A stretch of DNA of 64,000 nucleotides from Brevibacillus laterosporus (lineage in GTDB: Bacteria > Bacillota > Bacilli > Brevibacillales > Brevibacillaceae), in NCBI GenBank assembly GCA_007833815.1, contig CP033464.1:1078501-1142500 (forward strand), given 5' to 3'. The notes under the pieces are model-generated. The model saw nothing but the letters and a program-made list of their open reading frames with translations. It ran no database searches and had not been told where the DNA came from. The position numbers and the translations under genes were made by a program. The stretch's first letter is position 1; every line of letters starts with the position of its first letter. This document shows, in pieces, positions 1 through 64,000 of the stretch.

Positions 1-342
1 ATTATTTCAATGGTGAGTTTTATTGCTCTACGTATTTTTTCAAAGGGGTATCATGCAAAATCATTAACTACATGCTTTATTTTGACAACAGCGATCATAT
101 CATTGATTCCTCATGTTCCAATGCAAGATTATACGAGTGTTACTAATATATTAAACGTTTTTATGGTGCTATTTTTCGCACCAAATGGTAGCTTCGAGGG
201 AGAGGTAATCCCCCAGAAAAGAGTTTATTTACTAAAAGGAATTTCATTGATTATAGTCCTATCCAACTTTATTATCTCGTCGCATATTGTGGCTCTATCT
301 TTTTTTGCACAATCATTATTATTACTCCCTAAAAGGAGGTGA
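1..342 (+). CDS. AgrB-like peptide maturation protease, 3' part only
   Basis: The reading frame is open from base 1, so the N-terminal part of a roughly 190-residue AgrB lies outside the window. The visible part carries GYHAKSLTTC, matching the AgrB catalytic signature: a His and a Cys seven residues apart (H15 and C22 counted from the first Met at base 10). Several hydrophobic membrane segments follow. In the family this integral membrane cysteine endopeptidase trims the C-terminal tail of AgrD-type propeptides and cyclises the core. A candidate propeptide gene starts six bases downstream and a LytTR regulator follows. Family assignment rests on the His/Cys motif, hydrophobicity and neighbours. 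Confidence 0.8.
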   Translation: MISMVSFIALRIFSKGYHAKSLTTCFILTTAIISLIPHVPMQDYTSVTNILNVFMVLFFAPNGSFEGEVIPQKRVYLLKGISLIIVLSNFIISSHIVALSFFAQSLLLLPKRR

Positions 343-347
343 GGACA

Positions 348-467
348 ATGAATAAACAGTTCGCGAAAACAATTTCAAAGGGATTAGGCACTTTGGGTAA
401 GGTTTATACAAAGCTTGCCAAAGTTACAATCGGTAGCCCAGTTGTACCTAAAGAATTAAGAAAGTAA
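348..467 (+). CDS. AgrD-like signalling propeptide (39 aa), lacking cysteine
   Basis: Short ORF with an ideal ribosome binding site (AAAGGAGGTGAGGACA) and ATG, directly after the AgrB-like gene. The 39-residue product has a basic amphipathic N-terminal half and ends in PVVPKELRK, which resembles the conserved C-terminal tail of AgrD propeptides that AgrB removes (S. aureus has EVPKEL at this place). Unlike ordinary AgrD it contains no Cys at all, so the usual thiolactone cannot form. A Ser or Thr lactone, or a linear peptide, would have to be the product. Assignment is from context plus the tail motif; the mature peptide cannot be read from sequence. Confidence 0.72.
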   Translation: MNKQFAKTISKGLGTLGKVYTKLAKVTIGSPVVPKELRK

Positions 468-477
468 GAGTAGAGCT

Positions 478-846
478 ATGGGGAATTCGCCAAAGTTTTT
501 TGGAATAACGCCGTCAGGGAATAGAAGCGATAGATCAGCGTATGTAGAACTCTCAATAGATGACTTTAATTTCGTTAATCGGTATAACGATACAACCATT
601 GCATACAATACGAATAAAGGGTTATTCTTACCTGTGAACTCGTTGGAAGGTATGTTCATTTGTCTTGAAAAATACGGATTCACAAACTTAGACTCAACGA
701 ATGTCACAAATCTTAAAAATATAGAAAGTGTAGATGTTAGTCCATATGGGATCGGCGTCCACTTTCCAAACGGAATGCATACAACTGCATCTCGGATCAA
801 GTATAAACAATTTTTAAAAGACTTACCGAAAAGGCCACCTAAATAA
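478..846 (+). CDS. LytTR-domain DNA-binding regulator without receiver domain
   Basis: The 122-residue product consists essentially of one LytTR DNA-binding domain. The stretch TNLKNIESVDVSPYGIGVHF, then NGMHTTASR and the KQFLKDL end, follows the beta-strand pattern of AgrA/LytR C-terminal domains. No response-regulator receiver domain and no membrane sensor is attached, so signal input would have to come from elsewhere or by direct binding. It lies ten bases after the AgrD-like gene and ends in a rho-independent terminator, so agrB-agrD-lytTR looks like one transcript. Its ribosome binding site is weak (AGTAGAG), suggesting low expression or coupling. Confidence 0.75.
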   Translation: MGNSPKFFGITPSGNRSDRSAYVELSIDDFNFVNRYNDTTIAYNTNKGLFLPVNSLEGMFICLEKYGFTNLDSTNVTNLKNIESVDVSPYGIGVHFPNGMHTTASRIKYKQFLKDLPKRPPK

Positions 847-858
847 GGTGGTTTTTTT
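835..858 (+). terminator. Rho-independent terminator of the Agr-like cassette
   Basis: CCACCT - AAATA - AGGTGG followed by seven T. It overlaps the stop codon of the LytTR gene. Confidence 0.85.
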
Positions 859-1119
859 GTGTCTTTTATTCAATGTTTTAAGTGGGGTATTATACATCAG
901 GATAATGCAAAAGTAAAGTTAAATTGACCTAGGGGTCTATTGACACTTAACAATCGCAAGATTCGACAAAAAACTAACTTTTTAGATGGTACATTTTTTA
1001 AAGAAATAAAAATTCATTCATTATCACTTTAAATAAATTAAAATTACGAATCATTACTCAGCGTTCTATCTGTAAGAGCAAGAATATAGCGATTTTATTT
1101 TCTACTGGAGGTGCGTGTT

Positions 1120-1251
1120 ATGGATAAAACCAGAAAAGTAAAAATACTTTTTACTACAAAAGATGTTGAAATAATTAAGGATATTCTAACGAATAAGAAA
1201 CAGTTAGCAAAAACGTATAAAGAAAAATTAAAAGCCATCCTTTCATCTTAA
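1120..1251 (+). CDS. Small basic protein of unknown function (43 aa)
   Basis: ATG preceded by CTGGAGGTGCGTGTT, a good ribosome binding site. The product is 43 residues, Lys-rich and mostly helical in character, and is not recognised. It is a stand-alone gene after about 270 AT-rich bases and converges on the CI-like repressor gene; the two share one bidirectional terminator. Position next to the immunity region suggests a phage regulatory or superinfection function, which is a guess. Confidence 0.5.
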   Translation: MDKTRKVKILFTTKDVEIIKDILTNKKQLAKTYKEKLKAILSS

Positions 1252-1264
1252 AAAGGATGGCTTT
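1231..1264. terminator. Bidirectional terminator between small ORF and repressor
   Basis: AAAGCCATCCTTT and AAAGGATGGCTTT form a perfect 13-bp stem with an 8-base loop. It is flanked by A/T runs so that it can work for both convergent genes. Confidence 0.85.
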
Positions 1265-1633
1265 CTAATTATCTATCTCTGATTTAAAGGCTTCTAGAAG
1301 CTCTTTTACTAAATGCTTTTTATTTGGAGGTAGGTTACGGATTAGATTGATAATATTTTTGTCTTCTTCAGAAAGAGTCGGGTCATTAATGGCAGAGATA
1401 AATGGATCAGTTATATCTGTACTGCATTTTTCATTAGTTCTTCCTAATAAGTAGTCAACAGAAACATTAAAGAAATCAGCTATTTTTTCTAATCGTTCAT
1501 GCCTTGGCAAACTTTGATCTGATGATTCTAATCTTCTGATTGTGGACTCGGGTATGTCTAAAGCTCTAGCTAATTCTTCTTGTGTTATCATTTTTTCTGC
1601 TCTTAATTCTTTTAAACGTTTTTTAAAAACCAT
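1265..1633 (-). CDS. CI-like XRE-family phage repressor
   Basis: N-terminal helix-turn-helix of the XRE type (residues about 5-60: KRLKELRAEKMITQEELARA, then SLPRHERLEKIADFF and SVDYLLGRT), followed by a short acidic C-terminal part of about 55 residues. There is no LexA-type peptidase domain. Two starts are possible; I chose the inner ATG (MVFKKR) because a TATAAT box on the minus strand at 1660-1665 would leave only a few leader bases for the outer ATG at 1648. It is divergent from the Cro-like gene across three 17-bp operators. Likely role: lysogeny repressor. Induction would need something other than RecA-driven self-cleavage. Confidence 0.85.
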   Translation of the reverse strand: MVFKKRLKELRAEKMITQEELARALDIPESTIRRLESSDQSLPRHERLEKIADFFNVSVDYLLGRTNEKCSTDITDPFISAINDPTLSEEDKNIINLIRNLPPNKKHLVKELLEAFKSEIDN

Positions 1634-1659
1634 CGATATCACGCTCATTTCTTGACTTG

Positions 1660-1742
1660 ATTATACACAAAAACGCTCATTTAATAAACGTTCAATAATT
1701 GAACGGAAAGTTGTTGACACGCTCATAATTTGAACGTATACT
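1660..1742. promoter_or_regulatory. Divergent immunity promoters with three 17-bp operators
   Basis: Three related 17-mers with dyad symmetry are visible: 1674-1690 (CGCTCATTTAATAAACG), 1689-1705 (CGTTCAATAATTGAACG, a perfect palindrome) and 1720-1736 (CGCTCATAATTTGAACG). The rightward promoter is TTGACA at 1714-1719 and TATACT at 1737-1742. Its 17-bp spacer is exactly the third operator, so repressor binding there would exclude RNA polymerase. The leftward promoter has TATAAT at 1660-1665 with a poor -35, as expected for a repressor-maintenance promoter. Confidence 0.85.
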
Positions 1743-1783
1743 AGCATTGTAAAGTTCATTAAACGAGCTAAAGGAGGTTGAAC

Positions 1784-2023
1784 ATGAAAAAACTTATACC
1801 CTTAGAAAATTTAATTAAAACGCGTCTAGGATTAAATTTGACGCAAGGTGAGTTAGCTAAAAGAGCTGATTTATCTAGAGCAATGCTATCTAACATAGAG
1901 CGGGGATATGCATTGCCATCCCTACCTGTTGCTTACCGTATTTCAAAAGTATTAAAAAAACCAATTGAATATATTTTTTTTAATGAAAACGCTCGAAATA
2001 TGAGCAGAAAACAATCAGCATAA
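1784..2023 (+). CDS. Cro-like XRE regulator
   Basis: The 79-residue product is a single XRE helix-turn-helix (LTQGELAKRADLSRAMLSNI, then ERGYALPSL). ATG at 1784 is chosen because AAAGGAGG sits seven bases upstream; a TTG two codons earlier is inside that signal. It is the first rightward gene after the operator block and so is the expected Cro counterpart of the CI-like repressor, favouring lytic development. Confidence 0.85.
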   Translation: MKKLIPLENLIKTRLGLNLTQGELAKRADLSRAMLSNIERGYALPSLPVAYRISKVLKKPIEYIFFNENARNMSRKQSA

Positions 2024-2076
2024 TAGTGATTACATGGACGAGCAGAGCAAGGAGAGGTGAGCCGCCAGTAAGACGG

Positions 2077-2301
2077 CTATTGATTAGTTAAAACACGCTT
2101 AATCAGCTTAATATCCGTTTCAAGAGCTTCAATTTTACTAGTAGCCTCGTTTAAATTAGCTTCTTGCTCAGTGTTGTGAGCAACTTGTGTATAGATGGTA
2201 TCAAGTTTTTGTTTAATCTCGTTTACATCATCTTTGGTAGCCATCGTTGACTTAATGGTTGTGAGTTCTTCAAGGATTTGTTTAAGAAGCTTTTCATTCA
2301 T
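2077..2301 (-). CDS. Small coiled-coil protein of unknown function
   Basis: The 74-residue product is almost entirely predicted helix with heptad-like spacing (EELTTIKSTMATKDDVNEIK, later KIEALETDIKLIKRVL). No domain is recognised. Start ATG follows AAAGGGTGA. It is transcribed leftward, immediately downstream of the second XRE repressor gene, so the two may form an operon. A partner or dimerisation factor for that repressor is possible but unproven. Confidence 0.6.
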   Translation of the reverse strand: MNEKLLKQILEELTTIKSTMATKDDVNEIKQKLDTIYTQVAHNTEQEANLNEATSKIEALETDIKLIKRVLTNQ

Positions 2302-2329
2302 TAGAATTCACCCTTTAAATTAAAGTCGA

Positions 2330-2566
2330 TTATTCATCATCAATTTCTTCGAACTCAGGAGAATCAAGAAATTCTTTCAATGTTATATCTAATCCAACAC
2401 ATATCTTTTTGAGGGTTAATAAACTAGGGCTTTTGCTCTTGCCTTTAATGATGCTATCAATCGTTGATTGAGTAACCCCTGAAAGTGTTGCGAGCTTATT
2501 AACACTCATTCCTTTTATATCACAGAAATAAAGAATTCTATTTGTAATCTTTTCATTAAACGTCAT
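2330..2566 (-). CDS. Second leftward XRE repressor-type protein
   Basis: About 78 residues with an XRE helix-turn-helix (MSVNKLATLSGVTQSTIDSI, then KGKSKSPSLLTLKKICVGL) and an acidic tail (EFEEIDDE). The ATG at 2566 is preceded by AGGTG; a GTG at 2575 preceded by AAGGA is also possible. It is divergent from another XRE gene at 2710, with two palindromic operators between them unlike those of the first switch. This makes a second repressor/Cro-like pair inside the same immunity region. Confidence 0.8.
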   Translation of the reverse strand: MTFNEKITNRILYFCDIKGMSVNKLATLSGVTQSTIDSIIKGKSKSPSLLTLKKICVGLDITLKEFLDSPEFEEIDDE

Positions 2567-2634
2567 CAGTTTCACCTATTTCCTTTAACGATAAGTCGGT
2601 AAAAATAGCATATCAAATTTTTTTGAAGAGAATT

Positions 2635-2696
2635 AACGGAATTACGTTGACTAATACAAAAAGTTGGTTTAGTATAATGATTAACGAAATTACGTT
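2635..2696. promoter_or_regulatory. Second switch: two AACGNAATTNCGTT operators and promoter
   Basis: Two near-identical 14-bp palindromes, AACGGAATTACGTT (2635-2648) and AACGAAATTACGTT (2683-2696), flank a TATAAT box at 2673-2678. TTGACT at 2647-2652 overlaps the first operator, but the spacing of 20 is longer than ideal. The second operator ends just before the ribosome binding site of the 2710 gene. Operators flanking the -10 box suggest repression of the rightward XRE gene, possibly by looping or cooperative binding. Confidence 0.75.
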
Positions 2697-2709
2697 AGGA
2701 GGTGAGTAC

Positions 2710-2919
2710 ATGAGTTTTGGTAAGTCACTACGTAAGTACAGAAAGTTAAGTAACTACTCTCAAATAGACTTGTCCAAAAAAACAAATATACCTCAAACCA
2801 CGATTAGTGACTTTGAAAATGAAAAGTATCTTCCAAATATAAGGCAAGGGTTTCTATTAGCTACAGCCCTTGGAGTTACTTTAAATGATCTTTATGAAGA
2901 ATCCAAACAACCAGCATAG
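2710..2919 (+). CDS. Rightward XRE regulator of the second switch
   Basis: 69-residue XRE protein (KSLRKYRKLSNYSQIDLSKK, then IPQTTISDFENEKYLPNIRQ, and GVTLNDLY). ATG at 2710 has TAGGAGGTGAGTAC upstream; longer upstream starts would run through the operator and are rejected. It is followed after 11 bases by an excisionase-type helix-turn-helix gene, so the two are probably co-transcribed. Confidence 0.8.
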   Translation: MSFGKSLRKYRKLSNYSQIDLSKKTNIPQTTISDFENEKYLPNIRQGFLLATALGVTLNDLYEESKQPA

Positions 2920-2930
2920 GAGTTGAAAAA

Positions 2931-3161
2931 ATGAGCAAACAAAACGATTACCCATCATTCGAAAGTCTGCCGCCATTATTAAAAATAAGTGACGTTGCGA
3001 AGGTTCTTAGAGTGGGCAGAAACTACGCGTATGAACTGGCTAGAAGAACTGATTTCCCAGTGATTAATATCGGAACTAAAAAGAAATCAGTTTTGAGAGT
3101 TCCAAAATATGAATTAGCAATTTGGGCCGAAAAGACATACGGACTAAAAGTCACAGCCTAG
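2931..3161 (+). CDS. Helix-turn-helix protein of the excisionase/MerR-like type
   Basis: 76 residues containing the pattern LLKISDVAKVLRVGRNYAYE followed by a short basic segment and PKYELAIWAEK, typical of the HTH_17 or excisionase-like fold in small phage proteins. Likely roles are excision factor or accessory regulator. No integrase is in the window to pair it with. It is co-directional with the preceding XRE gene; the ribosome binding site is AGGAGTTG. Confidence 0.75.
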   Translation: MSKQNDYPSFESLPPLLKISDVAKVLRVGRNYAYELARRTDFPVINIGTKKKSVLRVPKYELAIWAEKTYGLKVTA

Positions 3162-3166
3162 AAAAA

Positions 3167-3193
3167 TTCCCCCAGGTGAGCAGCCTGAGGGAA
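3167..3193 (-). terminator. Leftward-facing hairpin after the excisionase-like gene
   Basis: TTCCCCCAGG and CCTGAGGGAA pair over ten positions with one mismatch around a 7-base loop. On the minus strand the hairpin is followed by a T run (the A run at 3162-3166 read in reverse). On the plus strand there is no T run, so it should stop leftward transcription only. Confidence 0.55.
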
Positions 3194-3294
3194 AGCATGA
3201 AAGATGAACACACTTTAATTGTAAAACTATTTATCAAATTTGGCTGTTCTTATTTGGAACAAATTGGAACAAGTTTGAAGAAGGAGAGAGAAAA

Positions 3295-3543
3295 GTGAAG
3301 AAGTTCGGAGCGATACTGCACGCTTGCAGAGAAAGAGCAGGGTTAAGCCAAGAACAATTAGCCGAAAAGCTCAATCGTTCAAGAAGTTGCATAAGCAAGC
3401 TGGAGACAGATAAGAAAACGTTGGATTTCCAAACGGGACTAGCGTGGATAGAAGCCACAGGAGCGAAGGAGGTGGCTGTAGCGTTCTTCTGTGGAATGGA
3501 TGGGATGTCCATCATGCAAAACGTTCTATCAGTAATGGTGTAA
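3295..3543 (+). CDS. XRE-family regulator, start of early operon
   Basis: 82 residues with an N-terminal XRE helix-turn-helix (ACRERAGLSQEQLAEKLNRS, then RSCISKLETDKKTLDFQTGL). GTG start at 3295 is preceded by AAGGAGAG. It is the fifth XRE-type protein in 2.3 kb and heads the long rightward early operon, so it may regulate early gene expression. A short direct repeat TTGGAACAA occurs twice just upstream (3254-3272) and could be a regulatory site. Confidence 0.8.
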   Translation: MKKFGAILHACRERAGLSQEQLAEKLNRSRSCISKLETDKKTLDFQTGLAWIEATGAKEVAVAFFCGMDGMSIMQNVLSVMV

Positions 3544-3556
3544 AGGAGGTGAGAGG

Positions 3557-3763
3557 GTGAAAGAAATGCTGGATGGTCTGGATGAAGAGGAGCTATATCA
3601 CATTGTAAATGGGATGCTTGATCTTTCGGAGATTAGTCTAAGAGATGGAAAAATCATTGATGCAAAAAAGCAAGAGATTATTGCGAGAAAGGTATCGGAT
3701 ATCAAAGTTGCACGTCAGGTAGAACAAGCTAAACAAATCTTAAATAAGGAGGTAATGGCGTGA
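3557..3763 (+). CDS. Early phage protein of unknown function (68 aa)
   Basis: GTG start behind AAAGGAGGTGAGAGG. The product is acidic at the N terminus and helical and basic further on (KKQEIIARKVSDIKVARQ). No family recognised. Its stop overlaps the next GTG start by four bases (GTGA), indicating translational coupling in the early operon. Confidence 0.65.
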   Translation: MKEMLDGLDEEELYHIVNGMLDLSEISLRDGKIIDAKKQEIIARKVSDIKVARQVEQAKQILNKEVMA

Positions 3764-4029
3764 ACATTCAATTTCCTGAACTGGATGAAGCAGTTAGCAA
3801 ATTCCTTGAAGACAACAAAAAATGTAGTTCCAAGATTTTATCAGATAAAACGCATCTGAGTACAAACATACCATATCGAGAAGTTTGTATTGCAACATCA
3901 TCTATCATGGATATCTTTCGTCAAGGTTACGACTTGGATTTTAAAAAGTACACAGAGCTTGAACGCATGTGGATCAGCATACAACATGCAAAGGATTTTC
4001 TGAATCACTATGAAGGAAAGGGTGAGTGA
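3760..4029 (+). CDS. Early phage protein of unknown function (89 aa)
   Basis: Starts with GTG inside the stop of the previous gene. The product is a soluble protein rich in charged residues, ending AKDFLNHYEGKGE. No recognisable motif. The tight overlap with its neighbour supports expression as part of the early operon. Confidence 0.65.
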   Translation: MNIQFPELDEAVSKFLEDNKKCSSKILSDKTHLSTNIPYREVCIATSSIMDIFRQGYDLDFKKYTELERMWISIQHAKDFLNHYEGKGE

Positions 4030-4031
4030 CT

Positions 4032-4193
4032 ATGACGTTGGCGACCTTAGAAAGGAAATTAAGAAAGGCGCAACTTGAAATGATGAAAAGCAAAAGCGAT
4101 GCAATAGCTCATGAAGCTATGAGAGCATACGTGAGGGAGTTGGAAAGCCAGATAAAAGAAAAAACCGCCTGCTCTCAACAGACGGCATCTTAA
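4032..4193 (+). CDS. Small helical phage protein (53 aa)
   Basis: ATG two bases after the previous stop, with GGGTGAGTGACT upstream. The product is a basic amphipathic helix (ERKLRKAQLEMMKSKSDAIA) ending in a Ser/Gln/Thr-rich tail. Function unknown. The last codons also form a leftward-facing terminator hairpin. Confidence 0.6.
   Translation: MTLATLERKLRKAQLEMMKSKSDAIAHEAMRAYVRELESQIKEKTACSQQTAS
4165..4185 (-). terminator. Leftward-facing terminator inside gene 3' end
   Basis: CCGCCTG and CAGACGG pair (one G-T wobble on the minus strand) around CTCTCAA. Reading leftward the hairpin is followed by TTTTTTCTTTT. No leftward gene ends here. Confidence 0.5.
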
Positions 4194-4252
4194 TACATTT
4201 AACTACTCATAAGGATATCAAAATAGCTATTTATAAACAAGGAGGAATATTC

Positions 4253-4621
4253 ATGATCAGTTTAGATGATTTTGCAGAAGGGGCTGTAGCAGAAGCTTTT
4301 CGTATTGAGTTATCAAAAGTTCTTGCTAATATCGCTGATCCCAATACTGATGCTAATAAGGTCAGAAAGCTTTCTATCACAGTGGCTATAAAAGCTGATG
4401 AAAAACGAGACATTGCTGCTGTACAGGTGCAAACCAAATCAACCCTGATTCCTGCAAAACCTATAGAAACTAAGTTAATCATGGACTATGACAACAACGG
4501 ACACGTCATTGGAGCCGAATTGAAATCAGGTATGAAAGGGCAAACCTACATAACGCCTGATGGAGAAATTGCTGATGATAAAGGGAATGTGATTTCAGAT
4601 AACGTGGTTAGTTTTAAATAA
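4253..4621 (+). CDS. Phage 'replication terminator protein'-type conserved protein
   Basis: 122 residues with the pattern DDFAEGAVAEAFRIELSKVL, NIADPNTDANKVRKL, KADEKRDIAAVQVQ and ELKSGMKGQTY, which I recognise as a family widespread in Firmicute phages and usually labelled replication terminator protein. The biochemical role is not established from sequence. It sits at the head of the recombination genes behind GGAGGAATATTC and is followed after 25 bases by another conserved phage gene. Confidence 0.65.
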   Translation: MISLDDFAEGAVAEAFRIELSKVLANIADPNTDANKVRKLSITVAIKADEKRDIAAVQVQTKSTLIPAKPIETKLIMDYDNNGHVIGAELKSGMKGQTYITPDGEIADDKGNVISDNVVSFK

Positions 4622-4646
4622 AAATTGATATAGAGGAGTGTTTTGA

Positions 4647-5354
4647 ATGTTGAAAAATGCACTGGAATATTTAATTGGTTTAGGGAACGTAAAAATTGAA
4701 GATGTTGGTGGACAAGTCTATTCCACCCAGAAGCTACACCATGTGATGGCGTCGGTTCCGACTAAAATCCAGGTAAACAGTTTGTCAGGCTTAATTGAAT
4801 ACATCAAATCAAATTTTGATGGGGATAAAGAAATGATGGTTCATGTTGTTTCACCAACAGAGGTACAGTGCTTCACTACATTTAATCGAGATTATCAAAG
4901 AAACTTTCTGATTTGTGCAGATGCAATGACTCCTCAATTTAGATTCGACAATTGGTATGATCCAGAAAATTTTAACATCAAATTACAATCTTGCTTTGTG
5001 GCTAATGAGGATCGAGACATTATGTTAAAGGTTGTCGGCAATATCAAAGAGGAAAGTGTAAACACCGTTGGTGATGATGGAGTTTCTCAAGCTGTGGTAG
5101 CTAAAACAGGTGTCGCTACTGTAGCGAATGTAAAAGTGCCGAATCCAGTGTCACTTAAACCATACCGTACTTTTGTTGAAGTTGAGCAACCGGAGAGCGA
5201 TTTTATCTTCCGTATGAAATCCGGACCAAGTTGCGCTTTGTTTGAAGCTGATGGAGGGGCATGGAAGTTAGAAGCCATGAGAAATATCAAAGACTTTTTA
5301 GCAGAACACTTACAAGAACAAATAGAAACCCAAAAAGTAGTAATTATTGCTTAA
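4647..5354 (+). CDS. Conserved phage protein, possibly DUF2303/YfdQ-like
   Basis: 235 residues, soluble, with an N-terminal segment TKIQVNSLSGLIEYIKSNFD and a C-terminal segment PYRTFVEVEQPESDFIFRMK followed by an acidic helical end. This layout resembles the YfdQ-type proteins found beside phage recombination genes, but the match is by memory and weak. It lies between the Rtp-like gene and the Gp157/Erf block, so a DNA recombination or replication accessory role is plausible. Confidence 0.5.
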   Translation: MLKNALEYLIGLGNVKIEDVGGQVYSTQKLHHVMASVPTKIQVNSLSGLIEYIKSNFDGDKEMMVHVVSPTEVQCFTTFNRDYQRNFLICADAMTPQFRFDNWYDPENFNIKLQSCFVANEDRDIMLKVVGNIKEESVNTVGDDGVSQAVVAKTGVATVANVKVPNPVSLKPYRTFVEVEQPESDFIFRMKSGPSCALFEADGGAWKLEAMRNIKDFLAEHLQEQIETQKVVIIA

Positions 5355-5366
5355 AAAAATAAAAAA

Positions 5367-5387
5367 TCCCCTGCTACCAACAGGGGA
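5367..5387 (-). terminator. Leftward-facing hairpin in early operon
   Basis: TCCCCTG and CAGGGGA form a perfect 7-bp stem with a 7-base loop. Leftward, it is followed by TTTTTTATTTTTTT (A run at 5352-5366). There is no T run on the plus side. Confidence 0.6.
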
Positions 5388-5445
5388 CCCCGAAACAAAA
5401 AATTGTACCTCTACCATAACAAATAATTGGAGGTTGGACAAGCAA

Positions 5446-5697
5446 ATGAGCAAAGAAATCGTTTCAAATGAACTGCTCGGAGGAATGTTTGATCGAATGG
5501 TTTCTTATAAAACTAATGGCACTTTAGAAATAGAAGAAGTCTCTGAATGTAATGCAAAAACTGGCTGGACACCAAAACAAACCGTTACTCTTCGTGATTG
5601 GGAAGAGATCGTAAAGCTTAGGGATTTCTTAAATGGATTAGCTCCTGTAAATGCAACTATCAACGAGGAGGGCAAACGCCATGCCAACATTGCTTGA
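5446..5697 (+). CDS. Early phage protein of unknown function (83 aa)
   Basis: ATG at 5446 with TTGGAGGTTGGACAAGCAA upstream; the frame is open from 5347, but earlier starts would run through a hairpin and have no ribosome binding site. Acidic, soluble, no motif recognised. Its end overlaps the next gene by 17 bases. Confidence 0.6.
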   Translation: MSKEIVSNELLGGMFDRMVSYKTNGTLEIEEVSECNAKTGWTPKQTVTLRDWEEIVKLRDFLNGLAPVNATINEEGKRHANIA

Positions 5698-5938
5698 TTT
5701 TCCAGAGTTTGTAGAACGTGTTGAACCAGATCGGCAAGGGTATCTCCTTCATGGCATTAAAACCTTTAATGAACCTGGGGATGAGCTACGGGAGAAGGTA
5801 GAAAGCATAAACGAGGATTTAAAATACCTACTTTTATCTTGGGAAGAGTTTTCGGGAGAACAAAATTTTGAATACCTAGTGGATCTGAAAAAACGCTTTG
5901 ACCAAGTGATTAAGCTCTACGGAGGTGCTGGGCTGTGA
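5681..5938 (+). CDS. Early phage protein of unknown function (85 aa)
   Basis: ATG at 5681 behind GAGGAGGGCAAACGCC. The product is acidic and helical (REKVESINEDLKYLLLSWEE). It overlaps both neighbours: 17 bases with the preceding gene and four (GTGA) with the Gp157 gene, so it is probably translationally coupled to Gp157. Confidence 0.6.
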   Translation: MPTLLDFPEFVERVEPDRQGYLLHGIKTFNEPGDELREKVESINEDLKYLLLSWEEFSGEQNFEYLVDLKKRFDQVIKLYGGAGL

Positions 5939-6420
5939 GGTTGTATGATCTAGCTGGTGCTTATGCTGAAGTTGCACAAATCATAATGGATGATGAGACG
6001 CAAACAGAACTATTAGGCGACACTCTCCAATCCTTAGAGGATGCTATCGAAACAAAGGCTGATAACATCGCTAAAATGGTGCGTAATATTTCGGCTGAGG
6101 CTGACATGATTAAGCTCGAAGAGGCTCGCCTTACTGAACGTAGAAAGCGCCTAGAAACGAAGCAAGAAGGCTTGAAACGTTATCTTAAAGAGCAATTAGA
6201 ATTTGCTGGATTACAAAAGGTCAAAACGCCGATATTCACTATCTCGCTTAGAAAAAATCCAGGTTCGGTGCAGATTGTAAACGAAAGTGATATTCCGCAA
6301 ATGTTTTGGGTAACGCCACCGCCGATCCTTGATAAGAAGTCGATGTCAGAACGTTTGAAATCAGGTGAGGAAATACCAGGCGTAACACTTGTGCAGGGTA
6401 CTTCCTTACAGATCAGATAG
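5935..6420 (+). CDS. Siphovirus Gp157-family protein
   Basis: 161 residues. The central long coiled coil (about 35-85, including LEEARLTERRKRLETKQEGL) followed by KRYLKEQLEFAGLQKVKTPI and FTISLRKNPGSV is diagnostic of the Gp157 family. Members are linked to phage resistance and to recombination modules, and commonly precede Erf or Sak annealing genes, as here. GTG start overlaps the previous stop. Confidence 0.85.
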   Translation: MRLYDLAGAYAEVAQIIMDDETQTELLGDTLQSLEDAIETKADNIAKMVRNISAEADMIKLEEARLTERRKRLETKQEGLKRYLKEQLEFAGLQKVKTPIFTISLRKNPGSVQIVNESDIPQMFWVTPPPILDKKSMSERLKSGEEIPGVTLVQGTSLQIR

Positions 6421-6430
6421 GAGTGGGAAC

Positions 6431-7036
6431 ATGAGCGTATATAAAAAGATTCTCGCTGTCATGAATGATGTGTCTTATCTCCAGAAAGACGACAAAGTGG
6501 AGTTTAAAACGACGAAATATAAGGCTATCTCAGAAGAGAAGGTAACGTCTGCTGTAGGACAAGCAATGCGGAAACATGGGCTTGTGATAATTCCCGTCCA
6601 TCAAGAACATTTCAAAGTGGATCAACTTACCACAGTAAATGTACGGTATCAGATTATTGATGTCGATACAGGGGACAGCATAGAAGCTGTTTCAAGTGGA
6701 ACAGGGGTAGATACACAAGATAAAGGCGTAGGTAAGGCTATGACATATGCCTACAAGTATCTGCTACTAAGAACCTTTGCAATTCCTACAGGAGAAGACC
6801 CAGACAAAGTAAGTTCTGCTGAATTGGATGAAAAGGAAAAACCGAAGTCTCAACCAAAAGCTCAACCAAATGTTAGCAACAGTAAAGAAGCTACTTTAAA
6901 AGCAAAATGGCAGTTGCTTGCTGGATCGTTAGATGGATTTGATGATTGGTATAGATCGGAACTTTCAAAAGGAAACACGGATGAACAAATTGAGAGGTTC
7001 CTAACAGAAAAGATGAAAGAAAAGGGGGTTGCATGA
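6431..7036 (+). CDS. Erf-family single-strand annealing protein
   Basis: 201 residues. The N-terminal two thirds match the ERF superfamily: FKTTKYKAISEEKVTSAVGQ, the VNVRYQIIDVDTGDSI strand and DKGVGKAMTYAYKYLLLRTF. A hydrophilic linker rich in Lys, Pro and Gln follows, then a small C-terminal helical domain. Role: annealing of complementary single strands in phage recombination. ATG behind AGGAGTGGGAAC; adjacent to ssb, the usual partner. Confidence 0.88.
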   Translation: MSVYKKILAVMNDVSYLQKDDKVEFKTTKYKAISEEKVTSAVGQAMRKHGLVIIPVHQEHFKVDQLTTVNVRYQIIDVDTGDSIEAVSSGTGVDTQDKGVGKAMTYAYKYLLLRTFAIPTGEDPDKVSSAELDEKEKPKSQPKAQPNVSNSKEATLKAKWQLLAGSLDGFDDWYRSELSKGNTDEQIERFLTEKMKEKGVA

Positions 7037-7037
7037 T

Positions 7038-7442
7038 TTGAATAGAGTCATTCTCATTGGGAATCTTGCTCGTGATGTTGAGCTGAAATATACCACAAAT
7101 GGAGTCCCAGTTGCTACATTCACATTGGCGGTTAATCGTCGTGTTCAGAACGGGCAGAACGAAGCAGATTTCATCAATATCGTGGTTTGGAGACAGCTTG
7201 CGGACCTATGCGCTAATTATCTATCAAAAGGGAAAAAATGCGCGTTAGAGGGGCGTTTGCAGGTTCGTAGCTATGATGATCAGGATGGTAAAAAACGATT
7301 TGTCACTGAGGTTGTAGCAGAAAATGTACAGTTCCTAAGCAGTAAAGATGGACAAGCTCAACAAAGCAATGGGCGATCATTCGATGACCCTTTCGCTAGT
7401 AACAAACCAATCAATATTACAGATGATGACTTACCTTTCTAG
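7038..7442 (+). CDS. ssb: Single-stranded DNA-binding protein
   Basis: 134 residues with the OB-fold signature MNRVILIGNLARDVELKYT, then FTLAVNRR, DFINIVVWRQLAD and KKCALEGRLQVRSYDDQDGK, and the acidic C-terminal tip DDDLPF that recruits partner proteins. I chose TTG at 7038 because it reproduces the canonical MNRVILIG start and has AAAGGGGG nine bases upstream; a TTG three codons earlier is too close to the signal. Functions in phage replication and recombination next to Erf. Confidence 0.92.
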   Translation: MNRVILIGNLARDVELKYTTNGVPVATFTLAVNRRVQNGQNEADFINIVVWRQLADLCANYLSKGKKCALEGRLQVRSYDDQDGKKRFVTEVVAENVQFLSSKDGQAQQSNGRSFDDPFASNKPINITDDDLPF

Positions 7443-7455
7443 GATGGTGATAAGC

Positions 7456-7803
7456 ATGGGATTGTTTGATGAAGTAAGAGCTGTACAAAAGCCGAATTTC
7501 AAGCGAAGAACGAAAAAGCGTGGAGACCGGGGAAGAATTTCCCCGGAGGTCTATGACGAAGTAATGAAACGAGACCAAGGGCGTTGCGTGCTTTGTGGTA
7601 AGACAACATGGTTACAAGCACACCACATTCTTTTTAAAAGCGAGGGAGGCACTGGAGAGGCGCATAACATTGCTTTAGCTTGCGGACCTGTTGCCCAAAA
7701 AGGGACATGCCATTGGAAGGCGCACCAAACGAAAGAAGGGCGTCAAGCGTTTCGGGATTATCGAGAGAAAGTATTGCTTCCGTTGTATCAGGGGGCATCG
7801 TAA
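7456..7803 (+). CDS. HNH endonuclease-like protein
   Basis: 115 residues. Zinc/HNH pattern: CVLCGKTTWLQAHHILFKSE, then EAHNIALACGPVAQKGTCHW. The tandem His (AHH), the Asn-containing second element and the two Cys pairs fit a beta-beta-alpha metal finger nuclease. The basic N terminus (KRRTKKRGDRGR) suits DNA binding. ATG at 7456 behind GGATGGTGATAAGC. In this position between ssb and the initiator it may process recombination or replication intermediates, rather than being the packaging-linked HNH. Confidence 0.8.
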   Translation: MGLFDEVRAVQKPNFKRRTKKRGDRGRISPEVYDEVMKRDQGRCVLCGKTTWLQAHHILFKSEGGTGEAHNIALACGPVAQKGTCHWKAHQTKEGRQAFRDYREKVLLPLYQGAS

Positions 7804-7822
7804 CAAGAGGGGAGCACGAAGG

Positions 7823-8884
7823 ATGGACACAACAGATAAATACGGGGCGGGCTTCGTGGTCATCCCCCGTATAACCTTCGAACACTTTATAGATGAGGCG
7901 CTTTATAGCTACTTGGTAAAAGGAGCGAATTACAAAGCGTCCACCGATTGTCAGAGAGGGCAGTTCATTGTTTCAGTTAGAAAATTACCTGATGTAACGG
8001 GATGGAGCTACCAGCAGATTAGGACTTCACTAGACAGATTATCAAGCGACCATCTAATCAAAATGGAGCAGATAAAATACAAAGGCAACAAAGCTTCACT
8101 AATCACAATTGTAAATTATGACGGGTTTCAGCAGCTAGAAAACTACTCAAAAATTAACGCACCGAACAACGCACCGAACAACGCAAGTGCTAACGCACCT
8201 GATAACGCACCTAACGAACCTGAAAACGGCGTTGTACCAAGCGTTTCGGGCGATGAAGAAGATACGAACAACGCACCGAACAACGCAGGTAAAAACGCAC
8301 CGAACAGCGCACCGAACAACGCTAATAGAACATCAGTTAAACAACAAGATAAACAACAAGTAAAACATATAAAAGAATCTTGTCGGAGTCGAGAAGACAT
8401 TACCTCTTTTGTTGACTCGCAACAGCTCATCAACCGGATTGAATTACCTAATCGTTTGTTTGTTGAATACTTCGATCTGGTGAGACTTCAAAGAAAATCT
8501 GGAAAGATAGCAAACGGTGTCCTGAAAAGACTATGGGAAAGGCTAGTTAAACAGGCTACTAATGCAAAACAATCAGCAGAAGCAAATCAGGCGATCGTAA
8601 CCTATGCACTATCTACATACATCATGAACTACGGTCATAAGCCTGCCGAGTACGCATTCGGTATTATCAGCAACACAAGCGAGCCTGAAGCAAGACAAGG
8701 AATGATTAGACTACAGAACTCCAAACAGGAGGGGAAAAATGGAAAGGGTAGGACGAAATTTCAATCAGATGTTTCAGGAATTGCAAAAAAAGGCACAAGC
8801 AACACGGAACGTTTCGCCCACCTCAACACAAATTCAACACCAGTGCCCAAAGTGCAAGGATCTTGGGGGGACGATGTCATATGA
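7823..8884 (+). CDS. Phage replication initiator with N-terminal winged helix
   Basis: 353 residues from ATG 7823 (AAGGATGG context). Residues 1-105 form a winged-helix domain of the phage initiator type (RKLPDVTGWSYQQIRTSLDR, then DHLIKMEQIKYKGNKASLIT). About 112-165 is a low-complexity Asn-Ala-Pro linker encoded by 12-bp DNA repeats. The C-terminal part (about 190-320) has the helical pattern of primosomal DnaD/DnaB-like segments. The C terminus overlaps the loader gene by 146 bases. Role: origin recognition and handing over of the helicase loader, as in lambda O or phi-type initiators; assigned by architecture and neighbours. Confidence 0.75.
   Translation: MDTTDKYGAGFVVIPRITFEHFIDEALYSYLVKGANYKASTDCQRGQFIVSVRKLPDVTGWSYQQIRTSLDRLSSDHLIKMEQIKYKGNKASLITIVNYDGFQQLENYSKINAPNNAPNNASANAPDNAPNEPENGVVPSVSGDEEDTNNAPNNAGKNAPNSAPNNANRTSVKQQDKQQVKHIKESCRSREDITSFVDSQQLINRIELPNRLFVEYFDLVRLQRKSGKIANGVLKRLWERLVKQATNAKQSAEANQAIVTYALSTYIMNYGHKPAEYAFGIISNTSEPEARQGMIRLQNSKQEGKNGKGRTKFQSDVSGIAKKGTSNTERFAHLNTNSTPVPKVQGSWGDDVI
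8156..8323 (+). repeat. 12-bp direct repeats, candidate replication origin iterons
   Basis: Two blocks of head-to-tail 12-mers with consensus AACGCACCGAAC: five copies at 8156-8215 and four plus a partial copy at 8270-8323. Exact consensus copies are at 8156, 8168, 8270 and 8294. They lie inside the initiator gene between its DNA-binding and C-terminal parts, the same place where lambda-type origins lie within the initiator gene. They encode Asn-Ala-Pro-Asn repeats. Confidence 0.65.
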
Positions 8885-9572
8885 GGAATATGCCTTTGGG
8901 ATAGAGAAGGATCGTTCTCTAAAATACGAGGTTTGGAAAGAGTGCGAATGTCAGAAAAACAAGAGAATAGAGCGTATGTTCAAATCCAGTCAAATTACTG
9001 AAGAGTTCCGAAAGCTTGGTTTTAAAAACTTTAGCGTGGATGGAATGCCAAACGTAGTACGGGAAGCATTCGATATCTCAGCCACATATTTTAGGAATTT
9101 TGAAGAAATCGAAAAGGAACGGAAAAATAGCATAGCCCTATTAGGTAGGCCAGGTTCAGGAAAGACTCACCTTCTCATGGCAATTTCAAACAACCTGATT
9201 AAGAAAGGTATACCTGTTATCTACTTCCCATGGGTTGAAGGATTTAATGAGTTGAAGAATGACTTTGATCTTCTGGATACGAAGATTAGACGGTTACAAA
9301 CGGTTAGGGTGCTATTTTTAGATGACTTATTCAAAGGGAGAGAAAAACCTACGGATTTCCAGATTGAGCAGTTATTCGCAATCGTTAACTATCGTTATTT
9401 AAACAAATTGCCCATATTGGTTTCATCAGAACGTACTTTTAAGGATATGTGCGTCATTGACGAAGCTACAGGTTCTAGGTTGTACCAAATGACAGCAGAC
9501 TACCGGGCTACCTTAGAAGGTGAAGGATTGAACTATAGAACACGAGATGCGGAGGTTTTAACAAATGTTTAA
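8739..9572 (+). CDS. DnaC/DnaI-like AAA+ helicase loader
   Basis: 277 residues. An N-terminal zinc-binding segment (C36-x2-C39 and C69-x-C71) is followed by an AAA+ ATPase: Walker A GRPGSGKTH at about 136-144, Walker B VLFLDDLF at about 191-198, and sensor region ILVSSERTFKDM. Loads the replicative helicase onto the phage origin. ATG behind CAGGAGGGGAAAA, within the 3' end of the initiator gene, so production is coupled to the initiator. Confidence 0.9.
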   Translation: MERVGRNFNQMFQELQKKAQATRNVSPTSTQIQHQCPKCKDLGGTMSYEEYAFGIEKDRSLKYEVWKECECQKNKRIERMFKSSQITEEFRKLGFKNFSVDGMPNVVREAFDISATYFRNFEEIEKERKNSIALLGRPGSGKTHLLMAISNNLIKKGIPVIYFPWVEGFNELKNDFDLLDTKIRRLQTVRVLFLDDLFKGREKPTDFQIEQLFAIVNYRYLNKLPILVSSERTFKDMCVIDEATGSRLYQMTADYRATLEGEGLNYRTRDAEVLTNV

Positions 9573-9834
9573 ACGATTTTCTAAAGAAGATATCAATGAT
9601 TTAAGAGCAAGAATTTTTCAGGGTCAGCTAGATATAATCTCACTTTTTGATCTCCAACGCCTCATAAACGAACGAGATGCATTTGAATTTATGGTCAAAC
9701 AGCAAGAAGCTGGGCAACAACGAATCAATGAGTTCCTGACAGTCCTAGAGATTCAAAGTCAATTGGAAGAACAGATTAAAGAGCTTAAACAACGATTAGA
9801 AAAATATGAGCCTTCACTAAATCAGGCTGTTTAG
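9565..9834 (+). CDS. Phage protein with C-terminal coiled coil (89 aa)
   Basis: Overlaps the loader gene by eight bases. The C-terminal half (EIQSQLEEQIKELKQRLEKY) is a clear coiled coil; the N-terminal half is amphipathic. No family recognised. Position after the DnaC-like gene suggests a replication accessory role, which is inference. Confidence 0.6.
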   Translation: MFKRFSKEDINDLRARIFQGQLDIISLFDLQRLINERDAFEFMVKQQEAGQQRINEFLTVLEIQSQLEEQIKELKQRLEKYEPSLNQAV

Positions 9835-9846
9835 GAGGAATCAAGC

Positions 9847-10581
9847 ATGAATCAATTACAAGTAATCGAACGCCAAGGTAAACGTGTACTTACTACGAAC
9901 CAATTAGCAGAAGTTTATGGAGCAGATGTAAAACATATCCATGACAACTTTCAAAAGAATGAGGGTCGATACAAAGTTGGCAAACATTACTTTGTACTTC
10001 AAGGGGAGGAATTAAAGCAGTTTAAAGCTTCTACGGAAATTTCGGGGAACCTCAAATTTGCACCAATCCTATACCTATGGACTGAGAAAGGTGCATGGCT
10101 ACATGCGAAATCTCTTAACACAGACGAAGCATGGGAAGCTTACGAAATGCTAGTAGATGATTACTACCGAGTGGTAGCACAAGTTTCAAACCTTGGATTA
10201 AGCCCTGAGGTTCAAGCAATTTTCTTCCTCGACAAGAAAACTCAGGAGATCGAAAACCGTGTACTCCATTTAGAACAAACCAAAACAGTAGATTACAGCC
10301 AACAGCAAGTTCTGAATACTTTGTGCAAACGCCGTGTAGTAGAAATTCTAGGAGGCAAAAGCAGTCCTGCTTATAAGCAACTAAACAACAAGTTATTTAG
10401 CGCAGCATGGAAAAGTTACCACGGCTATTTCAATATCAACTCCTATCGTAATACACCAGCAAAAGAGTTTGATAAAGCGAAAGAATATCTACAACGCTGG
10501 TCCCCACAGGGAGAACTTTTACGAGAAATTGAGGATGCAAACAGTCAAATGAGTTTCTTGTATGACATCAAAGGAGCATAA
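9847..10581 (+). CDS. ORF6N/ORF6C-type phage antirepressor
   Basis: 244 residues. The N-terminal KilA-N-like ORF6N domain (RVLTTNQLAEVYGADVKHIH, then NEGRYKVGKHYFVLQGEELK and LYLWTEKGAWLHAKSLNTDE) is joined to an ORF6C-type C-terminal domain (NTLCKRRVVEILGGKSSPAY and NNKLFSAAWKSYHGYFNINS). Such proteins act as antirepressors or regulators of lysogeny in Firmicute phages. Good ribosome binding site TTAGGAGGAATCAAGC. With five XRE proteins in the immunity region there are several potential targets. Confidence 0.85.
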   Translation: MNQLQVIERQGKRVLTTNQLAEVYGADVKHIHDNFQKNEGRYKVGKHYFVLQGEELKQFKASTEISGNLKFAPILYLWTEKGAWLHAKSLNTDEAWEAYEMLVDDYYRVVAQVSNLGLSPEVQAIFFLDKKTQEIENRVLHLEQTKTVDYSQQQVLNTLCKRRVVEILGGKSSPAYKQLNNKLFSAAWKSYHGYFNINSYRNTPAKEFDKAKEYLQRWSPQGELLREIEDANSQMSFLYDIKGA

Positions 10582-10584
10582 AAG

Positions 10585-10794
10585 ATGAACGACGATAAAG
10601 CAGTATTAGCTATACAAATTAACTACTTTAAAAAATACGTACATGAGTTAGAAGAGGATATCAAAAACGTGCAGTATGACTACTCCAAAAGAATCCTAGA
10701 GGGCAGTCTTACAGATTATCAGAAGGGCTTGGCAGAGGTTCAAGCTAGATGGGAGGCACTAGATGCGAGAGATAAAGTTCAGGGCTTGGGATGA
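10585..10794 (+). CDS. Small helical phage protein (69 aa)
   Basis: ATG three bases after the antirepressor stop. The product is hydrophilic and helical with an amphipathic pattern (QINYFKKYVHELEEDIKNVQ). Unknown function. It overlaps the following YopX-like gene by 32 bases. Confidence 0.6.
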   Translation: MNDDKAVLAIQINYFKKYVHELEEDIKNVQYDYSKRILEGSLTDYQKGLAEVQARWEALDARDKVQGLG

Positions 10795-11128
10795 CGTAAG
10801 CAGAGTAATGTCATTTAGTAATTTCGAACAGTTCGATGACATGATGGGGTTCCGATTTTCTCACTTTGAAACAGAGAAACCTGTTTACATGCAATACACC
10901 GGACTCAGAGACCGCAACGGCAAGGAGATTTATGAAGGAGATATCGTTAAAGGGAAAAGCTATACGCAAACTAGGCCTAGACGGCTTATTGGAAAAGTCC
11001 AATACAGATATAACGAATTTATTGTGTACGGCATTGGGAGGTACACAACTATGGTGGAAGAGCTAAATACTACTTTCGAAATCATCGGCAATTTCTACGA
11101 AAATCCACATCTGTTAAATCAAGAGTGA
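10763..11128 (+). CDS. YopX-family phage protein
   Basis: 121 residues. N-terminal MREIKFRAWD and central MQYTGLRDRNGKEIYEGDIV are the hallmark of the YopX family (SPbeta YopX), with the usual ending FEIIGNFYENPHLL. Molecular function is not known. ATG inside the end of the preceding gene with GGGAGGCACTAG upstream. A second member lies at 14112. Confidence 0.88.
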   Translation: MREIKFRAWDDVSRVMSFSNFEQFDDMMGFRFSHFETEKPVYMQYTGLRDRNGKEIYEGDIVKGKSYTQTRPRRLIGKVQYRYNEFIVYGIGRYTTMVEELNTTFEIIGNFYENPHLLNQE

Positions 11129-11145
11129 GCAAACGGAGGGAGAGC

Positions 11146-11301
11146 ATGAGCGAACACAAGCTTGACCAGAGCAAAGCCCATAAGAAAGGCAAACCATTTA
11201 TTCATGTACCAAAACATATAAGCGAATGGGCAAAGAACAGCAGTACAAACGCCACAGTAAACAACTACAAAATAGGCGGCGGTAGAGCATCCAATAAATA
11301 A
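11146..11301 (+). CDS. Small basic phage protein (51 aa)
   Basis: ATG behind CGGAGGGAGAGC. The product is Lys-rich at the N terminus and Asn/Gly-rich at the C terminus (NATVNNYKIGGGRASNK). No family recognised. Length, ribosome binding site and tight packing support a real gene. Confidence 0.5.
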   Translation: MSEHKLDQSKAHKKGKPFIHVPKHISEWAKNSSTNATVNNYKIGGGRASNK

Positions 11302-11323
11302 AAAAATAGGGGAGCGATCTCAG

Positions 11324-11428
11324 ATGAATACACAGGACAATCAAAAGGTTCAACAATCATTGAACAAAGAACAGTTGGATTGGCAGAAAAAAGTGATTCG
11401 TGAGGAGATGGATACCTATGAAAAATAG
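11324..11428 (+). CDS. Micro-protein of early operon (34 aa)
   Basis: ATG behind AGGGGAGCGATCTCAG. The 34-residue product is hydrophilic and helical (KEQLDWQKKVIREEMDTYEK). It overlaps the next small ORF by 11 bases. Unknown function. Confidence 0.45.
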   Translation: MNTQDNQKVQQSLNKEQLDWQKKVIREEMDTYEK

Positions 11429-11504
11429 CTACGGCTTTACATGGGTTGAGATAGACGATGCTCAGGCGTTGAGAGAGTGGGCGGAGAAAGCGAGTGGGGA
11501 TTGA
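11418..11504 (+). CDS. Micro-protein overlapping the methyltransferase start (28 aa)
   Basis: ATG at 11418 with GAGGAGATGG upstream. The 28-residue acidic product (FTWVEIDDAQALREWAEKAS) ends in TGATG, so its stop overlaps the methyltransferase ATG. It may work mainly as a translational coupling leader. Low certainty as a functional protein. Confidence 0.45.
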   Translation: MKNSYGFTWVEIDDAQALREWAEKASGD

Positions 11505-13039
11505 TGGGGGCTGCTCTTAGGGAAATCATAGTCGATAACTTTGCGGGTGGCGGTGGTGCTTCGACCGGAATAGAGCTGGCAACTGGACAGAGCGTTGATA
11601 TTGCTATCAATCATGATGAGGATGCTATAGCCATGCACCAGGTAAATCATCCAGATACAGAACATTATTGCGAATCAGTTTGGGACGTTAACCCTGTAGA
11701 AGCAGTAAAAGGACGACCTGTAGCGCTCTGCTGGTTAAGTCCAGATTGCAAACACTTTAGTAAGGCCAAGGGTGGAAAGCCAAAAGAAAAAAGCATTAGA
11801 GGGCTGGCGTGGGTTGCACTACGTTGGGCAGCCACAGTCAAACCACGGGTAATCATGCTTGAGAACGTAGAAGAGTTCAAAACATGGGGGCCACTGGTCA
11901 AAGGCGGCAAACCAGACCCGAAAAAGAAAGGGCACACGTTTAACTCATTCGTTAATGCGTTGAAACGACAAGGATACCAGGTTGAGTGGCGAGAGCTTAG
12001 AGCTTGCGATTACGGGGCGCCTACGATTCGAAAAAGATTTTTTATGATAGCCCGTTGTGATGAGCGTCCGATTGTATGGCCTAAGCCAACTCATGGTGAT
12101 CCACAAAGTTTAGAAGTACAAGCAGGCAGATTGAAGCCTTGGAGAATGGCTGCTGAAGTCATTGATTGGTCAATTCCTTGCCCAAGTATTTTCGACACTT
12201 GTGAAGAGATTAAAGAAAAATATGGTTTAAGAGCAGTTCGCCCACTTGCGGATAAAACCCTACGGAGGATAGCAAAAGGGGTTCAACGTTATGTGATAGA
12301 GTCCGAGCAACCTTTCATCGTCGGTGAGCAGGCTGGCTTTATCACAGAACACGCGAATGGGAGTAACCAGAGAAACATGTCAGTTGAACAACCCATGCGC
12401 ACTATATGTGCTGAGGTGAAGGGCGGTCATTTCGCCTTGGTAACTGCGTTCCTAGCTCAATATCATACAGAGACAGCATCACATGAAGCCAGAGGGCAAA
12501 CGTTAGATAGACCAATATTAACGCTGGATACTTCAAATCGTTATGCTCTTGTGACTGCCTTTGTCGCACAACAGTTTAAAAGCTCTATCGGACATCCGTT
12601 GAACCAGCCGTTAGGTACGGTAACAACAGTAAATAAAGCGAGTATTGTCACGGCGTTTCTTACTAAGTTTTATGGTTCTAATACAGGGCAAGCCTGCATT
12701 GAGCCACTTCATACAGTTACAACAAAGGATCGATTCGGATTAGTAACAGTACACGGACAAGACTACCAGATAGTAGACATCGGTATGAGAATGCTAGAAC
12801 CGCATGAATTATTTGCCGCACAAGGTTTTCCAGCAGAATACATCATAGATAGAGACATAAACGGTGAGAAACAGAAGAAGAAACCACAGGTGGCACGTTG
12901 CGGTAATTCAGTGCCACCGCCGTTTGCAAAACATTTGGTAAAAGCCAATTTGCCAGAGCTGTGCGCTGGGTCGGGTAAAGAGTTAAAGTTCGAGCGATAC
13001 AAGCAACAAGCTGTTGGTCAGATGAGTTTTTCAATGTAA
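11504..13039 (+). CDS. DNA cytosine-C5 methyltransferase
   Basis: 511 residues from ATG 11504 (GAGTGGGG upstream). Motif I DNFAGGGGASTGIELA binds AdoMet; the catalytic loop is WLSPDCKHFSKAKGGKP, with the nucleophilic Cys in PDC rather than the usual PCQ, as in a phage-specific group; ENVEEF is motif VI; RKRFFMIARC is motif VIII; CGNSVPPPFAKHL is motif X. The target-recognition part holds three copies of an LVTAF-type unit (about 310-430). No restriction endonuclease is adjacent, so it is a solitary phage methylase, probably protecting phage DNA from host restriction. Confidence 0.92.
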   Translation: MGAALREIIVDNFAGGGGASTGIELATGQSVDIAINHDEDAIAMHQVNHPDTEHYCESVWDVNPVEAVKGRPVALCWLSPDCKHFSKAKGGKPKEKSIRGLAWVALRWAATVKPRVIMLENVEEFKTWGPLVKGGKPDPKKKGHTFNSFVNALKRQGYQVEWRELRACDYGAPTIRKRFFMIARCDERPIVWPKPTHGDPQSLEVQAGRLKPWRMAAEVIDWSIPCPSIFDTCEEIKEKYGLRAVRPLADKTLRRIAKGVQRYVIESEQPFIVGEQAGFITEHANGSNQRNMSVEQPMRTICAEVKGGHFALVTAFLAQYHTETASHEARGQTLDRPILTLDTSNRYALVTAFVAQQFKSSIGHPLNQPLGTVTTVNKASIVTAFLTKFYGSNTGQACIEPLHTVTTKDRFGLVTVHGQDYQIVDIGMRMLEPHELFAAQGFPAEYIIDRDINGEKQKKKPQVARCGNSVPPPFAKHLVKANLPELCAGSGKELKFERYKQQAVGQMSFSM

Positions 13040-13052
13040 GGAGTGGGGATTG

Positions 13053-13861
13053 ATGGCTAAATCACCTTTGATATGGTTCGGGGAAAAGGAAAAGTTGCTC
13101 ACCAGATTATCAGTAGAATGCCTCACCACAAAAGATATGTAGAGCCATTCGGGGGAGCTGCACATGTAATTGCTCAAAAGCCACAAGTAGCACATGAAGT
13201 TTATAACGACATTGATGGTTTGTTAGTTAACTTTCTACTTGTGGCCAGAGAACAAACAGAACGATTAATCGATGCGTGTAAATCATTGCCATACAGTCGG
13301 CAATTATATGAACGATGGAAACATGAAGAAATGCCAATGGATCCATTCGAGCAAGCTGTACGCTTTTTTTACCTAAACAGAGCAGGAATAGCAAAAGGAA
13401 ATGGACCTGGTACAGAAAAAACAGGCTGGAGACATAGTACGAAGTCTACTCAAAATCCAGCAGTAGGTTATCTGAGTGCTTCAGAAAGAATAAGAGAGTT
13501 CTCTACTAGAATACAAGGCGTAATGATTGAGCATGATGACTTTCGTTCAATTATTGAAAAATATGATACTCCTGAAACTTTGTTTTACATTGACCCTCCC
13601 TATATAGGCAGGGAAAAGTTTTATGCAGGAGAGTTTACTGAGCAGGACCATCGTGATCTAGCAAATTTGTTGAAAAATATAAAAGGGAAAGCAATTGTTA
13701 GTTATTACGATGATCCTTTACTACTTGAGATCTATCCTGATTGGAGAGTTGAAAAATTCGAAAGCTACAAACAAGTGGTCAACGGAGATAATTGTTTTGC
13801 TGAAGAGTTATTGTTAATGAATTTTTATGACGGGCAAATGAACATCTTCGATATAGGGTGA
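13053..13861 (+). pseudogene. Dam-family adenine methyltransferase, frameshifted near N terminus
   Basis: The ATG at 13053 (GGAGTGGGGATTG upstream) opens MAKSPLIWFG, the canonical N terminus of phage Dam enzymes, but this frame then reads EKEKLLTR and stops. The remainder, GKGKVAHQIISRMPHHKRYV then EPFGGAAHV and the catalytic FYIDPPYIG, is in the next frame from about 13080. Adding a single G to the GGGG run near 13080 restores FGGKGKVAHQ. The intact downstream frame could start at ATG 13073 but would lack the PLIWFGGK AdoMet-binding strand. Either a decayed gene, a phase-variable tract or a sequencing error. Confidence 0.8.
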
Positions 13862-14047
13862 TCCAACCTTACCAAACACCAAATGCACGACATGATACTG
13901 CCGTACAGGTAGATCAGGAAACACAAACCGTACATGATCGCTGTTCCGGATAGCTTCTACATCAAACACTATGCCGTGTCGTCGAAACTTTCGAATTAGC
14001 CTAGCAGATCGGCTACACGGCATGAGATGATAAAACGATTTTTGCAT
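13814..14047 (-). CDS. Leftward gene of unknown function inside the early operon (77 aa)
   Basis: A minus-strand ORF with a textbook ribosome binding site (AAAAGGAGTGATATATT before ATG). The basic product includes SARLIRKFRRHGIVFDVEAI then SDHVRFVFPDLPVRQYHVVH. No family recognised with confidence. It overlaps the dam 3' end by 48 bases tail to tail and is divergent from the YopX-like gene at 14112, with a 21-bp palindrome between them. It is the only leftward gene between 2.6 and 17.9 kb. Confidence 0.6.
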   Translation of the reverse strand: MQKSFYHLMPCSRSARLIRKFRRHGIVFDVEAIRNSDHVRFVFPDLPVRQYHVVHLVFGKVGSPYIEDVHLPVIKIH

Positions 14048-14063
14048 AATATATCACTCCTTT

Positions 14064-14084
14064 TGATAGAGCATATCTCTATCA
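14064..14084. promoter_or_regulatory. 21-bp perfect inverted repeat between divergent genes
   Basis: TGATAGAG - CATAT - CTCTATCA: perfect 8-bp arms. It sits between the ribosome binding site of the leftward 77-residue gene and the ribosome binding site of the 14112 gene. No T run follows on either strand, so an operator is more likely than a terminator. Confidence 0.6.
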
Positions 14085-14111
14085 TTTGGGACAAAAATAG
14101 GAGGCGCTAGA

Positions 14112-14525
14112 ATGCGAGAGATAAAGTTTCGTGCTTGGGACAAAGAAGATGAATATATGAATGGTTGGGAATTGATCAAGATTGATGTTGAGTATTCATT
14201 AATGCAGTTTTTAGAAATGGATCGGTTTGAAATTATGCAATACACCGGACTCCACGACAAGAACGGCAAGGAGATTTATGAGGGAGATTTTGTACGAGTA
14301 CTTATACAAGGTGGTTTCAGTCAACATTTTATCGATCAAGAAGTAGTGACATCAGTCATGTACATTCCGAGTAAAGCTAACTATAAACCGTTTGATCAAT
14401 GCAGAATCTGGATGGAAGACGGGAAATTGCCGAAAGTGGAAGTCATCGGTAACATCTATCAGAATCCAGCTATGTCTCTTGGAGCTTTTCTGACAAGCAA
14501 CCATTTGAAGGAGGAAGCACAATGA
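14112..14525 (+). CDS. Second YopX-family protein
   Basis: 137 residues. MREIKFRAWDKEDEYMNGWE and MQYTGLHDKNGKEIYEGDFV define the YopX family; the C-terminal VEVIGNIYQNPAM matches the family ending, with an extra tail of about 25 residues. It shares the N-terminal and central motifs with the copy at 10763 but differs elsewhere, so it is a paralogue rather than a recent duplicate. Ribosome binding site AATAGGAGGCGCTAGA. Confidence 0.87.
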   Translation: MREIKFRAWDKEDEYMNGWELIKIDVEYSLMQFLEMDRFEIMQYTGLHDKNGKEIYEGDFVRVLIQGGFSQHFIDQEVVTSVMYIPSKANYKPFDQCRIWMEDGKLPKVEVIGNIYQNPAMSLGAFLTSNHLKEEAQ

Positions 14526-14547
14526 CCGAACAACGGGGGAATAAACA

Positions 14548-14808
14548 ATGAAAGACATAGGAGGAACTCTTTCTTTATCAGCTAAAGAGATGCAATGCAA
14601 GGTGTGCAATGGTGTTTTTTATGAGTTTGATGAACAGATCGAGAAAAAGAAATGGGTTGGATGGGAAGTTACAGATTTCCGTTTGGAAAAATGCCCTCAT
14701 TGTAATGAAGAAATTACGCATGAAACAGTGCAAACTTTGTCTGAAAACTATGTGTATGTAGAAATAAACAAACTCACAGGAGAGGTCATAGTACATGGCG
14801 GTTTCTAA
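14548..14808 (+). CDS. Zinc-ribbon-like phage protein (86 aa)
   Basis: Contains CKVCNGVF and CPHCNEEI, two CxxC pairs about 33 residues apart, which would bind one zinc ion. The rest is beta-rich and not recognised. ATG at 14548 after a very short open frame (14522-14551) that is probably not a gene. Confidence 0.6.
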   Translation: MKDIGGTLSLSAKEMQCKVCNGVFYEFDEQIEKKKWVGWEVTDFRLEKCPHCNEEITHETVQTLSENYVYVEINKLTGEVIVHGGF

Positions 14809-14850
14809 TTATTAACACGGCACACGCTTTGTAAATGGGAGGGAAGAACA

Positions 14851-15090
14851 TTGCTTTGCGAAGTTTGCAATAAACGTGAGCATACAAGTCTATGCGATTA
14901 TGCAACAAGTACAGGGGTCGTAACGAGTGTAGATTTTCAAGAATTGACGGAAACGTGTGATAAAAAAATGTGCAGGGAATGTGCTGTTAGACTTTGGGTC
15001 AAATGTGATGTTTGCCCCGATCACGCTGAACAAGTTAAGAAAAAGATACTTCAGGAGAAACTGAAGCGAATAAAGAGGGATGCGAAATGA
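14851..15090 (+). CDS. Cysteine-rich, zinc-finger-like phage protein (79 aa)
   Basis: TTG start behind GGGAGGGAAGAACA. The product has Cys-rich clusters CEVCNKREHTSLCDYA, CDKKMCRECAV and CDVCPDH, suggesting two zinc sites, then a basic helical tail (KKKILQEKLKRIKRDAK). Possible nucleic-acid binding. Stop overlaps the next start (ATGA). Confidence 0.6.
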   Translation: MLCEVCNKREHTSLCDYATSTGVVTSVDFQELTETCDKKMCRECAVRLWVKCDVCPDHAEQVKKKILQEKLKRIKRDAK

Positions 15091-15341
15091 ATCTAAAAGA
15101 GGGAGACAAGGTTCGGGCTATTCGAAAAATGAGAGTAACAGACATCGAAGACGATCAGTTCAACCACACTATTAAAAAAGGAGATATAGGAATATTCCAA
15201 AGGAAATTCATCTGGTCTGATTATGATGATAGTGAGCAATTGGAATTTGAATTTCCAAGTGGAGGCGTCTATTTGGAACCGGAGTTTGCAAATGAGTCGG
15301 TTGAAAAGATAGAGGAGGAAGCCAATGAGCAGAGAGATTGA
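15087..15341 (+). CDS. Small beta-rich phage protein (84 aa)
   Basis: The start NLKEGDKVRAIRKMRVTDIE and internal KKGDIGIFQRKF suggest an SH3-like or KOW-like small beta barrel; that is only a resemblance. Acidic C terminus. Coupled by ATGA overlap to the preceding Cys-rich gene and overlapping the next by 17 bases. Confidence 0.55.
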   Translation: MNLKEGDKVRAIRKMRVTDIEDDQFNHTIKKGDIGIFQRKFIWSDYDDSEQLEFEFPSGGVYLEPEFANESVEKIEEEANEQRD

Positions 15342-15549
15342 TCAAGAGAAAAACTGTTGGACTTGCAGTCATTGGTTAATTGGCGGTGGATGCTGGAAAG
15401 ATGCGTTCATAGATGGCGCATATAGCCAACTAGGAGTAGTAATGACAGAGCATGATCACTATTGCGACGATTGGGTAATAGAAGGCACGGAAGGGACGAT
15501 AATGTACGAGGTTGGTTTGGCAGCTGAGAAGATGGAGGAAGTAGAATGA
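15325..15549 (+). CDS. Small Cys/Trp-rich phage protein (74 aa)
   Basis: Contains CWTCSHWLIGGGCWKD and later HDHYCDDWVIEG, a Cys/His-rich arrangement that could hold a metal. Unknown function. ATG behind GAGGAGGAAGCCA. Confidence 0.55.
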   Translation: MSREIDQEKNCWTCSHWLIGGGCWKDAFIDGAYSQLGVVMTEHDHYCDDWVIEGTEGTIMYEVGLAAEKMEEVE

Positions 15550-15592
15550 AAGCCAAAGGCGTGGATATTACGCCTTATATCTAAATAAAAAA

Positions 15593-15609
15593 GCCCCCTC
15601 AACGGGAGC
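15593..15609 (-). terminator. Leftward-facing hairpin before ArpU gene
   Basis: GCCCCC - TCAAC - GGGAGC hairpin with one mismatch. Read leftward it is followed by TTTTTTATTT. No leftward gene ends here. A longer CCCCCTCA / TGAGGGGG complementarity (15594-15601 with 15653-15660) offers an alternative structure. Confidence 0.5.
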
Positions 15610-15668
15610 CGTGGAATATGTGTTCGCAAAACTATTATACCATGAGCGCTGATGAGGGGGAATGATTG

Positions 15669-16058
15669 ATGAACACAATGCATGAGCAACTAGCCATGTT
15701 TCCACCTATAGACGAAAAAGCAGTTAGGAGAACAGTAGCTAAGGAGTTAAAAAACTTCAAAGCGTTACGTGTGGCTGTACAGAATAAGAAAGAGCAGGCC
15801 GAAAGCGGGATTGAGCAACTGTTTCCACGTCTGCATCAAACAGAGACGAAAAACACTTTGAAGGCGCAACAAATTGAGAGAGCCTTGAAGTATTCGCTGG
15901 ACGAAATAGAACGGAAAATCATTGAGGAAAAATACCTCAGTCCGACGCAAGTAAATGACATAAATGTATACTTAGATTTAGGTCTAACAAAGGATCAATA
16001 CTACATCAAAAAGCGAGAGGCAATCTCTCAAATTGCTACGGCACTCGGAATCATTTGA
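15669..16058 (+). CDS. ArpU-family late transcription regulator
   Basis: 129 residues from ATG 15669 (TGAGGGGGAATGATTG upstream). The pattern AVRRTVAKELKNFKALRVAV, LKAQQIERALKYSLDEIERK and GLTKDQYYIKKREAISQIAT with a sigma-4-like C-terminal helix-turn-helix is that of ArpU/RinA-type phage proteins. These control late gene transcription. It is the last gene of the early block, just ahead of the region leading to the packaging genes. Confidence 0.87.
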   Translation: MNTMHEQLAMFPPIDEKAVRRTVAKELKNFKALRVAVQNKKEQAESGIEQLFPRLHQTETKNTLKAQQIERALKYSLDEIERKIIEEKYLSPTQVNDINVYLDLGLTKDQYYIKKREAISQIATALGII

Positions 16059-16078
16059 GTGTCGTTTTTTATTCCCTC

Positions 16079-16135
16079 GACAAAAACCCGACAAAAAGCA
16101 GGACAAAAACATGGATAAAAATGGGGATAAAATGC
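16079..16135 (+). repeat. Tandem 11-12 bp repeats downstream of arpU
   Basis: Five head-to-tail units beginning GACAAAAA or GATAAAA: at 16079, 16090, 16102, 16114 and 16126, each 11-12 bases. About one helical turn apart, as expected for a protein binding array. Confidence 0.55.
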
Positions 16136-16314
16136 TATACGTTTTTATAGGGCGAAATCGGTACTCTTGTATTAAGAACACGAACATGTGTCCTTGGGAG
16201 AAGCGCCTATCCCTTATCAACGACGTACTCGAGCAATTTATGGATGTTGAGGAATGTTTGCCAAACGAGAGGGGGCATTCTGAGTCTGAACGCGCTAGTC
16301 TGCGACGGTTGTAG
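16111..16314 (+). CDS. Possible small protein after arpU (67 aa)
   Basis: Open frame extending to TAG at 16314; ATG 16111 is used as start, although the frame is open from 16033. No good ribosome binding site precedes it and the start lies in a tandem repeat. Protein features: a CPWEKR segment and an acidic helix NDVLEQFMDVEECLPNERG. It may be a real late-regulation gene or chance coding in a regulatory region. Confidence 0.3.
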   Translation: MDKNGDKMLYVFIGRNRYSCIKNTNMCPWEKRLSLINDVLEQFMDVEECLPNERGHSESERASLRRL

Positions 16315-16410
16315 CGGGGAAATGATAGACCTTTCTTCTTTCTTTTTGTTTAACCTGATAGCGGTTGAACAAGCTTGGCCCCTCTCGGAGTTTGTAGACC
16401 GCAATATATA

Positions 16411-16620
16411 AATGGGATACATCGGACAGAGGAGTATCTTGCAAGCAAGGTTAATAGCCACTTGCCCTCTGTCCCGTGACACTCATCACGAATACTCCAC
16501 TCCTGGTTGTGAGGCAGTAGAATAGAGTCTCGCAACTCACACCCTCCTCCTGGGCAACCGTGACCGTAGCGGCTAAAGGAGTGGATCGCGGCGGTTGCCC
16601 CTGCCGAAGTAAGTGGGGTT
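16411..16620 (+). ncRNA. Candidate structured RNA with pseudoknot potential
   Basis: No convincing protein gene spans 16315-16677. The segment contains several long perfect pairings: 16424-16432 with 16466-16474 (GGACAGAGG/CCTCTGTCC), nested 16441-16445 with 16461-16465, hairpin 16475-16490 (CGTGA/TCACG), 16497-16504 with 16577-16584 (CCACTCCT/AGGAGTGG), 16508-16513 with 16536-16541, and 16552-16560 with 16592-16600 (GGGCAACCG/CGGTTGCCC). The 16497 and 16552 pairings interleave, which makes a pseudoknot. GGGGTTTT follows near 16615. No known RNA family is recognised. Confidence 0.5.
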
Positions 16621-16677
16621 TTATAGTAGACAAGATAGATGATCTCCCTCAAAATGGAAACAGAGAGGGGGAATAAT

Positions 16678-16980
16678 ATGCTTTCTAAATTGGAAATAGA
16701 AATCTTGGAGGCAATAAAAGAGGCTCAGTACAATGGAGCATCTTTTCCAACAGAGCACACACTAAAGAACATTGAAGAACCAAACCCATTAGAGCGGAAA
16801 TACGAAGCTGCTCATGCGTTGTCTAATTTGAAAGAAAAGCGTTTGGTTGACTTCCGTGGTGAAGTTATCACAACGGGGGGAAAGACTCACCCTGTTTATG
16901 GTAATCGAGTAGCTATGATATGGTGGGACCATGTTGAAATTAATTCTTACGGTATTGAATACCTAAATAAGCACATTTAA
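16678..16980 (+). CDS. Winged-helix-like phage protein (100 aa)
   Basis: ATG behind GAGAGGGGGAATAAT. The N-terminal part (LEIEILEAIKEAQYNGASFP, then AHALSNLKEKRLVDFRGEVI) has the helix-helix-strand pattern of a small winged-helix domain. Unknown family. It follows the candidate structured RNA and is closed by its own terminator, so the two may form one transcription unit. Confidence 0.6.
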   Translation: MLSKLEIEILEAIKEAQYNGASFPTEHTLKNIEEPNPLERKYEAAHALSNLKEKRLVDFRGEVITTGGKTHPVYGNRVAMIWWDHVEINSYGIEYLNKHI

Positions 16981-17004
16981 AAGCACCCGAAAAGGTGCTT
17001 TTTT
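16981..17004 (+). terminator. Rho-independent terminator
   Basis: AAGCACC - CGAAAA - GGTGCTT followed by TTTT. Confidence 0.85.
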
Positions 17005-17054
17005 CTTTTACATCATGGTGGGATACATACTTGGAAATCAAACTACTAATAAAT

Positions 17055-17084
17055 AGGTTACTCGAAATAACGGATAACCTTTTT
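17055..17084 (+). terminator. Weak terminator-like hairpin
   Basis: AGGTTA (17055-17060) and TAACCT (17075-17080) with a T run directly after. An internal GTTA/TAAC alternative exists. Confidence 0.4.
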
Positions 17085-17095
17085 ATGCTCAGCAC

Positions 17096-17150
17096 ACAGG
17101 GAACTGCCTTGGTGAGGTCATGACTAACTCACTCCCTGTATGGTGGGCTT
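17096..17150 (+). promoter_or_regulatory. Nested hairpin leader before lysozyme-like gene
   Basis: ACAGGGA (17096-17102) pairs with TCCCTGT (17133-17139), and GTGAG (17112-17116) with CTCAC (17128-17132). The 3' arms are contiguous while the 5' side has a 9-base bulge (ACTGCCTTG). GGGCTTTTTTG follows at about 17145, so it may act as an attenuator. Topology resembles the first hairpin of the structured region at 16424-16474. Confidence 0.4.
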
Positions 17151-17185
17151 TTTTGCTACCAAAATATGATAAAGGGCGTGAAGTA

Positions 17186-17917
17186 ATGGCAATTGCAAGT
17201 TCATTAGTCAGGGACCTTTTAGTACACACTGGTTTTTTTGAGGGACACGATGGTTTTTCTACTGTGACTGGTAATTTTGATCGGCAAGGACTTTCTTTCG
17301 GGATTCTTCAGTTTAACTTTGGCCAAGAAACTCTACAACCTGTCCTTCAAAATTATATTAAATATCATGAATCAGAGTTTACATCTATTTTTGGTAAAGA
17401 AAAGGCGGCCATACTAAAGAAAGTAGTTTTTGACTATAGAAAAGAGGATCAAGTCAGTTGGGGAACGAGTATTTCCTTGCGAGGCGGTGGAGTAGTACAA
17501 GATTGGAAAATTCCTTTTCAGGACATGGGTAGAAGTAGAAACAATCAAAAGTACCAAGAAGATGCTGGTATGCGTTATGTTGGACGTGCAGAAGATCATT
17601 GCGAAAGGTTCGGTCTCATTACAACTCAAGGTCTAGCTTTTATGTTTGATCATATGGTACAAACCTACAGGTTTTTAGATGAGCGACCTATGTTACTAAA
17701 AATAAGAGAACTAGAAGACGAATATCGCAAGACTCATAATGGGGAACGATTACCAGACCAAGATCGTTTAAGTGTCATTTTAGACTATATTTCAGAGAGC
17801 GCTAATCAAAAATTACGCCGCAGCTTAATTAAAGATGGTTATGGCAATTATGTAGGAAAGAGATATGATATTTCTGACTTTGGCTATGGTTCATTGTCCT
17901 ATTATTCATATTTCTAA
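17186..17917 (+). CDS. Lysozyme-superfamily-like protein, cargo gene
   Basis: 243 residues from ATG 17186 (AAAGGGCGTGAAGTA). The N-terminal segment TGFFEGHDGF then GNFDRQGLSFGILQFNFGQ has the acidic residue plus GLSxGxLQ arrangement of lysozyme-like cell-wall hydrolase domains sometimes labelled peptidoglycan-binding; Glu19 and Asp32 are candidate catalytic residues. No signal peptide or membrane segment is seen. It lies outside the lysis module, between its own leader and a shared terminator, converging with a secreted-protein gene, so it is probably cargo rather than a structural or lysis gene. Confidence 0.55.
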   Translation: MAIASSLVRDLLVHTGFFEGHDGFSTVTGNFDRQGLSFGILQFNFGQETLQPVLQNYIKYHESEFTSIFGKEKAAILKKVVFDYRKEDQVSWGTSISLRGGGVVQDWKIPFQDMGRSRNNQKYQEDAGMRYVGRAEDHCERFGLITTQGLAFMFDHMVQTYRFLDERPMLLKIRELEDEYRKTHNGERLPDQDRLSVILDYISESANQKLRRSLIKDGYGNYVGKRYDISDFGYGSLSYYSYF

Positions 17918-17923
17918 TTAAAA

Positions 17924-17946
17924 AGAGGGGCCATCCATGCCCCTCT
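17924..17946. terminator. Bidirectional terminator between convergent cargo genes
   Basis: AGAGGGGC - CATCCAT - GCCCCTCT, perfect 8-bp stem flanked by A and T rich sequence on both sides. Confidence 0.85.
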
Positions 17947-17952
17947 AAAATT

Positions 17953-18552
17953 TTATGAGTTTTCACGTATGATTTTATTTAAATCAGGAGTTTGTTGTAT
18001 CAAGGAGATTGTCTTACGTTTTTTTAGCGTAGAAGTATCTATAAGATACACAGCATATTCCTGATAGTCATTTCGAAGATCGGCAATAAAAGATAATGCT
18101 AATATCTTTTTATTTGGTGAAAATTTGTGTTCTACATAAATTTGGGATTCTGGGATAACAGGGGTTGTTGTAATTTTTTCGTGTTCCTTTTTTATTAGAG
18201 CTGCGTTACATAGTTTAGTTCCACATTGATATCTTAGGAGTAGATAGGTTGTATCCTTATCTTCTGAGAGGATGATTCCACGGGTAGCAAATAGTTCCAT
18301 TCTTTTTAGGTTATCGTCTTCTAATTCTGAGTAAATCTCATTAAACTCTGGTATAGATTTGATTGGTATTTTTATGGTCTTTGTTTTGCTGTTGTCGTCC
18401 TTAAACGTAATATTATCTAAGTCTTGTATAGATAAATATTCAGGAGGTGCACCTGTTCCAACGGTAGGCTCTTCTATAGGTGAAGAAGCTACAAAGAATT
18501 GAAGAAGACCTAAAAGAATAAGAGAAAAAAAACCAACTGATCTTACTTTCAT
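17953..18552 (-). CDS. Secreted or membrane-anchored protein of unknown function
   Basis: About 199 residues from the Met that begins KVRSVGFFSLILLGLLQFFV, an N-terminal signal or anchor segment; the track continues as a soluble, mixed alpha/beta extracellular domain with a Cys pair (CGTKLCNAAL). The ribosome binding site GGAGG is 11 bases upstream; an in-frame ATG six codons earlier is possible. It is transcribed against the phage late genes and shares a terminator with the lysozyme-like gene. Typical of a lysogeny-expressed cargo gene. Confidence 0.6.
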   Translation of the reverse strand: MKVRSVGFFSLILLGLLQFFVASSPIEEPTVGTGAPPEYLSIQDLDNITFKDDNSKTKTIKIPIKSIPEFNEIYSELEDDNLKRMELFATRGIILSEDKDTTYLLLRYQCGTKLCNAALIKKEHEKITTTPVIPESQIYVEHKFSPNKKILALSFIADLRNDYQEYAVYLIDTSTLKKRKTISLIQQTPDLNKIIRENS

Positions 18553-18647
18553 ATAGGACCCATCCTCCATATATAACCAATTTTTTCAAGTATAACATGG
18601 TAAATGGTAAATTTCTCTATGTATGTGTAATATAAATTGAAGTCAAA

Positions 18648-18673
18648 CCTATTCGTTTTCGGATAGGCTTTTT
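18648..18673 (+). terminator. Hairpin with T run upstream of methyltransferase fusion
   Basis: CCTATTCG - TTTT - CGGATAGG (one mismatch) followed by CTTTTTG. It faces right but no rightward gene ends just before it, so it may attenuate read-through into the 18755 gene. Confidence 0.55.
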
Positions 18674-18754
18674 GTCATGTGAAAAACCGTATATAAGCGG
18701 GAAAACGAGCAATTATTCATTAATCGATGCTTTTTACATCAAGGAGGACATACA

Positions 18755-20128
18755 TTGGATATTCGATTGTTACCCATCGATAAAATTAACCCAGCTCCAT
18801 ATAATCCGCGTGTCGATCTACAACCAGGGGATGCGGAATACGAGAAGTTAAAGCGCTCCATTGAGGATTTCGGCTATGTGGAGCCTTTAGTGTGGAATCA
18901 GCGAACAGGGAATCTAGTAGGAGGCCACCAACGCTATAAAATCTTAGTCAACGAGCAGGGACGAAGAGAAGTAGAGGTTTCCGTTGTTGATCTTGATGAG
19001 CAAAAAGAAAAGGCTCTCAATATAGCAATGAATAAAATTAGCGGAGATTGGGACGAAGAAAAGCTATCACTTTTGATAGAAGAATTAGCGGCTAGTGATT
19101 TCAATATGGAATTAACAGGATTTGATTCTGAGGAAATAGACGAGTTATTAAAAGACTATAGCAATGATTACACGGATTTAAGTAATGACTTGGATTCTTC
19201 AGAAGGAGAGAGAAAAACATTATTCGATAAGTTCTTAATCCCTCCCTTTTCTGTATTAGATACAAGGCAAGGATACTGGCAGGACAGGAAAAGGCAATGG
19301 TTAAGTTTAGGGATGGAAAGTAAAGAGGGAAGAGACAGCAACCTTATTTACAATTTGGGAAATCAATCGGAATATATGCGTAAAGCTATGGAACAGTGTG
19401 GTGGCGGTACAAGTATTTTCGATCCAGTGCTTTGTGAGTTAATCTATCGCTGGTTTTGCCCAAACTCAGGTCAAATTTTAGACCCATTTGCAGGCGGATC
19501 AGTCAGAGGGGTTGTAGCATCATACCTGGGTTATCAGTATACTGGCATAGACCTGCGACCGGAGCAAATAGAATCAAATATAAAGCAGGCTAACGAGATG
19601 ATTACTAGAGGCATATTGCAAGAAGTTCCAGAGTGGATTGTTGGAGATTCTAGGAACATAAATCAGCTAGTGGAACAAGCTAAAGCAGATCTGATATTCA
19701 GTTGCCCTCCATATGCTGACTTGGAAGTATATTCGGATAATCCCGCAGATATCTCGAACATGAACTATGATGATTTCCTGAGATCATACAGAGAGATCAT
19801 TTTAAACGCTGTGTCGATGTTAAAGGATAACCGATTTGCTTGTTTTGTTGTAGGAGATATCAGGGATAGAAAGGGAATCTATCGGAACTTTGTATCTCAC
19901 ACGATCCAGGCGTTTATAGATGCTGGAATGCAATACTACAACGAAGGAATATTGATAAACGTTGTTGGTACAGTGGCATTACGGGCTGGAAGGCAGTTTG
20001 CTGCTAGTAGGAAGTTAGGCAAGTGTCACCAGAACGTTCTAGTATTTTACAAAGGGAATCCGCGAGATATTACATCAGAATTAGGTAGTGTAGATATAGA
20101 GGATAGTTTGCTCGAAAAATTAGCGTAA
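18755..20128 (+). CDS. ParB-like nuclease domain fused to DNA methyltransferase
   Basis: 457 residues from TTG 18755 (AAGGAGGACATACA). The N-terminal 130 residues are a ParB/Srx-like domain (IDKINPAPYNPRVD, then RSIEDFGYVEPLVW and LVGGHQRYKIL). The C-terminal part is an N4/N6-amino methyltransferase of beta order: SCPPYADLE is the catalytic motif IV and DPFAGGSVRGVVASYLG with YTGIDL is motif I. Such fusions are common in phages just before the terminase genes and probably modify phage DNA. It is the third methyltransferase of this prophage. Confidence 0.9.
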   Translation: MDIRLLPIDKINPAPYNPRVDLQPGDAEYEKLKRSIEDFGYVEPLVWNQRTGNLVGGHQRYKILVNEQGRREVEVSVVDLDEQKEKALNIAMNKISGDWDEEKLSLLIEELAASDFNMELTGFDSEEIDELLKDYSNDYTDLSNDLDSSEGERKTLFDKFLIPPFSVLDTRQGYWQDRKRQWLSLGMESKEGRDSNLIYNLGNQSEYMRKAMEQCGGGTSIFDPVLCELIYRWFCPNSGQILDPFAGGSVRGVVASYLGYQYTGIDLRPEQIESNIKQANEMITRGILQEVPEWIVGDSRNINQLVEQAKADLIFSCPPYADLEVYSDNPADISNMNYDDFLRSYREIILNAVSMLKDNRFACFVVGDIRDRKGIYRNFVSHTIQAFIDAGMQYYNEGILINVVGTVALRAGRQFAASRKLGKCHQNVLVFYKGNPRDITSELGSVDIEDSLLEKLA

Positions 20129-20211
20129 AGATTTCCGAATTGCTCTCGATTCGACTACGTTCATGTTATATCATCGTCTCAGCAAAAAAACGAAAGAGAA
20201 AGGTGATAGTT

Positions 20212-20409
20212 ATGAATGAAGAGGTATTGGTTCTAAAGGAACAAGCTGAGGGCTACAGAGTTTTATATAAAACGAATCAGGTAAGCAGGGAGGAAGCGTT
20301 GGAGAAGATACGGCCATACATTGTTGCAGTAAATGAGAAGTCAAAGAGTATAGCTAAAAAGTACAATATGAAACCCAAACTTGTTACTGTAACTGGATAT
20401 CTGCGATAG
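20212..20409 (+). CDS. Small phage protein (65 aa)
   Basis: ATG behind GAGAAAGGTGATAGTT. The product is charged and helical (VSREEALEKIRPYIVAVNEK), ending in a basic segment. Unknown function. Closed by a strong terminator. Confidence 0.6.
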   Translation: MNEEVLVLKEQAEGYRVLYKTNQVSREEALEKIRPYIVAVNEKSKSIAKKYNMKPKLVTVTGYLR

Positions 20410-20413
20410 AGAG

Positions 20414-20441
20414 CCGAGGCCAAAACCTCGGTATTTTTATT
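20414..20441 (+). terminator. Rho-independent terminator
   Basis: CCGAGG - CCAAAA - CCTCGG followed by TATTTTTATT. Confidence 0.8.
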
Positions 20442-20457
20442 GGATAAAAAAGCAAAA

Positions 20458-20549
20458 GGGAGACGCGCGAACGTCCCCCGATGCAACCGAGTCATCCCCG
20501 GCTGAGATAGTGGAAACCCGTGGCCACGGAATGCAATAGCCACTATCTC
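20458..20549. other. Structured region upstream of packaging genes
   Basis: Two well-formed structures. First, GGG-A-GACG (20458-20465) pairs with CGTC-CCC (20472-20478); leftward it is followed by TTTTGCTTTTTT, so it can serve as a minus-strand terminator. Second, GAGATAGTGG (20504-20513) pairs perfectly with CCACTATCTC (20540-20549) and encloses a CCGTGGCCACGG palindrome (20518-20529). No coding potential is evident. It could be a leader or RNA element for the packaging operon. Confidence 0.5.
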
Positions 20550-20583
20550 GTCTTCATAATACAAGAAAGCCGAGGGTGTCACA

Positions 20584-20817
20584 ATGCAAACAACATGCGA
20601 ACGCTTTGAATCCAATAAAGAAGAACTACTTTTACAACACGAAATAGAGATTATAGAGAACATCTTGGAGTCAAAAGCTCAATACAGAAAAGTTGTGAAA
20701 GCCGCCATTGGCAAATGGGTGAAAGACTTCCAATCAGGTCACATTGAGATAAAGACAGTTGATGACTTGAAGAAGCTCATAGAACTAGATATCGAATTGC
20801 AGAAAAATGAAATATAG
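20584..20817 (+). CDS. Small phage protein before terminase (77 aa)
   Basis: ATG behind CGAGGGTGTCACA. The product is helical and charged (EIEIIENILESKAQYRKVVK, then KTVDDLKKLIELDIEL). The end resembles small proteins that commonly precede terS and may regulate or assist it, but no family is named. Confidence 0.6.
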   Translation: MQTTCERFESNKEELLLQHEIEIIENILESKAQYRKVVKAAIGKWVKDFQSGHIEIKTVDDLKKLIELDIELQKNEI

Positions 20818-20853
20818 AAACAAACACAAGTAAATGGGGGTGGGTGATATGTA

Positions 20854-21675
20854 ATGGCACGAGCTCGTAGTCCCAATCGTAAACTAGCAGAAAAAATATA
20901 CTTGGAAAGTAACGGAACCATACTGTTAAAGCAGATTGCCGAGCAGCTTGGTGTAAGTGATTCGCAGATACGTAAGTGGAAAAATCAAGACAAATGGGAT
21001 GAAAAACTCAATAGTAACGTTACCAATGGCAATAGTAACGTTACCAAAAGAAAGGGAGCGCCCAAAGGTAATAAGAATGGTGTGGGGCATGGTGCACCAA
21101 AGGGTAATAAGAACGCTAAGGGTAATGTTGGCGGTGGCGCTCCATCTCAAAACACCAATGCAGTAAAGACGGGAGAGTATCAAACTCTTTGGATGGATGC
21201 TCTTACACCCGAGCAACAGGACGTTGTGGCAAGAGTCAATCTTGAACCATTGGAGCAGGTGAACCAATCTATTACCCTCTACTCCTGGAGGGAACGTGAA
21301 ATCATGTTCAAGATTGCTAAGCTGGAAAAAGGCCTTACTGATAAACAGCGTCGTGTCCTTCAGGAGAGAGTCACTATCAAGGAACCTGTGCAAGTACACG
21401 ATGATAAGTCGGGTGGGACCAAGACAATTGTTCTTTCACGTGACGAGTTGGTCACGACCAAAATCGAAGAGACTGAGTATCGAGCGATAGAAGATATCCT
21501 CCACCTGCAGGAAGCTCTCACACGAGTCACTGATAAGAAACTCCGAGCTGTTGAAATGAAACACAAGTTGACCATTGCTAAGGGTCCCAATGATGACGAA
21601 GGCGGTAAAAGCGGTCTTGATCAGCTTGCTGAAGTCATTGCAAAAAGTGCTGCAGCTCTTCAAGGTGATGCTTGA
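20854..21675 (+). CDS. Terminase small subunit (PBSX XtmA-like)
   Basis: 273 residues. The N-terminal helix-turn-helix (LLKQIAEQLGVSDSQIRKWK) recognises phage DNA. A linker with repeated GAPKGNKNG-type units follows, then the conserved region LTPEQQDVVARVNLEPLEQV and SITLYSWREREIMFKIAKLE typical of phage PBSX-type small terminases. Its stop overlaps the large subunit start (TGATG). Confidence 0.9.
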   Translation: MARARSPNRKLAEKIYLESNGTILLKQIAEQLGVSDSQIRKWKNQDKWDEKLNSNVTNGNSNVTKRKGAPKGNKNGVGHGAPKGNKNAKGNVGGGAPSQNTNAVKTGEYQTLWMDALTPEQQDVVARVNLEPLEQVNQSITLYSWREREIMFKIAKLEKGLTDKQRRVLQERVTIKEPVQVHDDKSGGTKTIVLSRDELVTTKIEETEYRAIEDILHLQEALTRVTDKKLRAVEMKHKLTIAKGPNDDEGGKSGLDQLAEVIAKSAAALQGDA

Positions 21676-22904
21676 TGGAATTTCAATTATTTGGTGAAAA
21701 GATAACACGGTTTATATTAAACCCAATTGAGAAAGATGCCAGAATAAACATCTTGGAAGGCTCTGTCCGTAGCGGTAAAACGGTTGGTATGATTCCAAAA
21801 TGGATCAATTATATCAAAAACGGACCAAAAGGATTATTGGTCATTACGGGCGTATCGAAAGAAACTATCTACGATAACGTTCTACAGGATTTGTTTGATA
21901 CTGTTGGGTCTGCTAATTATAGGTACAATCATCAAACAGGTCTTATCCAGATGTTTGACCGAAAGATTAAAGTTATTGGGGCAAAGGACGAGGGATCAGA
22001 GAAGTACCTTCGTGGTAAGACATTAGCAGGAGCTTATTGTGATGAGCTGACATTGATGCCGGAGAAGTTTTTCAAGCAACTGCTCAACAGGTTGTCGGTT
22101 AAAGGCGCGAAGCTATATGCCACAACTAACCCGGATCATCCATATCATTATCTTTACACCGAGTACATCACTGATGAGAAAAAACTCAAGAGTGGCATGG
22201 TCAAGGTGTATCACTTTGAGCTTGACGATAATCCGAATCTGGATGAAGAATACAAAACGTTTATCCGTGGTGCTTTCACAGGTTTTTGGTATTTACGCAT
22301 GATCGAGGGCAAGTGGGTTGTCGCTCAGGGTGCGATTTATGATATGTGGGACAAGAGTCTGAACACATTCACTGATGACGACATAATACCAGGATTCAAG
22401 AGTCTGGCCCAGCGCTATATCTCAATTGACTACGGTAGCCAGAATCCTACTGTCTTCCTAGATTGTTGGGATGACGGCGATACGGTGTGGGTATTGGATG
22501 AATACTATTACGATGGGAGAAAAGAAGGGAAGCAAAAGGAAAACTCTGAATATGCGGATGATCTGCAAAAGTTTATTGGATCGGATTATCCGATATACGT
22601 AATTATCGATCCATCTGCTTCAGCTTTTAAGACAACACTACGAAATCGAGGGTTTCGGATCAAAGATGCAGATAACGAGGTTTTGGAAGGTATTCGGATG
22701 ACATCGACTATGATAAACAAGCGAAAGTTCAAGGTTCATCGAGAGCGTTGTCCGAACTTCTTAAAAGAAGTATCAAGCTATGTATGGGATGAAAAGGCGG
22801 TCATGCGCGGAGTTGAGCAGCCGTTAAAGCATGCGGATCACTGTATGGATGCTGGACGATACTTTATAAAAACAATCATCAAGCCTAGACGCCTACTAGG
22901 GTAG
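21675..22904 (+). CDS. Terminase large subunit
   Basis: 409 residues. Walker A GSVRSGKT at residues 29-36, Walker B region GAYCDELTLMPE at about 115-126, coupling motif ATTNPDHPYHYLY, and a C-terminal RNase H-like nuclease domain beginning YISIDYGSQNPTVFL with further Asp at IIDPSA and HCMDAGRY. ATP-driven motor and nuclease for DNA packaging. ATG 21675 is preferred over TTG 21672. Confidence 0.93.
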   Translation: MEFQLFGEKITRFILNPIEKDARINILEGSVRSGKTVGMIPKWINYIKNGPKGLLVITGVSKETIYDNVLQDLFDTVGSANYRYNHQTGLIQMFDRKIKVIGAKDEGSEKYLRGKTLAGAYCDELTLMPEKFFKQLLNRLSVKGAKLYATTNPDHPYHYLYTEYITDEKKLKSGMVKVYHFELDDNPNLDEEYKTFIRGAFTGFWYLRMIEGKWVVAQGAIYDMWDKSLNTFTDDDIIPGFKSLAQRYISIDYGSQNPTVFLDCWDDGDTVWVLDEYYYDGRKEGKQKENSEYADDLQKFIGSDYPIYVIIDPSASAFKTTLRNRGFRIKDADNEVLEGIRMTSTMINKRKFKVHRERCPNFLKEVSSYVWDEKAVMRGVEQPLKHADHCMDAGRYFIKTIIKPRRLLG

Positions 22905-22920
22905 AAAAGGATATGAAGTT

Positions 22921-23082
22921 ATGACAGAGGAATTACGTAAAGCTGCACACGATGCGGCTATAAAGATTTGCACACAGATTGAAAAACAGGCAGACCTTGC
23001 AGAATGCCCCCGAGATCTTGAGGCTATGTCAGAAATCGTTAAAGCAACTACAGAACTGCTCCTAGTAATTGATAATATCTAG
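22921..23082 (+). CDS. Small phage protein between terminase and portal (53 aa)
   Basis: ATG at 22921 with AAAAGGATATGAAGTT upstream. Acidic helical product (ELRKAAHDAAIKICTQIEKQ). Unknown function; tight position between the terL and portal genes. Confidence 0.5.
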   Translation: MTEELRKAAHDAAIKICTQIEKQADLAECPRDLEAMSEIVKATTELLLVIDNI

Positions 23083-23120
23083 ACTTTGATAGAGAGATTT
23101 GGAAGGAAGGAGGAGCGCAT

Positions 23121-24683
23121 ATGAGCAGACGTAAAAGAAAATCTACAAGGGATGCAAGACAACCACCTGCAATACAGAAACAGAAGAAACCTGAAGCTAA
23201 GTTGCCAAAGGGTCTGACAACGGATGCTTTTTCCAATGTACTTGCCCGTCTAGGTAGCGGAACGCCTAACCTCATGGAAGGTACTGACTATACGCTGACC
23301 AGGCTTACTCAGAATTACCAGCTCATGAACACCCTTTACAGAGAACACTGGATCATACGGAAGATCATCGACACTATCCCCGAAGACATGACGCGAAACT
23401 GGATCACGATCACGACCCAACTTCCTCCTGACGAGATCAGAAAGATTGATAAGCTGTGGCGTGTTCGCCGAGTCAGACAAAAGATACTGACGGGGTTGAA
23501 ATGGGGGCGGTTATACGGTGGCGCTGTTGGCTTGATCATGATTGAGGGACACGATGACATCCTGCATCAACCGCTGGATTTTGATATGATCATGCCTGGT
23601 TCGTTCAAGGGCCTCATGATCCTAGATCGATGGTCTGGGGTATATCCAAGTCCAGAATTGGTAGATGATATCGATGATCCTGAGTTCGGACTACCGGAGT
23701 CCTATCAAGTGACTATTGACGGTGGACAGACTATGAATGTTCATCACAGTCGCATTGTCCGTTTCATTGGGCGAGAGCTGCCGTACTGGGAGAAGCTGGC
23801 GGAAGTCTACTGGGGCGCTTCCGAAGTGGAGGTCGTGTTTGACGAGCTGAAAAAAAGGGATAACACTAGTTGGAATATTGCGCAGCTTGTTTTTCTTGCG
23901 AATCTCCGCGTAATGAAAAGCGAAGATTTAGGAGCAATGCTCGCAATTGGAGACGAAAGACTGCAAAACGATGTCTATAACACTATTCAGATTCAAAACT
24001 GGCTGATGAGTAATATGGGGTTGAATGTGATCGGGAAAAATGATGATTTCCAAACGCACCAATACACTTTCACAGGGCTGAATGACATCTATGAAAGCTT
24101 TATGCTAGATGTCGCAGGTGCGTGCCAGATACCTGTCACAAAGCTGTTTGGTCGTGCTCCCGCTGGAATGAATGCTACCGGGGAAAGCGACATGCAAAAC
24201 TACTATGAGGTAGTGCAACAGCAACAAGAATCAACTCTTGGTCCGATCCTCGACAAGCTACTGCCGATTATGTGCATGTCAGAGTTTGGAGCTATACCTG
24301 ATGATATCGACTACACATTCGATCCGATCAGAACACCAAACGATAAAGACGTAGCCGAACTGGTAGACAAGAAAACAACATCGATCATCAATGTATTTCA
24401 GGCGGGTATTATCGACCAGAAAACAGCACTGAAGGAACTAAAGCAGATGAGCGAGACAACGGGCATGTTCACCAACATCACTGATGATGATATTGAAAAT
24501 GCTGACGACACCACTCATCAAGGCGAGTTCGGATTTGGCGGTGATTTAGACTGTGGCGAAGACGAGTACGCTTTGGGCACCCAAACGCCGTATAGAGCAG
24601 ACTTACCGCAAGGCGATACAAGCGGTTCTGAAAAGTTTAGGAGAGTCCTTGACCGATTTAGAAGACGCCTCAGAAATAGCTAA
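23121..24683 (+). CDS. Portal protein (DUF1073 family)
   Basis: 520 residues. NYQLMNTLYREHWIIRKIID, then PEDMTRNWITI, GRLYGGAVGLIMIEG and the C-terminal QIPVTKLFGRAPAGMNATGE are characteristic of DUF1073-type portals. It forms the dodecameric DNA channel at the head vertex. Databases sometimes label this family Acb1-like; I see no pair of HxT/S motifs expected for an Acb1 phosphodiesterase here. Starts behind AAGGAGGAGCGCAT and overlaps the next gene by 131 bases. Confidence 0.9.
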   Translation: MSRRKRKSTRDARQPPAIQKQKKPEAKLPKGLTTDAFSNVLARLGSGTPNLMEGTDYTLTRLTQNYQLMNTLYREHWIIRKIIDTIPEDMTRNWITITTQLPPDEIRKIDKLWRVRRVRQKILTGLKWGRLYGGAVGLIMIEGHDDILHQPLDFDMIMPGSFKGLMILDRWSGVYPSPELVDDIDDPEFGLPESYQVTIDGGQTMNVHHSRIVRFIGRELPYWEKLAEVYWGASEVEVVFDELKKRDNTSWNIAQLVFLANLRVMKSEDLGAMLAIGDERLQNDVYNTIQIQNWLMSNMGLNVIGKNDDFQTHQYTFTGLNDIYESFMLDVAGACQIPVTKLFGRAPAGMNATGESDMQNYYEVVQQQQESTLGPILDKLLPIMCMSEFGAIPDDIDYTFDPIRTPNDKDVAELVDKKTTSIINVFQAGIIDQKTALKELKQMSETTGMFTNITDDDIENADDTTHQGEFGFGGDLDCGEDEYALGTQTPYRADLPQGDTSGSEKFRRVLDRFRRRLRNS

Positions 24684-25389
24684 TAGAATTAAAGACTTCA
24701 CATATAATCCTCTGTTTCTGGAATATGCTGAAGCTTCAGCTATGAAAATGGTTACGCATCTCTTTAGCGATGCAGGGCGAACGTGGCGGCAGGCCGCAAA
24801 AACGAATAGCAAGGGACGTCTGATCTTTCAAGCTCTCCAGAAAGAAATGCGTGGGCCGATAGGAGCTGCTGTGCGTCTTCAAGCCGAACGTAATGCTGAA
24901 GTAATCAAGTCACTACCTATCGACATTGCAAAACAGGTGAATGAGCACGTTTTGCGAGAGGCTATAAAAGGTACAAGGTCTAGCGAAATTGCTCTGCAAA
25001 TCAAGGAGTTCTTTCCTGAGGAATCTAAAGCAAAGGCAAACCTTATAGCTCGTACAGAAGTAAGTAAAACCTCAACAGCGTTGACTCAAGCGCGCTGCGA
25101 GTTTGTAGGAGCTGACTGGTACATCTGGCGCACGAGCGAGGATTCCCGTGTTCGTGGTTCTCATAGGCTTATGGATGGCGTGATTGTCAAGTGGAATGAT
25201 CCACCTAGCCCTGAAAAGCTGGACGGCGAGACTCGGACATTTGGACATTATCATGCTGGCGAGATTTTTAATTGCCGTTGTTATGCCGAACCTGTGATTG
25301 ACCTGAATCTAATTAGTTGGCCGGTAAAGGTGTACTACGGTGGACGTATTCAGCGTATGACACGCAAACAATTTGAAAAGATTGCTTAA
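24553..25389 (+). CDS. Phage head morphogenesis protein (Mu gpF/SPP1 gp7-like)
   Basis: 278 residues. The C-terminal domain ARTEVSKTSTALTQARCEFV, then WRTSEDSRVRGSHRLMDG and GEIFNCRCYAEPV is the phage Mu F-like minor head protein signature. GTG at 24553 lies well inside the portal gene; the frame is open and the predicted N terminus is helical as in relatives. Minor capsid component involved in head assembly or ejection. Confidence 0.87.
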   Translation: MAKTSTLWAPKRRIEQTYRKAIQAVLKSLGESLTDLEDASEIANRIKDFTYNPLFLEYAEASAMKMVTHLFSDAGRTWRQAAKTNSKGRLIFQALQKEMRGPIGAAVRLQAERNAEVIKSLPIDIAKQVNEHVLREAIKGTRSSEIALQIKEFFPEESKAKANLIARTEVSKTSTALTQARCEFVGADWYIWRTSEDSRVRGSHRLMDGVIVKWNDPPSPEKLDGETRTFGHYHAGEIFNCRCYAEPVIDLNLISWPVKVYYGGRIQRMTRKQFEKIA

Positions 25390-25391
25390 AC

Positions 25392-25417
25392 GAAGCCAAA
25401 CAGTAGGCTTCTTTTTT
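25392..25417 (+). terminator. Rho-independent terminator within head operon
   Basis: GAAGCC - AAACAGTA - GGCTTC followed by six T, immediately after the morphogenesis gene stop. Probably partial, to lower expression of upstream genes relative to capsid genes, or overcome in late transcription. Confidence 0.75.
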
Positions 25418-25432
25418 ATTGCCTGAGAGGGG

Positions 25433-26725
25433 GTGAGAACAATTAGAAGAGCGTATTACGGTTCGCGCTTTAGCCCGAATATGACGGCTACACCAGAGGG
25501 ATTCCTGATCTGTCATAACGTTCCAATAGCAAGGACAGGTTGGTACGAATACCTAGCAGAAGAAATCGGCGCTATCGATCAAAAAGGCAAGATTGTGAAA
25601 GTGTATCGAAGCCCGGATGACGTATTCAGTCCGGGGGCTATCGCTAGTTTCGAAGGCAAAGTCCTGACAGGCGAGCATCCTCATGAAGCTGTAACGCCAG
25701 ATAACGCGACCCGGTACACAAAAGGAGTTATACAGAACGTCCGACAAGGCTCTGGCGAAAACAGTGATCTTTTACTTGCAGACTTGGTCGTCTATGATCA
25801 AACACTCATAAACGAGATTCAGGATGGTAAACGAGAGGTTTCATGTGGCTACGATTGTACGTATGAGGAAATGGAAGACGGAACCTATCAACAAAGGGAA
25901 ATTTGCGGAAACCATGTCGCTGTTGTGAAAAGCGGCCGAGCTGGTGATCGCGTTGCAATACAAGATTCAAATTCCCAAACGCTTGTGAATATCAAACCGA
26001 AATCGAAAGGAGATACAAGTATGGCAAACAAAATTACATTACCGAGAAAAACAAAATCACGCGTCACTGACTTGCTGGCTGCAATCGGCTTGAAACAATT
26101 TGCTACCGATGCCGAGCCAGAAGAGATTAAGGAAGCGGTGGATGCACTTGTCGAGGAAAGGGAATCAGAGGACAACGATCCTGATGAAACAAAAAAAGAG
26201 ACAGCTACTGACAATCAAGATCCTGCCTTTCAAGCCCTAACTGAACAAGTAGCCAAACTTACAGATATGGTTATGCAGCTCACACAAGCAAAAGATGAAG
26301 AGCCTAAGCCAGAGAGCCTAATTGACAATGCTATTGCTGAACTTGAAGATTCCGATGAACAAGAGGTGGCAGATGATGAAGAGGAAAGCCACACCATCCC
26401 TGTTGAGCACATGGACGAGGAAGGTCCTGTTTCTGACCCAGAAGACCGACCACAAAGCGCTTTGACGGGAGACAACGCTTATAAGATTCAAGCCCTGAAA
26501 GTAATCAAACCTATTATTGCTGCTATTCCCGACCCTGCTGAGAGAAAGCGAGCTACCGATGCTGCAATCGCTAGTATCAAGAGAAAACCAGCCAAGAATG
26601 CTTACGCAAACATTAATAAAGGTCGTAGAAAGACAGCTACTGACAACAAGCCTAAGAGTGATTACTCTCAGCTTGGTCGTGATATCGCAAGAAAATACAA
26701 TCCCCATTACAAGGATCGCTCGTAA
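25433..26725 (+). CDS. DUF2213-type prohead protease fused to scaffold
   Basis: 430 residues. N-terminal part (about 1-180) is a DUF2213-type maturation protease: TPEGFLICHNVPIARTGWYE, VLTGEHPHEAVTPDN and REVSCGYDCTYEEMEDGTYQ then ICGNHVAVVKSGRAG. The C-terminal 230 residues are acidic, with a coiled coil (ALTEQVAKLTDMVMQLTQAK), as expected for a scaffold. GTG 25433 is used, but ATT at 25442 has better spacing from GAGGGGGTG. A strong internal start at 26021 would make the scaffold alone. Confidence 0.85.
   Translation: MRTIRRAYYGSRFSPNMTATPEGFLICHNVPIARTGWYEYLAEEIGAIDQKGKIVKVYRSPDDVFSPGAIASFEGKVLTGEHPHEAVTPDNATRYTKGVIQNVRQGSGENSDLLLADLVVYDQTLINEIQDGKREVSCGYDCTYEEMEDGTYQQREICGNHVAVVKSGRAGDRVAIQDSNSQTLVNIKPKSKGDTSMANKITLPRKTKSRVTDLLAAIGLKQFATDAEPEEIKEAVDALVEERESEDNDPDETKKETATDNQDPAFQALTEQVAKLTDMVMQLTQAKDEEPKPESLIDNAIAELEDSDEQEVADDEEESHTIPVEHMDEEGPVSDPEDRPQSALTGDNAYKIQALKVIKPIIAAIPDPAERKRATDAAIASIKRKPAKNAYANINKGRRKTATDNKPKSDYSQLGRDIARKYNPHYKDRS
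26021..26725 (+). CDS. Internal start: separate scaffold protein
   Basis: Within the protease gene, in the same frame, ATG 26021 is preceded by AAAGGAGATACAAGT, one of the best ribosome binding sites in the head operon. The 234-residue product would be the acidic coiled-coil scaffold without the protease, like lambda Nu3 inside gene C. The site falls exactly at the domain boundary, which argues for function. Confidence 0.6.
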   Translation: MANKITLPRKTKSRVTDLLAAIGLKQFATDAEPEEIKEAVDALVEERESEDNDPDETKKETATDNQDPAFQALTEQVAKLTDMVMQLTQAKDEEPKPESLIDNAIAELEDSDEQEVADDEEESHTIPVEHMDEEGPVSDPEDRPQSALTGDNAYKIQALKVIKPIIAAIPDPAERKRATDAAIASIKRKPAKNAYANINKGRRKTATDNKPKSDYSQLGRDIARKYNPHYKDRS

Positions 26726-26752
26726 TAGAGCGAATGAAAGGATGGATGATCA

Positions 26753-27268
26753 ATGCCAGGTGGCGTAGTTGGAAAATCTCTTAATCTAGGGTATGCCGGA
26801 AGTGTCTCTCGAAGTGCGGATGCTATTATCACAAATCGTTTAGTTAGATCAACTGATAAGGAAGATATTACGTTTGGAGCGGCTGTTGTACTGAATAGTG
26901 ACAATACCTACTCCAAATTCGGATCATATGGTACAGCAGAAGCATTTGCAGGTGTGGCAGTGCGCGAAGTCAAGCAAAGCACGGACTACTTTGGGGATCA
27001 AGGCTTTTATAGACCAGGACAGCCATGCGATATTCTCGAACGTGGTTCTGTGACAGTTATCTGCAATGTAGGAAAGCCGTCTGCCGGCGGAGATGTGTTT
27101 GTTCGTATTAAAGCAAACCCGTCAGTCCCAAATGGTGTGATTGGAGGATTTGAAGCAGCCGAGGACGGAACGAACACAGTAAAGATCACAGGAGTCAAAT
27201 GGAAAACAGGTAAGATCGACACGAATAAGGTCGCTGAAATCACAATTCTTTCACGGATCAATCCGTAA
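26753..27268 (+). CDS. Capsid cement/decoration protein (DUF2190-like)
   Basis: 171 residues, beta-rich and Gly/Val-rich, including ITFGAAVVLNSDNTYSKFG, FYRPGQPCDILERGSVTV and GGDVFVRIKANPS. This fits structural cement proteins of the Gp24/DUF2190 kind that sit between protease-scaffold and major capsid genes. Start ATG behind AAAGGATGG. Confidence 0.75.
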   Translation: MPGGVVGKSLNLGYAGSVSRSADAIITNRLVRSTDKEDITFGAAVVLNSDNTYSKFGSYGTAEAFAGVAVREVKQSTDYFGDQGFYRPGQPCDILERGSVTVICNVGKPSAGGDVFVRIKANPSVPNGVIGGFEAAEDGTNTVKITGVKWKTGKIDTNKVAEITILSRINP

Positions 27269-27288
27269 GTAAGGGGGACAAATATACC

Positions 27289-28305
27289 ATGACAGCACCT
27301 AAAGCACCTTTAGCAAGAAAAGTGCACACTATCGATGGGCTTGGACCATCAATGACGATGAACGACGCAGCAATCGGCTCCGGTATGGCGTTTCTAGTCG
27401 GGGAACTTGAAAAGCGTGACCCACGACTTTTAGAACCGTTAAGCAGTGTAACTTGGATGCGCGATATCGTATCCAAGACTGGCGGTGGATGGGTTGATTT
27501 CACTTCAAACCAATTCGTTGACTACGCTACCACTGGCGGAAATGAAGACGGTATTATCGGAGGCGAAACCAACGATATCCCAGTCATGCAAGCAAATACA
27601 ACCAAAGACGTTTACAAGGTGTTTAACTTTGCGAATATCTTGAAGGTTCCGTTTGTCGATCAGCAAAAACTACAGAACATCGGTCGAAGCCTAGATGACA
27701 TTCTGGATAAAGGTATTCGTTTGAACTATAACAAGTCTATCGACAACATCGTATACACTGGCTTTCCACGTGCAGGCGTATACGGTCTTATCAATAGCCC
27801 TGACATTACGGCATCTGCTGTCGCCGCTGGTGTATCTGGGCAAACCAAATGGAACAAAAAAACACCGGATGAAATCCTTGCAGACATTAACGCAATCATT
27901 ACAGATACGTGGGCGGCGTCTGAGTACGATTTAACGGGTATGGCAAACCATATTCTTATTCCACCACAGCAATACGCGTACCTTGTCGGCACGAAAGTAA
28001 GCGAGGCTGGAAACATTTCTATCCTGCAATTTTTGCTTGATAACAACATCGGCAAAAACCAAGGGATTGATCTTACGATTGCCCCATCGCGTTGGTGTTC
28101 TGGTGCGGGTACCGGTGGCACAGATAGAATGGTTGCCTATGTAAATGACGAGGACCGTGTAAACTTCGATCTAACAGTACCGCTCAGCCGAGTTATGACT
28201 CAATCGCAAGTAACTGAGATGGCATACTTGACTGCCTATGCTGCTCAAATCGGTCAGGTCAAATTCTTATACACCCAATGCGCTCGTTACGGCGACGGCA
28301 TTTAA
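27289..28305 (+). CDS. Major capsid protein (DUF2184-like)
   Basis: 338 residues. Order and motifs (LSSVTWMRDIVSKTGGGWVD, DDILDKGIRLNYNKSIDNIV then YTGFPRAGVYGLINSPDI, and GTDRMVAYVNDEDRVNFDLT) match DUF2184-type major capsid proteins with the HK97 fold. Strong ribosome binding site AAGGGGGACAAA. Its place between the cement gene and connector genes is as expected. Confidence 0.88.
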   Translation: MTAPKAPLARKVHTIDGLGPSMTMNDAAIGSGMAFLVGELEKRDPRLLEPLSSVTWMRDIVSKTGGGWVDFTSNQFVDYATTGGNEDGIIGGETNDIPVMQANTTKDVYKVFNFANILKVPFVDQQKLQNIGRSLDDILDKGIRLNYNKSIDNIVYTGFPRAGVYGLINSPDITASAVAAGVSGQTKWNKKTPDEILADINAIITDTWAASEYDLTGMANHILIPPQQYAYLVGTKVSEAGNISILQFLLDNNIGKNQGIDLTIAPSRWCSGAGTGGTDRMVAYVNDEDRVNFDLTVPLSRVMTQSQVTEMAYLTAYAAQIGQVKFLYTQCARYGDGI

Positions 28306-28318
28306 GGAGGCGTTTGAT

Positions 28319-28585
28319 ATGCGTATTTTCTCGAAAAAGTCGTTTCAATTTGATCACCCAGCAGGGCAAGAACCTGCTGTGGTGGTTCAGTCGCAAAGCT
28401 TTGCTGATGTTCCGGATTGGGTATCCAGATCCTTGATGTTTAAACTTGCCAGTCAAAACGAAGACGTCACATTGGTGGAAAATAAGCAGGATGAAAAAGT
28501 AGCAGAAACAGGAAGCAAAGCAAAGAAGGCTTCGGAGAAAAAAGCGGAAGCTGAGGCGGCCGCAGAAGATGGCCAACAACAATAA
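28319..28585 (+). CDS. Small structural protein, YqbF-like
   Basis: 88 residues from ATG 28319 (TAAGGAGGCGTTTGAT). N-terminal beta part (QEPAVVVQSQSFADVPDWVS) followed by a Lys/Glu/Ala-rich tail. Resembles the small YqbF-type proteins that follow capsid genes in PBSX-like elements. Role not established. Confidence 0.55.
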   Translation: MRIFSKKSFQFDHPAGQEPAVVVQSQSFADVPDWVSRSLMFKLASQNEDVTLVENKQDEKVAETGSKAKKASEKKAEAEAAAEDGQQQ

Positions 28586-28600
28586 AGAAGGTGAGCGCAT

Positions 28601-29098
28601 ATGTCAATGACAGGTGGCAGCATGAGTGCACCAGGAGTCATAGGGGTTGCTTCTAACATCAGGACGGGGAGCAATCCCCCTTTTAGTTTCGAGGACTTCA
28701 TCGCAGTTTATCCGCAGTTTGGAGCAAATGCGGAGGGGAACTATGTAATACCACAAATGATCATACAAATGTATATTGACCTCGCAAACGAGTGTATCAA
28801 ACAAGCAAGATGGCATTCCTACTGGACTGTTGCAACGGGGTGGTTTGTTGCTCACTTCTGCACGTTGTACATGCAGGGTATAGCAGATCCAAACAGCGGA
28901 GCAGCGGGTGTCTTAAAAGCAGGACAAACACGGGGGCTAGCTACCTCAAAGTCGGCTGGCGATGTGTCCGTAAGTACGGACTACTCCGTGATTGCTCAGG
29001 ACCTAGACGGATGGGCTGCATGGAAGCTTACGATTTATGGACAACAGCTTGCAACGATTGGGCGTTTAGTTGGAAAAGGCGGCATGTATGTCTATTAA
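28601..29098 (+). CDS. Head-tail adaptor (DUF4054 family)
   Basis: 165 residues. FSFEDFIAVYPQFGANAEGN, YIDLANECIKQARWHSYWTV and GQTRGLATSKSAGDVSVSTD are typical of DUF4054 adaptor proteins that dock to the portal. ATG behind GAAGGTGAGCGCAT. Confidence 0.8.
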   Translation: MSMTGGSMSAPGVIGVASNIRTGSNPPFSFEDFIAVYPQFGANAEGNYVIPQMIIQMYIDLANECIKQARWHSYWTVATGWFVAHFCTLYMQGIADPNSGAAGVLKAGQTRGLATSKSAGDVSVSTDYSVIAQDLDGWAAWKLTIYGQQLATIGRLVGKGGMYVY

Positions 29099-29112
29099 AG
29101 AGGTGATGTCAT

Positions 29113-29691
29113 GTGTTTAGCGCCTTTGCCAAAGTTACGACAGGGGTAGACAAAACTGACGAGCTTAAAAAAATCTTGGACGGTTTAGCAAAAAAGCAGG
29201 TGTATGTGGGTATCCCTGAAGGTGGCGAGCGCCCGGAGGAACAAGGTCAACCTATCACAAATGCGCAACTGCTGTATGCTCACACCCACGGCATCCGTCA
29301 AAAGGCGATGCGTGATGAAATGAACCCTAAGGTGGAAAGCGGTGAAATGACATACAGCAAAGCTTATCAGATGTGGATACAAACACATGGGTCACCCCTT
29401 TGGCGTTCGCCTCCACGTCCTGTCCTCGAACCGGCTATTGAGCATAACAAGGAAGCCTTATCAAACCAATTGAGAAAGGTTTCTGAAGTAGCTCTGGACG
29501 GTGGAGACCCTGAACCAGAGTTACACAAAGCAGGCTTAATGGGACAAAACTTTGCCCGAGAATGGTTTACTAACCCTGAAAACGGATGGCCGCCTAACTC
29601 TCCGATCACAGAAGAGAGAAAAGGCAGCGACAAGCCGCTCATTGATACGGGCGAGATCCGCAAAGCTATCACCTATGTTGTGAAAGGATGA
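29113..29691 (+). CDS. Neck/tail completion protein (HK97 gp10-like)
   Basis: 192 residues from GTG 29113 (AAAGAGGTGATGTCAT). KKQVYVGIPEGGERPEEQGQ, then NAQLLYAHTHGIRQKAMRDE and PPRPVLEPAIEHN correspond to the HK97 gp10-like fold used for head-tail joining or tail completion. C-terminal ITEERKGSDKPLIDTGEIRK is also typical. Confidence 0.75.
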   Translation: MFSAFAKVTTGVDKTDELKKILDGLAKKQVYVGIPEGGERPEEQGQPITNAQLLYAHTHGIRQKAMRDEMNPKVESGEMTYSKAYQMWIQTHGSPLWRSPPRPVLEPAIEHNKEALSNQLRKVSEVALDGGDPEPELHKAGLMGQNFAREWFTNPENGWPPNSPITEERKGSDKPLIDTGEIRKAITYVVKG

Positions 29692-29697
29692 TCGTAG

Positions 29698-30048
29698 ATG
29701 ATCGATGTCAGTGAAGTGATTACAGATCCTGATTTTGCCCAGTCGTTTACCGTTCATCGCAAATCAGGAGAATGGATAGCAGGACGGTCGGTATCCTCCG
29801 ACGCATCAATAACAATGACCGGCATCGTAACCGTTGCGGATGCAAAGACGCTGGAACAACTGCCAGAAGGCGACCGTGTAACAGGACTGATGTGTTTCTA
29901 CTCTACCCATGAACTGTTTACAACCCGTGAGCAGGGCACGTCGGATCAGTTAGAATGGCGCAAAGAGTTGTACAGAGTAAAGCAAGTATTTCCTTATGGG
30001 GATTATGGGTACTTCAAAGCGATTGGGCAAAGGATGGCAGGTGATTAG
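29698..30048 (+). CDS. Head closure/neck protein, unassigned family
   Basis: 116 residues, beta-rich (SITMTGIVTVADAKTLEQLP, then FYSTHELFTTREQGTSDQLE and VFPYGDYGYFKAIGQR). The pattern fits head-closure or stopper proteins between the adaptor and the neck terminator. Assigned by position and size. Confidence 0.65.
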   Translation: MIDVSEVITDPDFAQSFTVHRKSGEWIAGRSVSSDASITMTGIVTVADAKTLEQLPEGDRVTGLMCFYSTHELFTTREQGTSDQLEWRKELYRVKQVFPYGDYGYFKAIGQRMAGD

Positions 30049-30588
30049 ATGGCAGCAGATACAGCTCTCACACTGGCTGAGATAGAAGATATCTTTTGGC
30101 AGTGCACAATTAAGAACCTCGGACTCGACCCTGACAAGAAAGAAAGTCAAAAGCGTGTTCGTATTGGATACCCAGCAGACGGCGCTCCAGCTTGGAAGCG
30201 TGACGAGAATGTTGGGTTTATTCTTGTCTCGTTTGCCAGCGACCCTATGACAGAACAAGTGGAGTTGTCTTACAACAAGACCAGTGAGACCACAGCAGAT
30301 CACATTTCCAGCTATACCCGCGTCATTCAAGTTTCATGGACATTTTACGGTCCGAGTAGCTATGAAGATGCGGATAAGGTACGCGCAGGTCTGTACAGAA
30401 GCCCATTGCTTTTTTCCCCGTTGCATTTAGTCACGAATACTCCTTCTCCTTTTCGTTTGCCGGAACTATTCAGCGGACAATGGTGGGAACGCTCTACGTT
30501 AACAGCGAGGTTTAATGAAAAAGTGGTACGCAGTTCTACAGTCAAATACATTCAATCTGCAGATGTGCAGGTTATCCCAAATAGATAA
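30049..30588 (+). CDS. Neck terminator protein (LIC_12616/gp12-like)
   Basis: 179 residues starting directly after the previous stop. IEDIFWQCTIKNLGLDPDKK, ILVSFASDPMTEQVELSYN and YTRVIQVSWTFYGPSSYEDA match the neck protein family that caps the contractile tail. The next gene is the sheath, as in relatives. Confidence 0.78.
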   Translation: MAADTALTLAEIEDIFWQCTIKNLGLDPDKKESQKRVRIGYPADGAPAWKRDENVGFILVSFASDPMTEQVELSYNKTSETTADHISSYTRVIQVSWTFYGPSSYEDADKVRAGLYRSPLLFSPLHLVTNTPSPFRLPELFSGQWWERSTLTARFNEKVVRSSTVKYIQSADVQVIPNR

Positions 30589-30606
30589 GAAAGGTAGGTG
30601 TTTTTC

Positions 30607-31707
30607 TTGGCTCAGTCTCTTGATGATATCGTAAAAGTGAATGTCATAGTGTCGCCCATGGCGCAAAGTGCCGGAACGTTTAATATTGGTCTGATTGTGG
30701 GAAAATCAAAGGCGATTACTGCTTCAGACCGTGTAAAAATTTATTCAAGTTTGCCTGATATGAGTGACGATGGTTGGAAAGAGTCAGACCCAGAATATGC
30801 AGCGGCCAAACTTTACTACAGTCAATCTCCTACTCCATCAAAATTGGTCGTTGGACGCTGGGACGATACAGAAACAGTAGCCGATGCAATAAAAGCATGC
30901 CGTGCAGCAAACAATGATTGGTATGCCTGCTACGTAGTAGATGCTACTTCCGAAGAAATCGAGGCGGTAGCATCAGAAGTGGAAGCCATGAAACCGGAGT
31001 CTGTGTACTTCTACACAACCAATGATGAAGCAGTAAAAGCAGGTACAACCGGAAACATCATGGAAACGCTGAAAAACAAGGCTTATAAACGTACATGGGG
31101 ACAATACAGCACCACGCCACATGCAGCGGCCGCCGCGATGGGATATTCAATGGGGGCTAATACCGGTGGAGCAAATTCAGCTTACACGTTGGCTTATAAA
31201 ACCGAAGTCGGAGTCTCACCAGAGCCTCTTTCCACAACAGAAGTACAGAAAATACTCGCTTTGAACGGAAATGTATATACAGCCTACGGAGCCAAGTATA
31301 AGTTGCTTGTGCAAGGAAAAATGGCAAGTGGTGTGCATTTTGACGAGGTTTTAAATTTGGATATGCTCCAAGCAGAAATTCAAATCGGAGCAACCAATGC
31401 CCTAGTAGGTACAGGAAAAATTCCACAAACAGAAGATGGTATGGCACTGCTGATTAGTGCCATTTCTGAGCAGTGCGACAAGTCTGTGATGCGAGGAGCG
31501 ATTGCACCAGGAGTGTGGAAAGCGGCTCCCGTCCTCACTTTGGAACGAGGGGATACGCTGTCGAAAGGATACATGGTACTGGCTGAAAGGATTGCAGATC
31601 AAACACAGGACGAACGAGATGCACGAAAAGCTCCGCCGATCTATGTACCGGTTAAGATGGCAGGAGCAATTGAGCATGTTGTCGTCAATGTAACGGTCAA
31701 TCGCTAG
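30607..31707 (+). CDS. Contractile tail sheath protein (DUF3383 family)
   Basis: 366 residues. TTG 30607 gives MAQSLDDIVKVNVIV, with AGGTAGGTG six bases upstream; a GTG three codons earlier is inside that signal. SDPEYAAAKLYYSQSPTPSK, VVGRWDDTETVADAIKACRA and the C-terminal region match DUF3383 sheath proteins. Presence of a sheath defines this prophage as a myovirus type with a contractile tail. Confidence 0.9.
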   Translation: MAQSLDDIVKVNVIVSPMAQSAGTFNIGLIVGKSKAITASDRVKIYSSLPDMSDDGWKESDPEYAAAKLYYSQSPTPSKLVVGRWDDTETVADAIKACRAANNDWYACYVVDATSEEIEAVASEVEAMKPESVYFYTTNDEAVKAGTTGNIMETLKNKAYKRTWGQYSTTPHAAAAAMGYSMGANTGGANSAYTLAYKTEVGVSPEPLSTTEVQKILALNGNVYTAYGAKYKLLVQGKMASGVHFDEVLNLDMLQAEIQIGATNALVGTGKIPQTEDGMALLISAISEQCDKSVMRGAIAPGVWKAAPVLTLERGDTLSKGYMVLAERIADQTQDERDARKAPPIYVPVKMAGAIEHVVVNVTVNR

Positions 31708-31724
31708 GAGAGGAGAAAGAGTAA

Positions 31725-32162
31725 ATGTCATACACGACGTATAGTTTTGCTGACGTAGCGATGGTTATTTCGCACGCATCTGTCGGTCAATATGTAGCAA
31801 CGGGCGCGGGACTAGGAAGCATCTCTACTGCGATGGCGCAAGAACGGACGACCCATGATGTTGCTGCTGACGGCACGATTATGATTTCAAAAATCGAGGG
31901 GCGAAACGGCAGTCATACGATTTCTGTGCAACAAACCTCCGATTTAAATAAGTGGCTCTTGAAACTATACAACTACCTATCACAAGCTCCCGCTTCAGAG
32001 TGGGCAGGCATAAAAATAACGGTCCGTGCGTCTACGATGCAGGAGTTAATTAGATCTATTGGGGTATCATTTCAGAAACTGCCAGACAAGCAATTTCAGG
32101 CACAGGGTCAACAAGTTTCATGGGTACTAATGGCGGCAGATATTGACCAGAACGTGACATAA
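31725..32162 (+). CDS. Tail tube protein (DUF3277 family)
   Basis: 145 residues. YSFADVAMVISHASVGQYVA, MAQERTTHDVAADGTIMISK and GRNGSHTISVQQTSDLNKWL are DUF3277 tube hallmarks. Ribosome binding site GAGAGGAGAAAGAG. Follows the sheath, as usual. Confidence 0.88.
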   Translation: MSYTTYSFADVAMVISHASVGQYVATGAGLGSISTAMAQERTTHDVAADGTIMISKIEGRNGSHTISVQQTSDLNKWLLKLYNYLSQAPASEWAGIKITVRASTMQELIRSIGVSFQKLPDKQFQAQGQQVSWVLMAADIDQNVT

Positions 32163-32185
32163 GCATTCACCAATAATCAAGTAAG

Positions 32186-32208
32186 GAGCCTAGAAGGGCT
32201 CTTTTTTA
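32186..32208 (+). terminator. Terminator after tail tube gene
   Basis: GAGCC - TAGAAG - GGCTC followed by TTTTTT. Likely lets sheath and tube, needed in high copy, be made in excess of the downstream tail genes. Confidence 0.75.
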
Positions 32209-32226
32209 ATAAGAGGAGGAACCTAC

Positions 32227-32697
32227 ATGCAACCAATCGTGAAGCATAAATACGTAGAGGTCGGGGATCGCAAGTTTCAAATACGGAAGTTTCCAGCAAA
32301 AGTTGGATCGTTCATGATTATCAGGCTGACAGCGTTGATTGCTCCGATGTTCACGGCAGCAATTAAGTCGAATGTAAAAGCCAAGTCAGTAGATGAAGCC
32401 AAGTTGGCAGATGACATCGATATCTCAGGTGTGTTGGAACAACTGACTAACCTCTCAGAAAAAGACTTTGACTATATACAAGAGAAAGCTTTGAGCGTTT
32501 GCTATGAGTCGCTACCGGGAGGACTTGCCCCTGTATTACATGCAAATGGAACATTCGGGGTAGAAAACCTTGAAGATGACACAGTAACAGTTATGGCACT
32601 TACAATACATGCCCTTACATTTAACATGACAAGTTTTTTTCAAGGGAGCGGTCTCGGGGGTCTAGTGAAGGGATTGGTTTCATCCCAGCAAGATTAA
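32227..32697 (+). CDS. Tail assembly chaperone, short form
   Basis: 156 residues. KYVEVGDRKFQIRKFPAKVG and the all-alpha body with GVLEQLTNLSEKDFDYIQEK belong to the myovirus tail assembly chaperone type. ATG behind AAGAGGAGGAACCTAC. The reading frame ends NMTSFFQGSGLGG, and the T run encoding SFF is a classic slippery site that allows a longer product. The short form is the major product and coats the tape measure protein during assembly. Confidence 0.85.
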   Translation: MQPIVKHKYVEVGDRKFQIRKFPAKVGSFMIIRLTALIAPMFTAAIKSNVKAKSVDEAKLADDIDISGVLEQLTNLSEKDFDYIQEKALSVCYESLPGGLAPVLHANGTFGVENLEDDTVTVMALTIHALTFNMTSFFQGSGLGGLVKGLVSSQQD

Positions 32698-32882
32698 TCA
32701 ATGTGGATGAGTTTCTTTTTGCCCCTGTCCTTGGTGGTCTTTGGACACATCGAGATGTCGTAGAGGACGTGTTCGACATCGATGATTTGCTAGACGCCCA
32801 TGAAATTATGGAAGTTAAGGCAGAAAACACGCGAAGGGCGCAAGAGGCTGCCAAATTACAGGAAGGGGGGGTGCTAGGTTGA
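32227..32882 (+). CDS. Tail assembly chaperone, -1 frameshift fusion form
   Basis: Ribosomes slipping back by one at the T run 32634-32640 would leave the zero frame after the second Phe of TSFF and continue in the -1 frame (SRERSRGSSEGIG, then NVDEFLFAPVLGG, DIDDLLDAHEIMEVKAENTR) to TGA at 32880-32882, three bases into the tape measure gene. The -1 frame has no start codon or ribosome binding site of its own yet is open across the whole gap, and the extension is acidic and helical. This is the conserved G/GT arrangement. Confidence 0.8.
32634..32640 (+). promoter_or_regulatory. Slippery heptamer for programmed -1 frameshift
   Basis: Seven T followed by C, read AGT TTT TTT CAA in the zero frame, fits the X XXY YYZ rule for tandem slippage. 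The GC-rich CAAGGGAGCGGTCTCGGGGG follows within ten bases and could stall ribosomes. Confidence 0.75.
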
Positions 32883-34738
32883 TCGATGTTATCAAAGAGT
32901 ATTTAGTTTCACTAGGGATGTCGGTTGATAAAAACTCTTTCAATGAAGCGACGAAAATAATTCAAACGGCTGAACAGGGTGTTAAAAGCTTTGCTGGATC
33001 AACTATCAAACGCTTTGGGCTGGCGGGAACTGCTGTAGTTGGTACTTTAGCTGCCGCAAACGCCGGTATCGCCACCTTTCTGGGCAGTCTGGCTAAAGCT
33101 GACTTGGAAAACGAGAAGTTCGCCCGCAAAATGTGGATTTCAAAAGATACAGCAGAGGAGCTTAACAGCACCCTGAAAGTTATGGGCGCTACGATTGAAG
33201 ACCTTTACCTCAGTCCAGAACTGCTGAGTGATTTCAAACAATTGCGTTCAACAATCAGCGAAATGAAGCCCCCTCCCGAATTTCAAAATCAGATGAAGAC
33301 GATCCGTTCCGTTCAGTTTGAGTTTCAGAGACTGCGGTTGGAGTCAACTTATGCGCTCCAATGGATCGGATTTTATCTGTTCAAGTATTTAGAAGGCCCT
33401 ATTTTAAATATCAAAAACGGGATGCGATCGTTTAATAACTCGATTACGAAAAGCATGCCGAAATGGACGAAGAATATCGCGCAGTTTCTAAGTTGGATCG
33501 CAAGGCTAGGTATTGCTTTCTACAAAGGCGGACGAGATGTCTTCAAGATGTTCTCTAAGTTGGGTGAGCATATACCTCGTTCGCTCAAAATAATAGGTGC
33601 CGCGTTGTTAGGACTGTCTGTTATTTTACGGATGGGTCCATTTGGCATCATATTCAGCATTCTGACAGGGATTCTGTTGCTTCTCGACGATTTTTACACC
33701 TATCTCGAAGGCGGAGAAAGTGCCTTTGAACCGTTTTGGAAAAAGCTTCAAAGCATCTATAAACTGCTGAAAGATAACGGTGTTATCAAACAATTTTGGG
33801 ATGAGTTCGATTCTGGCATGCGTAAAGCGGGGGCAGGCGTAAAGAAGACATGGGAGTGGCTTGTTCGACTGTACAACAAGTTTGAAGAAAATGGATCGTT
33901 AAGAAACTTCAAACAAGGCATAGAAACAAACTTTTCAACTGCCAAAACAATCATAAAAGATTACAGCTCGTGGGTTACAAAGGTTTTCGAGGACTTGAAT
34001 AAGGAAGGAAAGCTATCCGGTCTTGAAGAGTCTTTCATAAAACTGGGGAAAGAAATTTCAGAAGGTTACGTAGCGGTCTCGAAGTTTGTTGAAAAACTCT
34101 ATGGGTTAGAGGAAACCAAGGAAGTGTTCCAATGGCTTGGCGATTTTTTAGAGAACACGCTGAAGTACATTCTCGACAAAATAAATGACACGTTACAAGC
34201 AGTAACTTATTCTCTAAAATCAGCCAGAGCGTTTTTAACCGGGGATGACGAGCTACAAGAGGAAGCAAATAAAGAGTTCCTTGGCGATGACCCGCACGAA
34301 AAAAGGCCTATCGGGTTAGGGAGAATGAAACCTGCAGATGCACTTCGAGATTTGAAGAGTCAAATGCCTTCGACTCAAGACGCTAAACTAGAGTCGAGTG
34401 TAAACAATTTGCCCAGGAACCTTGAACCGTCGTTTAAGAAAGCGCTGAATGAATCCGAAATGGTAAAAGGGATGCGTGGATTCAGTCAAGATTTGAAAAC
34501 AGGATTTAATCTCCTAACCGCAACGATGAATCCTGACATAATGCAGTATTACCAGGGGATGTCTGCTGGAGCCTATGCAAACAGTTACATGTATACAGCG
34601 AATGCTACATCGCAGACTACTATCAAAAACGAGAATAAGCCAGTTTTTTATATCAATAGCACGGAGCCGAAAGTAGCGGCACAAGAAGTCAACAATCAAT
34701 GGAATAATAATTTTCGTAGCATGCGCAACCCATTTTAG
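32879..34738 (+). CDS. Tail tape measure protein
   Basis: 619 residues, short for the class and implying a short tail. TTG start overlaps the frameshift stop. An amphipathic N terminus (IKEYLVSLGMSVDKNSFNEA) is followed by two hydrophobic stretches (about 45-75 and around 240-270, including LLGLSVILRMGPFGIIFSIL), long helices, and a Tyr/Asn-rich C terminus ending NNQWNNNFRSMRNPF typical of this family. Determines tail length and takes part in DNA ejection. Confidence 0.85.
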   Translation: MIDVIKEYLVSLGMSVDKNSFNEATKIIQTAEQGVKSFAGSTIKRFGLAGTAVVGTLAAANAGIATFLGSLAKADLENEKFARKMWISKDTAEELNSTLKVMGATIEDLYLSPELLSDFKQLRSTISEMKPPPEFQNQMKTIRSVQFEFQRLRLESTYALQWIGFYLFKYLEGPILNIKNGMRSFNNSITKSMPKWTKNIAQFLSWIARLGIAFYKGGRDVFKMFSKLGEHIPRSLKIIGAALLGLSVILRMGPFGIIFSILTGILLLLDDFYTYLEGGESAFEPFWKKLQSIYKLLKDNGVIKQFWDEFDSGMRKAGAGVKKTWEWLVRLYNKFEENGSLRNFKQGIETNFSTAKTIIKDYSSWVTKVFEDLNKEGKLSGLEESFIKLGKEISEGYVAVSKFVEKLYGLEETKEVFQWLGDFLENTLKYILDKINDTLQAVTYSLKSARAFLTGDDELQEEANKEFLGDDPHEKRPIGLGRMKPADALRDLKSQMPSTQDAKLESSVNNLPRNLEPSFKKALNESEMVKGMRGFSQDLKTGFNLLTATMNPDIMQYYQGMSAGAYANSYMYTANATSQTTIKNENKPVFYINSTEPKVAAQEVNNQWNNNFRSMRNPF

Positions 34739-34749
34739 GAGGTGAAACT

Positions 34750-35322
34750 GTGCCTGTAAGTCCGATACTGGATCTTAGTTCCCGGCCTATTGCATCGCTT
34801 GTTTACCTCAAGACGAATATCGGCGGCTGGTTCTTCGATGCTTTTTTGCGCTCAACACATACTAGCCGACTGAACATCACCCAGCATCCCGTGCAGACAG
34901 GAGCTGCGCTGACCGACCATGCTTATCTCCAGCCAAAGGAACTGACAATGGAAGTAGGTATGTCTGACGTAGCGGAAGGTCTAATACCTGGGCAATTTAC
35001 GGGGAGTTGGAGTCGATCTGTTCACGCATTCAAGGTGTTGCAGGAACTTCAAGCATTGCGTGTACCTTTGCAGATTCACACACGTCTAGGTCTTTACCAA
35101 AATATGTTGATCGAAGAACTTACAGCACCTGACGATTTTACTACACTGTCAGGACTTCGTTGCACGGTAACTATGCGTGAAATCATCGTAGCGCAAGTAC
35201 GCACGGTAAAGATTAGTAGTAAGCCGGCTGTAACTGATCGAGCTAAACAAGGTAAAAAAGAGCCTGTCGATAAGAATAAAAGCGTCATTGTTCAAAGTAG
35301 GGATAAATTGTTTGGGCGGTGA
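34750..35322 (+). CDS. Baseplate protein with Dit-like N-terminal domain
   Basis: 190 residues from GTG 34750 (AGGAGGTGAAACT). LTDHAYLQPKELTMEVGMSD, then SVHAFKVLQELQALRVPLQI and HTRLGLYQNMLIEELTAPDD are typical of the Dit-like phage tail protein domain. Basic C-terminal tail. Connects tube and baseplate. Confidence 0.8.
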   Translation: MPVSPILDLSSRPIASLVYLKTNIGGWFFDAFLRSTHTSRLNITQHPVQTGAALTDHAYLQPKELTMEVGMSDVAEGLIPGQFTGSWSRSVHAFKVLQELQALRVPLQIHTRLGLYQNMLIEELTAPDDFTTLSGLRCTVTMREIIVAQVRTVKISSKPAVTDRAKQGKKEPVDKNKSVIVQSRDKLFGR

Positions 35323-35326
35323 TTAT

Positions 35327-35668
35327 TTGGCAACCGTAATATTACCAATCGTACCTGAGCGAAATCAGGATTTTTCCTGTACCCTACCTATCGGGTCAGC
35401 AAACATTACGCTGGATTTCGCATTAACTTACAACTCTCCAGGGGGATACTGGTTCATGTCGATCACTGATCATGAAACTGGGAAACTTCTAGTTGATGCC
35501 CTTCCACTATTACCTGGTGAATATCCGACCGCAAATCTATTAGAGTCGCATGGATATCTAAAGATAGGAAGTGCTGTAGTTGTTTCTGCTAATGGAGATA
35601 ACTCAGCCCCCACATTTGACTCGCTGGGGAAAGACCACTTGGTAGTTTGGAGTGATGATGTTTTTTAA
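35327..35668 (+). CDS. Baseplate plug protein
   Basis: 113 residues. TTG 35327 with GGGCGGTGATTAT upstream gives MATVILPIVPERNQDF, the usual start of this family; the frame is open further upstream within the preceding gene. FALTYNSPGGYWFMSITDHE, LLVDALPLLPGEYPTANLL and LGKDHLVVWSDD match the small baseplate plug proteins of myoviruses. Confidence 0.75.
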   Translation: MATVILPIVPERNQDFSCTLPIGSANITLDFALTYNSPGGYWFMSITDHETGKLLVDALPLLPGEYPTANLLESHGYLKIGSAVVVSANGDNSAPTFDSLGKDHLVVWSDDVF

Positions 35669-35770
35669 AACTTATTCAAAATATTTGCTACAATCGACAT
35701 TGTTCGACAATAGAACGAGGAGTACATGTGTTAATATACTGATAAACAATAATCAAGCTGGGGATAAACG

Positions 35771-35950
35771 ATGAAGAACTGCAAGTATTGCGCAAGGAAA
35801 GTAGCGCCAATATATAGGAGAAATAAATTTAGTTTAATTTGGTTTATATTCTCTGGCCTTATTTCGTTCGGTATCATTTCTACTATCTATCTTCTGTTAT
35901 GGATATTTGGTAGTAAACCGCGATGCCCGATTTGCAATGCGAGATTATAG
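35771..35950 (+). CDS. Small membrane protein with terminal CxxC pairs (59 aa)
   Basis: ATG 35771 behind GCTGGGGATAAACG. The N terminus has CKYCARKV, the C terminus CPICNARL, and between them lies a hydrophobic segment of about 25 residues (LIWFIFSGLISFGIISTIYL). The two CxxC pairs could share one zinc if both ends face the cytoplasm, as in a hairpin. It lies between the plug and hub genes where no structural gene is expected, so it is probably cargo. Confidence 0.55.
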   Translation: MKNCKYCARKVAPIYRRNKFSLIWFIFSGLISFGIISTIYLLLWIFGSKPRCPICNARL

Positions 35951-35990
35951 CAATAAAAAGGAGTTAAATAAGCAATTTGGTGGTGCTTAA

Positions 35991-36638
35991 ATGAAAACGA
36001 AACTAATATTTTTCTTGGCAGTATTAGTCTTTTTTGTATCCAATAGTGCAAATGTCTCTTATGCGGCAACCATTCCGAGCACAAATTACAATATTCAAAT
36101 CCCAACTAATATTAAAAAGCCAGTTGACTTCATTGAATATCTTTTCAATAAAGGCCTTATTAAAAATTTCAATGATGCGAGAAATTATATGGAAAGCAAC
36201 AAGGTTAAAATTCTGAAACTAGATCCAAAATTGGTAGATTACGGTTTTACGACAAATTTTTACGCCGAAATTAATCAACCGTCGGTAAATAATGGAGTTC
36301 AGCCAAGCGCATTTAACCAAAACACATACATTGAATGGATTGTTCCAGTGGTCGTTTATAATTCGAGTAAGCAAACACAAGAAATAAGTAAAGAAAGTTT
36401 TAACTTAGTACCACATGTGCTGGCTGAAGGTAATGAATTACATGTTCTAGCATTAAATGCTGAATACATCAAAGATCGTTCCAATGGTGCGATTGTTGGA
36501 AATGTAAAGGTAGCTCCTGAAACAGAACAGTATATCAATGTAGTATTCCACATTTATACTCCAACCTTTATGGAAAATGTAAAAATCAGATTGTATGACG
36601 GAAAAGATCATACAGACGTTAAAATCACGAAAAAATGA
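35991..36638 (+). CDS. Secreted cargo protein inside tail module
   Basis: 215 residues from ATG 35991. Clear signal peptide (KLIFFLAVLVFFVSNSANVS then YAA cleavage region). The mature part is beta-rich and soluble (IEWIVPVVVYNSSKQTQEIS). No family recognised. With the preceding CxxC membrane gene it interrupts the baseplate operon and is closed by a terminator, indicating a lysogeny-expressed cargo pair. Confidence 0.6.
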   Translation: MKTKLIFFLAVLVFFVSNSANVSYAATIPSTNYNIQIPTNIKKPVDFIEYLFNKGLIKNFNDARNYMESNKVKILKLDPKLVDYGFTTNFYAEINQPSVNNGVQPSAFNQNTYIEWIVPVVVYNSSKQTQEISKESFNLVPHVLAEGNELHVLALNAEYIKDRSNGAIVGNVKVAPETEQYINVVFHIYTPTFMENVKIRLYDGKDHTDVKITKK

Positions 36639-36659
36639 CAATCTATATCAGTTTTGCTA

Positions 36660-36685
36660 AAGCACTCCTCATTGGGGTGCTTTTT
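36660..36685 (+). terminator. Terminator after tail-module cargo
   Basis: AAGCACTCC - TCATT - GGGGTGCTT (one G-T pair) followed by TTTA. Confidence 0.8.
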
Positions 36686-36712
36686 ATTTGCTCTCAGGAG
36701 GATGTGAGTACT

Positions 36713-38200
36713 TTGAATGCAGCCGCCCAACGTATCTACAATTTAGGAGTCAAGGAAGCGCAAATGCAGGGAGTAGACGTTAACATTGTACTGGCTACTC
36801 TCGAAGCTGAAACAAATTTTACAAATAAAACGGGAGATCAAGGAAACTCTCTCGGTCCTGGGCAAGTGCAACCGCGATGGCATAGCGCCACTTTTATTGC
36901 ACAGGCAAACCGATTTCGTCTTGAGTGGCCACGTACACTGCAAGAACAGACAAATTTGGTGCTTAGTCACGACCAATTTGCTGTTGCTGTTGCCGTTGCA
37001 GTGATCAAACAAAAATGGGATGCAGCAAAAGGTAACTTTCTGCAATTCTCCAAATGGTATGTAGGAGAAAAAATACCACAATCGGACTATGAGCGACGGT
37101 TGAAGATTTACCAGAAGTACGTGGGCGGAGGCGTACCAAATACATGGCCAGGAACGTCCTCTGTTGCGTCAGGTAGCAACTCACCAAGTGGATTTGGAGG
37201 AAGTCCATCATCAGCAAATCAAATTAACGACATATCCCTTCCTTCCACAAACTACGGCATAGTTGCAAACAGTCAAAAAAACGGAAATGTCTTATATGGA
37301 CGGCGATACCGCGTACTGGTATCAAGTGCGAAGGGAGCCGCTCTGGATGTCTCACAGTTGCGATGTATGTTTGATATTCGTAAAACACTGACACCACAGC
37401 CGAACTTTTCAACCGTGACCATATACAACTTAAATGCCGAAACGGAAAACCAAATTATTAACGAAGGGGATACCGTAATTGTAGAAGCTGGCTATGAGGG
37501 GGAACAGTACGGCTTAATTTTTCGCGGTGATGTCGTACAAGCCGTTCGAGGTAAAGAAGACGGGGTATCATACAAGCTAACACTAAATTCCATAGATGGT
37601 GATAGGTTTTTAAATTCAGGGTATGTTACTTTTTCTGTTGCCAAGGGCCAAACTGCCCGTACTCAAATCAGTGCAGTTACAGATAGAGCCAAAATTCCTG
37701 CGAAACTTGGGACAATCTCAGGCAATTTGCAGTCAGCCCAGCTCACACGTGGAAAAGTATTTTTTGGGCTGGCGAAAGACTATCTCAGACAGCTTGCCCA
37801 ATCGAACTCGGCGACGTTTTATCTTGAAGATGGAAAAGTGAATGTTATTACAGCTCAGGATTATCCGCCAAACGAAATCGTCGACTTGTCTCCGGATTCA
37901 GGGTTAATCGGAACCCCAATGCAGAATGATTTTGGGGTGAATTTTAAATGTTTACTTAACCCACGATTGAAAATAAATTCGCTTGTCCGAATTAACAACA
38001 GCTTGATCCAAGAGCAGACATACCAATTTGGTCAGATGCCACGAGGACTGGATGCTGCTGGCATCTATCGCATCATTGGTATGCGCTTTTATGGAGATAC
38101 ACAGGGTGATGCATGGTATACAGAATGCGACTGTGTATCTCAAGCTGGTGGGGTTATGCCAGGGTTAATGGCATCTACTAGTTCAAATCCTTGGAGGTGA
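36713..38200 (+). CDS. Baseplate hub with N-terminal lytic transglycosylase domain
   Basis: 495 residues from TTG 36713 (AGGAGGATGTGAGTACT). Residues about 1-150 are an SLT/lysozyme-like domain (VNIVLATLEAETNFTNKTGD then QGNSLGPGQVQPRW, with the catalytic Glu in LEAETNF). A Ser/Gly-rich linker (about 165-195) leads to a hub domain of the myovirus gp27-like type (RYRVLVSSAKGAALDVSQLR, LIFRGDVVQAVRGKEDGVSY). The enzyme part would open the cell wall during infection. Confidence 0.82.
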   Translation: MNAAAQRIYNLGVKEAQMQGVDVNIVLATLEAETNFTNKTGDQGNSLGPGQVQPRWHSATFIAQANRFRLEWPRTLQEQTNLVLSHDQFAVAVAVAVIKQKWDAAKGNFLQFSKWYVGEKIPQSDYERRLKIYQKYVGGGVPNTWPGTSSVASGSNSPSGFGGSPSSANQINDISLPSTNYGIVANSQKNGNVLYGRRYRVLVSSAKGAALDVSQLRCMFDIRKTLTPQPNFSTVTIYNLNAETENQIINEGDTVIVEAGYEGEQYGLIFRGDVVQAVRGKEDGVSYKLTLNSIDGDRFLNSGYVTFSVAKGQTARTQISAVTDRAKIPAKLGTISGNLQSAQLTRGKVFFGLAKDYLRQLAQSNSATFYLEDGKVNVITAQDYPPNEIVDLSPDSGLIGTPMQNDFGVNFKCLLNPRLKINSLVRINNSLIQEQTYQFGQMPRGLDAAGIYRIIGMRFYGDTQGDAWYTECDCVSQAGGVMPGLMASTSSNPWR

Positions 38201-38204
38201 TTAT

Positions 38205-38804
38205 GTGGGGGTTTCTGTTAACGAACGTGTAAAGGAAAATGAAATCGAATTCTACAATACTTTGGTTGATAAGATTTTCAGTACCATGCGGGTTAGCGTT
38301 CCTGGCATTATTAAAAAGTTTGATCATGAGACACAGACAGCAGAGGTTCAAATTGCGTTACGTGAGCATGTGCAGCAAGAAGACTTGCAATATATCTGGA
38401 CAAAGATCGACCCTCTGTTGGATGTTCCCGTTGTTTTTCCACGGGGCGGCGGGTATGTTCTTACCTTTCCGATCAAAGAAGATGACGAGTGCCTAGTTGT
38501 CTTTTCTGATATGTGTATCGATGCTTGGTTTACGCTTGGAAAGCTACAAAACCAGATAGAAAAGCGACGGCACGACTTGTCTGATGCAATATGTATTCCT
38601 GGTCTATGGTCACAGCCAAGAAAACTGAAAGACTTTTCTCAGAACCATGTCGAGTTGCGTGATGAGGACAGGAGCCAGTTCATCCGGATGAAGCCCGGTG
38701 TTATTGATCTTGTTTCCCCTACCGTACGGGTAAACGGTGTGAATATCACTACACAGGAAAGATATGACGAGTGGATCGACGGAGGAGGGAGAGTGGACAC
38801 ATGA
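38205..38804 (+). CDS. Baseplate spike protein, Gp138 family
   Basis: 199 residues from GTG 38205 (TTGGAGGTGATTAT). The OB-fold region VSVPGIIKKFDHETQTAEVQ, then LLDVPVVFPRGGGYVLTFPI and KEDDECLVVFSDMCIDAWF is the Gp138 N-terminal domain. It forms the membrane-puncturing tip. The short C-terminal beta segment (PGVIDLVSPTVRVNGVNITT) suggests a compact spike. Confidence 0.87.
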   Translation: MGVSVNERVKENEIEFYNTLVDKIFSTMRVSVPGIIKKFDHETQTAEVQIALREHVQQEDLQYIWTKIDPLLDVPVVFPRGGGYVLTFPIKEDDECLVVFSDMCIDAWFTLGKLQNQIEKRRHDLSDAICIPGLWSQPRKLKDFSQNHVELRDEDRSQFIRMKPGVIDLVSPTVRVNGVNITTQERYDEWIDGGGRVDT

Positions 38805-39148
38805 AATACAGAGAAATGGTCGGCGGTGACTACAGCATGGGCAGACCGTTTCTATCTAAAGCGGCTGCTGTAGGACAAGCGATCTATACGCGATTAAAAC
38901 TCCTCATGGAGGAATGGTGGGAGCAACTTGACGATGGGCTTCCGCTTTTCCAAAATATCCTCGGCGCAAGTGGGCATCCAGATAACTTGCAGGCGGTCGA
39001 CCTTTTGGTGCAAGCGCGGATCATTGAAACACCCCATGTATCGCAGATCACCAACTTCCAAAGCACCTATGATAATCGGACTTACTTTTTTCAATGCAAT
39101 GTAGAGACAACATTCGGAGAAACCATTCCCATATCCATTACTTTCTAA
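38801..39148 (+). CDS. Baseplate wedge protein, gp25-like
   Basis: 115 residues from ATG 38801, overlapping the spike stop (ATGA). FLSKAAAVGQAIYTRLKLLM then EEWWEQLDDGLPLFQNILGA and the C-terminal beta strands fit the gp25-like lysozyme-fold wedge family without catalytic function. Order spike - gp25 - gpJ is as in Mu and P2. Confidence 0.8.
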   Translation: MKYREMVGGDYSMGRPFLSKAAAVGQAIYTRLKLLMEEWWEQLDDGLPLFQNILGASGHPDNLQAVDLLVQARIIETPHVSQITNFQSTYDNRTYFFQCNVETTFGETIPISITF

Positions 39149-39166
39149 AGGAGGCGAAAGAGAAAT

Positions 39167-40342
39167 ATGGCCTACTTTGCACCGTACATTGATGAAACAG
39201 GCTATCACATGCCTTTCTACGCAGATATCCGAGATGAACTGGTGAATCAGGCAAAAGGGATTTTTGGACAGGACATGTATCTGGGAAACGATAGTCAAGA
39301 CTACCAGTTCATCTCTGTTTTTTCCAGCATGCTCTATGACTCCTATCTAACCTGCCAAGCTGTCTATAACAGTAGGGGGCCAGCTACAGCAATCGGAGCA
39401 GGCTTGGATGTAGTAGTCGGACTCAACGGAATCAAACGTTTACGGAACACCTATTCAAAAGCTCCCGTCACTCTAACTGGCACACCTGGAGCAATTATCT
39501 CGAACGGAATCGTTTCAGATGCAGGGCACAACTGGTCTCTGCCTTCGGTAACGATAGGAACAGGCGGTACGTATTCCACGATTGCAACTTGCCAGACAAT
39601 AGGCCCGATCCAAGCAGAGGCTAACACGATTACAGGTATTGTTACTCCGACGCTAGGTTGGACGGGTGTAACTAATCCGGAGGCAGCCGTCCCAGGAAAA
39701 TATACCGAATTAGATCCACAACTACGGTCTCGTCAAGCGATCAGTACGGCCAATCCTAGTCGGACAGTATTGGAAGGAATAAAAGGGGGCATTGCAGCAG
39801 TAAGCGGCGTCACGAGGTATGACGTATATGAAAATGACACAGGCATGACAAACGAACTGGGGCATCCTCCGCATTCGATTACTGCAGTTGTGGAGGGTGG
39901 AGATGACGCGGACATTGCACAGACCATTTTTAACAGAAAGACACCGGGATGCTATACGAATGGGACAACGACTATGAATATTGAAGATCGTTTTGGAGAG
40001 ACGACCCCTATTCGTTTTTATCGTCCAACTTATGTGGATATAGCTGTTGTCGTACAGGTTAAGAGACTGAATGGCTTTACTACTCAAACTGCAGATGATA
40101 TCGCTAGCTATATTGCAGACTTCATTAATAGTGTGGCACTGGGCAACAGTAGTCTTGTTTTATCCAGCTTATGGGGAGCAGCTTTACAGGCGAATAGAGT
40201 TTTAACGAGTCCGTCCTTTTCTATTACAAGTTTGACAGCTGCGAGGCTGGGTGATCCGCAAGCGTCCTCGGATATTTCGTTGCTGTTTTATGAGGCAGTG
40301 CGCGGATCAAAGGCGAATGTCACTGTCAAAGTCACAGCGTAA
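39167..40342 (+). CDS. Baseplate J/gp47-family protein
   Basis: 391 residues. YHMPFYADIRDELVNQAKGI, GAGLDVVVGLNGIKRLRNTY and RSRQAISTANPSRTVLEGIK then GVTRYDVYENDTGM, TPGCYTNGTT and VNVTVK-type C terminus match baseplate assembly protein J. Ribosome binding site AAAGGAGGCGAAAGAGAAAT. Builds the baseplate wedge. Confidence 0.92.
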   Translation: MAYFAPYIDETGYHMPFYADIRDELVNQAKGIFGQDMYLGNDSQDYQFISVFSSMLYDSYLTCQAVYNSRGPATAIGAGLDVVVGLNGIKRLRNTYSKAPVTLTGTPGAIISNGIVSDAGHNWSLPSVTIGTGGTYSTIATCQTIGPIQAEANTITGIVTPTLGWTGVTNPEAAVPGKYTELDPQLRSRQAISTANPSRTVLEGIKGGIAAVSGVTRYDVYENDTGMTNELGHPPHSITAVVEGGDDADIAQTIFNRKTPGCYTNGTTTMNIEDRFGETTPIRFYRPTYVDIAVVVQVKRLNGFTTQTADDIASYIADFINSVALGNSSLVLSSLWGAALQANRVLTSPSFSITSLTAARLGDPQASSDISLLFYEAVRGSKANVTVKVTA

Positions 40343-40357
40343 GAGGGTGGGCAGAGA

Positions 40358-41020
40358 ATGGCAATTAAGCAATACTTAGATTTGATCACTTCACAACATT
40401 GGGGCAAAGACAAGTACGTTCGCTGGCTAACCGCGGTGCTTGAAAAAGGGGACGCAGTTGTTACCGTGGCAAATCAGATACCTGAAGCTTTCACGATCGA
40501 AAAAGCAGTAGGGGTGCAGTTGAATACCGTGGGGGATTTGGTGGGCAGGTCACGGTACCTGCCTTTTCAATTGGCTGATGGTACATCACCGACAATGGAT
40601 GACTCGATCTATCGAGTGGCACTAAAGGCTAAGATAGCACAAAACCAATGGGACGGTACCATACCGCAAATTTACGAGTTATGGGACGACCTTTTCCCTG
40701 ACGCGCGACTGAGACTATACGACAACCAAGACATGACCATGAAGGCGAGTATTCGAGGAGAACTGGGACTGCAAAGCGTCTTACTGGTTACTGTAGGATA
40801 TATTATCCCAAAGCCGTCTGGCGTCCGACTTAACATCGCTTTTGAGTCCGAACTTGACCGGATGGATTACATTGGTATGTGTGTGACAGGTACGGACGTA
40901 GTAACCATTGATTCAGAAATGCCAGAAGATTGGTGGCTATCGCAAGCAAATCGAATGGACTATCAAGGGTTACTTGTAACAAATAAAGATAAGACAACAA
41001 TTAGTTCTGAGGCACTGTAA
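40358..41020 (+). CDS. Baseplate protein, DUF2612 family
   Basis: 220 residues. YVRWLTAVLEKGDAVVTVAN, AVGVQLNTVGDLVGRSRYLP and DDSIYRVALKAKIAQNQWDG then IPQIYELWDDLFPDARLRLY correspond to DUF2612, the baseplate/tail protein found between gpJ and the tail fibre in myoviruses. Confidence 0.88.
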   Translation: MAIKQYLDLITSQHWGKDKYVRWLTAVLEKGDAVVTVANQIPEAFTIEKAVGVQLNTVGDLVGRSRYLPFQLADGTSPTMDDSIYRVALKAKIAQNQWDGTIPQIYELWDDLFPDARLRLYDNQDMTMKASIRGELGLQSVLLVTVGYIIPKPSGVRLNIAFESELDRMDYIGMCVTGTDVVTIDSEMPEDWWLSQANRMDYQGLLVTNKDKTTISSEAL

Positions 41021-41033
41021 AGGAGGAAATCGA

Positions 41034-41867
41034 ATGGCAATCTACCCAGTGATGACAATTACGCAACGTGGTAAAGAGCTATATGCCAAGTCACAGACGG
41101 GAACAGCAATCACCTACACACGTATGAGGATTGGTTCAGGGTCCTACACAGGCGATCCATCTATTTTAACTGACCTGGTACAGCCAATTGATTATGTATC
41201 AATCAGTTCTTTTGCAAGAACGGGAAGCACTGCTCATATAAAGGCTGTGTTCCAAAATAACAAGATCACGCAAACAACGTATTCTTGCGAGATTGGCATA
41301 TTTGCAAAAGACCCAGACTTGGGCGAGATCATGTATGCCTACTCAAATGCAGGTACGAAAGGTGATTACATCCCACCTTTTTCGACTGGTCCGTTTTCGC
41401 GAGAGTTCCAGTTGAATGTAGCGGTAGGAACTGCTAGTCAGGTCGTTGCAAATATTCCTGATACGTTGTTTCTCCCGCTAGCTGGAGGGACTATGACAGG
41501 TCCGCTGATTTTGTCCGGCAATCCTACACAAGCTTTGCAAGCCTCCCCTAAGCAATATGTGGACGAAAAAGTTGCAGAAACTAGCAGTAATTTTGAAACA
41601 CACTTAAAAAACTTTTCCAACCCACACAAAGTAACGGCAGCGCAAATCGGAGCTGAAACACCTGCAGGAGCACAAGCTAAAGCAGATAAGGCTGAAACAA
41701 ATGCCAAAAATGCCTCAGTACCGCGAACTGGTGGAACAATGACAGGTCCTCTTACAGCCCAAAACAACACCAGCTATACAACAAAACAGGTGCGTAACAT
41801 TATTCTCTCCACGAACGATCCCACAGGTGGGGACAACGGTGATATTTGGATTAAGTACAAGGTATAG
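41034..41867 (+). CDS. Tail fibre protein with collar-fibre N terminus
   Basis: 277 residues. The N-terminal domain (MTITQRGKELYAKSQTGTAI, then RMRIGSGSYTGDP) attaches to the baseplate. LPLAGGTMTGPLIL and VPRTGGTMTGPL are repeats typical of fibre shafts; HLKNFSNPHKVTAAQIGA is another recurrent fibre motif. Short fibre, probably completed by the next gene product. Confidence 0.85.
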   Translation: MAIYPVMTITQRGKELYAKSQTGTAITYTRMRIGSGSYTGDPSILTDLVQPIDYVSISSFARTGSTAHIKAVFQNNKITQTTYSCEIGIFAKDPDLGEIMYAYSNAGTKGDYIPPFSTGPFSREFQLNVAVGTASQVVANIPDTLFLPLAGGTMTGPLILSGNPTQALQASPKQYVDEKVAETSSNFETHLKNFSNPHKVTAAQIGAETPAGAQAKADKAETNAKNASVPRTGGTMTGPLTAQNNTSYTTKQVRNIILSTNDPTGGDNGDIWIKYKV

Positions 41868-41878
41868 GAGGTTTAGGT

Positions 41879-42397
41879 ATGGCGAAATTTTTATACAAAA
41901 AATACTACGCTTCCCCTGTCTACAAATATGATCCTCTTCAATTTGGATATAGATACGAATCCGTCGGTGATTTGGCGGGATACAAAAGTTTTGCGTTTGA
42001 CCCTTCGACCGGACAATTCAGAGGAACCGGAGATTTTATAACCTTAAAACCAGGACAGTATGGTCAAGTATATGTGATCAATACTAATACAACTCTTTTT
42101 TTCCAATATTGGTATACAGAAAAAATTATCCATCAAGACCGGACGACATCCTACATATCTTATTATGAAAAAGGTTCATATATTGGGGATGTAGTTGAAG
42201 AAGATGGGTCGTACCCCGAAAATGGCCCGCAAGGAAACTATTGGTATGTGAAAATAGGTCCTGCGTTTCCAAATATGAAAGTAAACATAGGCGGCTCATG
42301 GAAAGAATGTACAGAAGGTTGGGTGAACATCAACGGGGTATGGAAAAGTATTGATAGAATCTTGATTAAAGAAAACGGTGTCTGGAAGGAAAGCTAA
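41879..42397 (+). CDS. Tail fibre-associated/receptor-binding candidate
   Basis: 172 residues, rich in Tyr and Gly (SPVYKYDPLQFGYRYESVGD). The C terminus has three short Trp repeats (IGGSWKE, INGVWKS, ENGVWKES) of the type seen at tips of fibre or capsule-binding proteins. No family recognised. Position after the fibre gene suggests host recognition. Confidence 0.55.
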   Translation: MAKFLYKKYYASPVYKYDPLQFGYRYESVGDLAGYKSFAFDPSTGQFRGTGDFITLKPGQYGQVYVINTNTTLFFQYWYTEKIIHQDRTTSYISYYEKGSYIGDVVEEDGSYPENGPQGNYWYVKIGPAFPNMKVNIGGSWKECTEGWVNINGVWKSIDRILIKENGVWKES

Positions 42398-42411
42398 GGA
42401 GGTACTAACGG

Positions 42412-43161
42412 ATGCAAGTATATATTCATGATTATCGTATGGATGGAAGCGATTATGTAGTTTCCTTTCGAACAATTACTAGTAGCGGAAAAGAGTTTAT
42501 AACAGAACATATGATTAGTTCGGAACAAGCAAAAAACAAATCACAAAAAGAAATCATAGAATTAGCATGGATTGCTGTTAAAGACACCGTTGAGATTCAT
42601 GCTGAAAGAGTAGAGAGGGAGATGGAGACCGATCCAGTTCAGTGCGATCTAATCGGTCAAAAATTAATAGAACCGAAAAGCAAGCCTGCTAGATTAGATT
42701 TAGTCGGCCCATGGTTTATAGAGCAAAGTGAAACAGTACAAACGATAACGTATTCGGCTATCCTTTATGACCAATACGGGAAAGAGATTGCTGCTAACGC
42801 CCTTAAATGGAGACTAGCCAATGCGCCAGATCATGTGAGTTTTAATGAGAACGTTCTGACCATTCAGCCTGTAACTTTAGAGGAAAAAGTTACGTTTCAT
42901 CTCCTTGCCTCAACTGATGGAGTGGAAGAAAAGATTTCTGTTAGTCTCCTTACGTATCAACCGAAAACGGTAGAAGAACGAGTTCTGATGCTAGAAGATC
43001 AGACTGAAAAGTTGAAGAAAGAAAATCTGACTACGATGCGTGCTGTAACTGAAGCATTTGAACAAGGAGTTACTACCGAAGAGAAAACCAAGACCAACAT
43101 GATTGCCATAACCGATCTATACGAACAAACACAAGAACTCCAAAGCGCCGATGGGAAGTAA
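42412..43161 (+). CDS. Tail protein with Ig-like middle and coiled-coil end
   Basis: 249 residues from ATG 42412 (AAGGAGGTACTAACGG). N-terminal beta part, a middle segment (about 95-190) resembling a bacterial Ig-like fold (SETVQTITYSAILYDQYGKE), and a C-terminal coiled coil (RVLMLEDQTEKLKKENLTTM then RAVTEAFEQG) like those that end XkdX-neighbour tail proteins. Function inferred from place among fibre genes. Confidence 0.6.
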   Translation: MQVYIHDYRMDGSDYVVSFRTITSSGKEFITEHMISSEQAKNKSQKEIIELAWIAVKDTVEIHAERVEREMETDPVQCDLIGQKLIEPKSKPARLDLVGPWFIEQSETVQTITYSAILYDQYGKEIAANALKWRLANAPDHVSFNENVLTIQPVTLEEKVTFHLLASTDGVEEKISVSLLTYQPKTVEERVLMLEDQTEKLKKENLTTMRAVTEAFEQGVTTEEKTKTNMIAITDLYEQTQELQSADGK

Positions 43162-43216
43162 ACTCATTGAGGCGTTTTTATTTTGGTTACTTTCTCTTTT
43201 GAAGGGAGGTGATTCT

Positions 43217-43348
43217 ATGGCAATTGTGGTAATCTATGCAACTCTAATTATTGAAGGAGATAAAGAATTTTCCCAAGTACCAACTCGAATTAAGTCTGAT
43301 GTAAAACGTCAACTCGAAGTGCTCGGAGTGCCAGAATTAGCACAATAA
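43217..43348 (+). CDS. CD1375/XkdX-like small tail-associated protein (43 aa)
   Basis: ATG 43217 behind GAAGGGAGGTGATTCT. The sequence IVVIYATLIIEGDKEFSQVP then IKSDVKRQLEVLG is that of the small CD1375-type proteins found between tail fibre and holin genes. Role unknown. A frame open from 43151 lacks a good start and is rejected. Confidence 0.75.
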   Translation: MAIVVIYATLIIEGDKEFSQVPTRIKSDVKRQLEVLGVPELAQ

Positions 43349-43377
43349 CGCCTTTTCCAATCGGAGAGGCGTTTTTT
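43347..43377 (+). terminator. Terminator between tail and lysis modules
   Basis: AACGCC (43347-43352) and GGCGTT (43368-43373) with TTTT after. A related GCGCC...GGCG-TTTTT arrangement lies at about 43145-43183. Confidence 0.75.
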
Positions 43378-43440
43378 CATGGGGAGTCATTTATGCGGCT
43401 CTCTTTTATTTTTGCCCCAAGGGGTGAGGAGGCATGATAC

Positions 43441-43911
43441 ATGCGGCTAACAATGGAGATTCAAACCTTATTCAAACCAGGAAACGGTATTGCTGCTCTT
43501 ATAGGAGCCGTGGTCCTCCCGTGGGTAGACATTCTATACGGTGCAGAACGTCGGGAAGTATTGTTTTTCTTCTGTCTAATAATTGGAGCAGATTGGCTTA
43601 CAGGTGTTTGTGCATCGAAAAGAGAGAAAACCTATTCATCTGATTATGGAATCAGGAAAGGGATACCACGTACTCTATTCGTTTTCTTGTTACCCGTCAT
43701 TGCTAATTTTTTTGACGCTGCCTTACAGACTCCTGGATTCCTTTTTTATGGAGTCATATTTGGCTTGTCCTACCACACATGGGTAAGCGTAACAGCAAAT
43801 ACGGTGCGCGCGGGATGGGGGCGGATAGTACCTGTATCTGTTATGAGACTTATAGGTTCGGAACTGAAGGCAAAATCAGAACGTTCCCAAAAGCATAAGG
43901 AGGGGAAATGA
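43441..43911 (+). CDS. Phage holin (toxin secretion/phage lysis holin type)
   Basis: 156 residues from ATG 43441 (GAGGAGGCATGATAC). Three to four hydrophobic segments: GIAALIGAVVLPWVDILYG, VLFFFCLIIGADWLTGVCAS, and TLFVFLLPVIANFFDAAL, with the conserved DWLTGV and the basic GIRKGIPRT pattern of holin_4/Cph1 family proteins. Charged C-terminal tail. Permits endolysin release. Confidence 0.88.
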   Translation: MRLTMEIQTLFKPGNGIAALIGAVVLPWVDILYGAERREVLFFFCLIIGADWLTGVCASKREKTYSSDYGIRKGIPRTLFVFLLPVIANFFDAALQTPGFLFYGVIFGLSYHTWVSVTANTVRAGWGRIVPVSVMRLIGSELKAKSERSQKHKEGK

Positions 43912-44153
43912 TGGATATGACCTATGATATTGCTACATTAGCGGCAATTGTTGCGGCGCTTACTGGTGTGGCTAAAGGCTTTGGGTTTCCGAATAAATAC
44001 GCTCCAGTGGTCGCTATGGTGTTTTCGGCCCTTTTTGTATTTCTGCCAACTGGGGAATTAAAAAACAATCTACTAACAACGGTGGTTGTCGGATTAACGG
44101 CTGCGGGAGCTTATAGCTATGTAAAACCGGACAACGGAGGGAACAAGCAATGA
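43908..44153 (+). CDS. Second holin-like small membrane protein
   Basis: About 80 residues with two hydrophobic segments (TLAAIVAALTGVAKGFGF and LLTTVVVGLTAAGAYSYV). Start ATG 43908 or 43911, both just behind AAGGAGGGGAA and overlapping the holin stop. The endolysin start overlaps its end. Probably a second holin, antiholin or accessory lysis protein. Confidence 0.7.
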   Translation: MMDMTYDIATLAAIVAALTGVAKGFGFPNKYAPVVAMVFSALFVFLPTGELKNNLLTTVVVGLTAAGAYSYVKPDNGGNKQ

Positions 44154-44773
44154 AACCACAGGATTTTATAGATAAGATTGCACCTGGTGCTGTAGCAGAC
44201 ATGAAGAAAACGAGGATACCTGCATCCCTTACAATTGCTCAGGCAATCCTTGAATCAGCTTGGGGCGAAAGTGGATTAACCAAGCAAGGGAATAACCTGT
44301 TTGGTATCAAAGGAACAGGTCCAGCAGGTGTTTGCGCCATGCCTACAAAGGAGAATTACAACGGTCAATGGACGACCGTAACAGCTAATTTCCGAGCCTA
44401 TAATAACTGGGGAGAGTCTATTGCAGATCACTCCAAGCTAATTCTAAACGGTACGAGAGACAAGCCTACACGCTATCATGGCGTGTTAGGCGCTGATTAT
44501 AAGACGGCTTGCTACGCAATCCACAAAGGTGGCTACGCCACTGATCCTGGTTATCCGGGTAAACTTATTGGATTGATCGAAAAGTACGGACTAGCTACAT
44601 ATGACAAGGAGGAAACAACAGTGAAACCAGAAGTAGCAAACGAAATTATCAGCCATTTACAAGGGCAATGGGCTTTTTACAATCAGATGGGGATGAAGGA
44701 TAAGGCTGTGAGGATCGGGCGATTGGCTGATGAGTTGCGATTGGCGAGTGGACAGAAAGCAGAGAATAGGTGA
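44150..44773 (+). CDS. Endolysin, N-acetylglucosaminidase (FlgJ/GH73-like)
   Basis: 207 residues. The catalytic domain (TRIPASLTIAQAILESAWGE then SGLTKQGNNLFGIKG, with Glu in ILESAWGES) covers residues 10-150 and continues NFRAYNNWGESIADHSKLI. A short C-terminal helical part (about 165-205) could bind cell wall. Cleaves the glycan strand of peptidoglycan at lysis. ATGA overlap with the holin-like gene. Confidence 0.9.
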   Translation: MKPQDFIDKIAPGAVADMKKTRIPASLTIAQAILESAWGESGLTKQGNNLFGIKGTGPAGVCAMPTKENYNGQWTTVTANFRAYNNWGESIADHSKLILNGTRDKPTRYHGVLGADYKTACYAIHKGGYATDPGYPGKLIGLIEKYGLATYDKEETTVKPEVANEIISHLQGQWAFYNQMGMKDKAVRIGRLADELRLASGQKAENR

Positions 44774-44787
44774 ATATTTATAAAAAC

Positions 44788-44837
44788 AATAATAGCCATT
44801 TTTTGGATGGACTTTTATACAAAAAATGGCTATTATT
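44788..44837. terminator. Long perfect inverted repeat after endolysin
   Basis: Two 17-base arms (AATAATAGCCATTTTTT and its complement) separated by 16 bases. It may terminate late transcription and meets the leftward cargo operon from the other side. T-rich stretches lie on both strands. Confidence 0.65.
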
Positions 44838-44918
44838 TGATTGACTAGAAAGAAGAACATTATTATAATATGGTCATAATATATAAGGTAACAGCAGGGG
44901 AGCATATGGCAATCACAC

Positions 44919-46532
44919 CTAGTGGTTAGGCGTTGCTCCCTTTGTGTTTTTTAAAATATCGTATAATAGCATAAGCCGACGAAGCTCGGTTAAAATTGTA
45001 TTAGCTCCATCACTTTTTAATTCTTTAAGTTCAGAAATTATAAAGTCTTTAATCTCCTCCAGATCTAATTGTTTAATATTGTAGGAAAGAGTCGCATATA
45101 TTTTTTCCTTTTTTTTATCTGATTGTATTATTTTTTTTACAGTTTTAGCGTTCCGATTAATAACATTTGATTTATTTATCTTGTTGAATTGAATATCAAA
45201 ATTATCTACTATACCAATTTTTTGTTTCAATTTCTCCTTATCCGAAGGATGAAGATTGCTTTTTTCCATTAATTTACTATCTAATAACTTACAAATTGGT
45301 ATTCTCGATCTAGGATTTTGAGTTGCTGCAAATTTCATTTTTATGTCAAGACTCATCATATCTGATTCAGAAATATAATCTAATGAATAACTGATTATAT
45401 CAGGACTTTGATAGATATATGTAGAGTCACCTAATGCTACAGCGATTTTTTTGTCTTTTAAAGTATCTTCTAAAGAATCCAAATCACTAGTAGAAGTTAA
45501 AACGGTGTTTAGTTCTCCTTCTCTTCCTCTATCAACTATAAGTTTTTTTAAAATATGTTGATATTTTCTTATACCAGATGGAGCTACGCCTTGATCAATG
45601 GCTCCTATTGTTTTAAAGATTTTTTCGAAATTATCGGTTTTAATTAATTTTATTTTACATCCTAAATCTTTATCGTTAATTGCTTCTTCTATTATGTTTT
45701 TCTCATCTTTTAACCATTCGATTAAAATAAGTCGATCTTCAAGTAATATGATTTCTTCTTCAGTTAACGAACGGGTGAAGTCCTTTATTATCTTTCTAAT
45801 GTTTAAATCAGTAAGGGAATAGCCTATAAAAATGATTGGAGAATGAATCATCATTGAAATGATTTTTGCACTAATCAAAACTGAATTTTTTTCGAAATTA
45901 TTATAATCATTTTCAGAAATAATTATATCACTAGGGCAATCTACTGAGCCATGCAACTTATATAATTCAGCATAACCTAAGGTTTGTTTAAAAAAACCCT
46001 TTTGACCAATATATTTATCTATTTTGTATTGACTAATCTCGTTATAAGACTGCTCTACAAAACTATCATAATTTGTTGTCAAAATGATTTGTGCTTTTAA
46101 TAGCATTTTTTGAAAAAATCTATATTCTTCTAGCATAGTATCTTTTAATTGATATTCACTAAATTTTGAAGCGATTGCTTTTTTTAATGGTTGAATTTTA
46201 GTTTTATAAGCATCTTTAGGTGTGAAATCTGCTATAGATATTTTACCTTCATTAAAAGCTTTATTATATTTCTCTTCAATAAGAGTACCCATTTTGATAT
46301 TTGTATAAAAATCAATTTCTTTTACATTATAAGATGGATTTTCTTTTTCAATGCTATCCCTTAAATTATTTAATTCCCCATAAAAATTCTGAAGTCCCAT
46401 TTCTAACCAAAAACTCTCTAGTAAACTTGTCCAGTCTGGGTAATTTAATAAAAAACGTTTTGATATACCAGAACCAATAAAAATTATCGGAAATTCATTA
46501 TCAATTTTTAACTTATCTAGTGTATTTTGCAT
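44919..46532 (-). CDS. SIR2-domain protein, probable anti-phage defence cargo
   Basis: 537 residues; ATG 46532 (MQNTLDKL) has TGGAGGTGTATAAA upstream. The N-terminal SIR2-like domain (about 10-250) shows FIGSGISKRF (NAD-binding), ILTTNYDSF (Asn), KLHGSVD (catalytic His) and FIGYSLTDLN. The C-terminal 280 residues match nothing I know. In the family, such proteins deplete NAD+ on phage infection (DSR, Thoeris ThsA and related). The gene is very AT-rich compared with the phage genes and transcribed against them, as expected for acquired lysogeny cargo. No adjacent TIR, Argonaute or HerA partner is visible, so it may act alone. Confidence 0.8.
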   Translation of the reverse strand: MQNTLDKLKIDNEFPIIFIGSGISKRFLLNYPDWTSLLESFWLEMGLQNFYGELNNLRDSIEKENPSYNVKEIDFYTNIKMGTLIEEKYNKAFNEGKISIADFTPKDAYKTKIQPLKKAIASKFSEYQLKDTMLEEYRFFQKMLLKAQIILTTNYDSFVEQSYNEISQYKIDKYIGQKGFFKQTLGYAELYKLHGSVDCPSDIIISENDYNNFEKNSVLISAKIISMMIHSPIIFIGYSLTDLNIRKIIKDFTRSLTEEEIILLEDRLILIEWLKDEKNIIEEAINDKDLGCKIKLIKTDNFEKIFKTIGAIDQGVAPSGIRKYQHILKKLIVDRGREGELNTVLTSTSDLDSLEDTLKDKKIAVALGDSTYIYQSPDIISYSLDYISESDMMSLDIKMKFAATQNPRSRIPICKLLDSKLMEKSNLHPSDKEKLKQKIGIVDNFDIQFNKINKSNVINRNAKTVKKIIQSDKKKEKIYATLSYNIKQLDLEEIKDFIISELKELKSDGANTILTELRRLMLLYDILKNTKGATPNH

Positions 46533-46713
46533 TTTATACACCTCCATTTAATAATAAGATACCACATTATTCCATAAATGTTTAAACATAATTTTCGTAG
46601 AGACTTGACAATCATCTTCGCAACCATTTCACCTATTTTCGTGTATTTTTGCAACCAAATTTACAAAAAGTCCTCCTGCTACATTTTAAGAAGGACCAAG
46701 TACAATCCTGATT

Positions 46714-46751
46714 ATCCAAAGGATTGTGTTCCTACGTGGGCTACTTTGTAG
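46714..46751 (+). repeat. CCTACGTGGG element, copy A
   Basis: 38 bases, closely similar to copy B at 46863-46901; both share ATCC-AAGG-TTG-GTTCCTACGTGGG-TA-TT-GTAG. Copy A is preceded by an 8-bp hairpin, ACAATCCT (46702-46709) with AGGATTGT (46720-46727). Located in the 370-base gap between the SIR2 gene and the small membrane protein gene. Confidence 0.7.
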
Positions 46752-46786
46752 GCGAGATGGAGCCTTTAATTATTTATATACGCAAA

Positions 46787-46812
46787 ATCCCTCTAGGAAG
46801 CCCTAGAGGGAT
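46787..46812. terminator. Bidirectional terminator hairpin
   Basis: ATCCCTCTAGG - AAGC - CCTAGAGGGAT, an 11-bp perfect stem, with A run before and TTTTAT after. It lies between the two CCTACGTGGG elements. Confidence 0.8.
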
Positions 46813-46862
46813 AATTTTATTTAAACAGCTTATTAATCACTTTACATATATCAGCTCTGTCG

Positions 46863-46901
46863 ATCCGAAGGCTTGCGTTCCTACGTGGGTTATTTATGTA
46901 G
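46863..46901 (+). repeat. CCTACGTGGG element, copy B
   Basis: Second copy of the 38-39 base element, 149 bases from copy A and directly beyond the stop codon of the leftward 57-residue membrane protein gene. The 12-base core TTCCTACGTGGG is identical in both. Confidence 0.7.
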
Positions 46902-46905
46902 ATTC

Positions 46906-47079
46906 TCATCTATTTTTTCGTAAAAGAGTTACTAGTAAAGCTATAGTGAACGCTTGCGCGATTGCAAGTAATATAACCATAAGCTCAATAAAAGTACCTT
47001 TGATACTTCCGATAACTATAAACACTAAAAACATTATTGCCATCGTGAGTAGCCAGTATAGAAAAGCGCGTAATATCAT
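46906..47079 (-). CDS. Small two-helix membrane protein (57 aa)
   Basis: ATG at 47079 with a strong AAGGAGAGAGGCTTCT upstream. Two hydrophobic segments (WLLTMAIMFLVFIVIGSI and ELMVILLAIAQAFTIALLV) joined by a short polar turn, ending in basic TLLRKNR. Size and layout fit holin-like toxins of type I toxin-antitoxin pairs, or an immunity or accessory protein for the secreted product upstream. No family match can be claimed. Confidence 0.55.
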   Translation of the reverse strand: MILRAFLYWLLTMAIMFLVFIVIGSIKGTFIELMVILLAIAQAFTIALLVTLLRKNR

Positions 47080-47154
47080 AGAAGCCTCTCTCCTTAGATC
47101 AATAGTTTATAGTGTCTAACATTAGCGGAAAAGCTCGTAATAAGGTCAGAAAAA

Positions 47155-47979
47155 TTAAAGCTCTGGATACTTAAACTCTATACCAAAATCCGCTACTTGA
47201 GTAGTTGTTGCAGGTTGAAGGGAAAGCCCCACGGGTCTATAAGAAACGGATACGGAACCACCTATAATTTTATGCCCATATTGGAATTTAATATTAATCG
47301 TTCCTCTTTCATTTTTATCAGCGTAAACATATTGAGAAATGTATCCAGAGTGTAGTTGTCTATTTCCCATTTGTAGGTCATATTCTGCTGCCACACCAAT
47401 ACCTGGGTCCCAATCAGATGCTTTTGAAGAATCTTCGCATTCCCATTTCTTTTTAAAAGCTGGTTTAGTACAGTAGCGATTTTCATGATCATCTGGTTTA
47501 CCTTTTGAAGTCATAGGCAAAAAGAATTTGGATGTTACAGGGTATCCGATTGACATTTTATCAGTTAACGTCCACATCGGGGGTTCTGACCACTCGAAAT
47601 AACCGTATAAATAGTATTTTCGATAACCACTTCTATCACTTTTGACTTCAAAAGCTTTTGCCTTTAACTCTATTTCGCTAAAATCATCTTCTTCATCCTT
47701 CTTTTTGGCCAATGATTTATTCATCTCAGATTGACCTTCATCAAATTTATGAATAACCGTTTTCGAACCAATTTTTTTAGCCCCTTGATCAATCAATGCT
47801 TGCAAGATGTGAGGAGGCATATCTTCCAGTTCTTCTTCATCTAAGCCAATGTCTGAAATAAGGGTTTCTCGTTCACTTTCTTTCAATTCTTTTTCAGGGT
47901 GAGTTGTTTCAGCGTAAGCGCTAAAACATAAACTCAAAGATAGAAACACAGTAAGAGCAGAAATCAGGATTCTTTTCAT
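47155..47979 (-). CDS. Secreted protein of unknown function
   Basis: 274 residues with a clear signal peptide (ILISALTVFLSLSLCFSAYA). The mature N-terminal region is acidic and helical (LISDIGLDEEELEDMPPHIL then QALIDQGAKKI); the C-terminal part is beta-rich with two Cys (RYCTKPAFKKKWEC). ATG behind AAAAGGAGAAATAAT. The small membrane protein gene follows 75 bases downstream on the same strand, so the pair may be co-transcribed. Possible secreted effector, but no function can be assigned. Confidence 0.6.
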   Translation of the reverse strand: MKRILISALTVFLSLSLCFSAYAETTHPEKELKESERETLISDIGLDEEELEDMPPHILQALIDQGAKKIGSKTVIHKFDEGQSEMNKSLAKKKDEEDDFSEIELKAKAFEVKSDRSGYRKYYLYGYFEWSEPPMWTLTDKMSIGYPVTSKFFLPMTSKGKPDDHENRYCTKPAFKKKWECEDSSKASDWDPGIGVAAEYDLQMGNRQLHSGYISQYVYADKNERGTINIKFQYGHKIIGGSVSVSYRPVGLSLQPATTTQVADFGIEFKYPEL

Positions 47980-48033
47980 ATTATTTCTCCTTTTCTTATA
48001 TTAAGAATAGAATACTTATAATTGAAAATTATG

Positions 48034-48144
48034 TCAAATATTGAAATAATAGTTTATTGCATCTATTTTTGCTGGTCGATCTTTGAATACCATTTCTAAC
48101 CATTGCATAATCTCCTCTTTATCTAATAAAATGGGAACGCACAT
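48034..48144 (-). pseudogene. Possible remnant of an SRAP (YoqW/YedK-type) gene
   Basis: A 36-codon leftward ORF reading VPILLDKEEIMQWLEMVF then KDRPAKIDA. The VPILL-DKEE-WL pattern resembles the RMPVIL-x-EE-WL segment of SRAP DNA-repair peptidases. It ends just upstream of the YolD-like gene. Weak evidence; could be chance. Confidence 0.3.
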
Positions 48145-48166
48145 TCGTATATAAGGAGATGTTTTT

Positions 48167-48505
48167 ATGGCTAGCAAAATTCTTGATCCGCTTGTAACAA
48201 AATTCATCTTGCCAGAACACGCCGAGATGATACGTCAGCATCACGAGGATAAGAAACTGATCGAGAAACCCATCATTGAAGAGGATGAGCTAGCCGAGTT
48301 TTGCTACAGGATATCTGACTCACGTCAGTACGATTACGCCTTGACTATTAGCTGGTGGAAAGAGACAAAAGAGGGTAGAGGAGTAATTGAATCAGCGTGG
48401 GGATGGGTAGAGAAGTTTGATTCAACGTTTAAACAGATCAAGTTAAGGAATGATGAGGATTTTTGGTGGATACCTGTTGAGGATGTAGTGAAGGTAGATA
48501 TGTAA
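48167..48505 (+). CDS. YolD-like family protein
   Basis: 112 residues from ATG 48167 (AAGGAGATGTTTTT). The pattern KFILPEHAEMIRQHHEDKKL, then DELAEFCYRISDSRQYDYAL and WWKETKEGRGVIESAWGWVE belongs to the YolD family, often found with Y-family polymerases (UvrX) on phages and mobile elements. No polymerase gene is present here. Closed by its own terminator. Confidence 0.8.
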   Translation: MASKILDPLVTKFILPEHAEMIRQHHEDKKLIEKPIIEEDELAEFCYRISDSRQYDYALTISWWKETKEGRGVIESAWGWVEKFDSTFKQIKLRNDEDFWWIPVEDVVKVDM

Positions 48506-48517
48506 TTTATAATCAGG

Positions 48518-48552
48518 AAAGTCGTCTCCTTAAATTTAGGAAACGACTTTTT
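48518..48552 (+). terminator. Terminator after YolD-like gene
   Basis: AAAGTCGT (48518-48525) and ACGACTTT (48543-48550), with inner CTCCT/AGGA pairing, then TTC-TTTT. Confidence 0.75.
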
Positions 48553-48601
48553 CTTTTGCAAACATTGCAAACCATTTTGCAAACCAACTTCAAGTTACGT
48601 A

Positions 48602-48686
48602 AAGGTACGTAAAGTACATAACGGTATCTAAAATATGTAAAAAGTGGCTTTTGATCTGACACCAAGGTACGTAAAGTACATAACGG
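48602..48686 (+). repeat. Two 23-bp exact direct repeats
   Basis: Identical 23-mers beginning AAGGTACGTAAAG and ending TACATAACGG at 48602-48624 and 48664-48686. Each contains GTAC-GTAAA-GTAC dyad symmetry. A partial GTTACGTAAAG precedes the first. Three TTGCAAAC copies lie just before (48555-48586). Nothing codes between 48506 and 48700. Confidence 0.75.
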
Positions 48687-48700
48687 GATGAAACAAAAAG

Positions 48701-48901
48701 ATGTTTTTTATTTTTCTAGCTTGTGTAATGGTACTTGGTATCGGAGTATCGTCTTATGGTAACGAATTAAGTCCATCTGCCACGAATGCTTCTAAACGAA
48801 TTGACGATTCTGTTTCTTCACTGAATTACGATACTGGTAATCAAGTAATTAGGTTTCAAATGCAAAATGGAACCTCATACTCTTCTGCACCACGTAATTA
48901 A
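48701..48901 (+). CDS. Small single-pass membrane protein (66 aa)
   Basis: ATG at 48701, poor ribosome binding site. Hydrophobic N terminus (MFFIFLACVMVLGIGVSSYG) and a Ser/Asn-rich exported part. Unknown; first of six consecutive small genes with the same layout of an N-terminal anchor and short extracellular domain. Confidence 0.45.
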   Translation: MFFIFLACVMVLGIGVSSYGNELSPSATNASKRIDDSVSSLNYDTGNQVIRFQMQNGTSYSSAPRN

Positions 48902-48902
48902 A

Positions 48903-49046
48903 ATGAATCACTTTATTTCGGCTTTACTTATTGTTTCAGCGGCAGGTATGATTTCTACTGCAATTTGGGTCATGCATCCTTTTGAAAAAATATCAGAAGG
49001 ACATCACCAAAGAATTAAGCAAGCTACAGTTCTTACGTTTTATTAA
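48903..49046 (+). CDS. Small single-pass membrane protein (47 aa)
   Basis: ATG one base after the previous stop. N-terminal hydrophobic segment (FISALLIVSAAGMISTAIWV) followed by a short basic tail. Unknown. Tight packing supports the cluster as one operon. Confidence 0.45.
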   Translation: MNHFISALLIVSAAGMISTAIWVMHPFEKISEGHHQRIKQATVLTFY

Positions 49047-49063
49047 ATGGGTGGGTAAATAAG

Positions 49064-49474
49064 GTGATAAAACTAAAATTATTTCTTTTTTGCCTGTTGG
49101 CAATTTTCCTTTTATTTTCAATGACAGCTTCCTTGGAGCTGTTTAGTATTGAACACGCCTTGGCTAGAAGTATTTTTAGCGATGTCATGGATGATATGCG
49201 GGATATTGGATATTTGGATAGAGATGTAGAAAGATATTACAGTGAAAAGATGAATCAACTTGGATGGGAAGCGGTGGACGGTGATTATTTTCAAGGAAGT
49301 TTTCCAAGACAGATGAATCAGCGTGTATTAAAAGAGAAGCAGCAATTTATAGAACTACATTTGCAAATAAGGCCGTCCCGCGTAGCTAGATTGCTGAATA
49401 AGTATACAAGAGATGATTATTCTTTTGCTTTTTATAGTAGACAACCCTCCGAATATTTTGATGTTAGGTGGTAA
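49064..49474 (+). CDS. Membrane-anchored extracellular protein (136 aa)
   Basis: GTG start at 49064. N-terminal hydrophobic helix (LFLFCLLAIFLLFSMTASLE) and an extracellular part rich in charged residues (DVMDDMRDIGYLDRDVERYY). Layout resembles minor pilins of Tad/Flp type, but no cleavage motif is evident. Stop overlaps the next start (TAATG). Confidence 0.5.
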   Translation: MIKLKLFLFCLLAIFLLFSMTASLELFSIEHALARSIFSDVMDDMRDIGYLDRDVERYYSEKMNQLGWEAVDGDYFQGSFPRQMNQRVLKEKQQFIELHLQIRPSRVARLLNKYTRDDYSFAFYSRQPSEYFDVRW

Positions 49475-49629
49475 TGATGAGTAAACTTATTTCTATTTTG
49501 ATCTTACTAGTTATCACATTACCGATGACGGTAAACGTATTATTTACGGGAACGGACAATGTATTGGGAACTAGCATTAGATTTTTTTCACGTCTTATAG
49601 AGATTGTCACTCATTTTGGGGTGAGATAA
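49474..49629 (+). CDS. Small membrane protein (51 aa)
   Basis: Two in-frame ATG codons at 49474 and 49477, overlapping the previous stop. N-terminal hydrophobic segment (LISILILLVITLPMTVNVLF) then an amphipathic segment. Unknown. Confidence 0.45.
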   Translation: MMSKLISILILLVITLPMTVNVLFTGTDNVLGTSIRFFSRLIEIVTHFGVR

Positions 49630-50046
49630 ATGGGGCAACTAATAACTACCATATTATCGGTCATTCTCTTAGCATTTGTTCAAATTGGTGTTGTACAGGT
49701 GCATACTGTAATGCAGCTAAAAAATGAATTACTTGATTTAAGCTTTGCCACAACAAAATTTGTAAGCAACCGTGGAGGTAGAAGTGACACGGATGTTACT
49801 CAGGCTGTAAAGCGGTTTATAAAGGAAGAAGTAAATCACAAACCCTATAAGTTGAAAGATACAGATATTAGGTTTTTAATTAAGAGAAGTCATGCTCAGG
49901 ATCGGGTTTTATGGAGTCATGCTGATGAATTTACTTTACAAATGGAATTGCCTGCTCCTGTTCTATCAAAGCTATTTCCTTTTTATCAGCATAGCATTTA
50001 TTCACAACGACAAGGAACAATTAACGTAATGGATTATGATCTATAG
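49630..50046 (+). CDS. Membrane-anchored, pilin-like protein (138 aa)
   Basis: ATG directly after the previous stop with GGGGTGAGATAA upstream. Hydrophobic N-terminal helix (LITTILSVILLAFVQIGVVQ) and an extracellular domain (AVKRFIKEEVNHKPYKLKDT). Architecture like TadE-type or DUF4320-type minor pilins; this is resemblance only. Confidence 0.5.
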   Translation: MGQLITTILSVILLAFVQIGVVQVHTVMQLKNELLDLSFATTKFVSNRGGRSDTDVTQAVKRFIKEEVNHKPYKLKDTDIRFLIKRSHAQDRVLWSHADEFTLQMELPAPVLSKLFPFYQHSIYSQRQGTINVMDYDL

Positions 50047-50075
50047 GGGGGAAGCATACGGGAATTAAATTACTA

Positions 50076-50654
50076 ATGATGTCAACGCTACTCCTCTTTC
50101 TGTTTTTTGGTCTAGTTGTAGTCGATACAGATATCATCATGCAAAAAAAGCAAGAGATGAAGTCATTGCTTGAATTAGGTAATCATAATGCTTCCTTTGC
50201 TGTTCATAAGGAACTAAAAACAGAAGGAATTATTGATTTAATTGAAACAGAAGCCTTTATTCGGTTTGGAGAAAGTATGAAAGAGAATGGAGATTATGTT
50301 GTAAGACCAGTAGAGTTACAACCAGGGAAATCTTCTGTTACTTCACAATCTTTGGCTATGTATACACTCTATATTGACTTTGAACAGTGGCATAGAAATC
50401 ATAAACTAGAGTTGCAATATCGCGATAAAAAGCTGTTTGTTAAAAGCATAGTAGCATCACGGGAGAGAGAAGTAACCGGTGGAAAATTACTAGTAACCGT
50501 TTTTGATCAAGCAGGTAAGCCGAATACTCTAGCTCCAAAGAAAATGGTCGGACCATCAAGAATTGTTGTCGTTTATGCTTCTGAACCTTCCATTCTTCCT
50601 TTTCAACCACCGCATGAGTTCCCTGTCATCAGTGTGGAAGAATTAAAATGGTGA
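50076..50654 (+). CDS. Membrane-anchored extracellular protein (192 aa)
   Basis: ATG 50076; a better ribosome binding site (GGGGGGAAG at 50046) lies further up, so translation may begin at a non-ATG codon near 50064. N-terminal hydrophobic segment (LLLFLFFGLVVVDTDIIMQK) and a larger extracellular domain. Last gene of the small membrane-protein cluster. Unknown. Confidence 0.5.
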   Translation: MMSTLLLFLFFGLVVVDTDIIMQKKQEMKSLLELGNHNASFAVHKELKTEGIIDLIETEAFIRFGESMKENGDYVVRPVELQPGKSSVTSQSLAMYTLYIDFEQWHRNHKLELQYRDKKLFVKSIVASREREVTGGKLLVTVFDQAGKPNTLAPKKMVGPSRIVVVYASEPSILPFQPPHEFPVISVEELKW

Positions 50655-50729
50655 GTGTAAGGTGGTTTAAACATCAAGGGATTAAAGATTAACAAAAAAT
50701 GTAGGATAGATTGATAGCTAGTTAATCTA

Positions 50730-51339
50730 GTGGAAACAGATGTACAACAATTGCCGAAAACGAACAAAGAAGTCGGGATTGACGTTGGACTTAAAGATTT
50801 CGCAATTCTATCCAATGGAGAAGTATTTAAAAATCCAAAATTCCTGCGGAATATGGAACAAAAACTAATTCGTGAACAACGCATCCTTTCCAGACGTGTG
50901 AAAGGTTCCTCAAATTGGAATAAGCAACGGATTAAGGTTTCTCGAATCCATGAACGGATTGCAAATGCACGAACAGACTATTTGCAAAAGATTTCAACGC
51001 ATATTGTCAAAAACCACGACATCATTGCGATTGAAGATTTGCAGGTATCAAACATTGATGAAGAATCACAAGTTAGCCAAAGCCATTAGCGAAGTGTCTT
51101 GGTATCAGTTCAGAACCATGCTTGAATACAAAGCATCCTGGTATGGTCGCACTGTCGTTGCAGTAGGAAAAACATTTGCTTCCTCTCAGATTTGTTCGTG
51201 CTGTGGATACCAAAACAAAGAGGTTAAAAACCTGAATTTGCGTAAATGGACGTGCCCAAGTTGCCACAGCGAATGGGACAGAGACGTAAACGCAAGTTTG
51301 AACATTCTTGCCGAAGGCAAAAGACTATTGACTGCATAA
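50730..51339 (+). pseudogene. Decayed IS605-family tnpB (truncated, frameshifted)
   Basis: The RuvC-type nuclease region is recognisable: EVGIDVGLKDFAILSNG (first Asp), [11 protein letters not shown] (Glu), [11 protein letters not shown] with [11 protein letters not shown] (zinc ribbon) and [11 protein letters not shown] (last Asp). Roughly the first 170 residues of a normal TnpB are absent and one extra T near 51054 shifts the frame between SNID and MKNHKLAKA. No tnpA is present. The element cannot transpose or cleave on its own. Confidence 0.85.
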
Positions 51340-51438
51340 TCGCATTAACCACAGGAACTGTGGGGATCGCCTAATCAATTAGAAACCGTTAGGTTTCCGT
51401 ACTTAGGAATCTCATGGCTTCAGCCGTGAGAGGTTCAA
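51340..51438 (+). mobile_element. IS605-type right end with possible omega-RNA 3' part
   Basis: Beyond the tnpB stop, the sequence ends in the hairpin CTCATGGCTTCAGCCGTGAG (51411-51430) followed by AGGTTCAA, the layout of an IS200/IS605 right end. In this family the tnpB 3' end plus right end encodes the omega RNA scaffold, so an RNA may still be made from about 51200-51438. Confidence 0.6.
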
Positions 51439-52100
51439 GTGACACCTCTTTTTACAGATTTACCCTCGTAAAGAATAAATCTATATTTAAATAAACCCAG
51501 AAAAGGCTCAAAAGCCAATCCTCATCCCCAAAAAACTTAACTAGCCTCTCAAAAATGCTGGATAAGGATATAGACGAGGCAACTATAACTTTCTTACACT
51601 TTTTTGTTCCTTTACAAAAATTATTTTCCACTATTTTTACACTTATTTTTTATCCATATTTTACATATAAGAAGAAATGCAACTTTTTAGGTGTATATAG
51701 AGTCAATACTAGTAGCGGGTTATTTCAAAATGTTTTTAACTACAGGGCTAATACAAGGTAAAACTGGTGTATACTGATAAGAAGAGGATCAGTTCGTAGG
51801 TAAAAATGCACTGGTACTTTGCGCCCGTGCTAATGATTCGCTAAAAACATTTTCGGTAAATAGTATTGTGACTGTTATCTGTTACGTACAGTAATATTAG
51901 AATTAGTACGTAATATGTATCAAGCAATGGTATAGCATAATTAAGGGAATAATAACTATATGTAAAAAGTTCTAGTTCTTTTAAAAATTATGTTCACCTT
52001 TTGCCTGATATTCTGTTAACATAAGGGTTATAGAATATGTATTAATGTGTCAACAGGAGATAACTGAATATTTCTATTTCCGATGAAGTGAGGGTTGCAC
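51439..52100. other. 660-base AT-rich gap with inverted repeat before sigma gene
   Basis: No convincing gene. It holds an exact inverted repeat, TTACGTAC (51882-51889) and GTACGTAA (51906-51913), 16 bases apart, and several promoter-like AT-rich segments (for example TATACT near 51772). The TACGTA core also occurs in the 23-bp repeats at 48602-48686. The ribosome binding site of the sigma gene (GTGAGGG) closes the gap. Confidence 0.5.
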
Positions 52101-53039
52101 ATGACCATGAGTCACACCTCTTTCCAAGATTGTGCACGGCGTTGGCGTGAAGTCGAGAACGAATTGTCGATTGTTGTTCCTAAATCTTTACGGTCAGATA
52201 CTTCCGCGTTATTGTTTTTGGAGGGCGTAGCAGCAACATCTATGTTGGATAAAGATGAAGAAATGCAATATTTGATTCGGTATCAGCGTGATGGTGATTT
52301 AGAAGCTCGCGAGGTTTTAGTACGTGCTTATCTTCGTTATGTCGTAAACACTGCACTTCGTCATTTAAAAAAGGGAATGCCGTTCCTTGATCTCATTCAG
52401 GAAGGAACAATTGGGTTATTTACTGCAATAGAAAAATTTGATATTACTAGAGGCGTCCGTTTATATCATTATTCGCATTGGTGGATTTCACAAGCCATCA
52501 CACGTGCTATCAGTGACAAAGGTCGTCTCATTCGTATACCGGTACACATGCATGAGCAAATTCGTCTCTATCAAAAAAAAGTGATGCAATTAGCCCATTT
52601 GCTAAATCGCAATCCAGAACGCCATGAGATTGCAAGCTATTTAAAAATTCCTTTAGAGAAAATGGATACCATCGAGTATGCTCTCCGCATAAAAATGGAA
52701 TCAATCGATGAGCAACCAGTCGTACTCCACATGGAAGATGACGAAGAATTGCTAAGCTACGCCGAAATTGTTGATGACAAAGAGAACTCTTTAGAGGACT
52801 GGATTGAACGAGTCGATCTAAGGGACCAGGTCTTTGATGCTTTATCTGTATTAAGTCCACGTTCGCAAGAAATCATAGCGATGCGTTTCGGGCTGTACGA
52901 TGATCAGGTTTATACATTGGAGGAAGTAGGAAAGATGTTTGGTCTTACTCGCGAGCGTATACGTCAAATTGAAGCGACCACGATTGAACGATTGCGTAAA
53001 CAGAAGTGCTCGCGCAACTTGATGGAATACCTCTCCTAA
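52101..53039 (+). CDS. Sigma-70 family RNA polymerase sigma factor
   Basis: 312 residues from ATG 52101. Region 2: RYLRYVVNTALRHLKKGMPF, DLIQEGTIGLFTAIEKFDIT then GVRLYHYSHWWISQAITRAI. Region 3: GRLIRIPVHMHEQIRLYQKK. Region 4: LSPRSQEIIAMRFGLYD and YTLEEVGKMFGLTRERIRQI. It lacks region 1.1, so it is a group 2/3-like alternative factor close to SigA in layout. The target regulon is unknown. It lies outside the conserved host operon, next to transposon remains. Confidence 0.88.
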   Translation: MTMSHTSFQDCARRWREVENELSIVVPKSLRSDTSALLFLEGVAATSMLDKDEEMQYLIRYQRDGDLEAREVLVRAYLRYVVNTALRHLKKGMPFLDLIQEGTIGLFTAIEKFDITRGVRLYHYSHWWISQAITRAISDKGRLIRIPVHMHEQIRLYQKKVMQLAHLLNRNPERHEIASYLKIPLEKMDTIEYALRIKMESIDEQPVVLHMEDDEELLSYAEIVDDKENSLEDWIERVDLRDQVFDALSVLSPRSQEIIAMRFGLYDDQVYTLEEVGKMFGLTRERIRQIEATTIERLRKQKCSRNLMEYLS

Positions 53040-53089
53040 AGTATGTAAAAAGAAGATAAGTCATTCATTGTCCCCATAATTGGAGGTCA

Positions 53090-53130
53090 AAGGAGCTACA
53101 TGCTAAGAAGCATGATCATGCTCCTTTTTA
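53090..53130 (+). terminator. Terminator after sigma factor gene
   Basis: AAGGAGC ... GCTCCTT with an inner ATGCT/AGCAT hairpin, then TTTTT. Confidence 0.8.
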
Positions 53131-53375
53131 TTGTCTATTTGTCTTAAGCTTATATAATTTGCTTATATCTTAAATTAAAAGAAAATTCAAATTATTTTAC
53201 TTTGTCACCTTTAACGGTTTGTCTGTTGAAAGGAAGGCCTTATACTATTCATGTAAGTAGTGCCCCATTTTTTTAGTGGAAAGCGGGGAAACTACACTTT
53301 AAAATGAACCTCCACTTCTGAAAACTTATTTTTGTCAAGTAGCTATGGTAAAATAACTATAAGGGAGTGATAAAG
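53131..53375 (+). promoter_or_regulatory. Promoter region of HxlR gene
   Basis: The 335 bases between the sigma and HxlR genes contain no other gene. A promoter-like pair TTGTCT and TATACT with 16-base spacing is near 53219-53246, and a second TTGTCA lies near 53333, just ahead of the ribosome binding site AAGGGAGTGATAAAG. Confidence 0.4.
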
Positions 53376-53693
53376 ATGAGTGATCACCAATTGTGTCCAA
53401 AGCTGGAGACCGCTTTTGAATTGTTGGGGAAACGCTGGACGGGATTAATTATTTGTGTGTTGATGACCGGGCCTAAGCGCTTTAAAGATATATCTGAAGT
53501 CATACCTGGTATGAGTGATCGGATGTTGGCGGAAAGATTTAAGGAGTTAGAACTAGCTGGCGTTTTGACACGGAATGTTTATCCAGAAACCCCTGTACGT
53601 ATTGAATACGAGTTAACAGACAAAGGCAGAGGTTTAAAAACCGTTATGGATGCTGTGCAAACTTGGGCCGAATCATGGGTACATTCTAAATAG
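53376..53693 (+). CDS. HxlR-family transcriptional regulator
   Basis: 105 residues from ATG 53376. The Cys near the start (HQLCPKLETAFELLGKRWTG) and the winged-helix part (GPKRFKDISEVIPGMSDRML, then LAGVLTRNVYPETPVRIEYE and LTDKGRGL) are the HxlR/MarR-like signature. The N-terminal Cys often senses thiol or carbonyl stress. Single-gene unit with its own terminator; target unknown. Confidence 0.9.
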   Translation: MSDHQLCPKLETAFELLGKRWTGLIICVLMTGPKRFKDISEVIPGMSDRMLAERFKELELAGVLTRNVYPETPVRIEYELTDKGRGLKTVMDAVQTWAESWVHSK

Positions 53694-53706
53694 GACTGAC
53701 TGGAGG

Positions 53707-53732
53707 ACTCCTGCCTCATACGCGGGAGTTTT
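53707..53732 (+). terminator. Terminator after HxlR gene
   Basis: ACTCCTGC - CTCATAC - GCGGGAGT followed by TTTG. Confidence 0.75.
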
Positions 53733-53852
53733 GTTGTGTATGAATGGTTAATTTAATGACTAGAGATTCCGTAAGACAAAGGGAATGGGCACTGAGCACA
53801 CTAGGCAAAAATGAAACAGAAAGAAAAAGAAAGACATACAAGGAGGACGCGT

Positions 53853-54731
53853 ATGAGCGACTATTTGGTAAGAGCAACAGGTTTTAATGGTAACGTTCGG
53901 GCATTTGCTGCGCGCACAACGGGAATTGTAGAGGACATTAGAAACCGTCATGAGATGTTGAATACTGCTAGCGCAGCTTTAGGGCGCACGCTTACAGTAA
54001 CTGCTATGATGGGAGCCATGCTTAAAGGGGAAGAACGCATTTCAGTCAAGATTAATGGCGGAGGTCCGATTGGTAGTATTTTAGCGGAGGCTAATGCTCA
54101 TGGTGAAGTACGTGCGTATGTAACAAATCCGCAAGTTCATTTCGAGTTAAATGAACTTGGTAAACTTGATGTTCGCCGTGCGGTAGGTACAGATGGATTT
54201 TTACATGTAACGAAAGACTTAGGTCTTCGTGAACCGTACCAAGGTAGTGTACCGATTGTATCTGGTGAAATTGGTGAAGATTTTAGTTATTATTTTGTAG
54301 TATCAGAACAAACTCCTTCAGCTGTTGCTGTAGGCGTATTGGTCAATCCTGAGGATCATTCCATTTTTGGCTCAGGTGGATTTATTCTGCAATTACTCCC
54401 AGGTACGCCTGAAGAAGATATTGCGAAAATTGAAGAGAAAATTAGTCAATTGCCGCAGGTATCACGATTAATTGCAGAAGGAATTACACCAGAGGAATTG
54501 ATTGCTAGGGTCTTGGATAACCCTACTATTCATAGCAAGCTCGATCTTACCTTTAATTGCGGATGTTCGGCTGAAAAAGTGAGCAGTACATTAGCGAGCT
54601 TAGGTAAAGCTGAATTAAGGAGCATGCAAAAGGAAGAAGGCGGGGCAGAGGTCCACTGCCATTTCTGTAATGAACTTTACCAGTTTGATCAGAACGATTT
54701 GCAGGAAATCATTAATGATTTGGATAAATAA
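53853..54731 (+). CDS. hslO: Redox-regulated chaperone Hsp33
   Basis: 292 residues from ATG 53853 (AAGGAGGACGCGT). YLVRATGFNGNVRAFAARTT, then SVKINGGGPIGSILAEANAH and the C-terminal zinc site CGCS ... CHFC are diagnostic of Hsp33. Under oxidation the zinc is lost and the chaperone is activated in the cytoplasm. It opens the conserved Bacillales block that continues with the PrsA-like gene and cysK. Confidence 0.95.
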   Translation: MSDYLVRATGFNGNVRAFAARTTGIVEDIRNRHEMLNTASAALGRTLTVTAMMGAMLKGEERISVKINGGGPIGSILAEANAHGEVRAYVTNPQVHFELNELGKLDVRRAVGTDGFLHVTKDLGLREPYQGSVPIVSGEIGEDFSYYFVVSEQTPSAVAVGVLVNPEDHSIFGSGGFILQLLPGTPEEDIAKIEEKISQLPQVSRLIAEGITPEELIARVLDNPTIHSKLDLTFNCGCSAEKVSSTLASLGKAELRSMQKEEGGAEVHCHFCNELYQFDQNDLQEIINDLDK

Positions 54732-54743
54732 AGAATAAGAGAC

Positions 54744-54808
54744 AAAACGGTGGAGACTGGAGCATGAGATATGTGCGATTGCTAACGACACGTCATCTAC
54801 CGTTTTTT
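54744..54808 (+). terminator. Probable terminator after hslO
   Basis: AAAACGGT (54744-54751) and ACCGTTTT (54799-54806) enclose 47 bases; T run follows. The loop is long, so confidence is moderate. Confidence 0.5.
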
Positions 54809-54851
54809 TCTTGCCCTATTTATATAGAATTTAATGAATGGAGAGAAATGG

Positions 54852-55745
54852 ATGCGTAATGTTCGGTTTTTGTGGAGCTTGATTGGTGCGCTCATCTTGT
54901 TGCTAGCTGTCGTATCAGGTGCTTGGTACAAAGGGGCAGGTCTAGCAGCAGTCGCCAAGGTGGGGGACGAAACCGTTACAGAGCAAGCACTAATCACACA
55001 ATTAAAAGAGCGCTATGGAAAGCAAATGTTGGATCGTATGATCGATCATCAACTAGTGTTCCAAGAGGCAAATCGTCTACATATCACTGTTTCTGATCAG
55101 CGAGTACAGGAAGAGATTCAAAGGATAAAAGGTCACTTCCCACATGAGGGTGATATGCCGAGTGAGGTGCAGGATCGACTAGGACAAACCCCAGTTCAAA
55201 TGGAACAGGAAGTCCGATATCAGTTACTGTTGAAAAAGCTGGCTACGCAGAATGTGAAAATCAGTGATGAAGAGCTACGTGCATATTTTCAGCAACATCA
55301 AACGGATTATATTCAACCAACGACGGTACATCTCTATCGATTGTTAGTGAAAACAGAAGCAGAAGCCCAAAGCTTATTTCAGGAATTATCTAAGGGCGGT
55401 GATTTTATCTCGTTAGCTAAAGAACGCTCTGTAGATGCTCAAACGGCTACAAATGGCGGGGACATGGGAATAATCATATTAAAGGATGATTCGTTAACAG
55501 AAAATGAGCAATTCGCTATTCAAGATATGAAGATAAATGAAGTATCCGCTCCTATTCCGGTTGAAGATGGCTACGTTCTATTGCGTATAACTGAACGCAA
55601 GGAAGAGATGATTCCAACCTTTGAGCAGTCAAAGGAAAAAGTGTTTGAGGATATGGCTATTGCTAAAGCAGAATCATTTGATGAAATTTTAAATCGTCTA
55701 CGCAAAACCACAAATGTTGAAGTGAAAGACCTAACATATCGTTGA
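54852..55745 (+). CDS. Membrane-anchored PrsA/parvulin-type peptidyl-prolyl isomerase
   Basis: 297 residues from ATG 54852 (GGAGAGAAATGG). N-terminal membrane anchor (LWSLIGALILLLAVVSGAWY), a SurA-like chaperone part (VGDETVTEQALITQLKERYG then MLDRMIDHQLVFQEANRL), and a parvulin domain (VHLYRLLVKTEAEAQSLFQE, DFISLAKERSVDAQTATNGG and DMGI). Orthologue of B. subtilis YacD by position between hslO and cysK. Assists folding of exported proteins outside the membrane. Confidence 0.88.
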   Translation: MRNVRFLWSLIGALILLLAVVSGAWYKGAGLAAVAKVGDETVTEQALITQLKERYGKQMLDRMIDHQLVFQEANRLHITVSDQRVQEEIQRIKGHFPHEGDMPSEVQDRLGQTPVQMEQEVRYQLLLKKLATQNVKISDEELRAYFQQHQTDYIQPTTVHLYRLLVKTEAEAQSLFQELSKGGDFISLAKERSVDAQTATNGGDMGIIILKDDSLTENEQFAIQDMKINEVSAPIPVEDGYVLLRITERKEEMIPTFEQSKEKVFEDMAIAKAESFDEILNRLRKTTNVEVKDLTYR

Positions 55746-55771
55746 CGCTAATGAATATGATTTGTTATAAT
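55742..55771 (+). promoter_or_regulatory. Predicted sigma-A promoter of cysK
   Basis: TTGACG (55742-55747) and TATAAT (55766-55771) with 18-base spacing. The -35 overlaps the stop codon of the preceding gene. No S-box or T-box leader is visible in the 50 bases before cysK. Confidence 0.75.
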
Positions 55772-55822
55772 ACCTACAAAACCTAGCAAATTACTCGGTA
55801 ATTATTTGAGGGGGACAAAAAC

Positions 55823-56755
55823 ATGCGGGTTGCACAATCTATTACAGAACTGATTGGAAATACGCCATTAGTCAAACTCAATCGTGTCGTAACGGAAGAC
55901 ATGGCTGATATCTATTTGAAGTTGGAGTTCTTTAACCCGGGAAGTAGTGTAAAAGATCGTATTGCACTTTCTATGATAGAAACAGCCGAAGCTGAAGGTA
56001 AATTGAAGCTTGGCGATACCATTATTGAACCAACCAGCGGGAATACAGGGATCGGATTAGCAATGGTTGCTGCGGCAAAGGGATATCGTGCTATTCTGGT
56101 CATGCCAGATACAATGAGTATAGAAAGACGTAATTTGCTACGTGCATATGGAGCGGAACTAATCTTGACCCCAGGATCGGAAGGAATGGGTGGAGCGATT
56201 CGTAAAGCAGAAGAACTTGCTCGCGAGAATCCAGACTATTTCATCCCACAACAATTTAATAATGTAGCTAATCCTCAGATACATCGCGAAACTACAGCAA
56301 AAGAGTTGCTTGAGCAAGGAAAAGAGATCGGCGGCATTGATGCCTTTGTTGCTGGTATTGGTACAGGTGGCACCATTACAGGTGTGGGCCAAGTGTTAAA
56401 AGAGGAATACCCAGAGGTACAAATTTATGCGGTAGAACCTCAATCCTCCCCTGTCTTGTCTGGTGGGAAGCCAGGACCTCACAAGATTCAAGGAATTGGT
56501 GCTGGATTCGTGCCCGAAATCTTAGATACGTCTATCTATGATGAGATTCTTCTTATTGAAAATGAAGCGGCTTTTGAAACAGCGCGTCGTGTTGCTAAAG
56601 AAGAAGGGATCTTAGGTGGGATTTCTTCTGGTGCAGCAATTGCGGCGGCTCTGGATGTAGCAAGTCGTTTAGGTAAAGGTAAAAACGTGATTGTTATTAT
56701 TCCAAGTAATGGAGAGCGTTATTTGTCTACGCCACTTTACCATTTTGAAGATTAG
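55823..56755 (+). CDS. cysK: Cysteine synthase A (O-acetylserine sulfhydrylase)
   Basis: 310 residues. [17 protein letters not shown], the PLP lysine in [11 protein letters not shown] (Lys44), the [11 protein letters not shown] loop, [10 protein letters not shown] phosphate-binding loop and GISSGAA are all present. Forms cysteine from O-acetylserine and sulfide. ATG behind GAGGGGGACAAAAAC. Own promoter and terminator. Confidence 0.95.
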
Positions 56756-56791
56756 GATTAACTTGGCCTTTTACAGGTAAATAATCGAATG

Positions 56792-56829
56792 GAAGTGGCT
56801 CAGCTCGATGCTGGAGCCACTTCTTTTTG
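56792..56829 (+). terminator. Strong terminator after cysK
   Basis: GAAGTGGCTC-AGC and GCT-GGAGCCACTTC around TCGAT, followed by TTTTT. Confidence 0.9.
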
Positions 56830-56918
56830 TGTGGAAAAAATAACTTATAAAAACGAGAAGTGCAAGCATATTTCCTATGTTATATTACAAAGGATAAGCG
56901 TTAGAGATCGGTGGGAGT

Positions 56919-58505
56919 GTGAAAAATGTGATATTTCCTTCATATAATGAACTAATACAAATCGGTAAAGGATACAAACGTATTCCTGTTGCTTATAAAA
57001 TCGAATGGGAAGACAAACTAGACCCTATGGACTGCTTATTAGCGCTACGACCTATTTGTCCAGATGTAGCTTTATTGGAAAGTGGACGGACAGGAAGATA
57101 CAGCTACTTGGCTTTCAATCCCTTTTTACGCCTCAGTAGTAAGCGCGGACAAATTTTGCTTGAATATATGCGAGATCATACCGTTACTCATGTGGAAAAG
57201 GCGAAAACGCATAATCCGCTTGCCTTTTTGCGTCAGATAATGAGTGATTATTCAGCACCTCGTCTGGAACAGTTACCGGACTTTGCTGGGGGAGCAGTCG
57301 GTTATCTAAGCTATGAGATGAATCAATATTTTGAACCAACCTTACAGAAGCTTCCAAATGATGACTTACAGCTACCAGATCTGTATGTTATGATATACGA
57401 AGACATGATTGCTTTTGACCAAATGACTCGTGAGTGTGTGTTGCTGACGCATGTTTCCTCAGCCGCTAGTCAGGAGGAATATGATGTGGCCTGTCAGCAT
57501 CTGTTTATGTGGGAACGTACCTTGAAGGAACGGGTTGATGCTCTACAGATGGATGATCTACATCTAGAACAGAAGCGCATACCGCATGCCCAGCTAGATT
57601 GGGAAGAGTTGCGAAAAAATCCTCTGAAACAGACTACACCTATTGCCGTGTCCTTTGAACAACAGGAATTTGAAGAAGCGGTTCGTCGCATTCAACAGTA
57701 TATCTCGGCAGGAGACGTGTTTCAGGTGAACTTGTCTGTGCGTCAGAGTGCCCCGCTTAATGTAACAGCGGAGCAGGTGTATGCGACGTTACGCAAATTG
57801 AATCCATCCCCATATATGGGGTACCTACCGTTTCCAGAATTCCAGATCGTATCGGGTTCGCCTGAGCTTCTTATTAAAGTTCAAGATGGACAAGTAAGCA
57901 CACGCCCTATTGCTGGTACACGTCCACGTGGTAAAGATGCAGCAGAGGATGAAGCGTTAGCAAATGAGCTTTTAGCAAATGAGAAGGAACGAGCAGAACA
58001 TGTGATGCTGGTTGATTTGGAACGCAATGACATGGGGCGTGTCTGTCAGTATGGTAGCGTGGAGGTTAGTGAATTCATGGTAGTGGAGAAATACTCCCAT
58101 GTCATGCACATCGTCTCCCACGTCACAGGTAAACTAGCAGAAGATAAAGATGCCTACGATGCGGTAGAAGCAGCATTTCCAGGTGGAACCATTACGGGAG
58201 CTCCTAAAGTACGCACCATGGAAATCATTGAAGAACTGGAAAAGGTAAGACGAGGAGTTTATACGGGATCAGTTGGTTGGTTTGGCTTTAATGGAGACGT
58301 GGAAATGAACATCGCTATCCGCACGATGGTGGTTAAAGATCAAGTAGGCCATATTCAGGCTGGTGCAGGTATCGTTATTGATTCTAAGCCAGAAGCGGAA
58401 TACTACGAGTCGTTGAAAAAGGCAGAGGCCTTGTGGAAAGCAGTTGAGCTGAGTGAAGAATTCGAGAATGAGAGGCTGAAGAGCCGAGAGGAGAGCCGAG
58501 TATGA
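56919..58505 (+). CDS. pabB: Aminodeoxychorismate/anthranilate synthase component I
   Basis: 528 residues from GTG 56919. [64 protein letters not shown] and [20 protein letters not shown] are chorismate-enzyme signatures. Since it opens the folate operon the likely product is 4-amino-4-deoxychorismate, although such enzymes may also serve tryptophan. A GTG three codons downstream has better spacing from GGTGGGAG and could be the true start. The ATG of the amidotransferase gene overlaps the stop. Confidence 0.93.
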
Positions 58506-59092
58506 TCATTATGATTGATAACTATGATTCCTTTACGTACAATTTAGTGCAATATGTCGGAGAGCTGGGTGAGGAGTTACGAGTATTTCGTAACGATAAA
58601 ATCACGCTGAAGGAAATCGAGAACATGAAACCAGACTACTTGATGATTTCTCCAGGACCTTGCACACCGAATGAAGCTGGAATTAGCATGGATGTTATCC
58701 GTTATTTTGCTGGTAAGGTTCCTATTTTGGGCGTATGCCTAGGACATCAATCAATTGGTCAGGTGTTTGGTGGAAAAATTGTTCGAGCAGAGAGACTTAT
58801 GCACGGAAAAACATCGGAGGTATTGCATGATGGTAAAACCATTTTTGCAGGTATACCCTCCCCATTCCAAGCTGCTCGTTATCATTCGTTACTGATCCAA
58901 GAAGAATCGATTCCAGAAGAACTGGAGATTACAGCAAGAACACCTGAAGGGGAGATCATGGCGATTCGTCATAGAGAGCTTCCTATCGAAGGTGTTCAAT
59001 TCCATCCTGAATCGATTATTACCCAATATGGAAAACAAATGTTGAAGAACTTTTTGACGGCTTATGCCAAAGAGATTCAACCTATCAAATAA
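58502..59092 (+). CDS. pabA: Aminodeoxychorismate/anthranilate synthase glutamine amidotransferase
   Basis: 196 residues. [34 protein letters not shown], the nucleophile in [15 protein letters not shown] (Cys79) and the His-Glu of VQFHPESI form a class I glutaminase. Supplies ammonia to component I; in Bacillus the same subunit serves both folate and tryptophan pathways. Start overlaps pabB stop by four bases. Confidence 0.94.
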
Positions 59093-59108
59093 TGAAACAT
59101 GACCTCAG

Positions 59109-59141
59109 AGCCACTTGCAAAATTGTTGCAGGTGGCTTTTT
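59109..59141 (+). terminator. Terminator between pabA and pabC
   Basis: AGCCACTTGCAA - AATTG - TTGCAGGTGGCT, 12-bp stem with one G-T pair, followed by TTTT. It would partly separate pabBA from pabC-folPBK expression. Confidence 0.85.
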
Positions 59142-59261
59142 ATGAAGCAAAATAAACCAAAATCACAGCAAGAAAGTTTCGAGGAAAGTTTTAGTTATGA
59201 TACTATGATTTTATGTGTTGTAGAAGTGAGATAAACATGTTGTACCTAGGAGATAAAGCAG

Positions 59262-60107
59262 ATGTGGGTGTTTGTAAATGATCAGATCGTACCTGCTGAA
59301 CAAGCAGTAGTTTCAGCCATGGATCATGGTTTTTTATATGGTATTGGTTTATTCGAGACTATTCGGATTTATCAAGGAAAGCCATTTTTTTGGGACGAGC
59401 ATATGTTGCGTCTGGAACAAGGAATGACTGCTCTACGTATTCGCCAAAAGTGGGATCGGAGCGAGATACACCGTGCTGTGCTGGCTACTCTAGAGAAGAA
59501 TAGATTATTGGATGCTTATGTACGGATTAGTATTACCGGGGGAGCTGAAGGGATTGGCTTGCATAGTGGGGTATATGAGCAACCATCGCTTTATATTTTT
59601 GTGAAGTCAGTAAACCCCATCGAGCAGCCACCTGTTACAAAAAGGCTGAAAGTGATCTCCTTTCCGAGGCAGACTCAGGAAGGACACCAGCGGTTTAAAT
59701 CTCACAATTACCTGAACAGCTCCTTGGGCAAACAAGAAGTAGGGAAGACAACTGATATAGAAGGTCTATTTCTGACAAAGGAAGGCCATATCTGTGAAGG
59801 GGTCGTAAGTAATATTTTTTGGGTGAAGGATAAAACAGTGATCACGCCTTCCGTTGATACCGGTCTGCTAGCAGGAATTACCCGTGATGCTGTCATTACT
59901 ATATCCCATGAATGTGGTTTTACCGTGGAGGAAGGTTTTTATCCACTTGAGGATTTACTTTTAGCAGATGAAATATTCGTAACTAACTCCATTCAAGAGA
60001 TTGTTCCGGTGTCGACTGTAGAAAATACGGAAATTCCGTACGTTTATGGAAAGGTGACACGGGAGTTGCATGAGGCCTACAGGCGACTGGTAGAATTGTC
60101 CAACTGA
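59262..60107 (+). CDS. pabC: Aminodeoxychorismate lyase
   Basis: 281 residues, PLP fold type IV: DHGFLYGIGLFETIRIYQGK, RISITGGAEGIGL, the PLP lysine in RFKSHNYLNS, EGLFLTKEGHICEGVVSNIF and EIFVTNSIQEIVPV. Releases pyruvate to give p-aminobenzoate. ATG behind GGAGATAAAGCAG. The fold also covers branched-chain and D-amino acid aminotransferases; the operon settles the assignment. Confidence 0.92.
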   Translation: MWVFVNDQIVPAEQAVVSAMDHGFLYGIGLFETIRIYQGKPFFWDEHMLRLEQGMTALRIRQKWDRSEIHRAVLATLEKNRLLDAYVRISITGGAEGIGLHSGVYEQPSLYIFVKSVNPIEQPPVTKRLKVISFPRQTQEGHQRFKSHNYLNSSLGKQEVGKTTDIEGLFLTKEGHICEGVVSNIFWVKDKTVITPSVDTGLLAGITRDAVITISHECGFTVEEGFYPLEDLLLADEIFVTNSIQEIVPVSTVENTEIPYVYGKVTRELHEAYRRLVELSN

Positions 60108-60149
60108 TTATGTTATGCTTTCCACATTATAATAAGGAGTTCGAAAAAG

Positions 60150-61013
60150 ATGAAGCATGATCAAGAGCATTCTCTGACTACATTCACATCATTGTTATGT
60201 GGTACATATAGTCTTCCGTTACACGAAAGAACATTAATTATGGGAATTCTTAACGTCACTCCTGACTCTTTTTCGGATGGAGGACGCTACAATCAACTGG
60301 ATGAAGCTATGCGCCATGCTGAGAAGCTTGTGAAGGATGGAGCGGATATCATCGATGTAGGGGGAGAGTCGACACGGCCAGGTTTCCAGCTTGTTAGTGC
60401 GGAACAAGAATTAGAACGAGTTATTCCCATTATCGAGCGCCTCTCCCGCGATATAGATGTACCTATCTCTGTTGACACATATAAAGCTCGCGTTGCTGAT
60501 GAGGCGTTACGGGCAGGGGCTCATATCATTAATGATGTCTGGGGAGCTAAAAAAGACCCAGAGATGGCCGCTGTAGCTGCCAAATGGAACGTGCCTATTA
60601 TCTTGATGCACAATCGTGAGCAGATGGGGTACGAGGATTTCTTCCCTGATTATATAAGGGATATAGAAGAGTCTATTCGGCTAGCGTTAACGGCAGGCGT
60701 TTCAGAAGAGAAGATCGTGCTGGACCCAGGTATTGGTTTTGCTAAAACATTACAACAAAATTTGGAGACCATGCGTCGATTGGACGATTTGGTGGCTCTT
60801 GGCTACCCTGTTTTACTAGGAACCTCACGAAAATCCATGATCGGTAAGGTGCTCGACCTACCTGTGGAAGAACGTTTAGAGGGTACAATTGCTACGGTAG
60901 CGCTAGGCATTGAAAAAGGCTGTCATATCATGCGTGTGCACGATGTTAAAGCCATAAAACGAACAGCAATGATGATGGATGCTATGAAAAAAGGGGCACG
61001 TTACGATGGATAA
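60150..61013 (+). CDS. folP: Dihydropteroate synthase
   Basis: 287 residues. MGILNVTPDSFSDGGRY, DVGGESTRPG, INDVWGAKKD, LDPGIGFAKTLQQN, GTSRKSMIGKVL and the final RVHDV are the TIM-barrel signatures. Joins p-aminobenzoate to the pterin; target of sulfonamides. ATG behind AAGGAGTTCGAAAAAG. Overlaps folB by eight bases. Confidence 0.96.
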   Translation: MKHDQEHSLTTFTSLLCGTYSLPLHERTLIMGILNVTPDSFSDGGRYNQLDEAMRHAEKLVKDGADIIDVGGESTRPGFQLVSAEQELERVIPIIERLSRDIDVPISVDTYKARVADEALRAGAHIINDVWGAKKDPEMAAVAAKWNVPIILMHNREQMGYEDFFPDYIRDIEESIRLALTAGVSEEKIVLDPGIGFAKTLQQNLETMRRLDDLVALGYPVLLGTSRKSMIGKVLDLPVEERLEGTIATVALGIEKGCHIMRVHDVKAIKRTAMMMDAMKKGARYDG

Positions 61014-61371
61014 AATCTATTTTAATGGTATGGCTTTTTATGGTTATCATGGGGTTTTTCAAGAGGAGGCCAAGCTTGGACAAAGGTTCTATGTTGATTT
61101 GGAGCTATCGCTTGATTTACAAAAGGCCGCTGAAACGGATCAGCTAGAGTATACCGTTAATTATGCCGATATCTACGAAAGAGTAAAGGCTATCGTGGAA
61201 GGGGAGCGTTATCAGTTAGTTGAAAAATTGACAGCGCGGATTTGTGATGGTTTGTTGAGTGAGTTTCCTTTAGATGAAGTCAAAGCAAAAGTAACAAAAC
61301 CAGATCCTCCTATTGCTGGACATTATCAATCAGTTGCAATCGAGATGATCAGAAAGAAAGGAAGTAACTAG
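61006..61371 (+). CDS. folB: Dihydroneopterin aldolase
   Basis: 121 residues. MAFYGYHGVFQEEAKLGQRF, YTVNYADIYERVKAIVEGER, LVEKLTARICDGLL and the final VTKPDPPI give the FolB fold with its conserved Tyr, Glu and Lys. Cleaves dihydroneopterin to hydroxymethyldihydropterin. One base separates it from folK. Confidence 0.95.
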   Translation: MDKIYFNGMAFYGYHGVFQEEAKLGQRFYVDLELSLDLQKAAETDQLEYTVNYADIYERVKAIVEGERYQLVEKLTARICDGLLSEFPLDEVKAKVTKPDPPIAGHYQSVAIEMIRKKGSN

Positions 61372-61372
61372 C

Positions 61373-61903
61373 ATGAGCAATCTTACAGAAGCATATATTG
61401 CCCTTGGATCTAATCAGGGAGAGCGAGAAGCTATGCTCAAAGATGCCATTGCTGAGTTGCATGCACATCCTTCGATTCAGGTATCTCGTCTTTCTTCTGT
61501 ATATGAGACAGATCCAGTGGGTTATACCGATCAGCCCGCCTTTTTAAACATGGTGATTCATATTAAGACAAGCTTGTCATCCCTAGAGTTGTTGGAGACG
61601 GCCTTATCGATTGAGCAAAAACTAGGGAGAGTCCGCCATGAACGGTGGGGACCACGAATTATTGATATTGATCTATTGCTTTTTGGAGAAGAACAAATGA
61701 AATTACCGAACTTGATCATTCCTCATCCAGAGATGGTTCATCGTGCTTTTGTGCTCATTCCTCTTCAAGAGGTGTGGCAAGGAGTTATACCGGGAACAGA
61801 TTTGACCATAGAAGAAGCAATCCATCATTGTATAGAAACGCAGGGGGTACAGGTATGGGGGACATTAGATTGGGGAGCCGAATCAGAGCGTTCCGCAAAT
61901 TAA
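61373..61903 (+). CDS. folK: Hydroxymethyldihydropterin pyrophosphokinase
   Basis: 176 residues. ALGSNQGEREAML, SSVYETDPVGYTDQPAFLNM, RWGPRIIDIDLLLFG and IPHPEMVHRAFVLIPLQE are the HPPK signature. Transfers pyrophosphate from ATP to the pterin before the FolP step. Its 3' end contains the start of the small XRE gene in another frame. Confidence 0.95.
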   Translation: MSNLTEAYIALGSNQGEREAMLKDAIAELHAHPSIQVSRLSSVYETDPVGYTDQPAFLNMVIHIKTSLSSLELLETALSIEQKLGRVRHERWGPRIIDIDLLLFGEEQMKLPNLIIPHPEMVHRAFVLIPLQEVWQGVIPGTDLTIEEAIHHCIETQGVQVWGTLDWGAESERSAN

Positions 61904-62076
61904 AAGGCTTTACACAACAGGATTTAGCCAGTGAAATGGGTGTATCATTGTCATTTGTGGGTACTCTGGAGAGAGGGACAAAATCACCGACCGAACTGGT
62001 GTTACGAAAGATAGCCAACACTTTACAAGTTGAATATGAGGAATTATGTGCTATAAATAAAGGAAATGAAAAGTAA
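61855..62076 (+). CDS. Small XRE-family regulator in folate operon (YazB-like)
   Basis: 73 residues from ATG 61855 (CAGGGGGTACAGGT), overlapping folK by 49 bases. IRAFRKLKGFTQQDLASEMG then SLSFVGTLERGTKSPTELVL is an XRE helix-turn-helix. In B. subtilis the gene between folK and dusB is yazB, also a small helix-turn-helix protein. Target unknown. Confidence 0.85.
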   Translation: MGDIRLGSRIRAFRKLKGFTQQDLASEMGVSLSFVGTLERGTKSPTELVLRKIANTLQVEYEELCAINKGNEK

Positions 62077-62109
62077 AGCAGAGTTCCTTCGCTTAAGGAG
62101 GTTTTATAT

Positions 62110-63138
62110 ATGAAAATCGGAAACATAGAATTAAAAAATAATGTCGTCCTAGCACCAATGGCAGGGGTGTGTAATCCTGCTTTTCGTTTGATTGCTAAGG
62201 AATTTGGTACTGGTCTAGTTTGTGCTGAGATGGTTAGCGATAAGGCGATTATGCATGGTAACAAAAAAACGTTAGATATGTTATACGTAGATGATCGTGA
62301 AAAACCGTTGAGTCTTCAAATTTTTGGCGGAGATAAGGAGACGTTGGTGGGAGCAGCTCGATATGTTGACCAAAACACCAATGCTGATATTATCGATATT
62401 AACATGGGATGTCCTGTGCCGAAGATTGTTACTTGCGATGCAGGGGCTCGTTTGTTACTAGACCCGGAAAAAATTTATGAAGTGGTGTCAGCAGTAGTAG
62501 ATGCTGTGGACAAACCGGTAACAGTTAAAATGCGGTTAGGTTGGGACGAGGAACATTTATACGTGTTAGATAATGCGCAAGCGGTAGAGCGTGCTGGTGG
62601 TAAAGCTGTTTCTGTTCATGCTCGTACTCGTGTTCAGATGTACAAGGGTCAGGCAGATTGGGAATGGATTCGCCGAGTAAAAGAGGTAGTTAACATTCCT
62701 GTAATCGGAAATGGTGACGTATCATCACCAGAAGATGCAAAAAGAATGTTGGATATGACAGGCTGCGATGGGGTCATGATTGGCCGTGCGGCTCTAGGAA
62801 ATCCTTGGATGTTATATCGTACGATTCAATATTTAACTACAGGTGAACTACTGGGTGAACCAACTGCTCGTGATAAGGTAAATATCTGCTTGTTACATGC
62901 TCAACGTTTAGTTGCATTAAAAGGACCAAGAGTTGGAATACTGGAGATGCGCAAACACGCTGCATGGTACTTGAAAGGGTTAAAAGGAGCAACTCAGACT
63001 AAAAACCTGATAAACTCTGTTGAAACAGAAGAAGAATTACATCGCCTGTTACATGAGTACGTTGATTGGGTGGAAAGCGGAGTATTTGACGATGTGGAGA
63101 TGGAAAAAGAAGGGGCTGTAAAAATCTCTGCCTTATAA
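62110..63138 (+). CDS. dusB: tRNA-dihydrouridine synthase B
   Basis: 342 residues, TIM barrel with [35 protein letters not shown] with the catalytic Cys, [42 protein letters not shown] and [12 protein letters not shown] are all family signatures. Reduces uridine to dihydrouridine in tRNA D-loops. ATG behind TAAGGAGGTTTTATAT. A strong terminator follows. Confidence 0.95.
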
Positions 63139-63199
63139 TGGAAATCAAACATTGACAACGTATTTCTCATATCCTATAATTCATCGTATTATGTACTTG

Positions 63200-63230
63200 A
63201 AGCTGCCAGATCATGATCTGGCAGCTTTCC
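63200..63230 (+). terminator. Terminator after dusB
   Basis: AAGCTGCCAGATC and GATCTGGCAGCTT form a long palindrome around AT; T-poor tail but a very stable stem. Confidence 0.75.
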
Positions 63231-63355
63231 CTATGACCCACTGTATTGCAAAAAGAAAACGATTACCCCTAGTATAATAAGTGGGTGATCTACATATAAT
63301 CCTGTGTACTTTTTTGATAGCGGGATTAAAAATTGATAAACGGGGGAATACGAAG

Positions 63356-63832
63356 ATGTCTGAAAAAGAAGTCATCCTTACACCTGAAGGCCTTGCGAAA
63401 CTTGAGCAAGAATTAGAAGATTTGAAAACTGTAAAACGTAAAGAAGTAGCTGCTCGTATTAAAGAAGCAATTAGCTTTGGAGATATTAGTGAAAACTCTG
63501 AGTATGAAGAAGCTAAAAATGAGCAGGCGTTCATTGAAGGGCGCATTCTAACGCTAGAAAAAATGTTGCGTAACGCACGTATTATTACAAACGAGGATGT
63601 TGATACCAATGTGGTAAGTGTTGGTTCGACTGTTCGTCTAAAAGATCTTGAATTTGGTGACATAGTAGACTACACTATCGTTGGTTCTGCTGAATCCGAT
63701 CCATTAAACAATAAAATCTCGAATGAATCTCCTGTTGGTCAAGCCTTGCTTGGAAAAGCAAAAGGATCTACAGTAGATGTAAACGTTCCAGCGGGCGTTA
63801 TTCAATACGAAGTTCTTGAAATTAATCGATAA
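63356..63832 (+). CDS. greA: Transcription elongation factor GreA
   Basis: 158 residues from ATG 63356 (CGGGGGAATACGAAG). N-terminal coiled coil ([20 protein letters not shown], then [20 protein letters not shown] with the acidic tip residues DISENSEY) and a C-terminal FKBP-like domain ([40 protein letters not shown]). Stimulates transcript cleavage in backtracked RNA polymerase. TATAAT at 63273-63278 probably belongs to its promoter. Confidence 0.96.
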
Positions 63833-63844
63833 GCTCGCGTTAAT

Positions 63845-63871
63845 GGCGTACCAATCTTTAGATGGTACGCC
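63845..63871 (+). terminator. Hairpin after greA
   Basis: GGCGTACCA - ATCTTTAGA - TGGTACGCC, a 9-bp perfect stem without a following T run. May be a weak terminator or an RNA end-protecting structure. Confidence 0.5.
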
Positions 63872-63924
63872 CTAGTCCTATTCAACGGGCTTTAACAGAG
63901 CGTTCTGTTAGGAGTGAAGAGGGA

Positions 63925-64000
63925 ATGGCAAGAGAAGAAGACCTACAACAAGAGCAAGGAACTGAGCAACAAGAAGAGCTACACGAATTGCTACAAGTTC
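63925..64000 (+). CDS. lysS: Lysyl-tRNA synthetase, N-terminal fragment
   Basis: ATG 63925 with GGAGTGAAGAGGGA upstream, running off the window end. The first 25 residues are Glu/Gln-rich (EEDLQQEQGTEQQEELHELL then QV), matching the hydrophilic N terminus of bacterial LysS. Named mainly from the conserved order dusB - (greA) - lysS. Confidence 0.75.
   Translation, partial: MAREEDLQQEQGTEQQEELHELLQV

Follow-up and report, generated by a model that had tools for sequence, protein, structure and literature searches.

The 64-kb stretch of Brevibacillus laterosporus DNA analysed here (the window) opens within a compact cassette which, once the locus is extended leftwards (L016), comprises four genes encoding, in order, a receptor-like membrane protein, AgrB, a 39-aa peptide and a LytTR regulator without a receiver domain. 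Across the whole locus, an integrase gene on the minus strand is followed by the cassette genes on the plus strand, a terminator and a CI-like repressor gene on the minus strand (Table 1). The first-pass annotation of the window had described an Agr-like triad, consisting of the end of an AgrB-like protease, a 39-residue propeptide and a receiver-less LytTR protein. All three genes are real, but the unit has four members, the first being the kinase-less, receptor-like membrane protein. Besides this gene, the extension, which the annotation had recommended, yielded the rest of agrB, starting 171 bases left of window base 1, and the integrase, but no kinase. The transcript end that had been placed near 835-858 coincides with a terminator-like stem-loop.

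Table 1. Features of the cassette and of the surrounding prophage. Coordinates refer to the window unless L016 is named.
Feature	Coordinates	Strand	Remarks
Membrane-protein gene (first gene)	L016 17169-17837, left of window	+	222 aa; 3' end overlaps agrB by 8 bases
agrB-like gene, 3' part	1..342	+	Full gene L016 17830-18342, 170 aa
agrD-like propeptide, without Cys	348..467	+	39 aa; ATG at 348, after AAAAGGAGGTGAGG
LytTR DNA-binding regulator without receiver	478..846	+	122 aa; weak Pfam LytTR match, E 0.0063
Terminator-like stem-loop closing the operon	827..859 (L016 18827-18859)	+	From sequence
CI-like XRE repressor, convergent with the cassette	1265..1648	-	HTH_3, E 2.1e-15; homologues at the same place in other phages
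Operator-like repeats, ACGTTCAATAATTGAACG type	1641..1765	.	Between the divergent repressor and 1778 genes; not of LytTR type
Candidate right att core, 17 bp	48698..48714	.	Copy at L016 15636-15652, beside the integrase

The full-length AgrB matches the corresponding Pfam family (E 3.4e-19) as well as PHROG phrog_10353. The His and Cys residues noticed earlier, seven residues apart, correspond to the catalytic dyad His75/Cys82, an agr hallmark present in all 174 aligned AgrB proteins of at least 140 aa. The propeptide ends in PVVPKELRK and thus has the PxEL-type tail of agr precursors. The PHROGs collection contains one family for each of the four cassette proteins. Wherever computable between the window copy and its close relatives, dN/dS ranges from 0.04 to 0.33 across the four genes, namely, 0.07-0.14 for the membrane protein, 0.15-0.33 for AgrB and 0.04-0.14 for LytTR (one of ten pairs saturated) in comparisons among the window, phages Davies and Emery and loci L058 and L059, and 0.05-0.21 for the peptide ORF (at most 39 codons, compared for the window, Davies and Emery alone). 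The ratios are rough, with synonymous distances near or above 1 in many cases. Low dN/dS values of this kind indicate that the cassette did not arise by chance, and we consider a role in peptide signalling of some kind very likely.

The cassette is prophage DNA because an integrase lies to its left and a repressor to its right, which settles a question that the first-pass annotation had left undecided; phages with other integrases keep the cassette in the same place. The divergent gene left of the membrane-protein gene encodes a tyrosine integrase (Pfam Phage_integrase, E 5.8e-26), whereas on the opposite side, the repressor ORF ends 419 bases beyond the end of the LytTR ORF, so that the cassette indeed adjoins the immunity region. 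Comparison of the 400 bases around the integrase end (L016 15381-15780) with the sequence from window position 20001 through the right flank (L021) returned a longest exact match of 17 bp, the next best being 12 bp; att sites inferred from this single repeat would put the prophage length at about 51 kb. No tRNA that could serve as the att site was found near the integrase in L016. Farther left, the flank includes a TadE-like gene recognized by Pfam (L016 6533) and other genes of pilus or secretion type identified by eye. An ordinary host agr locus on the left, which the first-pass annotation had raised along with a small ORF free of purifying selection as the alternatives to its reading, is ruled out, given that the flank consists of the kinase-less membrane protein, the integrase and then the pilus/secretion-type genes; the small ORF is under purifying selection. 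Near the right end of the prophage, a 542-aa SIR2-domain protein (window 44919-46547, minus strand; Pfam SIR2_2), with PDC-S25 as the best PADLOC match (E 1.1e-195), is a candidate defence gene.

Searches with the membrane protein returned matches in eight phage records, five of them from the B. laterosporus phages Davies, Emery and Abouo and three from the Paenibacillus larvae phages Harrison and Paisley, and in two plasmid records. The order membrane protein, AgrB, small ORF and LytTR is present in all six elements inspected (Davies, Emery, Abouo, Harrison and both plasmids), where LytTR was identified by alignment to the window copy and, for Harrison and the plasmids, also by Pfam; the search of related phages suggested in the first-pass annotation thus recovered the same genes in the same order. 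This order recurs in other viral contigs and in many Paenibacillus and Brevibacillus genomes. Early viral scans yielded two, zero and one loci, and a scan with the Paenibacillus profile yielded no loci. Matches to the membrane-protein profile were found in 37 of the 399 genomes of the class, including that of the host. In one Paenibacillus-like genus, 85 of 100 genomes gave a match, and in one Brevibacillus-like genus, 13 of 26. Nearly all of 44 named relative loci are listed as Paenibacillus or Paenibacillaceae. Related cassettes thus occur on plasmids and in many host genomes (phage genes were mapped around a minority only), and these host-genome relatives show that the module needs no phage.

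The host genome itself contains six AgrB genes, four of which are accompanied by a membrane protein, a peptide and LytTR. At another locus (L017, 15460 onward), the membrane protein, AgrB and peptide are followed by only a short LytTR-like piece, seen by eye. About 7 kb from this fuller copy lies a decayed cassette (L017 8455-9325), in which the membrane-protein gene is split by a stop codon and AgrB is shortened, with no peptide seen. Davies (L022 5265-6669), Emery (L023 5268-6669) and L059 (6998-8405) each have two tandem copies of the membrane-protein gene that are well diverged from each other, so that a single peptide is accompanied by two receptors. A bSEFIR-type defence protein (L018 8058-9491, minus strand; PADLOC E 8.8e-107) is encoded immediately upstream of the chromosomal cassette at C4:4471 kb.

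The most distinctive feature of the family lies in the peptide. Among 192 AgrB ORFs (184 different), a peptide could be called beside 175, using a filter that required the tail motif but not Lys or Ser (a PxAL tail was allowed only for L064 and L065, a rule made after both had been seen). The register was anchored on the Leu of the PxEL tail with the spacing of Staphylococcus aureus AgrD, in which Met32 is the last signal residue, Leu41 a tail residue and Cys28 the ring residue (PMC10482373); position -1 accordingly lies nine residues before the Leu, matching Met32/Leu41 with Cys28 at -5. In this register, 89 peptides carry Ser or Cys at -5, 85 carry Lys at -4, one (L126, Cys-Lys) carries both and none carries neither; counted as distinct 21-residue stretches, there are 63 with Ser/Cys, 76 with Lys and one with both. 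Nine AgrB ORFs remained without a called peptide: inspection by eye revealed the Ser form, with the tail cut short, beside five (L093, L098, L099, L214 and L244), and no peptide could be made out in the stretch adjoining the other four (L187, L213, L227 and the decayed L017 copy). A second set, fetched with Lys-type queries and hence a test of the Lys clade rather than of the two-way split, had Lys in all 19 new cassettes with a called peptide (12 distinct 18-residue stretches); a twentieth, at a contig end (L304), reads Cys-Lys by eye and has an unusual tail. Thinning of the 194 peptides to less than 50% identity, with the two columns themselves disregarded, left 16, seven with Lys, nine with Ser/Cys and none with neither. 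The either-or rule fits 194 of 194 peptides at the predicted register, compared to between 1 and 124 at twelve shifted ones, the best of which owes its score largely to the common Ser of the tail. The two precursors with Cys at -5 plus Lys at -4, CKLTL in L126 (first cassette) and CKEVI in L304, are possible intermediates or dual-ring peptides.

The window peptide has Ala at the place of the thiolactone-forming Cys or Ser (i-4 of the mature peptide) and Lys at -4 relative to the predicted AgrB cut, which would fall after KVTI and before GSPVVPKELRK. The first-pass annotation had singled out the missing Cys as a departure from agr; the Cys is indeed absent, but this is no oddity of one copy, being instead the rule of a whole clade with a Lys one residue further on. 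Accordingly, loss of the Cys through decay of a single copy is ruled out, as the Lys peptides form a clade under selection. The one Ser-type peptide tried was recognized by the NCBIfam AgrD model, but the four Lys-type peptides tried were not; the lysine rule makes peptides of the latter type findable.

Two phylogenetic trees, one for the membrane protein (172 rows) and the other for AgrB (174 rows), both built with a quick method and containing many long branches, each imply a single change between Lys and non-Lys, with SH-aLRT values of 86 and 92, respectively. In the AgrB tree, one branch separates the 86 sequences with Lys from the 88 without it, with zero exceptions, and Lys has been lost in no member of the clade so defined. 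The Ser-to-Lys switch, as reconstructed on these trees, is one old event and not repeated evidence, so the complementarity of Lys versus Ser/Cys amounts to one evolutionary observation. The Lys class of AgrB is further distinguished by Tyr29, Gly48, Pro94 and Asn119, which may reflect lineage only.

The position of the Lys acquires meaning from ring geometry. The native staphylococcal autoinducing peptide (AIP) has a ring of five residues and 16 atoms, and AgrC tolerates no other ring size (PMC10482373). A Cys thioester over C-x-x-x-Phi closes 16 atoms (4+3+3+3+3), and so would a Lys side-chain amide over K-x-x-Phi (7+3+3+3). Based on the lysine rule and this equality of ring size, we propose that the mature signal is a lysine-lactam pheromone, for which we judge the odds to be about even. 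An amine could accept the acyl group from the AgrB acyl-enzyme, and the lactam so formed would surpass a thiolactone in stability. Against this proposal, lactam versions of S. aureus AIPs perform poorly as agonists (PMC10482373), although a lactam is functional in Listeria.

Alternatively, the Lys could be conserved because AgrB or the receptor recognizes it. Under this main rival to the lactam, AgrB would act as a plain protease, water would resolve the acyl-enzyme and the signal would be a linear peptide ending in KVTI or similar, which is a real but lesser prospect. In its favour, 85 of the 86 Lys-bearing peptides have neither Ser nor Cys at the ring position (the remaining one has Cys beside Lys), and the single Lys/Ser switch on the trees leaves room for the Lys to have arrived with a new receptor class. 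Moreover, linear forms are known to arise from thiolactones by hydrolysis (PMC10482373). Against a linear signal, the other core columns of Lys-type peptides vary (entropies of 1.8 to 2.9 bits after thinning to less than 50% identity), whereas the Lys is never lost in the clade and is placed where the ring stays at 16 atoms. Residues that contact a receptor normally diverge.

If AgrB and the peptide tie the cassette to agr, the other two proteins set it apart, for neither the AgrC histidine kinase nor the AgrA regulator with receiver and LytTR domains is present: the 222-aa protein has no kinase domain, and the regulator consists of LytTR only. The membrane protein matched no Pfam or NCBIfam family, and its profile retrieved nothing at E 1 from PDB sequences. 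An AlphaFold2 model of the homologue from the viral contig L143 (91% identical; 42-row alignment) displays seven long helices (pLDDT 85.1, pTM 0.84). The window LytTR protein falls below the Pfam cut-off, but homologues from L002, L025 and L027 pass it (E 5e-9 to 2e-5), the family profile matches the LytTR chains of S. aureus AgrA (E 8.5e-6), and an AlphaFold2 model of the regulator is beta-rich (pLDDT 87.3, pTM 0.68). LytTR lies downstream in 83 of 85 Lys-type cassettes, the exceptions being L110 and L133, the latter in an assembly containing N letters. Among cassettes of the non-Lys type, the profile detected LytTR in 44 of 89; among the other 45, inspection by eye reveals a diverged LytTR-like ORF in several and none in others. 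Harrison gp41 (L025 7297-7653) and PHROG phrog_15081 are LytTR regulators mislabelled as dipeptidyl aminopeptidase or 'peptidase'.

Lys-type membrane proteins do not exceed 257 aa, and the accompanying regulators are either single (108-132 aa) or about 240 aa long. The longer ones (L026 6322-7062 and L111-L116) resemble tandem LytTR domains, the two halves of the L113 protein matching each other at E 3e-13, and look like a built-in dimer. In the Ser-type L080, a short membrane protein exceptionally occurs with a receiver-LytTR regulator. In L106-L109, homologues of 406-450 aa with an extra C-terminal part adjoin AgrB, and a receiver-LytTR gene lies next to L108 and L109 (by Pfam) and L107 (by eye), with none found for L106. 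These proteins do not qualify as full AgrC kinases, given that the C-terminal parts of L106, L108 and L109 match no Pfam kinase family, and are AgrC-like in layout only.

No HATPase_c_5 domain is encoded beside the cassette, in line with the first-pass annotation, which saw no kinase, and none came to light in the extended left flank. Because both kinase and receiver are missing, signalling probably bypasses phosphorylation, by analogy with the LytTR Regulatory Systems. The simplest reading is that the membrane protein acts directly on the LytTR regulator, as HdrM and BrsM act on theirs as membrane inhibitors (PMC6193735), and we regard such direct control as somewhat favoured by this analogy. 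It is improbable, in our view, that the membrane protein instead pairs up in trans with a histidine kinase of the host, or blocks host agr-type sensors, LytTR being controlled in some other way. The host genome does contain 20 HATPase_c_5 matches and five other AgrB genes, so cross-talk is conceivable, but none of the 20 lies beside any of the six AgrB genes. Furthermore, a LytTR protein without a receiver cannot accept phosphate, and the membrane proteins and regulators of Lys-type cassettes keep within the sizes given above.

A possible link between the cassette and lysogeny, raised in the first-pass annotation, fits the position of the cassette, which is encoded on a temperate phage beside lysogeny genes. 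In a survey of 22 loci with integrase and repressor protein queries, the layout of the window prophage, with the cassette flanked by a recombinase on one side and an XRE repressor on the other, recurred in L143, L297/L058, L298/Abouo, Davies and Emery. L143 encodes a large serine recombinase and a repressor 98% identical to that of the window. L063 and the second L017 cassette resemble this layout, and Harrison has a serine recombinase on the far side. In L300-L303, a repressor is present and these queries found no recombinase in the stretch examined; L299 gave only a more distant repressor match. In L019, L020 and L060-L062, which lack a recombinase match, a convergent XRE gene lies beyond LytTR, and with the same queries neither recombinase nor repressor was matched in L304, L059 and L018. 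On the strength of its place between integrase and repressor, a role of the cassette in lysogeny is plausible, if a little short of even odds.

The annotation had also proposed looking for LytTR direct-repeat sites, but none were found upstream of the window operon (L016 16880-17180) or in the immunity region, where the repeats are of the repressor type only. Across Lys-type upstream regions, repeat pairs at spacings of 19-24 numbered 46, compared to about 29 per mononucleotide shuffle (144 over five shuffles); this excess is spread over spacings and falls in related sequences, and is therefore not convincing as LytTR-type direct repeats. The commonest 8-mers, which come from the promoter core or its vicinity, occur in at most 16 of 44 thinned upstream regions. 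Thirty-four Lys-type loci share a promoter core (TTGTTG, 17 bp and TATAAT in most), just upstream of which, next to the -35 box, a block AAGAAATATTTG..G.AAAGTGT is conserved; it is not clearly a repeat and represents a candidate LytTR site.

These results bear on whether the cassette is a mere passenger, that is, a host signalling unit acquired by phages and plasmids that serves lysogen physiology, or competition among elements, and leaves the lysis-lysogeny decision unaffected. This we entertain as a minority view. Relatives are common in hosts, as exemplified by the Paenibacillus-like genus with the membrane-protein family in 85 of 100 genomes, the cassette has its own terminator-like site, and no LytTR repeat was found near the repressor. 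Against this view, phages with different recombinases, tyrosine or large serine, keep the cassette between recombinase and repressor, and PHROGs holds families for all four proteins.

Taken together, the best explanation, to which we assign a probability of roughly 0.5, is that the locus is a prophage-borne signalling module of agr lineage that operates without a phosphorelay. This reading builds on what sequence comparison establishes, namely, the four-gene order, its conservation and the selection on it, the prophage position, the lysine rule and the lack of kinase and receiver. In the mechanism we propose, AgrB would use its His/Cys dyad to cut the propeptide tail after AKVTI, and the conserved Lys at -4 would attack the acyl-enzyme through its side chain in place of Cys or Ser, yielding a 16-atom lactam. 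The exported peptide would be sensed by the seven-helix membrane protein, comparable to the sensor half of AgrC-like proteins minus the kinase. In the manner of the membrane inhibitors known from LytTR Regulatory Systems, this protein would directly hold or release the receiver-less LytTR regulator. In this way, how dense related lysogens are could influence the phage decision or prophage gene expression. The full conjunction, in which AgrB of the Paenibacillus/Brevibacillus clade and its phages makes a new natural class of pheromone, a 16-atom Lys side-chain lactam, read by a kinase-less seven-helix receptor acting on a receiver-less LytTR regulator and serving as a phage density input at the integrase-repressor module, is put forward tentatively. 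If true, agr-type signalling can run without a phosphorelay, AgrB makes amide rings in addition to thioesters and esters, and a lactam, slow to hydrolyse, provides a stable signal. LytTR Regulatory Systems would gain a cognate ligand, and phage peptide communication a second chemistry, in phages that have already been isolated (Davies and Abouo).

Part of the phage cassettes had been seen before, in a note on Davies, Emery and Abouo by Hargreaves et al. (2014; PMC3901668) that, as far as available, does not mention the LytTR partner, the lysine or the family at large. The phage agr story is retold in a 2025 review (PMC11945551), two phage papers mention AgrB in a legend or table (PMC4909266, PMC4168068), and 'cyclic lactone autoinducer' clusters were reported in 2023 in most of the Brevibacillus isolates of one study (PMC9867215). 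In the portions seen of open-licence papers, which offer weak evidence of absence, we met no account of the LytTR partner of these cassettes or of a natural lysine or lactam agr peptide.

Comparison with known systems places the cassette at the intersection of several. With the staphylococcal agr system (AgrBDCA), it shares the AgrB His/Cys dyad seven residues apart, the leader/core/PxEL-tail organization of the propeptide with the same spacing, and a LytTR output domain homologous to that of AgrA; it differs in the lack of the kinase domain, the receiver domain and the Cys, in the Lys one residue nearer the cut and in the gene order, which is receptor-B-D-regulator. As in the Arbitrium system (AimP/AimR) of SPbeta-like phages, a peptide signal is encoded beside lysogeny genes, but Arbitrium relies on a cytoplasmic receptor and an imported linear peptide and has no AgrB, membrane receptor or LytTR. 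The LytTR Regulatory Systems (HdrRM and BrsRM), like the cassette, combine a receiver-less LytTR regulator and a kinase-less membrane protein in one operon, but there the regulator gene comes first, whereas here it is last, with the membrane protein first and AgrB and the peptide in between, and the direct repeats found in those systems just upstream of the operon -35 box (PMC6193735) were not found upstream of the window operon. The words 'ligand' and 'pheromone' are absent from the main text of that article, as far as available (PMC6193735). Finally, the Clostridium difficile phage phiCDHM1 similarly carries AgrB and AgrD on a temperate phage genome, but pairs them with an AgrC that has a HATPase domain and with no regulator (PMC3901668).
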